Source: a virus
Strand: one strand, 5' to 3'
DNA: 31,873 nucleotides
Virus record (IMG/VR): IMGVR_UViG_3300048026_000012
Span: 1 to 31,873 of that record
Shown one piece after another: positions 1-31,873 of the stretch. A program made the translations under genes and the position numbers. Under the pieces are notes generated by a model. The model was not told the origin of the DNA. It worked only from the letters and a program-made list of their open reading frames with translations, and searched no databases. Within the stretch, counting starts at the first letter, position 1; the number at the start of each line of letters is the position of its first letter.

Positions 1-2911
1 TTTGTAGCTCGGCAGACATGCCCGTGTCTTTAGATGTTAGCCAATCAGTAATTCTACGCGCACTGGTTTTGCCCATGGATGGCAAATTGTTTTTTGGGTC
101 TGACGTATAAAACTTAGCCAACACAGGGTCATCTTTGTATTCTTGTGCGTTGCGTGTTCTGTCAGGCGTTTGCATACCTACATCGTATATTATTGCGTCT
201 AGCGCAGCGGTAAACGTAGGGAACTGATTGAAGTATTTTTGTACTGAGTTTGCAAGTTGTGAGCCTTTTGCTTTTGTGCGTTTGGCATCCATCAACTTGA
301 GTATCTTGTTTTTGTCGGAAGCGGTCATAGGCGCTGCAGGCGCATCCTTATCAGAATCTGCTTTACCTTGACGTTGTATATCTGCATCTTGTTCTGCAAA
401 TTTTGCTGCTTGCGTTGTATCGGCTTCTTTTGCCTTGGCTGTTTCCGCACGTTTCTTGGTGGCCGCATCGGCCTTCTGTGTAGCGAACTTTTGTTTTGTA
501 GTTTCTTTTACGGGTTCAGGCGCTAACGTAGGGTCTTCCACAAACTGTGGTTTACCTTCTGCGACTAGCGTTTGTTTGTTCACACGTACTCGAGTGCCGG
601 GTATCCGTTGACGTGTTACAGGGCGATCTGGACCTTGGCGCTCGCGTCCTTCTAATGTAGTTGGCTGCGGTTCCGTTGGTGCATCAGTTCTCCTAGCGCC
701 TCGCACAGTGCGTCCCACTCCTCGTCCGTCAGGTGCCGTAGTATCGGGGGCACTAGGAGCGGCTGCGGTGGGTCCGTCTGCACTGCTTGGTCCAACAGGC
801 GGAACGCCAACTCTACTTGTTGCTGTGTCAACTGGTCTAGCATCTAATGGCTCCCCTACGTCTTTCATGGTGAGTGTAGATTTTTGGATAGTTTTAGGCT
901 GTCGTAAGTCACCGCGGAACGATAGCTGCTCGGGACGTTCCCGATCTTCCTGCCTACGTTTAGGTTCAGCGACCCGTGCCTGCATTTCTCTCAGGCCAAG
1001 CTCAGTGTCTACATCAATGTCTTCCTGTTTCTGACGTTCAGCTTCCGTAGCCTTGCGTACCCGTGCGCTGTCTTCTCGCGCTTTATCTTGTTCTATTAGA
1101 CTTAATAAATCTGGATCGGCTCTAAACTGTTCTGGTCCCGCTACTGGTCCTACAGGGCGTGCCATAGGTTCGGGCGCAGCTTCTGGTTTAGGTTCTGGTC
1201 TGCCGTACTTACGTTCGTCTTGTTCACGCTCTATCGCAAACAGATCAGGTTGTTCAAAGGCTTCTACATCACCACGTTCTGCAGCGGCTAACCCTTGACG
1301 TTCTCTAGCTTGCGCCTGTGCCGCTTGTTCGTTCCGTGCAATATCTTCTGTTAACGCCCCTAGACCCCCAGCGCGTGCTCTTTGCACCGCAGCGTCAAAC
1401 CTAGCTTTGTCTTGCACGGGTCGTGGTGAAGCATCTAATGACGCGATACCTGCGGGTAATTCAGTCCCTTCTATAAGGTCCAACGCAGGTTCATACCGTG
1501 TCCCCTTGAGTACACTAGATACCGCTTCAAACGGGACGGGTGCAGTACGCAGCTTCTGCATAGTATCCGAGGATATTTCCCCCGTGCTACGTAACTCTGC
1601 TCTAGCACGTTCTACTGTTTGCATACCCTCGGCACGCGCAGCGGCTTTTTGATCGCGTGTTCGTGCTTCTCCCTTGGAGTCCACAGTTAGCCCAAGGTCG
1701 TCTGGCCCTGTCAGTAGCTTCTGCTGCATACGATCTACAAGATCAGGTTCTCTAGGTTCTTCTACGCGCTCGTCAAAATCAAACTCTGCTTGGCGGGTAT
1801 CGCGTTCTGCTGGCCTCTCTGGAGCTTGTCCTAAGTCGGCACGGGGGAACATCTCACCTTGTTCACCTTCAAAATTAGTTTGCAACCCTATACGCGGTGC
1901 TGCGCCTGCTCCACCTTGTAAATCTAGTTCCCCTTGCACGGCTTCAGGTGTTACTTCTTGTGGTGCGCCATCTATCCCTGCTTTACGGCTGTTTGTGAAC
2001 GCGTCTACGAGGAATTGGATGGTGGCACCTGCACCGCCGCCTAGCGCAGCGGACTCGCCTGTACCTTCTAGTATGGCCCGCTCTGGGTTATACCCACGCT
2101 CTGCTAAGTTTTGTACAATCTCTGCGGTAGCTTCTTGTGCTGCTTCAGCGCCACCTGTAACGGCGGCGTTTGATATGCGTTGCCCCATAGTCTCGACTAC
2201 TTCAGGGCCAAGTTGATCCATCAACCTGTTAATCACAGGGACATCTACGGAACGCATGAAGCGTCCTAGCGGCGCGACTTCCAAAAGACCAAACGGTGCG
2301 GCCTGACGTATTGCACGGTTACGTTCTTCTTGAGTTGCGCCTGCTGCACGGGCGCGTTCACTAGCTTCGCCTGCTGCGGTTCCTACACCTAATAGTGCGC
2401 CTGCACCTGTGGCAATCCCCGTAGTAGCGGCAGCACCAAGAGATATAGGGGCGGCTCCAATACCCGCCGCGATACCCGCAATGGGTGCAGCAAAGCCTGC
2501 AATAGAACCAAACACACTACCAATTTTGTAGCTTAGATCATCTTGATCGCCACCTTTAGGTTTTATGGCGTCAGCGATACCCTGTATCTTGCTACGTGCA
2601 GCAAGTTCAGCTTCTTCATCTAGTAATGTAGCGGCACCTAGTGCGGCCATCTCACCTGTGCCTACAAACCCTGCACCGAAACCTTTAGCGAGGTCACCAA
2701 ACATACCTGTTTCTTCAGGGATGGGAACAAAGTCTGGTATGCCTTGTTCCATTTCGGCTTGTCGTGCTTCTTGCCGCCGTAGCCGCGCAGCTTCACGGTC
2801 TGCACGTTCTTGTTTATTTACGAGGTCTACTAAGTCTTCTTTGGATGTACCTCGTGGAGCTTCGACTTGAACCGTCGCCCCATCGCCAAAGGTGAGCGTA
2901 TGTATAGCCAT
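1..2911 (-). CDS. Giant internal virion protein, N-terminal 970 residues (3' end outside window)
   Basis: The frame is open from ATG 2911 to the left edge. The start, MAIHTLTFGDGATVQVEAPR, is followed by a basic helix (ADREAARLRRQEARQAE). Hydrophobic Gly/Ala segments lie at about 131-180 (FGSIAGFAAPIAGIAAGIGA). A conserved-type block at about 251-305 contains VTGGAEAAQEATAEIVQNLA and GTGESAALGGGAGATIQFLV. The remaining visible part is a long Gln/Glu/Arg/Pro-rich linker, ending in a possible folded start (KNKILKLMDAKRTKAKGSQL). The layout is like the large polyvalent ejection proteins of short-tailed phages, which often carry enzymatic domains further on. Those would lie outside the window. 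Confidence 0.75.
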   Translation of the reverse strand, partial: MAIHTLTFGDGATVQVEAPRGTSKEDLVDLVNKQERADREAARLRRQEARQAEMEQGIPDFVPIPEETGMFGDLAKGFGAGFVGTGEMAALGAATLLDEEAELAARSKIQGIADAIKPKGGDQDDLSYKIGSVFGSIAGFAAPIAGIAAGIGAAPISLGAAATTGIATGAGALLGVGTAAGEASERARAAGATQEERNRAIRQAAPFGLLEVAPLGRFMRSVDVPVINRLMDQLGPEVVETMGQRISNAAVTGGAEAAQEATAEIVQNLAERGYNPERAILEGTGESAALGGGAGATIQFLVDAFTNSRKAGIDGAPQEVTPEAVQGELDLQGGAGAAPRIGLQTNFEGEQGEMFPRADLGQAPERPAERDTRQAEFDFDERVEEPREPDLVDRMQQKLLTGPDDLGLTVDSKGEARTRDQKAAARAEGMQTVERARAELRSTGEISSDTMQKLRTAPVPFEAVSSVLKGTRYEPALDLIEGTELPAGIASLDASPRPVQDKARFDAAVQRARAGGLGALTEDIARNEQAAQAQARERQGLAAAERGDVEAFEQPDLFAIEREQDERKYGRPEPKPEAAPEPMARPVGPVAGPEQFRADPDLLSLIEQDKAREDSARVRKATEAERQKQEDIDVDTELGLREMQARVAEPKRRQEDRERPEQLSFRGDLRQPKTIQKSTLTMKDVGEPLDARPVDTATSRVGVPPVGPSSADGPTAAAPSAPDTTAPDGRGVGRTVRGARRTDAPTEPQPTTLEGRERQGPDRPVTRQRIPGTRVRVNKQTLVAEGKPQFVEDPTLAPEPVKETTKQKFATQKADAATKKRAETAKAKEADTTQAAKFAEQDADIQRQGKADSDKDAPAAPMTASDKNKILKLMDAKRTKAKGSQLANSVQKYFNQFPTFTAALDAIIYDVGMQTPDRTRNAQEYKDDPVLAKFYTSDPKNNLPSMGKTSARRITDWLTSKDTGMSAELQ

Positions 2912-2914
2912 TTA

Positions 2915-4786
2915 TTAGTCCACACTAACATTTTGTAAATCTTCTACCGAACGTCCGCTACCCTTCAATATAAGGTCTTGTGCTATCGTTCTAGCAACTT
3001 CTTCTAACTCTAGCAGGCCACTTTTGTTTAACGCTGTGTTTACAATGAGCGTTATTCTGGCGTCTTCCGCTGCAATATTTTGGTCAATCTTTGCCAACTT
3101 CTCAACATCATTATCTTCCATTGCTTCAGCGCGCTGGATGTTTAAGTCTTGTAGCAGTGCGGAGTTGTCTCTAGCGGTCTGGATAGCCGTGTCTCGTTGC
3201 GCAGCAATATCACCTTGCACTTTATACGCAGCGGTTAAACGCGTCTGGTCCGCTAGCCGGTCATTTTGTACCTTCTGCACTTCAATCTTCGCAAGGTTTG
3301 TTGTGTTCTGCATTTCGGCTTTTTGCGCGTCTAAAATACGATCCGCGTCTTTACCCACCTGCCGCATCTGTTCCGCGGTCAACGTAGTAGCACTTTGAAT
3401 GGCGGTTCTCTCATTTGCATTGGCATCCGCAGCCATTTGATTTGCAAGTTGTAACCCTGCTCGACCAAGAACAGAGTCATCCCCCATCTTAGCGCGTTCC
3501 ATTTCAAACTCGTCAAACAGACGTTTTCTACGGTTGTTACGTGTCTTAGACATTGCAGCATACCCGCCACGCGCCGCAGCACCGATAGACCCCGTACCAC
3601 CTGTACCGATTAAGAACGCGGTTAAGTCTTCATCAGGGCTGTAGTTTTCTTTGTCAAACGCTTGCATACGCTCTAACATCTCGTCGTACTTAGCACTTGT
3701 CTCGTCACGCTTCAGATACTCGTCTGATATATCCATACCCTTTTGCAGGGCGGCATCAGCAGATGTTTCGTTTGTGGGTGACATGGCGGGACCAACTGGG
3801 TTCACCGCACCGCCTGTTTGTGGGGCGGCTAGAGATGGTAGCCCTCCTTCGTCTGGACTTGGTACAGAGGGTGGTGCTTGATTTGGTAAGTTTGGTGCAG
3901 GCGCATCGGGTACAAGTGGAGGCATAGGTACTACAGAGGATGGTATATCTTCCGCATCATCAGGTCCGAGTGGCCTGTTTGCTTCTACTCGTGCGTCTAT
4001 GTCTGTTGGACCTGCGCCTGTGCGAGACATAACTCTTTGTTCTGACGGTGATAGTAGGTCGATGTTCTGCCTAGCAGTTTCTGCTACATCCGCCCTAGCG
4101 GCCAAACCACCTGCTTCTTGCTGTGCCTTTATTCGCCGTGCAATGGCTTCGTCCGTAAGGCGTGTGTTTCTATTACGCCCTTGACCCAAACCTGTAGTAG
4201 GCATGTTAGCACGATAACGCGCTATTTCTTCTGGAGATACACCTAGTACATATCCGGGCCTAACAACCCTATCCCCCTGCGCAAACGATACAATACCGCC
4301 GCCTGCCATCATCTTTGGCCCTTGAGCCATTCTAGCAGCGGCAAGCCCCTGTGCTTGAGGGGGTGCAGCTTGAGGTCGTCTAGGTTGCGCACCGCCACCA
4401 AGACCCGGAAGTCCCGCTATTCCTGCAGGTTTACGAGGCTGTGCCTTCGTCATGCGTTGCATGTTCTGCTGCTGCATCTTCTGCTTTTGATCCAACGTGC
4501 CCTTCGTACGTCCAGCTAGCTCTCCAAGCGTACCGCCCATCTCCTGTTTTGTTAGATTCAAGGCTTCTTGTTCGCGCTGTTGTGCTATAGTGCCCGGCTG
4601 CTGCTGCATCTTTAACTGCATATCTGCAGCTACGGCTTTCTTTTCAGACGTAAGTTTTTGCAATGCCAGTAAGTCTAGGAGTTCCTTGTTGGCCCCGTAA
4701 CGTTTCTGTAGCTGCTGTGGGTTGCCTCGGTAGGCATCCATGCGTTGTTCGATTTGTGCGTCTAAACCGCCGCCACCTAAAGCCAT
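2915..4786 (-). CDS. Internal virion / ejection-type protein, 623 residues
   Basis: The 623-residue protein has a Gln-rich coiled N-terminus (QKQKMQQQNMQRMTKAQPRK). A GG motif near residue 160 (MMAGGGIVSFAQGDRVVRPG) follows, then a long Pro-rich disordered stretch (about 270-340). A short glycine-rich hydrophobic segment (LTAFLIGTGGTGSIGAAARG) comes next, and a C-terminal half that is nearly all coiled coil (RERTAIQ... to LKGSGRSVEDLQ). No enzymatic residues are apparent. Such mixes of disorder, coiled coil and a membrane-seeking patch are usual for ejection proteins. The next gene begins three bases after its stop, so these proteins are made together. Confidence 0.75.
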   Translation of the reverse strand: MALGGGGLDAQIEQRMDAYRGNPQQLQKRYGANKELLDLLALQKLTSEKKAVAADMQLKMQQQPGTIAQQREQEALNLTKQEMGGTLGELAGRTKGTLDQKQKMQQQNMQRMTKAQPRKPAGIAGLPGLGGGAQPRRPQAAPPQAQGLAAARMAQGPKMMAGGGIVSFAQGDRVVRPGYVLGVSPEEIARYRANMPTTGLGQGRNRNTRLTDEAIARRIKAQQEAGGLAARADVAETARQNIDLLSPSEQRVMSRTGAGPTDIDARVEANRPLGPDDAEDIPSSVVPMPPLVPDAPAPNLPNQAPPSVPSPDEGGLPSLAAPQTGGAVNPVGPAMSPTNETSADAALQKGMDISDEYLKRDETSAKYDEMLERMQAFDKENYSPDEDLTAFLIGTGGTGSIGAAARGGYAAMSKTRNNRRKRLFDEFEMERAKMGDDSVLGRAGLQLANQMAADANANERTAIQSATTLTAEQMRQVGKDADRILDAQKAEMQNTTNLAKIEVQKVQNDRLADQTRLTAAYKVQGDIAAQRDTAIQTARDNSALLQDLNIQRAEAMEDNDVEKLAKIDQNIAAEDARITLIVNTALNKSGLLELEEVARTIAQDLILKGSGRSVEDLQNVSVD

Positions 4787-5661
4787 TATGCGCTCTCCTC
4801 GCTAGAACTACCGCCGAATATTTGGTCGTATAGTGCTTTAATGCCGCCCGCCCCAGATAACACTTCTGATAGTGCGCTTGGTTCTGCGTAAGAATAAGAC
4901 TGTGCAGTTAGAGGTAACCCCTGCAACAAAGACTGCATATACTGCACCTGCTTGTACGGGAAGTCACGTTCTTCTTCAAACTGCAATCTGTCTGCTACGA
5001 TACCTTCAGATTCAATCGCTCGCTGCGTAGCGCCCATATCTGCTAAAGTTTGTAGTCCCTGCGTACCGTACAGGTTAATCTTGTCCTGCGCGGTCATCCC
5101 ACGGTCTTGTTCTACGTTGAACTGGTTAAGTGCTTGGGTGTACGCGTCTGCGTAGCCCGCACCTGTTATGCCTTGTAGCTGCTGCGCTAGATTACGGTTT
5201 GATTCTGCATCAAATAATGCCTGTGCTGATCCGCCGTAAGCCCCTGCAAACTTATTAGCGTTTTGTGCAGCCGTGATCCCTGCCTGCCGCCGTGCTTCCT
5301 CTAGTTGAGGGTCTAAAGACGCTTGTAGGTATGGGTTCATATACTGCTGGACTGCTGCGCCCGTGAACTGCTGTGGTTGATATCCTGCTGTACCCATCTG
5401 ACTAGGGTCAAACGCGCTTGCTAATCCCGCTACACCTTGAAACGCTTGACTTTGTAGGTCAGATGCACCCGCGGTAAGCGGACCCATATATGCGTTATAC
5501 CCCTCATTCGCCAGCGCTTGACCTTTGCCAAGCATTTCTGTGACGTATGGACCTACATAAGAAGAAAGAGAGGATTCTTTTCCCGTCATCTCACCTACAA
5601 TATCCGATCCCCCTGTAAGCGGGTCGATTGGATTTGTTTGATTTGTTGTGGTTTCAACCAT
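4786..5661 (-). CDS. Internal virion protein, helical
   Basis: This 291-residue, mostly helical protein is rich in Ala, Gln and Gly. It contains QQYMNPYLQASLDPQLEEAR and RQAGITAAQNANKFAGAYGG (about residues 105-144), then ALNQFNVEQDRGMTAQDKIN, and ends GGIKALYDQIFGGSSSEESA. The 'VQQYMNPYLQxxLDPQLxEARRQAGI..AQ......GAYGGSRQAL' block is typical of internal or ejection proteins of marine short-tailed phages. No catalytic residues are recognisable. The following gene starts in its stop codon (TAATG). It probably enters the host with the DNA as a partner of the larger proteins on either side. Confidence 0.75.
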   Translation of the reverse strand: MVETTTNQTNPIDPLTGGSDIVGEMTGKESSLSSYVGPYVTEMLGKGQALANEGYNAYMGPLTAGASDLQSQAFQGVAGLASAFDPSQMGTAGYQPQQFTGAAVQQYMNPYLQASLDPQLEEARRQAGITAAQNANKFAGAYGGSAQALFDAESNRNLAQQLQGITGAGYADAYTQALNQFNVEQDRGMTAQDKINLYGTQGLQTLADMGATQRAIESEGIVADRLQFEEERDFPYKQVQYMQSLLQGLPLTAQSYSYAEPSALSEVLSGAGGIKALYDQIFGGSSSEESA

Positions 5662-5669
5662 GGGTCACC

Positions 5670-6356
5670 TCACGCGGGTATAAATTTCTTAGGGTCTATC
5701 TCTTTACCCTGTTTATCGTTGCCTGTACGGGCTTTGCGTACACGACGCATCATGTCTTGTAATACTTTAGCACCTGCATCGGAGTTGCCATTACCTAGAT
5801 GACTTACAACATCCGCAGGAATAACAAACTCACCATCACTTAGTCGTGCTTCTTGCTTACCTTCAATGTTAGCAGGAACTTTGTCAGCCATTCCATCACT
5901 AGCACCATCAAGATATTTGCCTTCTTTTAACTGCGCAATACCCCCTGCAGCCATCCCTGTGGGTTCTTCCTGTACAGGTTCTGGAATACGTGGACCACCG
6001 GGTCTTCTACGTTCTTGTCGTGCAGGGTTAGCCGCGTTTAGTGTCGCCAAACCTTCCGCAGACATTGGTGTTGCGGGAGCCTCGCCCTTTGGACGATATT
6101 GTGCCTGCGTAAAATACCGCTGCCCACCACTTCCGGGTCGTCTGTTAGGATCATACGTGCTAGGTACAGTTTCGCGCTGTACTTCGTACTCAGGAATATC
6201 GCCTTGGTAACCTGTTTGTGGGATGTTAGCTTGCCCAATACCAGACTGGTTTAGTAAGTAACCGCCTCCAAGACTTACAGCCGCACCAAGAAGATCAAGT
6301 TCCCCGTCTTCACCTGAAACAAGTCCTTTGAGTGCATTGTCTAACCAACTAGCCAT
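5670..6356 (-). CDS. Internal virion-type protein with GEFVIPADVVSHLGNG motif
   Basis: The 228-residue protein has an N-terminal amphipathic or hydrophobic segment (LLGAAVSLGGGYLLNQSGIG, about residues 22-41). A proline-rich middle follows. The conserved C-terminal block runs MAAGGIAQLKEGKYLDGASD, GMADKVPANIEGKQEARLSD, GEFVIPADVVSHLGNGNSDA and ends KARTGNDKQGKEIDPKKFIP. The 'YLxGxxDGMxDxxPAxIEGxQ.ARLSDGEFVIPADVVSxLGNG' block is widespread in marine phage structural proteins. It lies between ejection-type proteins and overlaps the giant gene by one base (TAATG). Its role is unknown; it is probably part of the internal protein set. Confidence 0.75.
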   Translation of the reverse strand: MASWLDNALKGLVSGEDGELDLLGAAVSLGGGYLLNQSGIGQANIPQTGYQGDIPEYEVQRETVPSTYDPNRRPGSGGQRYFTQAQYRPKGEAPATPMSAEGLATLNAANPARQERRRPGGPRIPEPVQEEPTGMAAGGIAQLKEGKYLDGASDGMADKVPANIEGKQEARLSDGEFVIPADVVSHLGNGNSDAGAKVLQDMMRRVRKARTGNDKQGKEIDPKKFIPA

Positions 6357-9300
6357 TACATATCTCCAAGTATTCTTAGTAGCATATCATTTTCATCCTC
6401 AACCTGTCCACCCTCTGCAAAGCCACTAGCAAAAGCCAACGGACCCGCGGGATTATTTGCAGGTCGCGTAGTGGGCGCTCGTGCAGTTCCGTATGGACTT
6501 ACAAACTTTTGTGCCTGTCCTTGGTCCCTGAAGATAGACTCAAAGCTGTAAGGTGTTATGTCCGCTAACGCATCAGGAGTTTTAACATCTACGCGTCTTC
6601 CGCCTATGTCCTCTGCTTGCATTAACATGTTTGCCAAATCATTTACGTTCTGTTGCTGCGTTTGCGTGTTAATTTTTGTGTCAATCTGGGTGTTCAGATC
6701 AGTAATCATATCGGTGATTGCGTCCGTGTTTGCGTCTATCTCGCCGTATATACCTGTGGCTGGAGTAAACATGGACGTATCTGCAAGGGTAACGTCACCA
6801 CCCTGTAATGCAGTTTCTAACATCGTTTGGTCATTTATGTCAACGATACCGTCTCCAGTAACATCATACTGTGTGATTAACTCCGCGCTGACATTTTCTT
6901 GCGCGATTAAGTCAATTACGAAGTCTATGTCTTCCTGTGTAACTTCTCGTGCAGGTTTACCAACAAGGTCTGCGATTACATCAATGTCTGCGCCAAGGTT
7001 TTCTTCGACACCTTCAATGGTTTCTGTAAGACCCGCCTCGACCTCACCAATTTTTTCTGTAAGGCCCGCTTCTACCCCTGTTATCTTTTCAGATAGTGAG
7101 GTTTCTGTCTCCCCGATTGCTTCTAGCAACGCATCTTCGGTCAAGCCAAGGCTAGTAGCTACTTCACCAATGGCTTCCGCGAGCGCCTCATCGCGCTCCA
7201 TACCTGCATCTTCGTAGGCTTTGATTGTAGCAAAAATACCTGTGGGGTCTTGACTCTCATCTACTTCTGTATTCGGGTCATCTTCAATAGCAGGAGTACC
7301 AACAATACCTGCAAGATCACTTACGTCCTCGGTAACATCTGCTACGTCCTCGGCAACCTCTGCTACATCTTCTTTTACCTCTGCAACGTCCTCGGCTACA
7401 GCGTCTATTTCACCGCTAAGTTCTTCTTTTGTTAGCCCAAGCTGCTCCAACATAGCATCTTCAGTGAGGCCAAGGTCTTCAGTTAGTTTGTCAATCGCAG
7501 CTTGTAACGCCTCGTCGCGTGTAGCGCCTTCCTCTAACTCTTTGTATATCCCTGTAGCTTCTTTGGATTCATCTTCTGGTGTATTCGGGTTATCCTCAAC
7601 GGACGGTGAACCCATAATAGACTTAATCACGTTAAACGTAGCAGTCGGCATATACGTGGTAAGCTGTTCACGTTGAAACGCCTCAAACCCTGCCGCGTCA
7701 TAATCTTCGGACTCAGGATCAAACTGCCCTACAAACCGATCTACATCTTCTTGTGTTACATCTACAAGGCCCAACTCTTCGTAGGCTGCACGTACTTCAC
7801 CAGCGTCAAAGAACCTTGGGTCTACAAACTCGTCGATGGCGGCTTTTTGTGTAGTCTGGTAGTTTTCGTCATTTACCTGCCCAGTAAACGCTGCAATATC
7901 TTCCTGTGACGGTTGATACCCGATAGCACTTAGGAACTCTTCTGCTTCTGCTGCGGTTACCTGCCGTGGGTCAACGTAGCCACCGATAGCACTTGTCTGC
8001 GTTTCTTCTGTCTTAGAAGCCACAAACTGTGCGATTTCTTCTGGTGTTGCGGTATATCCTGTATCTGCAAAGAACTGTGTAGCTTCTTCTAGGGTGGTCG
8101 CTAACGGGTCGTATTCTGCACGCGCTTCCGATAGTTTTTCGGACGCGTAATTCTCTGCTACACCTTGACCTACATATGTGGCCGCTAGGGCGTCAGTTAG
8201 GGTAAGCCCTTCTTCATCGGCAATAGCCTGCACTTCTTCACGGGTAACCTGTCGTGGGTCTACATAAGACGCGATAAGTCCAGACTGTGTAGTTTCTTCA
8301 ACCTGCGCAACAAATTGCTCGACCTGTTCATCTGTCGGTTCATATCCAAGATTTGTAAAGAACTCACGCGCTTCTTCCGCCGTGACCTGCCGTGGGTCTA
8401 CGTAAGTTCCAACACCTGTTTCTGTAGTAGTCGCAAAGTTTTCTTCGCCTTGACCTACAAAATCTGCTACTTCTTCATCGGTAGCCTCATATCCTAGCGC
8501 ATCAAACAATGCCTTGGCTTCGTCTGTGGTGACCTGCCGTGGGTCAACAAACTCTGCGATGGCGGCTTTTTGTTCTTCTTCAGTTTTAGACGCAACAAAG
8601 TCCGCAACCTGTTGGTCTGTAGGTGTGAACCCTTGATCCTCAAAAAATGCTTTGGCTTCCGCAGTGGTAGTCGCTAGTGGGTCAAACTCGGCGGTAGCTG
8701 CGGCAAGTGTAGATTCTTGATCTTTTTGCCCAAGATACGTAGCGGCCAAGGCTTCTGTAAGTGTAAGTCCTTCTTGGTCTGCAATGGCTTGTACTTCGGC
8801 CTGTGTGACGAACCGTGGGTCCACATAATCGGATATGGCTGTCTGCTGCTCACTTTCCGCTACTTGCGCAACAAAGTCTGCAACCTCTTCGTCGGTAGGC
8901 GTATACCCAAGGTCAGAGAAGAACTTACGAGCTTCTGCATCAGTTACCTGTCGTGGGTCTACATACAGCGCCGTAGCGTCTTTCTTGTTAGTCTCGAAGT
9001 TTTCAGTGCCTTGCCCGACGTAGTTAGCGACTTCTTCATCTGTAGGTTCGTACCCTTGATCTTCAAAGAACTTACGGGCTTCTGCTTCGGTTACCTGTCG
9101 TGGGTCTACATAAGACGCGATGGCCTCTTTCTGGTCGGCATCTGGGGTTGCGCCCATATACGAAGTGATTTCTGCTTCTGTCGGGGTGTAACCTAACTCT
9201 GCGAAAAACTGTTCTGCCTCTTCGCGTGTAGTACCCTGCGGATCATACTCCGCTGATATTTCCGCAACGGCTGCGGCTTCGTCTTTCTGACCTACATATG

Positions 9301-12300
9301 CTTCCGCCTGTTCATCGGTAAGCGTTATACCCTCTGCAGCGGCGGCGGCTTTTACTTCGTCAGCGTCTAAGAATTTTGGGTCTATGTAAGATGCAACCGC
9401 AGCAGCTACATCAGATTCTGGTCTATTGGATACAAACGATTCTATTTCTGCATCTGTCGGCTCAAATCCGGGGTTTGCGTCCTTAAATATTTTGGCCGCT
9501 TCGTTCGTACTAACGTACATAGTGTCGTACGTGGAGTTGAGCACGTTGTTTAATATTACAGTGTCAGTAATACCTAAAGTGTTAAGCGCTGCTGTAGCGG
9601 CTTCGGCACTACCTGCGTTTTTAACAGTGTTTACCACCGTAGGGTTTAACGACATAAGCGCGTCAGCTACCGCGTTGCCTGTATATAGCGTGCCTCCGAC
9701 CCCGTAGCCAGAAACAGCGCCCATAAACCCGTTTTCAAACACGGAACCTGCGACATCGTAGTTAGGGTCGATCTGAGAGTTTACTGTTGCCGTAAATAGT
9801 TGTGGTAAGGCTTCCTCTATAAACTCTGTTGAGCCTTCTTTTATGGCTACGGTACCACCGTCCTGTATTTTCTTACCTAGTTTTTGGAACGCGTCCCCGG
9901 CAAATTCACTGGCATTATCACCAAGAAGGTTTTTAGCTAATGCTGCACCACCAATCCCTGCGCTGGCAGCGGTAGTGAATAGCGCAATAGTTCCCGCTTT
10001 TTGCGCGGTGTCCATAGCAAGATCGGTAGCCTCTTGTTCAGACATCCCTTGCGCTATGGCGTTTGCATATGTTTCATCAAAAGCCCCTGCAGCCGTACCG
10101 CCAAATGCTTCCGCTGCGTCTAAGGCTACTGCGCTACCGACTGCGGCCTTTGTAGCAAATTTTTTCGCGTAGGCTTCCCCACCTTGCAAGAGCGCTGCCT
10201 TCGCAACGTTGCCCACACCCCCAGAAACTACAAGAATAGGTATTTCCTGCAAAATCTCACTAGCTACGTTTTCCGCAAGAAACTGTACAGGGTGTTCTGT
10301 TAGGTTGCCCCAGATGGACTGCGCTTTTAACCAACCCTTTTGTACTGTGCTGGGTTCTTTGCCGGGATTATCCTGCCGCCATTCTTTGTCGTAATCCTGT
10401 GACCGTTTCTGCATATCTTCTGCGCCAGCTACCCACGCGTCAGAACGCAGGTCACCACTTAACGCTAGTAGATTTTTAGCAGTCTGCCCTACAGTGTTAT
10501 TTGGGTTTGCGCCAACTAGAGTAGCCAATCCTGATATGGCCTGTAGCATTTCACCAGTTGCGCCAGTAACTACACTTGCAGCGTTACCAAAGGCTTCCTG
10601 TTGATCTTCAGGAGTTTCGTCTAAATATACTTGTTTTAGTTTGTTGTATACGCTCCAAAGCGTACCGCCTGTATCCTCGTCAAATTGTTTACCTTGGTTA
10701 TCGTCTAACCCTGCGATAGTCGCTACTACGACCCCGCTTGCAGGGGGTAAGTTCTTTATAGATATTTGACCATCTTCAGTAAACGCGGTCATTTTGTCGT
10801 TACTGAGGTACGAAAACCCTTGTGGTACTTCTTTAAACGCGAGCGGTCCATATAACGCATTAAATGCAACGTCCACTACATCAAGGTTTGGGTTTGCGGA
10901 ACTAGCTACACTGCTTACGTTTGTTTCGCCTAGCTTTTCCTGTTTCGTAGATGGTAGCTCCCATGACAACTTTCCATCCGTATTGACGAGCACCGCCCCA
11001 CCGCTAGTCAGCGTACCAACATCAACACCTGCGCCGAACGTCACTGTGTCTAGCGTAGCTTCGGGTGGATTGTTTTTGAAATCTGTAGCCGCAGCGTCTA
11101 CTGCTGAAAGGCTTGGTTTATCAAACGCAGGGTCACCCGCACCGCCGTCAAAGGCATCTTTAAACGCGTTGCCAACATTAACTATGTTATTAGTAGAGTA
11201 CCCATTTTCACTTAGTAAGTCTTTTACCTCGTCCCCCGACATACCTGTGGTGTCGATAAAAATGTTAGACCCATCGCTGTTTTTTGCATCAAGTTTAATG
11301 TACTCGCCTGACAAAAAGACATTATAGTCCTTTGTGGATTGGGGTATAAACCCTGCGTCTTTTAGCGATGTTGTTAGTTCAGGGGTCAGCGCAGCGTCCG
11401 CAACCATAGTGTTGGCGAACTTATCTAAATCTAACCCTGTAATACTCGCGGCGTTCTTTATTTCTTTGTCTGCGTAAGCAAGATATTTAGCTAACTGGCC
11501 CGGTTCTAGGGAAGCAAGCGTCAACCCCTTCGCAGCTAGGGCGTTTTCTACGGTGGATAACCTGATAGCGTCTAGGGTGGCGTCTGCTTCTGACTTGTTT
11601 GCTGGACCCTGTTGCCCATTAAGAAGAAAATGTTCTGCAGCGTTGTCAAAATCTTGACCAAGAAACTCTTTGTATGCTTCCGCATCAAAATTAGGGCGTA
11701 GGGACAGTGCCGCTGCAAGTGTGGCTTTATCATAAACAGGCTTCATAGACGCGTCTAGGTCGTCTATGTCGGACATCATATACTCTGTTTTTTCTTTGTA
11801 CGTAGCGTCTAGTTCAGGGATTTGCGCAGTATATGTGTCATAGTCTGTTTTATATTTGTCTAGCGCAGGTTTAAGCGTATTGTCGTAATCACTTTTAAAC
11901 TGATCCGCAAAAGTTTGATATGCCCCCGCCGCAGAATTAAGGGCATCCACAGTAGCTTGTGTAGGGTTTTGATTATATGCTTTAAGCGCGGCGTTATAAA
12001 TACCTTCAAGCCGTTCTTGCTCTATTACTTTCTTTTGTATCGCAACTTGCGTGGCATTATAACCCTCCGCCGCGGCTACTGCGTTTGCTGATGCTTCGTT
12101 AAGTGCATTTGCGGCATCCTGAGTAGCACTGGATGCTCCTGTAACCTTGTCTATGGCGGCATCAACAGGGCGGTCTACAATATCTTTAAGCGCCTCCATC
12201 CCGTACTCATCCCACTTAGCAAAAAATGCGTCGGAACTTAGTTCAGGGTTGCCTTCCAAAGCTACAGTTGCAGCGTTGGTTAGCGCATTGGTCATAACTA

Positions 12301-13120
12301 TGGCTTGGCCTTCATCAAAACCAGCGTTCTCTTGCAAGAACTTATTCATGGTTTCGGACACGCCAGTGTATTTACTAATTATAGATGTAAATTGTGACGC
12401 GGAAACATCACCACCTGTAATCTCAGCGGTGAGGGATGCGGTAATACTATCCTTAACGCCGTCTTGAAGTTGCTCCCAACCACCTACGATAGGATTACCT
12501 TCAACGTCTATCCCGCCAGTAAAGTTTTCGTACTTAGCATCTATCTTATCTGCAATTTGTCCAAGAGTAGCGCCGACTGCAGCATTAAGACCCCCTGTAG
12601 CGAACGCCTGTAGTGGGTCTTGTCCATATATAATCGCTGTAGTAGCAGATTGTGTACCACCTTTAATACCTGCTTGGACAGCGGCTTCGACGGTAGAGTT
12701 TAACCCTGCGCTAGCTATTTTTGGGTTAACATATGTTGAACTAAATTCTCCAACTTTCCCAGTAGCATAAGAAATGGCTGCAGCCTTGACTACATCACCA
12801 AGATCGCCTCCGTTTGCGGCTACTGCAGCACCGTCAATAAGAGGGAGCGCCCATGCGTTACCCGTAGCAACTGCGCCTATCTTAGCAATAGTAGTAATCG
12901 GGTCGTCTAACGCAGCTTGAATAACATCCCCAACGCCACTTAGTACGGGTTCGACTATCTCGTCTACAACCCAATCAACAGCGTCACCAACAGCGCCGAC
13001 AACATCTTCGACAATATCTACAGCACCGCCAACTACATCACCCACTACGTCGGCTACACCGCCTAATACATCACCTACTGCGTCGGCTACGTCTTCCGCG
13101 GCCTCAACTAATACAGACAT
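6356..13120 (-). CDS. Giant internal virion / DNA-ejection-type protein, 2254 residues
   Basis: The order of parts is as follows. Residues 1-72 are Val/Asp/Gly/Ala amphipathic repeats (DVVGDVVGGAVDIVEDVVGA). Long helical or coiled regions follow up to about 950. Hydrophobic, Ala/Gly-rich segments that could enter membranes lie at about 955-1155 (IPILVVSGGVGNVAKAALLQ, TIALFTTAASAGIGGAALAK). Residues 1201-1815 are a hierarchical repeat of helical units with consensus YVDPRQVTxxEA..FF..xGYxPTDEEVAxFVGQ. A duplicated 'EDxPNT...ESxxxTGI[YF]' module with coiled coils comes next, then a dockerin-type calcium loop at 2086-2097 (DVTGDGIVDIND), and finally an AEGGQVEDENDMLLRIL end. Size, membrane-active segments and position fit ejection proteins that pass through the tail to form a DNA conduit. 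No transglycosylase residues can be assigned by eye. Confidence 0.8.
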   Translation of the reverse strand: MSVLVEAAEDVADAVGDVLGGVADVVGDVVGGAVDIVEDVVGAVGDAVDWVVDEIVEPVLSGVGDVIQAALDDPITTIAKIGAVATGNAWALPLIDGAAVAANGGDLGDVVKAAAISYATGKVGEFSSTYVNPKIASAGLNSTVEAAVQAGIKGGTQSATTAIIYGQDPLQAFATGGLNAAVGATLGQIADKIDAKYENFTGGIDVEGNPIVGGWEQLQDGVKDSITASLTAEITGGDVSASQFTSIISKYTGVSETMNKFLQENAGFDEGQAIVMTNALTNAATVALEGNPELSSDAFFAKWDEYGMEALKDIVDRPVDAAIDKVTGASSATQDAANALNEASANAVAAAEGYNATQVAIQKKVIEQERLEGIYNAALKAYNQNPTQATVDALNSAAGAYQTFADQFKSDYDNTLKPALDKYKTDYDTYTAQIPELDATYKEKTEYMMSDIDDLDASMKPVYDKATLAAALSLRPNFDAEAYKEFLGQDFDNAAEHFLLNGQQGPANKSEADATLDAIRLSTVENALAAKGLTLASLEPGQLAKYLAYADKEIKNAASITGLDLDKFANTMVADAALTPELTTSLKDAGFIPQSTKDYNVFLSGEYIKLDAKNSDGSNIFIDTTGMSGDEVKDLLSENGYSTNNIVNVGNAFKDAFDGGAGDPAFDKPSLSAVDAAATDFKNNPPEATLDTVTFGAGVDVGTLTSGGAVLVNTDGKLSWELPSTKQEKLGETNVSSVASSANPNLDVVDVAFNALYGPLAFKEVPQGFSYLSNDKMTAFTEDGQISIKNLPPASGVVVATIAGLDDNQGKQFDEDTGGTLWSVYNKLKQVYLDETPEDQQEAFGNAASVVTGATGEMLQAISGLATLVGANPNNTVGQTAKNLLALSGDLRSDAWVAGAEDMQKRSQDYDKEWRQDNPGKEPSTVQKGWLKAQSIWGNLTEHPVQFLAENVASEILQEIPILVVSGGVGNVAKAALLQGGEAYAKKFATKAAVGSAVALDAAEAFGGTAAGAFDETYANAIAQGMSEQEATDLAMDTAQKAGTIALFTTAASAGIGGAALAKNLLGDNASEFAGDAFQKLGKKIQDGGTVAIKEGSTEFIEEALPQLFTATVNSQIDPNYDVAGSVFENGFMGAVSGYGVGGTLYTGNAVADALMSLNPTVVNTVKNAGSAEAATAALNTLGITDTVILNNVLNSTYDTMYVSTNEAAKIFKDANPGFEPTDAEIESFVSNRPESDVAAAVASYIDPKFLDADEVKAAAAAEGITLTDEQAEAYVGQKDEAAAVAEISAEYDPQGTTREEAEQFFAELGYTPTEAEITSYMGATPDADQKEAIASYVDPRQVTEAEARKFFEDQGYEPTDEEVANYVGQGTENFETNKKDATALYVDPRQVTDAEARKFFSDLGYTPTDEEVADFVAQVAESEQQTAISDYVDPRFVTQAEVQAIADQEGLTLTEALAATYLGQKDQESTLAAATAEFDPLATTTAEAKAFFEDQGFTPTDQQVADFVASKTEEEQKAAIAEFVDPRQVTTDEAKALFDALGYEATDEEVADFVGQGEENFATTTETGVGTYVDPRQVTAEEAREFFTNLGYEPTDEQVEQFVAQVEETTQSGLIASYVDPRQVTREEVQAIADEEGLTLTDALAATYVGQGVAENYASEKLSEARAEYDPLATTLEEATQFFADTGYTATPEEIAQFVASKTEETQTSAIGGYVDPRQVTAAEAEEFLSAIGYQPSQEDIAAFTGQVNDENYQTTQKAAIDEFVDPRFFDAGEVRAAYEELGLVDVTQEDVDRFVGQFDPESEDYDAAGFEAFQREQLTTYMPTATFNVIKSIMGSPSVEDNPNTPEDESKEATGIYKELEEGATRDEALQAAIDKLTEDLGLTEDAMLEQLGLTKEELSGEIDAVAEDVAEVKEDVAEVAEDVADVTEDVSDLAGIVGTPAIEDDPNTEVDESQDPTGIFATIKAYEDAGMERDEALAEAIGEVATSLGLTEDALLEAIGETETSLSEKITGVEAGLTEKIGEVEAGLTETIEGVEENLGADIDVIADLVGKPAREVTQEDIDFVIDLIAQENVSAELITQYDVTGDGIVDINDQTMLETALQGGDVTLADTSMFTPATGIYGEIDANTDAITDMITDLNTQIDTKINTQTQQQNVNDLANMLMQAEDIGGRRVDVKTPDALADITPYSFESIFRDQGQAQKFVSPYGTARAPTTRPANNPAGPLAFASGFAEGGQVEDENDMLLRILGDM
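7680..9520 (-). repeat. Hierarchical tandem repeat in the giant virion protein
   Basis: Thirteen units of about 45-50 residues occur between residues 1201 and 1815. The conserved start is [YF]xDPxx[VT]T and the end GYxPTxEEVxxFV[GA]Q. The units are of four types (C, D, A, B). Type C units (with xxEV..IA..EGLTLT) begin at Tyr1245, Tyr1432 and Tyr1619, exactly 187 residues (561 bp) apart. The order is a degenerate B, then C-D-A-B, C-D-A-B, C-D-A and a final diverged C-like unit. The super-repeat shows that a four-unit block was duplicated. Confidence 0.92.
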
Positions 13121-13587
13121 TACCCTACCTCACTCAATGGTATTTCTCCCAGAGTAACATACGCCCTTGATCCACCTGTGGCCTTTCGACCCACAGCAAT
13201 TTTAGTGTCGGCTTTATCAGCGTACCGTTTCCATGATTTAAACGCGCTGTCGTATATATCCCCATCATAATCAGAAACGTACCGTTTTATACCTTTCCGT
13301 TGCATATAGGTAAAATAACGCAACCCGTTGGCTATAAAGTTTTGCGCCGTGTCAAGATTAAACGCACGGCCCCACATCAAGTCTTCGTTTTTGCCTTTGC
13401 CCCTATGCCCAAGAAACACTGTGTTCCCTATCTGCACCATGTCGGAGTCTTCCATATTCATCTCTTCAACGATACTAACCATCGCTACTTCGACGCTAAT
13501 GTTTTTCGGTTTAAGCTCCCCAACTACAGTGGAAATAATTGTAGGTGCGGGTAGCGGTTCGGTTTTACTATCTACAACAGTTAGCAC
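13120..13587 (-). CDS. Unassigned 155-residue protein between ketosynthase and giant virion protein
   Basis: The start is GTG at 13587, behind GGAGGTGTAGG formed by the last codons of the ketosynthase gene. The N-terminal 35 residues are proline-rich and probably flexible. The rest looks like one alpha/beta domain: EVAMVSIVEEM, IGNTVFLGHRGKGKNEDLMW, FIANGLRYFTYMQRKGIKRY and ADTKIAVGRKATGGSRAYVT. Layout and position resemble the small internal virion protein (gp13 type) that precedes the ejection proteins in T7-like phages, some of which are thought to have an acetyltransferase-like fold. I see no convincing acetyl-CoA loop. It could equally be an acyl-handling partner of the ACP and ketosynthase. 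Function is open. Confidence 0.65.
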   Translation of the reverse strand: MLTVVDSKTEPLPAPTIISTVVGELKPKNISVEVAMVSIVEEMNMEDSDMVQIGNTVFLGHRGKGKNEDLMWGRAFNLDTAQNFIANGLRYFTYMQRKGIKRYVSDYDGDIYDSAFKSWKRYADKADTKIAVGRKATGGSRAYVTLGEIPLSEVG

Positions 13588-13588
13588 C

Positions 13589-14701
13589 CTACACCTCCGT
13601 AGAAAAAATTGCGGCTGAATAGATATTACCCATGCCAGCGGCTAGACTAAGAAACGGCCCTTGAGGGGCTGGCGCATCATAGGACAAGAACACATCATCG
13701 TCTGCGGTCCTATTGAGTATTTTTGGTACAATACCGCATTCTATGTCATTTAGCAACAGTCCTGTCTCTAATAACCCACTAGCGCCCATTGTATGGCCTA
13801 TTCGTTGTTTGTATGATGTAGCCACAAACTCTCCCAAACTACGTTGTAACGCGGCTTTTTCTGCTCTATTGTTTACTTCTGTACCCGTCCCATGAGTCTT
13901 TACCACGGTAACATCTTCCTTACGTACCCCCGCTACATGTAAGGAACCTTCGATAGCCTTAGAGTAGCCTTCACCATCAGGACGTTGCCCAAGAGGATTT
14001 GTATTGTCTTCCGCAGATGTATATGCACCAAGAAACGCGGCTTTAGGTTTAGTTAGCCCAGCGTGCTGTTTTTCAAATATACACAGTGTTGCGCCTTGTC
14101 CTAAGAAAAAACCTTGATTAACTTCGTCAAACGCGGATGGTTTTATGCGTTCCTCGTCTTTGTACTGCAAGCTAGCCCCTGCTTCACCAAAAAACTCTAA
14201 TGTTAGGTTGTTAACAGCGTCTTCACCACTAAGCACAATAACACGATCAAACCCAAAGTTGTTCATAAGGTTCTGTACGTCCATCATTACTTTTAAACTA
14301 GACGCGCACGCACTAGCGTCCGTGGATACGTGGTCGTGTACGTGAAACATACTAGCCACACGCCCCGCGTATATATTTGTTAGCACAATGAACGGTAACT
14401 TTACCTTGTAGTGCAACTCCGTACTATCATCCTTATCATAACGCCCGTTGTTGCCCATCCAACCTTGATTACCTGCGGCAAATATAAAAGCAGTTTTACC
14501 TTTTACGGGATTGTCCAACACATAATTTACGGCTTCGTCGGTTATCACTGTTTCTAACAACGTATGCGGCGGGTATTTAAGTCCAGACTTAGCACGTCTA
14601 AACGTTTCAGGAAGTATATGCGCATGTTGTGGAAACGGTACATCGTCAACCAATGTAGTATTTTCGGCGTAATTCCCATAAAACTTAGCCAAATAGATCA
14701 T
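13589..14701 (-). CDS. Beta-ketoacyl-ACP synthase (KAS II/FabF-like condensing enzyme)
   Basis: This 370-residue thiolase-fold enzyme retains the whole condensing-enzyme active site. Cys132 is in VSTDASACASSLKV, His270 in VKTHGTGTEVNNRAE, and His303 in YKQRIGHTMGASGLLETG with Lys298 before it. The 'GQGATLCIFEK' strand and the C-terminal GMGN turn (residues 356-359) are also conserved. The reaction is decarboxylative Claisen condensation of malonyl-ACP with an acyl-ACP to give 3-ketoacyl-ACP. FabF is usually about 410 residues; this one is shorter and its first 80 residues are divergent. It starts with GGAGGCTGTAAC before the ATG and follows the ACP gene in one operon. The FabF assignment over FabB or a polyketide chain-length factor is tentative; the active Cys argues against a chain-length factor. 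Confidence 0.92.
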   Translation of the reverse strand: MIYLAKFYGNYAENTTLVDDVPFPQHAHILPETFRRAKSGLKYPPHTLLETVITDEAVNYVLDNPVKGKTAFIFAAGNQGWMGNNGRYDKDDSTELHYKVKLPFIVLTNIYAGRVASMFHVHDHVSTDASACASSLKVMMDVQNLMNNFGFDRVIVLSGEDAVNNLTLEFFGEAGASLQYKDEERIKPSAFDEVNQGFFLGQGATLCIFEKQHAGLTKPKAAFLGAYTSAEDNTNPLGQRPDGEGYSKAIEGSLHVAGVRKEDVTVVKTHGTGTEVNNRAEKAALQRSLGEFVATSYKQRIGHTMGASGLLETGLLLNDIECGIVPKILNRTADDDVFLSYDAPAPQGPFLSLAAGMGNIYSAAIFSTEV

Positions 14702-14985
14702 GTTACAGCCTCCATAGCTGCTTCTACAGTATCAAAGTCTCGTTGTTTGTTCTCCCACATATAATCTCGTACATGCCGTAATGATTCGGTAGGTACATTA
14801 AAATCTTCTGTTTCTGGTATGCCGTATATTTCAAACAACATGACAAACGTAAGCGTCACGTCTAAGCTATCTAACCCAATATCTTCTTCTTTTAGGGTTA
14901 CATCTAATGATTTAGGTTTAGTGTATTTGTCTAAACGCGGTTTAGTTTCCTGCACACACGCGTCGAACAGCTCTATAAAGTCCAT
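14698..14985 (-). CDS. Acyl carrier protein
   Basis: This 95-residue acidic protein carries the acyl carrier signature EEDIGLDSLDVTLTFVMLFE (about residues 33-52), with Ser40 as the 4'-phosphopantetheine attachment site. The helix II residues and the following EIYGIPETEDF match the ACP pattern 'lGaDSLdtvElvm.lEe.F.ieIpd'. The C-terminal helix contains TESLRHVRDYMWE. ACP tethers growing acyl or malonyl chains as thioesters. It needs a holo-ACP synthase, and none is visible in the window, so the host enzyme is presumed. The gene overlaps the ketosynthase start by four bases (ATGA), so the two are translationally coupled. ACPs are typically about 80 residues, so this one is slightly longer at both ends. 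Confidence 0.9.
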   Translation of the reverse strand: MDFIELFDACVQETKPRLDKYTKPKSLDVTLKEEDIGLDSLDVTLTFVMLFEIYGIPETEDFNVPTESLRHVRDYMWENKQRDFDTVEAAMEAVT

Positions 14986-14988
14986 TTT

Positions 14989-15009
14989 GCACCTATCTGT
15001 TGAGGGTGC
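14989..15009 (-). promoter_or_regulatory. Hairpin over the ACP ribosome binding site
   Basis: GCACC (15009-15005) and GGTGC (14993-14989) form a 5-bp stem with an 11-base loop. The 3' arm contains the AGGTG-type Shine-Dalgarno, and the ATG begins 4 bases later. Folding would partly hide the ribosome binding site, so translation could be gated. The stem is short and may be weak. Confidence 0.4.
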
Positions 15010-15013
15010 TTTT

Positions 15014-15043
15014 ATTATACGTTACTTACAAAGGAGATGTCTA
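15014..15043 (-). promoter_or_regulatory. Sigma70-like promoter for the acyl carrier protein / ketosynthase pair
   Basis: The minus strand reads TAGACA (15043-15038), an 18-base spacer and TATAAT (15019-15014). The -10 is a perfect consensus and the -35 matches 5 of 6. Spacing is the same as in the promoter at 31588-31617. It lies in the last codons of the jelly-roll gene, 29 bases before the ACP start. It would allow the ACP and ketosynthase to be expressed apart from the long virion transcript. Confidence 0.6.
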
Positions 15044-15632
15044 TAGACGCAGACGGTATCCCGGGATGTGGAGACGTAGCGGTTTCTGTGTGTAAATTTA
15101 ACTGGGTGTCTCCTGTTGCCCAATAAACCTCTATGTAGTCGTTTGCTGCCAAAGAGACAGTAAACCCCCAGTGTATAACGTAGTCATCGTTACCTTTTAC
15201 GTCGAACATATGCCCCGAATACGCTATCGCACTACCGTTTTTATGCTCCCAAACAGTTATAGGCGTCTCACTAGAGTTATTGTGTTCTAGCTGCAGTGTA
15301 ACGTCAAACTTGTATATACCGGGGTTTTGTACGTTTATTCTGCTGTTGTTTGATAGTGTGATTGCACTATTGTATGAAGTATTGTTGAATGTAACTGCAT
15401 AGCCTGTATTCGTGGACGAGGCTGTTTGGTCCTGCGTACTATAAAAGGCTGCACAGGGGTTGTACAAAAACTTACCCCCAACATCAGTGCTAAGTAACGT
15501 GTTTAATGTGTTGACAAGGCGATTGAAGAACAAACGCAACACGTTGCTATTCTGGTCCATATATGGACGATCATATCCTTCAGGGGCTAGAGGAAGCGCA
15601 GGTGTAGCTACCTTTTCAATCTCACTGGGCAT
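15015..15632 (-). CDS. Jelly-roll virion protein with tail-attachment N-terminus
   Basis: The 205-residue protein starts MPSEIEKVATPALPLAPEGY, then DRPYMDQNSNVLRLFFNRLV. This 'PxAPxGYDRxYMDQxxNVLRLFFNxLVN' element is a recurrent virion-anchoring segment in marine phages. From about residue 62 there is a C1q/TNF-like or other jelly-roll domain (AFYSTQDQTAS, GIYKFDVTLQLEHNNS, IPSASIDISFVSNV). It is probably a minor tail protein that binds the neighbouring nozzle-like protein, with which it overlaps by one base (TAATG). The promoter-like sequence for the acyl carrier protein genes lies in its last codons. Confidence 0.75.
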   Translation of the reverse strand: MPSEIEKVATPALPLAPEGYDRPYMDQNSNVLRLFFNRLVNTLNTLLSTDVGGKFLYNPCAAFYSTQDQTASSTNTGYAVTFNNTSYNSAITLSNNSRINVQNPGIYKFDVTLQLEHNNSSETPITVWEHKNGSAIAYSGHMFDVKGNDDYVIHWGFTVSLAANDYIEVYWATGDTQLNLHTETATSPHPGIPSASIDISFVSNV

Positions 15633-17479
15633 TACCGCCTCCCGTCAGGGCGCATGTCAATCCTCGGTGCACCAAGCTGCCATGTAACACCTTCTCCTGT
15701 AGACTCAACTTTCATAGCAAGCTGCCTACCACGCACGCGGGTATATATCTGCCCCGTATACGCCTCTACAGGAAGCACAGCCGTACGGGTTATCGTACGT
15801 GAGTTACTACCACCTTCCGACAGAGGATCATTATAGCCAGACCCAGAATTGGCAAGTGGCAGTAACGTCATCGTCGCACTGGGGGAACCTGTTGTAGACC
15901 CATCAAACCGTATGTCAGGCAATATGCGCCATATAAACGCAAACTGATGGCCGTCTTCTAAGTCAAACTCTGCAGAAGCAACAAACGCGTGTATGGCTGC
16001 GGTGGTGGCTGTCTCGTTGTCATCTACACCTTCCTCGTGGTTTACGAGGTTATATGAGTATGTAGCTGCAAGCGGGTTACCCCGTAGACCGGAATCAAGC
16101 CATGCGGTGCGGGCCATTGTGCCATAATACCAAATATCTTCTAGGTAGTTGTACACCACATAGCGATCTATATTTGTTTGATCGGCAGAACAATAGAACC
16201 ACCATATTTCGTGATACGACTCGTTAGTCCCTGCGAACACCTGCTCGTACTGTTGCTCGTTAAAGTTACCAAAAATAAACTTTCGTAGATCACAGCGCAG
16301 TGGTTGGGTACGTCCGTCATACTTGTAGAACTTATCTTTACCCATCCAATAGGCTACGCCGTTAGCATAGGCTACACAGTTTTGTGAGGCAGTAGATATG
16401 TTTTCACCAACAAGCTGCGCTGACCATACTACAGGGGCACCCACATATTGTAGGGAATACAACGCGGAATCAGTCCAAACCAAAACCTCTTGTCTGGCTT
16501 GCTTCGCAGCAATAATTTCTGTGCCGTTAGATAACGTAAGAAACCCTGCTTGTGACGTAACCGATGGTGTCCAATCTACCACGCTACCTTGATCTGACCA
16601 TCGCACCAACATGGGGTTGACTGTCGCACTACCAAACTCATTTGCGCCGAACGCAAACACAAAACGATTGATGTCGGATACTTCTATAAGGCGTTGGCTT
16701 GTGGGTACGTTGCTTGCGCCACCAAGAGTTGATAATTCTACCCCGCGAGATGTTAGCCCGTTAGTTGCATCCCAATAATATATCGGTCCCCCACGAGGCC
16801 CAAAAACAAGGTCTTCACCAAAGTTAGATTCACTCCAAAGTCTAATAGATTCTGTGGATGTTACGCCTACACCCCACGTACCAGAACTCCAAGAACCTGC
16901 GCCCCAACCCGTAAGTGGGATAGCAAACGCGGTGCCGACGTTAATCTGATATGCCGCTGTAACCGTACCACCACCTGTTGCGCTAGAAGACGCCGCGGAA
17001 CCCGCATCTATTGTGTATTCGTTGGTAGTGGTAGTAAGGGTTATCTGATATTCGCCGTTTAGTGTAAGCCCACCTACGGCAGTGGCACCACTATAGGTAA
17101 CAAAATCTCCGTCTGTGTAGCCACCATTTGCATCGGTAACCGTAACAATAGGAGAACCTGAAACTGTTTCAAACGGGTTTGTGAGCGTCACTGTAGCACG
17201 TAATGGAGTGATGTCGTTATACGCCCCACCGTTCTCAATGTAGTATTTTAGGTTGGTGCCGACGGCAATAAGGTTCTGACTACCTAGTGTTACCCAATTC
17301 CATAATGACCTGCACACACCTTGAAACGTGGTAGCAGATATACGTTGCCAACCACCTATCTTCTCAGGTGTACCCTGCCGAAAGCGTATCTTGTCGCACT
17401 CGTACCAGCCACCTTCGCTTGTGTAGCGTGTGTTTTCGCGGTTCACACCAGACTTTAAAAGTAGCTTCTTTAGGGGCAT
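15632..17479 (-). CDS. Large tail protein, nozzle/hub type (P22 gp10-like)
   Basis: The 615-residue protein begins MPLKKLLLKSGVNRENTRYT, then EGGWYECDKIRFRQGTPEKI and GGWQRI. This N-terminal pattern is characteristic of tail-hub or 'DNA stabilisation' proteins of short-tailed phages. The rest is all-beta with propeller-like strands (LIAVGTNLKYYIENG, VFAFGANEFGSATVNPMLVR, LYSLQYVGAPVVWSAQLVGE, VAYWMGKDKFYKYDGR). It ends with a conserved RVRGRQLAMKVESTGEGVTW. It would form the hexameric nozzle below the adaptor. The assignment to the gp10/nozzle class rests on sequence style and context, so it is moderately certain. It starts behind AAGGTGTAAC right after the endolysin. Confidence 0.7.
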   Translation of the reverse strand: MPLKKLLLKSGVNRENTRYTSEGGWYECDKIRFRQGTPEKIGGWQRISATTFQGVCRSLWNWVTLGSQNLIAVGTNLKYYIENGGAYNDITPLRATVTLTNPFETVSGSPIVTVTDANGGYTDGDFVTYSGATAVGGLTLNGEYQITLTTTTNEYTIDAGSAASSSATGGGTVTAAYQINVGTAFAIPLTGWGAGSWSSGTWGVGVTSTESIRLWSESNFGEDLVFGPRGGPIYYWDATNGLTSRGVELSTLGGASNVPTSQRLIEVSDINRFVFAFGANEFGSATVNPMLVRWSDQGSVVDWTPSVTSQAGFLTLSNGTEIIAAKQARQEVLVWTDSALYSLQYVGAPVVWSAQLVGENISTASQNCVAYANGVAYWMGKDKFYKYDGRTQPLRCDLRKFIFGNFNEQQYEQVFAGTNESYHEIWWFYCSADQTNIDRYVVYNYLEDIWYYGTMARTAWLDSGLRGNPLAATYSYNLVNHEEGVDDNETATTAAIHAFVASAEFDLEDGHQFAFIWRILPDIRFDGSTTGSPSATMTLLPLANSGSGYNDPLSEGGSNSRTITRTAVLPVEAYTGQIYTRVRGRQLAMKVESTGEGVTWQLGAPRIDMRPDGRR

Positions 17480-17487
17480 GTTACACC

Positions 17488-17964
17488 TTAATCTATAAGT
17501 TCAAAATGAGGGCCGTCAATAAATGGCCTGCGCCCCTGCGATCTACGAAGGTCAACATACGCGTTCATAGCGTCTTCCATTGTGCCGTTCCATTTACGAA
17601 TGTCCATAGGGTATGGCATTTCAGGTGTGCCCCATGCAGCGCCCCAACAAATAGGAACTCCTACCACGTCTGCGGCTTCTTTGATCGCATCGGCAAGATC
17701 ATCGTACAAATTCAGTTCCCACGATGCACGCCCATTAACATAGGCCATAATATCAAAAGCCTTACCCTCAAGGTGTTTTGACTTCATGGTTTGACTAGCG
17801 CCTTTAGCGACCAACTCTTTTTGTTGTTCCAAAGTTCTCATCCCTTGCACAACACCGAAATCAGTTTTTGTTAGGGTTATGGCATGTTTCACAACAGCCT
17901 GTAGCCGTTCGTCAATACCCTCAAGCCTATCAAGGCTACGTCTACTTAACTTAAACTCGCTCAT
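17488..17964 (-). CDS. Endolysin: M15-family zinc peptidase
   Basis: From the ATG at 17964, behind AGAGGAAGTAAC, the product has 158 residues. The zinc site is clear: KSKHLEGKAFDI (His64 and Asp71) and the C-terminal GPHFEL (His153), with Asp150 as a likely catalytic acid. The GVVQGMRTLEQQKELVAKGA segment (about 37-56) is the conserved substrate-side motif of the VanY/T5-type L-alanyl-D-glutamate or D-Ala-D-Ala peptidases. It would cut peptidoglycan stem peptides after the holin opens the membrane. A longer frame with an ATG at 18072 overlaps the holin gene and has no ribosome binding site, so I rejected it. No signal peptide is present, which fits holin-dependent release. Confidence 0.92.
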   Translation of the reverse strand: MSEFKLSRRSLDRLEGIDERLQAVVKHAITLTKTDFGVVQGMRTLEQQKELVAKGASQTMKSKHLEGKAFDIMAYVNGRASWELNLYDDLADAIKEAADVVGVPICWGAAWGTPEMPYPMDIRKWNGTMEDAMNAYVDLRRSQGRRPFIDGPHFELID

Positions 17965-17965
17965 G

Positions 17966-18349
17966 TTACTTCCTCTTAAAAAATGCCTGTGCCCCGCGCA
18001 CACCGAAACTGGCTGAAATTGCAATTCCAAGGCTGTAAAAATACCAGTCTGGCGCTTTGTTGAGCTGTTCAAAGCCTCGGTCTACCCAACCTTCTGCGCC
18101 CGGAATCCAGCATAAAATCAATGGGATAGACAAGATAATTACGAACCACTCATCCTTCCAGCTAGACTTGGCACCTTCTGCCATGATGCGTTCCCAGTCT
18201 GCGACTGAGGTTTCCTTGGACAGCATAATCTTGGCTTTGGCTTCTGCTTCTGTGAGTTTTAACTTGGCATCCGCGGCTTGTTTGTCAGCTTTACCCTGCA
18301 GCCAAGAAGAGGCTAGATTACCTAGTGGTCCTATTAGCGCCTGTATCAT
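17966..18349 (-). CDS. Holin, three-helix gene-transfer-agent type
   Basis: The 127-residue protein has an N-terminal amphipathic or hydrophobic stretch (MIQALIGPLGNLASSWLQGK). A charged helix (ADAKLKLTEAEAKAKIML) follows, then the element SSWKDEWFVIILSIPLILCW with a membrane segment at about 68-85. A second membrane segment, WYFYSLGIAISASFGVRGAQ, occupies about 102-122. The 'SWKDEW..ll.sIPlil.fip' and 'lGi.isasFG.Rg' blocks match the holin family with three transmembrane helices described in gene transfer agents (GTA_holin_3TM). It lies one base before the endolysin, so together they form the core lysis unit. Confidence 0.85.
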   Translation of the reverse strand: MIQALIGPLGNLASSWLQGKADKQAADAKLKLTEAEAKAKIMLSKETSVADWERIMAEGAKSSWKDEWFVIILSIPLILCWIPGAEGWVDRGFEQLNKAPDWYFYSLGIAISASFGVRGAQAFFKRK

Positions 18350-18546
18350 TTCTCAGACCCCAACCACACAGCTATCGTTCCCGTCATGGCCCCGCTGACC
18401 ACTGAAATCATTGCGGATTGCTGCGTTGACAAGTCATCCAAACTCATCCCCCACTCGATCACACGGATATACATAATCGTCATAACAACCATCATAAAAC
18501 GTGGCATGAGCTTGTATTGCAGAATCTTTTCAAAGGTATTTGCCAT
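18346..18546 (-). CDS. Probable holin, two membrane segments
   Basis: This 66-residue protein has two hydrophobic segments, MMVVMTIMYIRVIEW (about residues 18-32) and AMISVVSGAMTGTIAVWLG (about 44-62), joined by the polar loop GMSLDDLSTQQS. It starts MANTFEKILQYKLMPR and ends GSEK. Small size, two transmembrane helices and position directly before a second holin candidate and the endolysin fit a class II holin or an antiholin partner. It would sit in the inner membrane and control release of the peptidase. The start follows GAGGTG within the upstream gene. Confidence 0.75.
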   Translation of the reverse strand: MANTFEKILQYKLMPRFMMVVMTIMYIRVIEWGMSLDDLSTQQSAMISVVSGAMTGTIAVWLGSEK

Positions 18547-18547
18547 G

Positions 18548-18772
18548 TTACACCTCTATGTTTAACTTCGTTCCTTGCGGCCTGTCCGCATTGGTCTTGC
18601 GTCCGAACCTATCATAGCTTTCTGATAATTCCAACTGTTGCTTTCTTAGGGCTTCTAGGTGTTGGTGGTTATTCCTGTGGTTCTTTTCCACCCGCTGTTC
18701 TGTGAGGTGGTTTTCTATGCGTTCGCGTGCACGCGTTTGTTCGTGGATGTGACTTCCCACATCGAACGGCAT
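18548..18772 (-). CDS. Small charged helical protein, 74 residues
   Basis: The chosen ATG at 18772 follows AGGTGTAGGTAAC, the same start context as several neighbours. The product begins MPFDVGSHIHEQTRARERIE and is mostly one charged, coiled-coil-like helix (NNHQHLEALRKQQLELSESY). It ends with a basic linker and KLNIEV. A GTG at 18808 would add 12 residues and overlap the 40-residue gene by 14 bases, so I consider it less likely. No membrane segment is visible. It could be a cytoplasmic partner of the adjacent holin; function is unknown. Its final GAG GTG codons provide the Shine-Dalgarno for the next gene. Confidence 0.65.
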   Translation of the reverse strand: MPFDVGSHIHEQTRARERIENHLTEQRVEKNHRNNHQHLEALRKQQLELSESYDRFGRKTNADRPQGTKLNIEV

Positions 18773-18794
18773 GTTACCTACACCTGTAAGTCCG

Positions 18795-18917
18795 TCAGCC
18801 ACAGCCACCCCTTTCTATAACCCATTCTGCTATTTTACGATGATGTGTTATAATCACAATCTTGCCTCGCTCATCGTACACTATCCACCGCAATCTACCT
18901 ACTTGCACCAGTCGCAT
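18795..18917 (-). CDS. Tiny conserved-type protein, 40 residues
   Basis: An ATG at 18917 follows the previous TAA without a gap (TAAATG) and the frame stops at TGA 18797-18795. The product starts MRLVQVGRLRWIVYDERGKI and continues VIITHHRKIAEWVIERGGCG. It predicts two beta strands and one helix. Similar 'RWxVYDxxGxxxIITxxxxIAxxxxE' miniproteins lie near lysis genes in other marine phages, as far as I recall. It fills the only space between two genes. No function can be assigned. Confidence 0.55.
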   Translation of the reverse strand: MRLVQVGRLRWIVYDERGKIVIITHHRKIAEWVIERGGCG

Positions 18918-19391
18918 TTACCATCTGCCTTGGTCCTTACCGATCAACCAAACAGCAAAGCTCATAACAGTAACACCAACTGCAGCGGCCAGCAAACCAA
19001 CAACCCACTCAATAATTTTACGTTTTAGTTCTTCTTTGCGGTACAATTCCTCTTTGCGCTGCTTGCGCATCTGTGCCTCAATATACAACACCTCCTCCCA
19101 CGCGGACGGGCCATAATGAAATGATATAAAATTTTTGATTTCAGTACGCATTTGCTCCATCTTCTTCTTTTGGGCAAATATCTGTATCGCGGTTTCGTTA
19201 TCGGAGCCTTTGAAGCTGTACCATGGTGGGTTTTGTGCCCTGTCTTCTGCATAGGAAAAATCACTAAACGCCTTACCCCATTGGGAAAGTTGGCCAGACA
19301 TATCTTGGATGTCACGGCCTACGGCAATGCCTTTCTTTATGGCGTTAAAAGCGCTCGTCGCCATACCTACTGCTGTAATTGGATCAATCAT
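18918..19391 (-). CDS. Conserved phage protein with C-terminal membrane segment
   Basis: The 157-residue product begins MIDPITAVGMATSAFNAIKK, has a charged helical middle (EELYRKEELKRKIIEW), and ends with one membrane segment, WVVGLLAAAVGVTVMSFAVW, before LIGKDQGRW. Proteins with the 'MIDPITAVxMATSAFNAIKKG...GxDI' start occur in many marine phages, including large cyanophages. Their role is not established. The tail-anchored topology and its place among holins suggest a membrane or lysis-timing role. It starts inside the upstream stop (ACATGA) and the next small gene starts right after its TAA. Confidence 0.75.
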   Translation of the reverse strand: MIDPITAVGMATSAFNAIKKGIAVGRDIQDMSGQLSQWGKAFSDFSYAEDRAQNPPWYSFKGSDNETAIQIFAQKKKMEQMRTEIKNFISFHYGPSAWEEVLYIEAQMRKQRKEELYRKEELKRKIIEWVVGLLAAAVGVTVMSFAVWLIGKDQGRW

Positions 19392-19561
19392 GTTTCACGA
19401 AACCTCATGGGACACTGGTAATCAGGATCAACTCGGTAAATCCTGTCATAATAGCTATAGGGTCGCGTGCCACAGTCATACCAGCAGGCTTTGTAGAACC
19501 AACTGCCGTAGCCGTTTATGAACACATGCCCGTACCCTATGAATACGAGCGTGCAAAGCAT
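19388..19561 (-). CDS. Small cysteine- and tyrosine-rich protein, 57 residues
   Basis: The frame runs from ATG 19561, one base after the upstream stop (CGGTAACATG), to TGA 19390-19388, which overlaps the next ATG. It encodes MLCTLVFIGYGHVFINGYGS, then WFYKACWYDCGTRPYSYYDR and IYRVDPDYQCPMRFRET. Four cysteines (3, 26, 30 and 50) and about eight tyrosines are notable. Similar tiny proteins occur near lysis genes of marine phages, as far as I recall. The N-terminal hydrophobic stretch is short and I cannot call it a true signal peptide. Overlap on both sides and the shared start context support real translation. Confidence 0.7.
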   Translation of the reverse strand: MLCTLVFIGYGHVFINGYGSWFYKACWYDCGTRPYSYYDRIYRVDPDYQCPMRFRET

Positions 19562-19562
19562 G

Positions 19563-19796
19563 TTACCGCTCCATTAAGCGGTCTATTTTTTCTTCGATAC
19601 GATCAAACCGCGCAACGATTTGGTTCATAACAGTCGTGCTGTCACTTTTAGTGACGTATTCTTTTGCCATTTCTTCTCTTGTTTTGTTCAAGAGAATTTG
19701 AACGCGCCCAAGTTCAGCGTGTTGTGTTTTTATCCACCAACCCAAACCACCGATTGCAGTGGCTAGACCAAAATTTATGAGCGCGTTCATTTCCAT
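19563..19796 (-). CDS. Small membrane-anchored coiled-coil protein
   Basis: From the ATG at 19796 the product has 77 residues (MEMNALINFGLATAIGGLGW start). One hydrophobic segment (ALINFGLATAIGGLGWWI) is followed by a charged helix, KTREEMAKEYVTKSD, and a C-terminal coiled coil, ARFDRIEEKIDRLMER. An ATG at 19814 would add six residues but overlaps the upstream gene by 17 bases; an ATG at 19790 is also possible. One membrane anchor plus coiled coil resembles XhlA-type lysis accessory proteins or inner-membrane spanin subunits. It belongs to the lysis block by position. The exact role is not determined. Confidence 0.7.
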   Translation of the reverse strand: MEMNALINFGLATAIGGLGWWIKTQHAELGRVQILLNKTREEMAKEYVTKSDSTTVMNQIVARFDRIEEKIDRLMER

Positions 19797-19797
19797 T

Positions 19798-20124
19798 TTA
19801 CCAAGGGACTCCATCAGCGGTATCGGCGTTGCGTGTGATCTGAGCGTCTACCTTACCAACCAAACGCGTTTCCATTTCTGATGCAGTCTCCCCATCTGGT
19901 AGGTCTGCTTTAACCCAACCTAGCACAGTCTCTTCGGTTAGGGAATCATAGGGTACGAAATCCGACGCCGACGGATCAGGCGTACATGTGTACTTGCCAC
20001 CAGCACTTGCTGTCTCTGGGCCAGAATCGTTTGTCGCGGTGCAGGACCAACGCACCTCGTATACGCCGCCGTCTGATACGTTACGGCGCATGTCATTTAC
20101 GGTCCAAGTCGTTGCTACAGGCAT
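19798..20124 (-). CDS. Small conserved phage protein, 108 residues
   Basis: The product begins MPVATTWTVNDMRRNVSDGG and continues VYEVRWSCTATNDSGPETAS. It then has SDFVPYDSLTEETVLGWVKA and ends TADGVPW. The arrangement 'TWxVxxxxRxxSDGGVYxVxW', 'FxPYxxLTEExVLGWVK' and a final 'GxPW' is a recurrent small protein of phage tail regions. Function is unknown. It forms a pair with the 83-residue gene upstream, with a single base between stop and start (TAACATG). No membrane segment is seen. Confidence 0.75.
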   Translation of the reverse strand: MPVATTWTVNDMRRNVSDGGVYEVRWSCTATNDSGPETASAGGKYTCTPDPSASDFVPYDSLTEETVLGWVKADLPDGETASEMETRLVGKVDAQITRNADTADGVPW

Positions 20125-20125
20125 G

Positions 20126-20377
20126 TTATACCTCTTGTGCTGCTAAGTGTGCGGCGTAAGCATCCTTAACCGCTTGGGTGTGAACTGCATTGCAGATGGC
20201 TTGCACCTCTGTGCTTTCACCTGTGATGTCTGCATCTGGTGCAACTACATGGCGGTGGAAACTACGGCTGATCTCTACACCGTCACGCTTAATGACCGTG
20301 GCTGTGCGCACCTGAACGTGCTTAAAGTCGCCTACGATCTCTATTTTGTCTTCTACTGTTTCTTCTGTTAGTGCCAT
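20126..20377 (-). CDS. Small conserved phage protein, 83 residues
   Basis: The gene starts at ATG 20377 behind AGGAGA. It encodes EDKIEIVGDFKHVQVRTATV, IKRDGVEISRSFHRHVVAPD, and a helical tail ending AHLAAQEV. The 'KIEIVGxxKxVQVRTATVIxxDGxEISRSFHRHV' core is common next to fibre and lysis genes in marine phages, with no known function. A small beta sheet followed by one helix is likely. Its last two codons before the stop (GAG GTA) double as the Shine-Dalgarno for the next gene. Confidence 0.75.
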   Translation of the reverse strand: MALTEETVEDKIEIVGDFKHVQVRTATVIKRDGVEISRSFHRHVVAPDADITGESTEVQAICNAVHTQAVKDAYAAHLAAQEV

Positions 20378-20394
20378 CGTTTATCTCCTATGAT

Positions 20395-20411
20395 GGTTGG
20401 ACTGTCCAACC
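20395..20411 (-). promoter_or_regulatory. Intergenic hairpin before the lysis block
   Basis: GGTTGGA (20411-20405), loop CAG and TCCAACC (20401-20395) form a perfect 7-bp stem. It lies in the 51-base gap between the fibre gene and the 83-residue gene, about 10 bases upstream of the AGGAGA ribosome binding site. No U-run follows, so it is not an ordinary terminator. An RNA processing or stability site is possible. Confidence 0.5.
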
Positions 20412-20428
20412 CAAAGCTATGCAGTGGG

Positions 20429-21244
20429 TTATGTCGTCATGTAACTCATTGTTAATCTAAAGTTTGCGCTTTCGTTTACGCAGTTTTGGCGGGTAGCTCC
20501 CCCATTGTCTGAAGAGCCATAAAGCGCAATAATAGAAGAGCCGCCTAGCCCCAAGCCGACAAGCATTGTACCACCTGTCCAGTTAATATTGCTTGGTAAA
20601 GCCGCCCCTACTGGATAATTTTGACTACCGGGACTGAGATTTGCTATTGGATATGGAATACCTTTTAATTCCATAAATCCTGAGCCAGTCATAGAACTCC
20701 AATTTACGATGCAATTTATATTTACTAACCGACCGATTTTTGTGTAATAGCCATTTCGGCTGCTATAAGTTGTTGTACCCGCAGTAGCAGAGCCTGTTAC
20801 TGTAGGAGCAAACGTCCCCTCCTCATAGTCATCCAACAAAGAAGAAGTTTGCTCACTACCCGCAGATGCAGAAAAGTCGATGCCTTGTCCGTCGGGGAAT
20901 GCTAAGTTACCGTTCACATTGAATCTAGCCGATTCTGCTGCGATACCGTCTGTGCCTTGTTTTGTCGCAAAGATTAAGGTTCGCCCGGGATTAGTGCCGT
21001 CGTACTTTGACGCCTGTATGTATGCGTTACTATTATCTGCATACATAAGAAGTTTGGTGGTAGAGCCATCATTTATCTCTAAACTTTCAGAAGCGTTAGG
21101 TACTGTAAAAGGCGCAGGGTTTACTGCACTAATTACAACACGCCCATTTAAATGAACATTATCCTTATCCTGATACGCCATCGTACCAAGGTCCGCATTT
21201 GTAGGCACCTGATCGGGGTCTGTTCCGTATAGTTTCTTAGCCAT
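20429..21244 (-). CDS. Tail fibre / receptor-binding protein with DYEEGTF module
   Basis: The 271-residue product begins MAKKLYGTDPDQVPTNADLG, a short virion-attachment sequence shared by several marine phage fibres. It continues with FNVNGNLAFPDGQGIDFSAS. From about residue 135 it contains the widespread receptor-tip module LLDDYEEGTFAPTVTGSATA, then TYSSRNGYYTKIGRLVNINC. The 'DDYEEGTFTPTVxG...GxYTKIGxxV' module is found at the ends of many fibres of marine siphoviruses and podoviruses and is presumed to contact the host. This is the third fibre-type gene in the cassette, so the virion probably has several adhesins. Confidence 0.85.
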   Translation of the reverse strand: MAKKLYGTDPDQVPTNADLGTMAYQDKDNVHLNGRVVISAVNPAPFTVPNASESLEINDGSTTKLLMYADNSNAYIQASKYDGTNPGRTLIFATKQGTDGIAAESARFNVNGNLAFPDGQGIDFSASAGSEQTSSLLDDYEEGTFAPTVTGSATAGTTTYSSRNGYYTKIGRLVNINCIVNWSSMTGSGFMELKGIPYPIANLSPGSQNYPVGAALPSNINWTGGTMLVGLGLGGSSIIALYGSSDNGGATRQNCVNESANFRLTMSYMTT

Positions 21245-21639
21245 TATTCATCTCCTGCCCAGATACGCACTGGGTCGGCTGGCGTTGCAATCGTAGGCAG
21301 CGCGGCAATCTGTTCTTCTGTTAACGCGGGAATGTCCACCCCATCGCGTAGGTTCGCGTAGTAGAAGTCGTCAATCGGTTCAGGGGTCGGCTCCCCCGTA
21401 TCTGGATCAATCGGCCCTGTGTTGGCGTAGATCGTACCAATCTGATCGAACATCGAAGTTTTGCTTACCCATGTGTAGGCACCAGTCTTTACAAACTCCC
21501 CATCCGTTTCCGCGTCATAGTCATCAGGTGGAGTATTTAAAGGATCATCAGGGTCGTATTCCTTGAATGCCAACCCTGCGGTTTCCATCGCTTCCCAGAG
21601 GGCTTGTTCGTCAGTGGCTTTGAGGTAATAGGTAGCCAT
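21244..21639 (-). CDS. Small acidic protein between fibre genes
   Basis: This 131-residue acidic protein begins MATYYLKATDEQALWEAMET and has a Pro/Asp-rich middle (AFKEYDPDDPLNTPPDDYDA, then TGPIDPDTGEPTPEPIDDFY). It ends with PALTEEQIAALPTIATPADP and VRIWAGDE. It lies between two fibre genes and overlaps the next start by one base (TAATG). Position and acidity are compatible with a fibre-assembly factor or a small fibre-associated subunit. I do not recognise a proven chaperone family, so that role is only a guess. Confidence 0.7.
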   Translation of the reverse strand: MATYYLKATDEQALWEAMETAGLAFKEYDPDDPLNTPPDDYDAETDGEFVKTGAYTWVSKTSMFDQIGTIYANTGPIDPDTGEPTPEPIDDFYYANLRDGVDIPALTEEQIAALPTIATPADPVRIWAGDE

Positions 21640-21642
21640 GTC

Positions 21643-23445
21643 TTATTCCTCCGTCATTGCTTGTAGGGTGGCGTTGGATAGGCGGGTTGGATACAAGGCC
21701 ACTTTCTTAAATGTGGCTCCGCTATCAGCATTAGCATCGTTTAAACTCCCAAGGTATAAGTTTGTTACCTGTGGCGTTATTATGGTTGTATCGCTAACTG
21801 TGGTAAGCCCCCCTGCCGTAACCGAAAGATTATCCCGATCAAACGCAGCAGCAGCCTTAAAGAATGTTTTATAGGCGGGATCAAAGGACCTATTAAGAGA
21901 TGCCTGTGGTACATCGTTTGTTTCAGCGTATGCTTGTACATCTCCAGAACTTTCGGAAATCGTAATTTGCATACGGTTGTTGTTTGTGCCATCACTCAAC
22001 AGAACAAGTCTTGCGTAATCCACATCACCAGCTTCCGCTGCCTCAACATACATTGACACAGGGCCGCTGCTGTACACTCCTGACAGTGACATATTGGCTC
22101 TATCACTGCTCCTAGTCACAGTAGACCCAGAGGTGGGGATGTATGACGTTGGGAATGCGCCAGCTTCTAGTTGGTAACCCCAAAGTGCAATTTTATCGGC
22201 ATTCGTGACATTGCCATCATAATATAGGCGCAGTGTTTGCGACGATGCGGTAGTCGTCAAAACGTAATGCAAACGATACCAACCATTCCCGACATCTTCT
22301 GAAACGACACTGCTTGCCTGTATCCCAACGCTATTCGAGAAAGCAAAAACAGGCGTTGTGCTACTGTCTAAGTTGCCCCATATAGTTTTTTGGAAGAACG
22401 ATAGGACTAATTTCGTGCCACTAGCATAAGACAGGCTCTTTTCTAAACGGCTAGACGGGTCTACTTCTGGTCCCGTTACCGTATCGGCAGTCAGCGTCCC
22501 GTCAGGCGCAATAACTGTATTATAAAGAAAGGGTTGGCTATAAACGTTGCTAAACGACCACGTTGCGGTTTCCGAACTGGTAAGAGCATTCGTCCTAGCT
22601 TCCTCAATCAGCAAGCCCTTGCTTTCACCTGTCACTGGATCGTGGTCAAACCGTGCCTCACCTGATGCCGCTGTTTGCAGTGTCGGTTGGTACTTCACGA
22701 TGGGGGCAGAGGTTGTCGCTGTGTAGGCTGTGGCTGAACTGCGCTGTTCTATCTGCACTCCCCACAAATGACAAAAATTAGTGCCGTTACCGCTGTACTG
22801 CGTAACATCATCTGTCGTTGTATTAGAAACCCCTAACGTAAACGCTCTACTTGCGCCAGTTGTTTCTGTCTTTGTAGCCTGTATGCGATACCAATTATTA
22901 CCAACGCTTGCTATGGAGTAACTATCAAATGCCCCATAACCATCACCTGAAGCATTGCCGATATAAGCACCTGTAGAGATATTAAATTTGGCAATTAAGC
23001 CTGTACCACCTATTGTAGAATACAGATAAACCGCTGATACGCCTGTACCAGCTTTCGCATATACGGAATGCGTGTACGTCTCCCCTGTTACAGTTGTTTG
23101 TGCATTAAGATACGCATCTTGAAATGTATTTGTCGTTGTGTTAACTACAATCTTTGTTGCGGTTGTTGTTCCGTCTGGGGCAGTAGCATCGTTGTCAGTT
23201 GCAGTTGTGTTGGTCTGAGATAGATTTGCAATTGTCTGACTGTTCGTTGATAAATTCTCTTCAGCCTTAGTCGTCGTCTTGCCATCCCAGTAAGTCGCAG
23301 TGCTGCCACGGGTAAACGTGATCCGTGGATCAAGGGTCTTGCTGTTCGCAAAATCTAGCAGAAGGCTAGGACGGACATCGGGCATGTCATAGCCATCACC
23401 CGTCGAATAGCCGTTCTTGGCGATGAAATTTTTTGTGTTAGCCAT
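21643..23445 (-). CDS. Tail spike/fibre protein with two carbohydrate-binding-like beta-sandwich modules
   Basis: The 600-residue protein has an attachment-like N-terminus. The segment LLLDFANSKTLDPRITFTRG (about residues 28-47) with STATYWDGKT after it is a recurrent motif of phage tail proteins. Two modules follow, each with a 'GNxWYRxxxxxT' strand (NNWYRIQATK, GNGWYRLHYVL) and a '[HA]LWGxQ[IL]Exxxxx[ST]xYxxT' ending (HLWGVQIEQRSSATAY, ALWGYQLEAGAFPTSY). These are typical of CBM/concanavalin-like jelly rolls. The C-terminus (GSLNDANADSGATFKKVALY) resembles a LamG-type end. It probably binds host surface glycans. No glycosidase residues can be assigned by eye. Confidence 0.8.
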   Translation of the reverse strand: MANTKNFIAKNGYSTGDGYDMPDVRPSLLLDFANSKTLDPRITFTRGSTATYWDGKTTTKAEENLSTNSQTIANLSQTNTTATDNDATAPDGTTTATKIVVNTTTNTFQDAYLNAQTTVTGETYTHSVYAKAGTGVSAVYLYSTIGGTGLIAKFNISTGAYIGNASGDGYGAFDSYSIASVGNNWYRIQATKTETTGASRAFTLGVSNTTTDDVTQYSGNGTNFCHLWGVQIEQRSSATAYTATTSAPIVKYQPTLQTAASGEARFDHDPVTGESKGLLIEEARTNALTSSETATWSFSNVYSQPFLYNTVIAPDGTLTADTVTGPEVDPSSRLEKSLSYASGTKLVLSFFQKTIWGNLDSSTTPVFAFSNSVGIQASSVVSEDVGNGWYRLHYVLTTTASSQTLRLYYDGNVTNADKIALWGYQLEAGAFPTSYIPTSGSTVTRSSDRANMSLSGVYSSGPVSMYVEAAEAGDVDYARLVLLSDGTNNNRMQITISESSGDVQAYAETNDVPQASLNRSFDPAYKTFFKAAAAFDRDNLSVTAGGLTTVSDTTIITPQVTNLYLGSLNDANADSGATFKKVALYPTRLSNATLQAMTEE

Positions 23446-23460
23446 GGTTCACTCTCCCCA

Positions 23461-26262
23461 TTATGCTAGTAGTTGTGTTGACATGACCTTGAACGTCATG
23501 CTGTTCGTAGACGCAGGAGTCGCACGTAGTCTAACAGCTCCCGAAGAAATATCCACATCAAACGTCGCTAATGCTGTGTCCGTAGCTACCTGACCGTACT
23601 CCGTGGACACCGCTGTTGTACCGTCGTGGGTCACTAACAACTCAGTGATGTAACGCTCAGTCGCCGTGCTGTCGGTTACACATACTAGGAACTTGGCCCC
23701 TGTGTAGGTCGTTGCGTTAAAGCTATGAATTGTTGTCTGTGTAGTAGCACTGGTGGTTACAGATTCTGTGTCGAAAGCTGAGTCGGAGCCTAATTGTAGC
23801 TCACCGCCCCGAGTTATTGTGACTCGTTCGGTAAGTGTTTCACTGTTGTCAGGCGTCGTGTAGAAGCGAAGTTCTGTTGGGTTGTCCCCCGCTCCGTGTG
23901 TTCCCGCAGCCACAGCCTGCACCGCAGCCAAAGCTCTTGGTGCATTAGAGGTAGTGTCCGTACCATAGAACCCCAAAGAACCGATTGAGTTCCCCGAAAC
24001 AATAGATGTGTCATTTCTTAAAATTCCGATGCTTGTAGCAGTGGAATGCTCGACTACAAATTTTGGACCTACGTTATCTCCAGTAACAGCATTGGCGACA
24101 TTTTGGGTGCCGTTAACACTAACCTGATCATTACCCGCATCGACGAAGAGCATGTTGTCTTGGTTTACGGAATTGACTTGGAAGTTGGTGTCATGGTTGC
24201 CGCCATTAACAATTACGTCTGACGTGCCCAACTTCAACATTCGAGTTGTGCCGCCGTTCATGTTAATGTGGAAGTCCATACGACTATCACGAGTGGCGTC
24301 TGTATTATCTGTCCAATCCGCAGTAATAAAGCCAACCTGACGTTCTTGAGTAGACGAATTGGCACGGAACTCAATACCCGAACCTGCGCCCACCGCTGAT
24401 GTGGCGTAGTTGGTAATGTCCAAATAAGCAATAGACGAGGTTGTGCCGCGTAGTGTTGAAACAACAGCCGTGGTTGATTTTACATCCAAGATTGCACTCG
24501 GTGAACTGTGTCCTATCCCAACCAGATCACTCGCCCCATTAACGTACAACATCGCAGCGTTGTTATCGGACTTGACAGTGAAGTCCCGCGCATCTTGGTT
24601 GCTGTTGATTGTGATGCCTGCGTCCTCGTCGTAAACAAAACTCTGACTGCCTGTGGAGTCGTAAAAGAGGATGTCGCCGTTGAATTCTATTCTCATCGCA
24701 TCGGCTTGTGTTCCGCTATTACTGCGGGCAAATATCATATCATACTGGCGTCTAGCATTTGTTGCCTCTACACGGATAGACCCTGCATTTTCGTCCGTTG
24801 CTATACCACTAACAGTGTTTCTAAACTGTAAGTCCCAAACATCATCTCCTGCATTCGCAGTAGTGCCATCCAAGTATATTTTGCCACCATTAGCTGAAGA
24901 AGTATTATTAAACTCACCATCCCCATCCACAGTCAGCCCATCGCTGGTGATCGTGCCGTCCACATTCAGCGATGTATCAATGTCCACCGCGCCTGTGCTG
25001 TCGGCAATGTTGATTGCTGTGGTGCCGTCGTTGGCTGAGATCGTAGATGTCTCAATGTCTGTGGCGTTAACTACGTCGTCCTTCAGCAAAACGCTGTCGA
25101 TGGTTACACCTGCGTCCGCAGTCGTCTCTTCAATCGTATCCGTCGTAATCTTCTGACCCGCTGTGATTACAGCGTCCGTCGCACCAGATGTATTCCCGTT
25201 CGCTAGAACCTCGGACCATGTGTCGACTGTCCCGACCTGACTATCCACATACGCCTTGATAGATTGCTGCGTAGCTAGACCCGCAGGGTCATCGGAGGAC
25301 ATATTGTCCTCGTCAAGGATCGAAGTGACCGTAACTGTGCCCGCGATATTAAGGCTTGTGTTGGCTGTCGCTGTAGTAACCGTAGCCGCTGCAGGGGTCG
25401 CCCCACCAATAACTACGCCATCCGCTGTGCCGCCATTGATGTCGGCTGTTGTAAGAACTGCAGACGCTACTGTGACTACACCTGTGCTATCCGCAATAGA
25501 ACCTGCCGCTGTGCCATCGTTCGCTTTGATGTTTGTTACTTCTAAGTTCGTTGCGTTGACGCCATCATCCTTGAGTAACACGCTGTCAATCGTAACACCG
25601 GAGCCTGCTGTAGTCTCGTCGATGGTGTTTGTAGTAATCTTCTGGCCATTATCGACGATGATGTCGTTGGCACCGGACGTATTACCGTTAGCAAGAACCT
25701 CGGATAACTCATTATTAGCGCCCACCTGCGCATCCACATAGGCTTTAATTGACTGCTGTGTAGCCAAGGATGTGGCACTGTCAGAGGCCATATTATCCTC
25801 GTCAAGGACCGCTGTAACTGTTGTGCTAGTACCCAACTGCAGAGATGTGGTATGTGTGAGCGCCTCAACGACATTTGTGCCATCACAGAACAAAAACGTA
25901 GTGCGTCCATCAGGAACAAGAATACCCGTACCACCAGAAGTTTTTACGGTAATATTCTGTCCAGCCGCGTTCTTTACAATGTAGATTTTAGATGCCGTAG
26001 GACATACAACTGTACCTGCGCCAGACAACGCTGTACCCGTATCGGTAAGCTCCAACATAGCGCAACGTGATTCTGAGGTCGTGCCGTTGGCGCTAGTGAG
26101 CGTGTGTGAGTTTGTGGTCCACGTATTGATAACCGCACGTCCCGCGATAGCCTGTTCAACCATCGACGTGATATTGTCGTTAACCACGTCACCCCATGTG
26201 CCGCTAAGTTCACCCTGAACTGGCAGAGCAAGTTTAAGTATCGGTGAGTATTGCGTTGTCAT
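23461..26262 (-). CDS. Large tail fibre protein
   Basis: This 933-residue protein begins with a virion-attachment type sequence, MTTQYSPILKLALPVQGELS, and GTWGDVVNDNITSMVEQAIA, as in many fibres of marine phages. Residues 150-262 and 313-425 are a tandem duplication containing SLATQQSIKAYVD, EVLANGNTSG and VTIDSVLLKDD. This is followed by beta-helix-like repeats (LTVDGDGEFNN, LVGIGHSSPSAILDVKSTTA). The last 90 residues form a separate module starting TTIHSFNATTYTGAKFLVCV. The order N-terminal anchor, collagen-free beta shaft, C-terminal jelly-roll-like module fits a trimeric fibre that contacts the host surface. No intramolecular chaperone peptidase motif is evident. Confidence 0.85.
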   Translation of the reverse strand: MTTQYSPILKLALPVQGELSGTWGDVVNDNITSMVEQAIAGRAVINTWTTNSHTLTSANGTTSESRCAMLELTDTGTALSGAGTVVCPTASKIYIVKNAAGQNITVKTSGGTGILVPDGRTTFLFCDGTNVVEALTHTTSLQLGTSTTVTAVLDEDNMASDSATSLATQQSIKAYVDAQVGANNELSEVLANGNTSGANDIIVDNGQKITTNTIDETTAGSGVTIDSVLLKDDGVNATNLEVTNIKANDGTAAGSIADSTGVVTVASAVLTTADINGGTADGVVIGGATPAAATVTTATANTSLNIAGTVTVTSILDEDNMSSDDPAGLATQQSIKAYVDSQVGTVDTWSEVLANGNTSGATDAVITAGQKITTDTIEETTADAGVTIDSVLLKDDVVNATDIETSTISANDGTTAINIADSTGAVDIDTSLNVDGTITSDGLTVDGDGEFNNTSSANGGKIYLDGTTANAGDDVWDLQFRNTVSGIATDENAGSIRVEATNARRQYDMIFARSNSGTQADAMRIEFNGDILFYDSTGSQSFVYDEDAGITINSNQDARDFTVKSDNNAAMLYVNGASDLVGIGHSSPSAILDVKSTTAVVSTLRGTTSSIAYLDITNYATSAVGAGSGIEFRANSSTQERQVGFITADWTDNTDATRDSRMDFHINMNGGTTRMLKLGTSDVIVNGGNHDTNFQVNSVNQDNMLFVDAGNDQVSVNGTQNVANAVTGDNVGPKFVVEHSTATSIGILRNDTSIVSGNSIGSLGFYGTDTTSNAPRALAAVQAVAAGTHGAGDNPTELRFYTTPDNSETLTERVTITRGGELQLGSDSAFDTESVTTSATTQTTIHSFNATTYTGAKFLVCVTDSTATERYITELLVTHDGTTAVSTEYGQVATDTALATFDVDISSGAVRLRATPASTNSMTFKVMSTQLLA
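24988..25815 (-). repeat. Internal duplication of about 113 residues in the tail fibre
   Basis: Residues 150-262 (25815-25477) and 313-425 (25326-24988) of the fibre align at a constant offset of 163 residues. Shared elements include LDEDNM, LATQQSIKAYVD, SEVLANGNTSG, GQKITT and GVTIDSVLLKDD. The intervening stretch of about 50 residues is present once. Similarity is also visible in the DNA. Confidence 0.85.
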
Positions 26263-26272
26263 GTTTCAGTCC

Positions 26273-27049
26273 TCATGCGGCTATGTCTTGCCAGTTTGGA
26301 GTTTGTGTTTCAGATACGGCCCCCCACGAAGGAGATTGCGTACTGGCGATAGGTGTCCAATTAGGTGTTTGGTTGTCATCGACCTCGCCCCATACGTTGG
26401 CGAAACCAATAATTCCCGTAGCTGCAAGCCCTGTAACAGATATATCTGCGTTAGCTGATACGACTACAGTACCAAGTTCTGCGTTCCCTTGCAATCCCGT
26501 AACTGGAACTACAATTCCAAGCCCGATAAATACGTCACCTATTCCACCATCAGCTTCCACGCCTGTGGGTGACACGTTAGCTGTACCAGTCATGGTAACA
26601 GTGCCTATCGCGCCATCGGCTTCTACGCCCGTAACGGGTACATTAGCTTCAGCGTCTACTGTGGCTGTACCAATTTCGCCGTCAGCTTCTACACCTGTTG
26701 GGAAGATATTCGCCGTTCCGGTCATAGTGACAGTGCCTAATGCACCATCAGCTTCTACTCCGGTTACTGGTATCTCTGCAGCAGCACTAACCGTGACTGT
26801 ACCTATTGAGCCTACTGCGCTTACTGCCTGAACAAGTATATCTGCTTCCGCATCAACACCTACGTCATTTATACGTCCGACTGCAGCGACACCCGTAACT
26901 ACTACATTAGATTCCGCATCAACAGATACAGACCCAATAGCGCCTTCGGCGGCTACGCCGTCAACGTAAACAATAGTTAGGTCAGTGCCCCAAGCCGTTT
27001 GGCCCCAAGCACCTGATCCCCAACCTATATATTCTACAGAAGACGGCAT
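26273..27049 (-). CDS. Beta-repeat virion protein: nine 22-residue repeats and Trp-box tail
   Basis: The 258 residues divide exactly into three parts. Residues 1-30 are a head with tryptophan-glycine pairs (GWGSGAWGQTAWG). Residues 31-228 are nine repeats of 22 residues with consensus GVEADGxIGTVTVxAxANVPVT. Residues 229-258 are a tail with three 'QTPNWxxIA / QSPSWxxV' boxes. Such repeats probably form a beta-solenoid or stacked beta hairpins on the virion surface. I know similar proteins from uncultured marine phages, and no function is established. It sits directly before the large fibre gene, so a fibre-attachment or adhesion role is plausible. Confidence 0.75.
   Translation of the reverse strand: MPSSVEYIGWGSGAWGQTAWGTDLTIVYVDGVAAEGAIGSVSVDAESNVVVTGVAAVGRINDVGVDAEADILVQAVSAVGSIGTVTVSAAAEIPVTGVEADGALGTVTMTGTANIFPTGVEADGEIGTATVDAEANVPVTGVEADGAIGTVTMTGTANVSPTGVEADGGIGDVFIGLGIVVPVTGLQGNAELGTVVVSANADISVTGLAATGIIGFANVWGEVDDNQTPNWTPIASTQSPSWGAVSETQTPNWQDIAA
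26366..26959 (-). repeat. Nine tandem 66-bp coding repeats (22 residues each)
   Basis: Residues 31-228 of the beta-repeat protein consist of nine units of exactly 22 codons. Units 4 (97-118) and 6 (141-162) are nearly identical (GVEADG[AL]LGTVTMTGTAN type) and alternate with unit 5, which has the VDAEANVPVT ending. This gives a local 44-residue double repeat and suggests recent unit duplication. Outer units are more diverged. Confidence 0.9.
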
Positions 27050-27058
27050 TTAACCACC

Positions 27059-27529
27059 TTATGGTGTAGCGATACGTACAATAGCGTTTGTAGCGTCTGC
27101 TGTTGGGAACTGAATTTGGAAGTCACCTGCGGTAGATGTCTTGTCGTTCACAAAGTTCAACACCGCAACGGCAGGGTTTGTACCGCCGACTTTATAGATT
27201 AACGCACCACGAGCTGTAATTGTAGCATCGGTCCATGTAGTATCTGCAAAACTTAGATACGCGGTAGTACCAGACCCACCATCTGTAGGACGCGTTGACA
27301 CAGTAAGCACGTTCCCACCTGCGGTATAATTCCCTGTGGCGGGACATTCTCCGTTGGAATCCACCGAAACGCCTATAGTGCCACCGTATGCTTCTGTGTC
27401 TTCTCCCAGATTTGCGGAGCTAGTATATAGCGCTACCCTGAAAACCTGTGATGTGTCCGCGCTAAAATCCATTTCGCCGTTCAATAGAGCGATTTTGAAG
27501 GATGTGCACATTGCTTGATTTATTGCCAT
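27059..27529 (-). CDS. Conserved phage virion protein, beta-rich
   Basis: The 156-residue protein opens MAINQAMCTSFKIALLNGEM. It continues with FRVALYTSSANLGEDTEAYG, then SFADTTWTDATITARGALIY and FQIQFPTADATNAIVRIATP. The combination 'MCxSFKxxLL', 'FKVALYTSxA', 'FxDTTWxxATITARGALIY' and 'FPTADATNAIxRI' is widespread in phages, from mycobacteriophages to marine phages, and is annotated as a structural protein of unknown place. A beta-sandwich is likely. It stands between the adaptor and the repeat protein, so it may belong to the tail or fibre base. No enzyme motif is visible. Confidence 0.75.
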   Translation of the reverse strand: MAINQAMCTSFKIALLNGEMDFSADTSQVFRVALYTSSANLGEDTEAYGGTIGVSVDSNGECPATGNYTAGGNVLTVSTRPTDGGSGTTAYLSFADTTWTDATITARGALIYKVGGTNPAVAVLNFVNDKTSTAGDFQIQFPTADATNAIVRIATP

Positions 27530-27539
27530 TTCTGTCTCC

Positions 27540-28169
27540 TTAACTTACTGGCACTCGGAACTGCCCCGAGCGATATGCGTCTTCACGTAGTTTGCCGTCA
27601 CCCAAAGTTTTAAGCAACGCAATAGATTGCAAATACATCTTCTCGTACATTGCAACAATATCTGGCTCACCCTTCATAAATCGTATCGCTTCGATAAGCG
27701 CACCGTTAAGTAGAGCAGAATCAAACTCGTCCCCAAGCCATGTATTGTTAGCCACAACGATGGATTGAGGATAATATCCATAATGTAGCTCCATTGCGTA
27801 GGCGCTGTCTGGGGTAGGTCCGAGGATAATTGTGTCGTCGTCAAAGTAAGCATAGTGTTTTGGTAACCCCGTTGATGTTGGGTTGGGGTACGCTTCTCGC
27901 ATAAAGTTTACGTCTTTGTTAAGGAGGTAATGATACACACCACTACCATCTACCACCGCAAGGCTGTAGCTGTACAAAAAGTCACTTGGGGAAGACAAGT
28001 AGTTATTACTTGCTGTCACTGTACCTGTAACATTCTTACGCAGCGCAGGTATCTGCACCGTGTTGTATATCTTCTGTTCAGCCTGCTGTGTGAACATAGC
28101 GAGCTGGTCATCTGTAAACGAGTTTTCGCAGATGTCTTCGATGTTAGTTTTCAGCTCGGTATAATTCAT
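27540..28169 (-). CDS. Portal adaptor / head-tail connector protein (SU10 adaptor-like)
   Basis: This 209-residue protein has a helical N-terminus (NYTELKTNIEDICENSF, then FTQQAEQKIYNTVQIPALRK). A beta segment (NNYLSSPSDFLYSYSLAVVD, YHYLLNKDVNFMREAY) follows, and a helical C-terminus ends YRSGQFRVPVS. The pattern 'Y.eL...i.....N.....d..l..fi..AEqkIy..i.ip.lr' followed by 'P.Dfl...sl' is that of the adaptor family of SU10/phiEco32-like podoviruses. The adaptor sits under the portal ring and receives the tail. The GxPKxYAYFDDDTIILGPTP element is also typical. It is the third neck-type gene in a row, so this block is probably the head-tail interface. Confidence 0.8.
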   Translation of the reverse strand: MNYTELKTNIEDICENSFTDDQLAMFTQQAEQKIYNTVQIPALRKNVTGTVTASNNYLSSPSDFLYSYSLAVVDGSGVYHYLLNKDVNFMREAYPNPTSTGLPKHYAYFDDDTIILGPTPDSAYAMELHYGYYPQSIVVANNTWLGDEFDSALLNGALIEAIRFMKGEPDIVAMYEKMYLQSIALLKTLGDGKLREDAYRSGQFRVPVS

Positions 28170-28172
28170 AGC

Positions 28173-28352
28173 TTATGCCATTGGCCCCCGTGCATACAAA
28201 CCTTTGGTCGCTGCGCCTGTGCCGCGTACCTTGATTTTACCACCCTTTTTGTAGGCCGTTTGCATAGGCTGACCTGTCTTCTTTGCTTCCTTTGCGGCGG
28301 CTTTCTTACCTGCTGCATCGTATCCGAACATCTTATTTCCAACTTTGGGCAT
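28173..28352 (-). CDS. Small basic GG-motif protein (59 residues)
   Basis: An ATG at 28352 preceded by a consensus AGGAGG (28364-28359) opens a 59-residue frame that stops at 28175-28173. The product begins MPKVGNKMFGYDAAGKKAAA, contains QTAYKKGGKIKVRGTGAATK and ends GLYARGPMA. The RGTGAATKG(x)xxRGPM end is a small module I have seen in many marine phage proteins. It carries the YKKGGKI version of the GG motif that recurs in this cluster. It is basic with no membrane segment. The ribosome binding site, the tight fit between two convincing genes and the conserved C-terminal module make it a real gene. Confidence 0.8.
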   Translation of the reverse strand: MPKVGNKMFGYDAAGKKAAAKEAKKTGQPMQTAYKKGGKIKVRGTGAATKGLYARGPMA

Positions 28353-28362
28353 AGCGCACCTC

Positions 28363-28728
28363 CTATGTTATACTTACGGTAACTTGACCGATATGGCCAA
28401 CACCTACTAATCTATTATCTGTTATAAGCCCGAGTGGATCGTCTAACCCTACAGGGTTCCACCCCCACTGTATGTTTCGGCTACTTGTATCCCCAGACGG
28501 CCCTAAACTCTGATCGGGACGTGGATTGCGTATAGCCTGTGGGTCATCAACAGGAAACTCACCCAACTTCAACTGTGGGTGGTCTGGACTCCAACACTCA
28601 GGACAAGCCTTTATATTCGTATCTCGACCTTTCACAAATAGGTTCTTTAGCTCCCGTAGCTTGTACTGGAACCCGCATACATCGCAGAGCGCTAACGCTT
28701 TCTTTGCTGATGCAAACCTAGTCGTCAT
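28363..28728 (-). CDS. Zinc-ribbon-like neck-region protein
   Basis: The 121-residue product has two cysteine pairs, CDVC near residue 15 and CPEC near residue 42. They are about 24 residues apart, as in a rubredoxin-like or zinc-ribbon knuckle. After this comes a proline-rich segment (FPVDDPQAIRNPRPDQSLGP) and a beta-like end, VGVGHIGQVTVSIT. Proteins of this layout are often found between connector genes in marine podovirus-like genomes. The start overlaps the upstream stop (TAATG). The strong AGGAGG for the next gene sits across its own stop. Function is unknown; a structural neck or packaging role is inferred from position. Confidence 0.7.
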   Translation of the reverse strand: MTTRFASAKKALALCDVCGFQYKLRELKNLFVKGRDTNIKACPECWSPDHPQLKLGEFPVDDPQAIRNPRPDQSLGPSGDTSSRNIQWGWNPVGLDDPLGLITDNRLVGVGHIGQVTVSIT

Positions 28729-29417
28729 TAGGCGATCCTACCTATTCTAGGCACAAACCGTGCCGCTGTTTTCTCTCGGTCCTCGCCCGCAGCCATCTCA
28801 AACTGCTCGTCGTACACAGCTTTTAACATTGGTATACGTTCAGCCAGTTCAGGAACCTTCATAGCAATGTGGTAAGCTAATCCAGCAACAAGGCATGGGA
28901 AGAAACGGAAGTTCATATCTGCTGTCTGTACCCCAGACCCAGCGTCCTGAATACGACGCATACGCCAGTAATATAGCACGTAATTGTTGTTGTCAGGCAC
29001 AGGCCATACATTTACCTTCGGTGCATCGCGTAAACGTTCGACATAGAGCTGTATGGGACGCCCTTGTGTTAATTTGTTAGGTATAGACGCGTACGTACTT
29101 ACACTGATCCTGCTTATGGTAAGATCGGATTGTGTCGAGGTGTTACCACTATTAGTACGTATTTGGTGTTCAAGCAAATCAATAGTATCTGCTGGTAGTG
29201 TGTACTGTGTGGTGCCCTGCACTAGGTTTATCGTACCAGAATCAATAGTCCACATATTGATGCCACGGTTTTGCCACTCAATCGTCATCAAATTCATGGA
29301 TCGTCTGGCAGTGCGCAAGTCGTAGCCAGAACGCATCTCGCGGCCCGCACGTTCCCATGCTTCCTCCGCTATCTCGGTGAAGTCCATATCGAACGCTGTG
29401 GTGCCTGATGTCGTCAT
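28728..29417 (-). CDS. Head-tail joining / tail accessory protein (gp4-like)
   Basis: This 229-residue, mostly helical protein begins with the FDMDFTEIAEEAWERAGREM and SGYDLRTARRSMNLMTIEWQ segments (about residues 9-50). A beta-like stretch, TTQYTLPADTIDLLEHQIRT, follows, with a helical C-terminus ending RFVPRIGRIA. The combination 'EEAWERxGREMRxGYDLRTARRSLN', 'QNRGINMW' and 'YTLPADTIDLLE' is typical of connector or tail accessory proteins of short-tailed phages, resembling P22 gp4 or T7-type tail tube A proteins. It would bind below the portal and plug or extend the DNA channel. It lies beside the zinc-finger-like protein and the adaptor gene, which agrees with a neck function. Confidence 0.75.
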   Translation of the reverse strand: MTTSGTTAFDMDFTEIAEEAWERAGREMRSGYDLRTARRSMNLMTIEWQNRGINMWTIDSGTINLVQGTTQYTLPADTIDLLEHQIRTNSGNTSTQSDLTISRISVSTYASIPNKLTQGRPIQLYVERLRDAPKVNVWPVPDNNNYVLYYWRMRRIQDAGSGVQTADMNFRFFPCLVAGLAYHIAMKVPELAERIPMLKAVYDEQFEMAAGEDREKTAARFVPRIGRIA

Positions 29418-29692
29418 TTCTTACGCCTCTTTAGCGGAGATACCCGTCTGGGCTTACCCGCTGGTTGTCCTAAACGCTTCTTCTGCGCTATACGCTTGCT
29501 TTTCTCAGCCTTCGTCATTTCCCCGCTAGTTTTTGGAGTTTTGCTAGAAACTCGTTTAGATGGTCTACAGTACGGTGTACCTCGGCTTTCACCTTTTTTA
29601 CGACCACACGGCTTACCCGTCTTAACATCTTTCCAGTCCTCCTTGAACCAGCGTTTAAGTGCAGCACCTTTTGCGGTTTTGCGAACAGCCAT
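29414..29692 (-). CDS. Basic phage protein of the DUF5872 type
   Basis: This 92-residue, very basic protein contains KRWFKEDWKDVKTGKPCGRK (about residues 13-32), then GTPYCRPSKRVSSKTPKTSG and a Lys/Arg-rich tail. The W-F-K-E-x-W, CGR and PYCRPS elements in this order match the family I know as DUF5872, found in many aquatic phages. The two cysteines, in PCGR and YCRP, may pair or bind metal. No enzyme activity is known to me. It starts at a TAATG junction and its end overlaps the next gene by four bases (ATGA), so translation is coupled on both sides. Confidence 0.8.
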   Translation of the reverse strand: MAVRKTAKGAALKRWFKEDWKDVKTGKPCGRKKGESRGTPYCRPSKRVSSKTPKTSGEMTKAEKSKRIAQKKRLGQPAGKPRRVSPLKRRKK

Positions 29693-29871
29693 TACTTGCC
29701 CGCCTTCTTCTTTCTACATTTTGCGATGGCCCCACTCGCATACGCGCTTGGAAACACCTTGTACGAAGCCTTTACTTTGTGGTAACACGCATCCTTGACG
29801 GTGCCGCCCTTCTTGTAACCTTTGCTACATTTAGAACAGCCACAGCTACCGGATTTGTAATACCTACGCAT
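29692..29871 (-). CDS. Small basic cysteine-rich phage protein (59 residues)
   Basis: The frame starts at the ATG at 29871-29869, which overlaps the previous TGA by one base (TGATG), and stops at TAA 29694-29692. It encodes 59 residues that begin MRRYYKSGSCGCSKCSKGYK. This start holds a CxCxxC cluster and is followed by KKGGTVKDACYHKVKASYKV and PSAYASGAIAKCRKKKAGK. The 'ACYHKVKxxYKVxPSAYASGA' core is a recurrent sequence of aquatic phage proteins. The Cys cluster could bind zinc. Both neighbours overlap it by single bases, which supports real translation. Confidence 0.8.
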   Translation of the reverse strand: MRRYYKSGSCGCSKCSKGYKKGGTVKDACYHKVKASYKVFPSAYASGAIAKCRKKKAGK

Positions 29872-30476
29872 CAGCGCATCTTACAGACTTTACCGCCACG
29901 GGCCATGCCGTAGCCGCGGATTTTACCACCAGACTTCATCTTCTTGACCTTACCGCCAGCCATCATACCGCCTGTAAGACGCTTAAAATCCTCTGGGCTA
30001 TAGTTTTCTTTTGGGTCGACCCCACGCGTACTACCACTCGGCATACCACCAATAGTCTCAGGTCGTAGTTTAGGACGAGGACTTGTAGCATTCGGACGTT
30101 TCATAGGGCGGGGGGAAGTCATAGGTGCAGCAGAACGCTTCTTCGTAGGGCGCTTTTTCGGGCGCTTTTTACCGAGTTCATCCATATCTACACTCATTCC
30201 AGCTTGATACTTTTTCACTTTACCACCTTTCTTAAATACGCCGCGTCCTTTTAGAACATCAGCTTGTGTTACTTTACCGTCACCTGTCAGGTCAGGCATA
30301 CCACCTTTTTTATAACCTTTTGCGGGTTTCTTCATAAATTTTTTCGCAACCTCTTTTGATACACCCATATCTGGGTCGTTGTACGCCATCGCCATATACC
30401 GGCGTTGTTTCTCAGACTTAGCAGGCATCCTGTCCCCCGTTAGCTGTGTGCGCATTTGGGTGCGAGAAATAGCCAT
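29871..30476 (-). CDS. Basic GG-motif protein with an EF-hand/dockerin-type loop
   Basis: This 201-residue protein has three parts. Residues 17-50 include MPAKSEKQRRYMAMAYNDPD, a small basic helical unit often seen in phage and bacterial proteins. Residues 62-73, DLTGDGKVTQAD, fit the D-x-T-x-D-G-x-V-x-x-x-D pattern of a calcium loop. The rest is Lys/Arg/Pro-rich, with repeated GG-K elements (KKGGKVKK, AGGKVKKMK, SGGKIRG, RGGKVCK). A later ATG at 30428 follows a G-rich stretch and is an alternative start. I chose 30476 because the MAISRTQM opening matches related phage proteins and the ATG follows the previous stop directly. Function is unknown; it is likely a head-internal or scaffold-like basic protein. 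Confidence 0.75.
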   Translation of the reverse strand: MAISRTQMRTQLTGDRMPAKSEKQRRYMAMAYNDPDMGVSKEVAKKFMKKPAKGYKKGGMPDLTGDGKVTQADVLKGRGVFKKGGKVKKYQAGMSVDMDELGKKRPKKRPTKKRSAAPMTSPRPMKRPNATSPRPKLRPETIGGMPSGSTRGVDPKENYSPEDFKRLTGGMMAGGKVKKMKSGGKIRGYGMARGGKVCKMR

Positions 30477-30785
30477 CTAACAGTTCCATTTCCGCAAACT
30501 CTTGTTAATGCGACTATCAGGATCGTTTGCCGTTTTTGCGCTTGTATTACGTTTTTTCATGCCCTTCATGCGTGCGCAGAAAGACTTCCGCCGATTAGCG
30601 GCCTTAGAACCTTTTTTGAGCTTGCTGGGCTTTGTGGTAACAGCAGTCTTTAACTTACTACCGGGATTGGCTTTCCGATAACTAGCGACACCCTTGGCGT
30701 TCAAGCCGCCAGACTCGCTTTTACCTTCTTTGCGCTGCCAAGCGGGAGACTTTACTCCCCCACCTTTTTTATAATATGCCCGCAT
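30477..30785 (-). CDS. Basic phage protein of the DUF6321 type
   Basis: This 102-residue, strongly basic protein contains AWQRKEGKSESGGLNAKGVA (about residues 15-34), then ASYRKANPGSKLKTAVTTKP, then RRKSFCARMKGMKK and a terminal LRKWNC. The order GLNAKG, SYR, KLK, RRKSFCARM, LRKWxC is the signature of a family I know as DUF6321, common in aquatic phages and of unproven function. An N-terminal YYKKGGGVK copy of the GG-x-V motif seen elsewhere in this cluster is present. Two conserved cysteines (in FCARM and WNC) could bind metal or form a disulfide. The charge suggests binding to DNA or RNA inside the head. Confidence 0.8.
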   Translation of the reverse strand: MRAYYKKGGGVKSPAWQRKEGKSESGGLNAKGVASYRKANPGSKLKTAVTTKPSKLKKGSKAANRRKSFCARMKGMKKRNTSAKTANDPDSRINKSLRKWNC

Positions 30786-30794
30786 AGCACCCTC

Positions 30795-31067
30795 CTAGCT
30801 ATAGAAGAAGGTCATGGCGGTTATATTAGTAGCCGCGGATACATAAACGTCTGAACTACAGCGAATACCATCATCAGGAATGTTAATTGAGTGAGAGTCG
30901 GACGCTAGAAAATCAATATCCAGCACTGTAGTGCCTCCGTTACCGTTGGTAACTGTAAGACGCCCCGCACCTGCACCTGTTAAAACTTGTACCTGACGAA
31001 CTCGCGCTGGGCCTACACCTAACGATCCTGCGCCTGTTACACGTTTGGTTAATACATCAGAAGACAT
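30795..31067 (-). CDS. Small beta-rich virion-type protein
   Basis: The 90-residue product is rich in Gly, Thr, Ser and Val, with alternating hydrophobic residues (RQVQVLTGAGAGRLTVTNG, ATNITAMTFFYS), consistent with a small all-beta fold. Similar proteins often lie next to capsid genes in marine phages and are probably minor structural or decoration proteins. It has no catalytic motif or signal peptide. It lies 3 bases after the 63-residue gene. The structural role is inferred from position and composition only. Confidence 0.65.
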   Translation of the reverse strand: MSSDVLTKRVTGAGSLGVGPARVRQVQVLTGAGAGRLTVTNGNGGTTVLDIDFLASDSHSINIPDDGIRCSSDVYVSAATNITAMTFFYS

Positions 31068-31070
31068 ATG

Positions 31071-31262
31071 TTAGTCCTTCTTCTTTTTAGGACGACCACG
31101 CTTCTTGGTAGCAGGTTTATCTTCCCATGCCTCATTTACATCAGGCGTAGAAGGATCGTCTGCTTTAAGCGTACCATCTGTGTTACGGGCACGGACTTTA
31201 GATGTCCCCAAACCACGAGCTGCTAGTTCTTCTTCGCTAGGCGGTTGAAACCGATCACTCAT
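31071..31262 (-). CDS. Unknown 63-residue protein with lysine-rich tail
   Basis: The gene encodes 63 residues. The N-terminal half is acidic and polar (MSDRFQPPSEEELAARGLG) and the protein ends in a basic tail, KKRGRPKKKKD. The GRPKKKK element resembles an AT-hook-like minor-groove binding tail, so a DNA-contacting role in the head is possible. I do not recognise a named family. It lies 11 bases after the preceding stop and 3 bases before the next start, so it belongs to the same operon. No membrane segment or cysteine pair is visible. Confidence 0.65.
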   Translation of the reverse strand: MSDRFQPPSEEELAARGLGTSKVRARNTDGTLKADDPSTPDVNEAWEDKPATKKRGRPKKKKD

Positions 31263-31273
31263 GCTTCACCCCC

Positions 31274-31498
31274 TTACGCTGCTGCGATTGTGGCACCTGT
31301 GTCAGAACGCTTCCAGTTTGTTCCGTCAGAGAAAGCCAAGATAGCGGAACCAGCCGCACCGTTTGAAACGAACACAACTGTACCTGCACCTGCAGAAGAA
31401 GCTGATGGAGCGTTAGCTACGGTATAAGTTGGAACTTTAATATCACCAACAAAGCCGTTGGTAGAGGTCACTGGACCTGAAAAGGTAGTATTCGCCAT
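31274..31498 (-). CDS. Small virion-type protein with YSDGTNW-like C-terminus
   Basis: This 74-residue protein is the first gene after the promoter. The start is ATG at 31498, preceded by GAGGAC. It opens MANTTFSGPVTSTNGFVG, then has a low-complexity Ala/Ser stretch and ends AFSDGTNWKRSDTGATIAAA. The 'SDGTNWKR' element recurs at the ends of beta-rich modules in phage head-decoration and fibre-associated proteins. I recognise the style but cannot name a function. Its place just after the capsid gene, behind a strong promoter, suggests an abundant structural or decoration protein. There is no signal peptide, membrane segment or catalytic motif. Confidence 0.75.
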   Translation of the reverse strand: MANTTFSGPVTSTNGFVGDIKVPTYTVANAPSASSAGAGTVVFVSNGAAGSAILAFSDGTNWKRSDTGATIAAA

Positions 31499-31523
31499 GA
31501 ATATGTCCTCACATGCGAGTTAA

Positions 31524-31566
31524 GTGAATCTGTCTGCATGTCGTCAGTCGGGCCTGTCAGATTCAC
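31524..31566 (-). promoter_or_regulatory. Leader inverted repeat, 9-bp arms
   Basis: GTGAATCTG (31566-31558) and CAGATTCAC (31532-31524) are perfect inverted repeats separated by 25 bases. They sit in the 5' leader between the promoter at 31588-31617 and the first gene. The structure could be an mRNA stem or a protein operator. The outermost base is shared with the small 5' hairpin next to it. Confidence 0.55.
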
Positions 31567-31578
31567 GGGATGCTCCCG
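31566..31578 (-). promoter_or_regulatory. Small hairpin at the predicted mRNA 5' end
   Basis: CGGGA (31578-31574), loop GCA and TCCCG (31570-31566) form a 5-bp stem. If transcription starts about 7 bases past the -10 box, near 31581, this hairpin begins within 3 bases of the 5' end. Terminal hairpins of this kind protect transcripts from 5'-dependent RNase attack. The start site is inferred, not seen. Confidence 0.5.
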
Positions 31579-31587
31579 ATAATTAAC

Positions 31588-31617
31588 AATATACCACTAC
31601 ATAACATAATATGTCAA
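31588..31617 (-). promoter_or_regulatory. Sigma70-like promoter for the downstream virion operon
   Basis: The minus strand reads TTGACA (31617-31612), an 18-base spacer, then TATATT (31593-31588). The -35 is a perfect consensus match and the -10 matches 5 of 6. The -35 abuts the U-tract of the capsid terminator, so transcription ends and restarts within about 60 bases. It is the only intergenic space of this size in the window, and the next gene starts 90 bases downstream. Transcription by host RNA polymerase holoenzyme is inferred. Confidence 0.8.
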
Positions 31618-31650
31618 CAAAAAGAAAGGGGCCACCGAAGTGACCCCTAA
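31616..31650 (-). terminator. Intrinsic terminator after the capsid gene, UUCG tetraloop
   Basis: On the minus strand an 8-bp stem, GGGGTCAC (31647-31640) paired with GTGGCCCC (31635-31628), closes a TTCG loop. One pair is a G-T wobble. The tract TTTCTTTTT follows directly. A GC-rich stem, an extra-stable UUCG loop and a U-run are the textbook arrangement of a rho-independent terminator. It lies 20-40 bases after the capsid stop codon. Confidence 0.9.
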
Positions 31651-31670
31651 CATAGTCTATGTGACCTGCC

Positions 31671-31873
31671 TTACGCTCCGGGCGAACCGAAGATACCCAG
31701 TGGGTCAGATACACCGAAGCTGTAACGCTCACGGGCTTTATAGCGGCTGTTGCCTGTATCGAAGTCAGCATCCATCGAAGTCGCCATTGGCGCACGAGTG
31801 AAGTGCTTCAGACCGTTTGGTACGTCAGTCATCAAGAACCAAGCATTGGTGTCTGTCAGATAGTGGTTGACCG
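31671..31873 (-). CDS. Major capsid protein, C-terminal 66 residues (5' end outside window)
   Basis: An open frame enters from the right edge and stops at the TAA at 31673-31671, leaving 66 visible residues. It contains TDTNAWFLMTDVPNGLKHF near the start, then DADFDTGNSRYKARERYSFG, and ends SDPLGIFGSPGA. The sequence of a 'TDxxAWF' strand, an 'FDTGNxRYKARERYSFGxSDP' strand and a glycine-rich end is what I know from the C-termini of HK97-fold major head proteins of marine and Mu-like phages. The protein would form the icosahedral shell. A strong terminator follows the stop codon, as expected for a highly expressed capsid gene that closes a transcription unit. The family is inferred from the C-terminus only, because the N-terminal arm and E-loop are not visible. 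Confidence 0.8.
   Translation of the reverse strand, partial: VNHYLTDTNAWFLMTDVPNGLKHFTRAPMATSMDADFDTGNSRYKARERYSFGVSDPLGIFGSPGA

Follow-up and report, generated by a model that had tools for sequence, protein, structure and literature searches.

An acyl carrier protein–ketosynthase cassette in uncultured aquatic phages, usually placed among genes of the injection machinery

In the pathway to Nod factors, NodA uses an acyl-ACP as its donor, and the special acyl chain is made by the NodE/NodF pair (PMC5080398, a paper that uses these two names the other way round from convention). The transferases HlyC, ApxC and CdiC also draw on acyl-ACP, and the lysine acylation that they carry out promotes membrane interaction of the modified protein (PMC8510554). 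In a review devoted to phage ejection proteins (PMC8954989) the word "acyl" occurs nowhere. In the open literature that we searched, acpP, fabF and fabG of phage-like elements are described only as AMGs of prophages.

Here we report a unit composed of an acyl carrier protein (ACP) gene and a ketosynthase (KS) gene that is present in many uncultured aquatic phages, usually located among the genes of the injection machinery. The analysis suggests production of a special fatty acyl group by these phages, which they may use to modify a protein of their own virion. Four points go beyond the initial annotation of the locus, namely a third component with a GNAT fold, a nested distribution of the three genes, a second genomic context of the pair, and a FabZ dehydratase added to two cassettes.

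The window, by which we mean the whole stretch of DNA analyzed (31,873 nt), is a 31.9-kb virus fragment whose closest relative, IMG/VR 3300048554_000002 (63.6 kb), matches most of the window genes at 90–100%. The genes of interest all lie on the minus strand, in the order tail nozzle, C1q-like needle, ACP, KS, a 155-aa protein, a 2254-aa protein and then more genes of the ejection type. The nozzle, or tail stabilization, protein (15632..17479) was recognized through phrog_3287 (3e-66). The protein encoded at 15015..15632, directly upstream of the ACP, is needle-like, with a weak Pfam C1q match (E 0.008) that falls under the curated cut-off; we take it to be the tail needle from its position and from what is known of P22-like phages. 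The ACP (14698..14985, 95 aa) and the KS (13589..14701, 370 aa) share an ATGA stop/start overlap of 4 nt (14698..14701), visible in the reading frames of the window and matched by a gap of −4 in 160 loci having both genes. The 155-aa GNAT-fold protein (13120..13587), a candidate acyltransferase or assembly factor, heads the ejection-protein run, and its stop overlaps by 1 nt the gene for the 2254-aa ejection/internal virion protein (6356..13120), a possible target of acylation.

In a related record (G012) the major capsid protein shares 64–74% identity with its counterparts in Planktothrix phage Pag-Yong1, phage DSL-LC04 and the Pelagibacter phages HTVC023P and HTVC027P, which identifies the phage group as the short-tailed Pam1/HTVC023P type; the window phage is P22/Pam1-like. 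Three deposited genomes, OL906435.1, OQ594354.1 and PP438419.1, have the same length (65014) and identical capsid matches (73.6%) under differing cyanobacterial host names, so that their host attribution looks doubtful. When the interval 13589–15632 is compared with another related record (G014), the needle, the ACP and the N-terminal half of the KS differ against near-identity elsewhere, which marks a recombination tract.

The carrier is recognized by the conserved serine of its predicted phosphopantetheine site, Ser40 in the motif GLDSLD. Its identification by sequence is less strong than that of the KS. In Pfam searches the window ACP gave no significant match to PP-binding or to any other family, and 11 of 28 members of its family matched PP-binding (best E 5.5e-4). 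A DSL serine stands ahead of helix II in all 40 dereplicated ACPs; a second count gave DSL for 77 copies and DSM for another 4, and the serine of this motif is kept in every ACP copy examined. Helix II contains one acidic residue in the window ACP and in most homologues, versus five in E. coli AcpP. The acidic helix II is read by many AcpP partners, and its loss in the phage ACP therefore suggests that this carrier has a partner of its own instead of serving host enzymes at large.

The KS belongs to the FabF superfamily, as established by Pfam, PDB, structure prediction and alignment. For the window copy, Ketoacyl-synt_C (3.8e-18) and ketoacyl-synt (6.5e-9) both score above cut-off, and the best PDB sequence matches are FabF structures (3e-20). 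The AF2 model (pLDDT 87.3, pTM 0.90) likewise retrieves FabF folds as the best Foldseek matches (E 4.7e-22, TM ~0.8). Cys132, His270, Lys298 and His303 align with FabF C164, H304, K336 and H341, and all four are invariant in 106 of 106 aligned phage KS. Compared with E. coli FabF (413 aa), the 370-aa window protein has a shortened N-terminal half, and the gating loop reads GMGNxY/F where FabF has GFGGTN, with Met357 and Asn359 invariant across the phage family. Because of this altered loop, in which the Phe at the gate becomes Met and GGTN becomes GNxY, the substrate of the phage KS cannot be read off. These results uphold the core of the initial annotation, an ACP with Ser40 in GLDSLD and a condensing enzyme with this catalytic tetrad, coupled through ATGA. 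The two genes are overlapping neighbors, however, and not "fused" as it had stated, and its description of the KS as "intact" is right for the active site, though not for the shortened N-terminal half or the GFGGTN loop.

The PHROGs family that contains the KS, phrog_35856, is annotated as of unknown function. In MW202545.1 the deposited KS gene (22437-23381, our L082:20157-21101) begins at a start codon inside the real one; the true start lies at L082:20001 and gives the ATGA overlap with the ACP, so that the database protein is short by 52 residues.

A maximum-likelihood tree with sampled cellular KS, an analysis that the initial annotation had recommended, placed all phage KS in a single, very distant clade, monophyletic beyond one branch of 100/100 support and 3.8 substitutions/site. 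Identity to cellular KS (FabF/FabB) is about 17–23%, and a KS profile that gave 660–720 bits for phage copies gave 108 bits for the best cellular sequence. A scan of GTDB genome contigs for close cellular or prophage copies returned only a FabF-like match of 29%. Recent acquisition of a host FabF was rejected on the grounds of the monophyletic clade, its long branch and the low cellular profile score. Both the ACP and the KS are under strong purifying selection, with dN/dS of 0.03–0.12 in most pairs and 0.14 in one near-identical pair. Taken together, the invariant catalytic site, the separate clade and the low dN/dS indicate from sequence that the KS is an old, functional phage enzyme family.

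A search of viral contigs for the same pair had also been recommended, and it was productive. Relatives are encoded on 178 IMG/VR stretches, and eight viral scans yielded 315 loci with a full KS, 214 of them distinct by DNA and mostly beside ejection genes. By automatic count, the ACP lies directly upstream in 209 of the 214; three of the others end at the contig edge and two were flagged as lacking the ACP, one of which (L306) proved to have it on closer look. Among loci whose upstream DNA could be seen and was inspected, no KS without an ACP was found. The GNAT gene adjoins the cassette in about 155 of the 214 (148 + 1 by automatic rule, 6 added by hand), and it is present as a neighbor in nearly all tail-context loci. 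Within the tail context the interval from needle to GNAT has three layouts, containing ACP and KS, the ACP only, or neither. The ACP occurs without KS in about a dozen loci, always with its serine retained, and the GNAT gene occurs without ACP or KS in about a dozen more (L140, which has an ACP, belongs with the ACP-bearing layouts). The distribution is thus nested: the KS is never seen without the ACP, the ACP sometimes stands without the KS, and the GNAT gene sometimes without either. The layouts switch at least four times on the GNAT tree. Near-complete KS-free records of 40–62 kb exist, and KS, ACP and GNAT were not found in the stretches read of the cultured relatives HTVC027P, Pag-Yong1 and DSL-LC04.

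By mean distance, the KS (0.24–0.25) is among the slowest-evolving proteins of the locus, versus 0.47–0.49 for the ACP and the GNAT-fold protein. Co-inheritance was also considered as a guide to the acylation target. The needle follows the KS worst (r 0.32–0.58) and was rejected as a special target; ACP, KS, GNAT and nozzle are mutually correlated at r 0.59–0.85, so that co-inheritance singles out no target.

The third component is the 155-aa protein. It gave no match in a Pfam search. Its AF2 model (pLDDT 91.7) has GNAT enzymes as its listed PDB fold matches, with probability near 1, modest TM values of 0.38–0.58 and a best E of 4.8e-4; the matches include BjaI, a CoA-dependent acyl-homoserine-lactone synthase, and BFVD gives a weak fold match to a protein named "internal virion protein A". 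The Q/R-x-x-G-x-G/A CoA loop is absent from the GNAT alignment, in which β4 runs into α3 as RAFNxDTxxNF. Membership in the HlyC family was rejected, there being no Pfam HlyC match, no invariant His/Asp dyad and no conservation of His61. By position, the gene presumably occupies the slot of P22 gp14 and T7 gp13. Of 142 distinct cases in which the neighbor is visible, 137 have a gap of −4 to +2 nt to the following ejection gene, a spacing from which the GNAT gene and the giant ejection gene are predicted to be translationally coupled almost everywhere, in an arrangement like that of hlyC and hlyA.

The cassette also occurs in a second context, flanked by a gene for an SNF2-like helicase and one for a small HTH-like protein, which accounts for 51 of the 214 distinct KS; the context of one locus, L473, is ambiguous. 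The tail and ejection run in which the pair was first noted is therefore confirmed as its setting in the window but is not its only setting, and strict linkage of ACP–KS to the GNAT and ejection genes is rejected. The helicase–HTH gap is −16 to +23 nt in 67 of 68 cassette-free relatives, and in carriers it widens to 1386–1425 nt, or to 1839–1842 nt where a FabZ gene has been added. This FabZ-type dehydratase (PF07977, about 104 bits) directly follows the KS in two cassettes (L400:12769-13200 and L418:4201-4632), and its addition fits genuine fatty-acid chemistry.

In one phage of this second group (G180) some 20 kb separate the cassette from the tail genes, which run on the other strand. All three KS-bearing records with a visible nozzle (G180, G192 and G194) nevertheless have the GNAT gene directly after the nozzle, versus none of nine KS-free records with a visible nozzle when the canonical form is counted; eight of the nine have no GNAT match and one (G201) has only a highly diverged form. 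The hypergeometric chance is 4/220 for 3/3 vs 1/9 and 1/220 for 3/3 vs 0/9, and since the 12 records are related, some of them near copies, this co-occurrence is suggestive and not proof. The diverged relatives at L510:4135-4557 (G201) and L514:3968-4348 (G168) are 126–140 aa long and have lost the GNT / RAxNxDT signature; the 126-aa slot protein of G168 looks by eye like a further diverged copy. Additionally, a conserved acidic, Trp-rich protein of 83–90 aa is encoded after the nozzle gene in phages of the helicase group (L507:3645-3896 and equivalents).

From these observations we consider it quite likely that the ACP and KS together make a dedicated acyl-ACP. The fuller proposal, that they form a NodF–NodE-like module which works on host enzymes and feeds the GNAT-fold protein for acylation of a virion or ejection protein, we judge to be evenly poised between right and wrong. 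In this scheme Ser40 of the phage ACP would be armed by a host phosphopantetheinyl transferase, after which the KS, with the active site described above, would condense malonyl units onto the ACP-borne chain. The reductive steps would fall to host FabG, FabZ and FabI, with a few phages contributing their own FabZ, and the product would be a particular acyl-ACP, comparable to the one supplied by NodF and NodE for Nod factors. Homologues of ACPS, malonyl-transferase (FabD) and FabG-type reductase were all absent from 12 related records, so host enzymes must supply these functions, in agreement with the reliance on host fatty-acid synthesis that had been claimed from the window. In the last step, as our best single guess, the GNAT-fold protein would take the acyl group from the ACP and attach it to a virion protein encoded by a neighboring gene. 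The most likely acceptor would be an ejection protein, which acylation might allow to enter the host membrane (compare HlyC and CdiC). Phages without the KS may load ordinary host-made chains onto the phage ACP, and those without both genes may use host acyl-ACP or skip the modification.

The order GNAT > ACP > KS > FabZ is the pattern expected of a transferase, its donor and the chain-tailoring enzymes. An acyl group for a virion protein had been one suggestion of the initial annotation; it gains support from the GNAT-fold neighbor and its co-occurrence with the unlinked pair, while the acyl transfer itself and its target are what we infer. Against the model, the GNAT-fold protein, which has neither the usual CoA loop nor an HlyC-like dyad, could be an inactive assembly protein, and several group-1 lineages have it with neither ACP nor KS. 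We offer only tentatively, as falling short of an even prospect, the more specific idea that a custom acyl chain, built by ACP, KS and sometimes FabZ, is passed through the GNAT-fold protein to lipidate an ejection or tail protein and so breach the host membranes.

The main rival to virion-protein acylation is modification of host lipids, in which the ACP and KS would be AMGs that alter the flux, chain length or saturation of host fatty acids, for membranes or energy, with no protein acylated and the GNAT-fold protein an unrelated assembly protein. The placement of 51 of the 214 KS in an early replication region would be natural for such a host-directed role, as would the movement of the pair as a clean two-gene cassette, the FabZ added to two of these cassettes and the independent occurrence of the group-1 GNAT gene; moreover, acpP, fabF and fabG on roseobacter prophages have been called AMGs (PMC8224337). 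However, the KS is always paired with an unusual, dedicated ACP whose helix II is non-acidic, its distance from host FabF/FabB is unlike that of typical recently acquired AMGs, and the GNAT gene tracks the cassette even when unlinked. We regard this explanation as unlikely, though still the foremost competitor.

Alternatively, the acyl-ACP, perhaps with the KS as a scaffold, might act structurally as an assembly factor or chaperone for the ejection proteins, comparable to mitochondrial acyl-ACP with LYR proteins. The position of ACP–KS between needle and ejection genes and the retention of the ACP without the KS in several phages are in keeping with this, but the invariant catalytic residues of the KS and the optional FabZ imply chemistry, and the cassette is also found away from virion genes, which makes a structural role improbable. 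We are equally doubtful that the unit makes an acylated compound or lipid (a signal, a siderophore-like or a membrane-active molecule) with the GNAT-fold protein or a host enzyme as transferase: NodA-type enzymes do acylate small acceptors and BjaI is among the fold matches, but such a match is generic for GNATs, the GNAT gene is coupled to the ejection gene, and no other biosynthetic gene or exporter was seen. Finally, an assembly chimera or host contamination, which the initial annotation had named along with absence from related phages as grounds against its reading, is rejected as next to impossible, since 214 distinct KS lie within syntenic phage genomes and form a separate clade for which the searched genomes contained no close cellular relative, even though the KS also matched certain "phage" database records that are clear bacterial FabF/FabB contamination; neither of the two eventualities came about, and the pair is present in many related phages. 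Many entries assigned to phages of Listeria, Enterococcus, Staphylococcus and Acinetobacter carry apparently ordinary bacterial FabF/FabB, pointing to host contamination of those records.

The ACP–KS unit in the virion operon is thus a real and probably undescribed module. The enzyme types themselves are known; a widespread, phage-specific cassette of this kind linked to an ejection operon was not found in the literature searched, which was mostly open-access. If the proposed acylation is correct, it would be the first case of tailed phages encoding a pathway that lipidates virion proteins. The proteins that short-tailed phages eject have to cross two membranes and the wall, and lipidated ejection proteins would be a testable chemical answer to the problem of insertion. 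Should the product instead act on host lipids, the locus would still represent a large, old, phage-specific KS clade with its own carrier and not a recent pick-up from a host.

Comparison with known systems brings out both the likenesses and the departures. The phage KS has the fold and Cys-His-His-Lys site of FabF and FabB (KAS II/I), and differs from them in its separate clade, Met gate, GNxY loop and shorter N-terminal half. As on the roseobacter prophages (PMC8224337), ACP and KS genes are carried by a phage-like element, but those prophages have the order fabG-acpP-fabF of the bacterial fab operon, whereas here a divergent, phage-specific clade is found without fabG. The order nozzle, needle, small protein and ejection proteins is that of the P22, Sf6 and T7 ejection operons, into which, unlike in those phages, ACP–KS is inserted between needle and GNAT. 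The HlyC, ApxC and CdiC systems share with this locus a small (here putative) acyltransferase gene beside the gene for a giant secreted or injected protein; in contrast to them, the phage supplies its own ACP and KS, and its GNAT-fold protein has no HlyC Pfam match or invariant His/Asp dyad. From NodF–NodE the phage genes differ in sitting in a virion operon and in an acceptor other than a chitooligomer. By analogy with that pair, a dedicated ACP and KS would draw on housekeeping fatty-acid synthesis with no other chain-building enzymes of their own, and the separate N-acyltransferase that moves the acyl group in NodF–NodE–NodA would have its counterpart in the predicted GNAT-fold protein.
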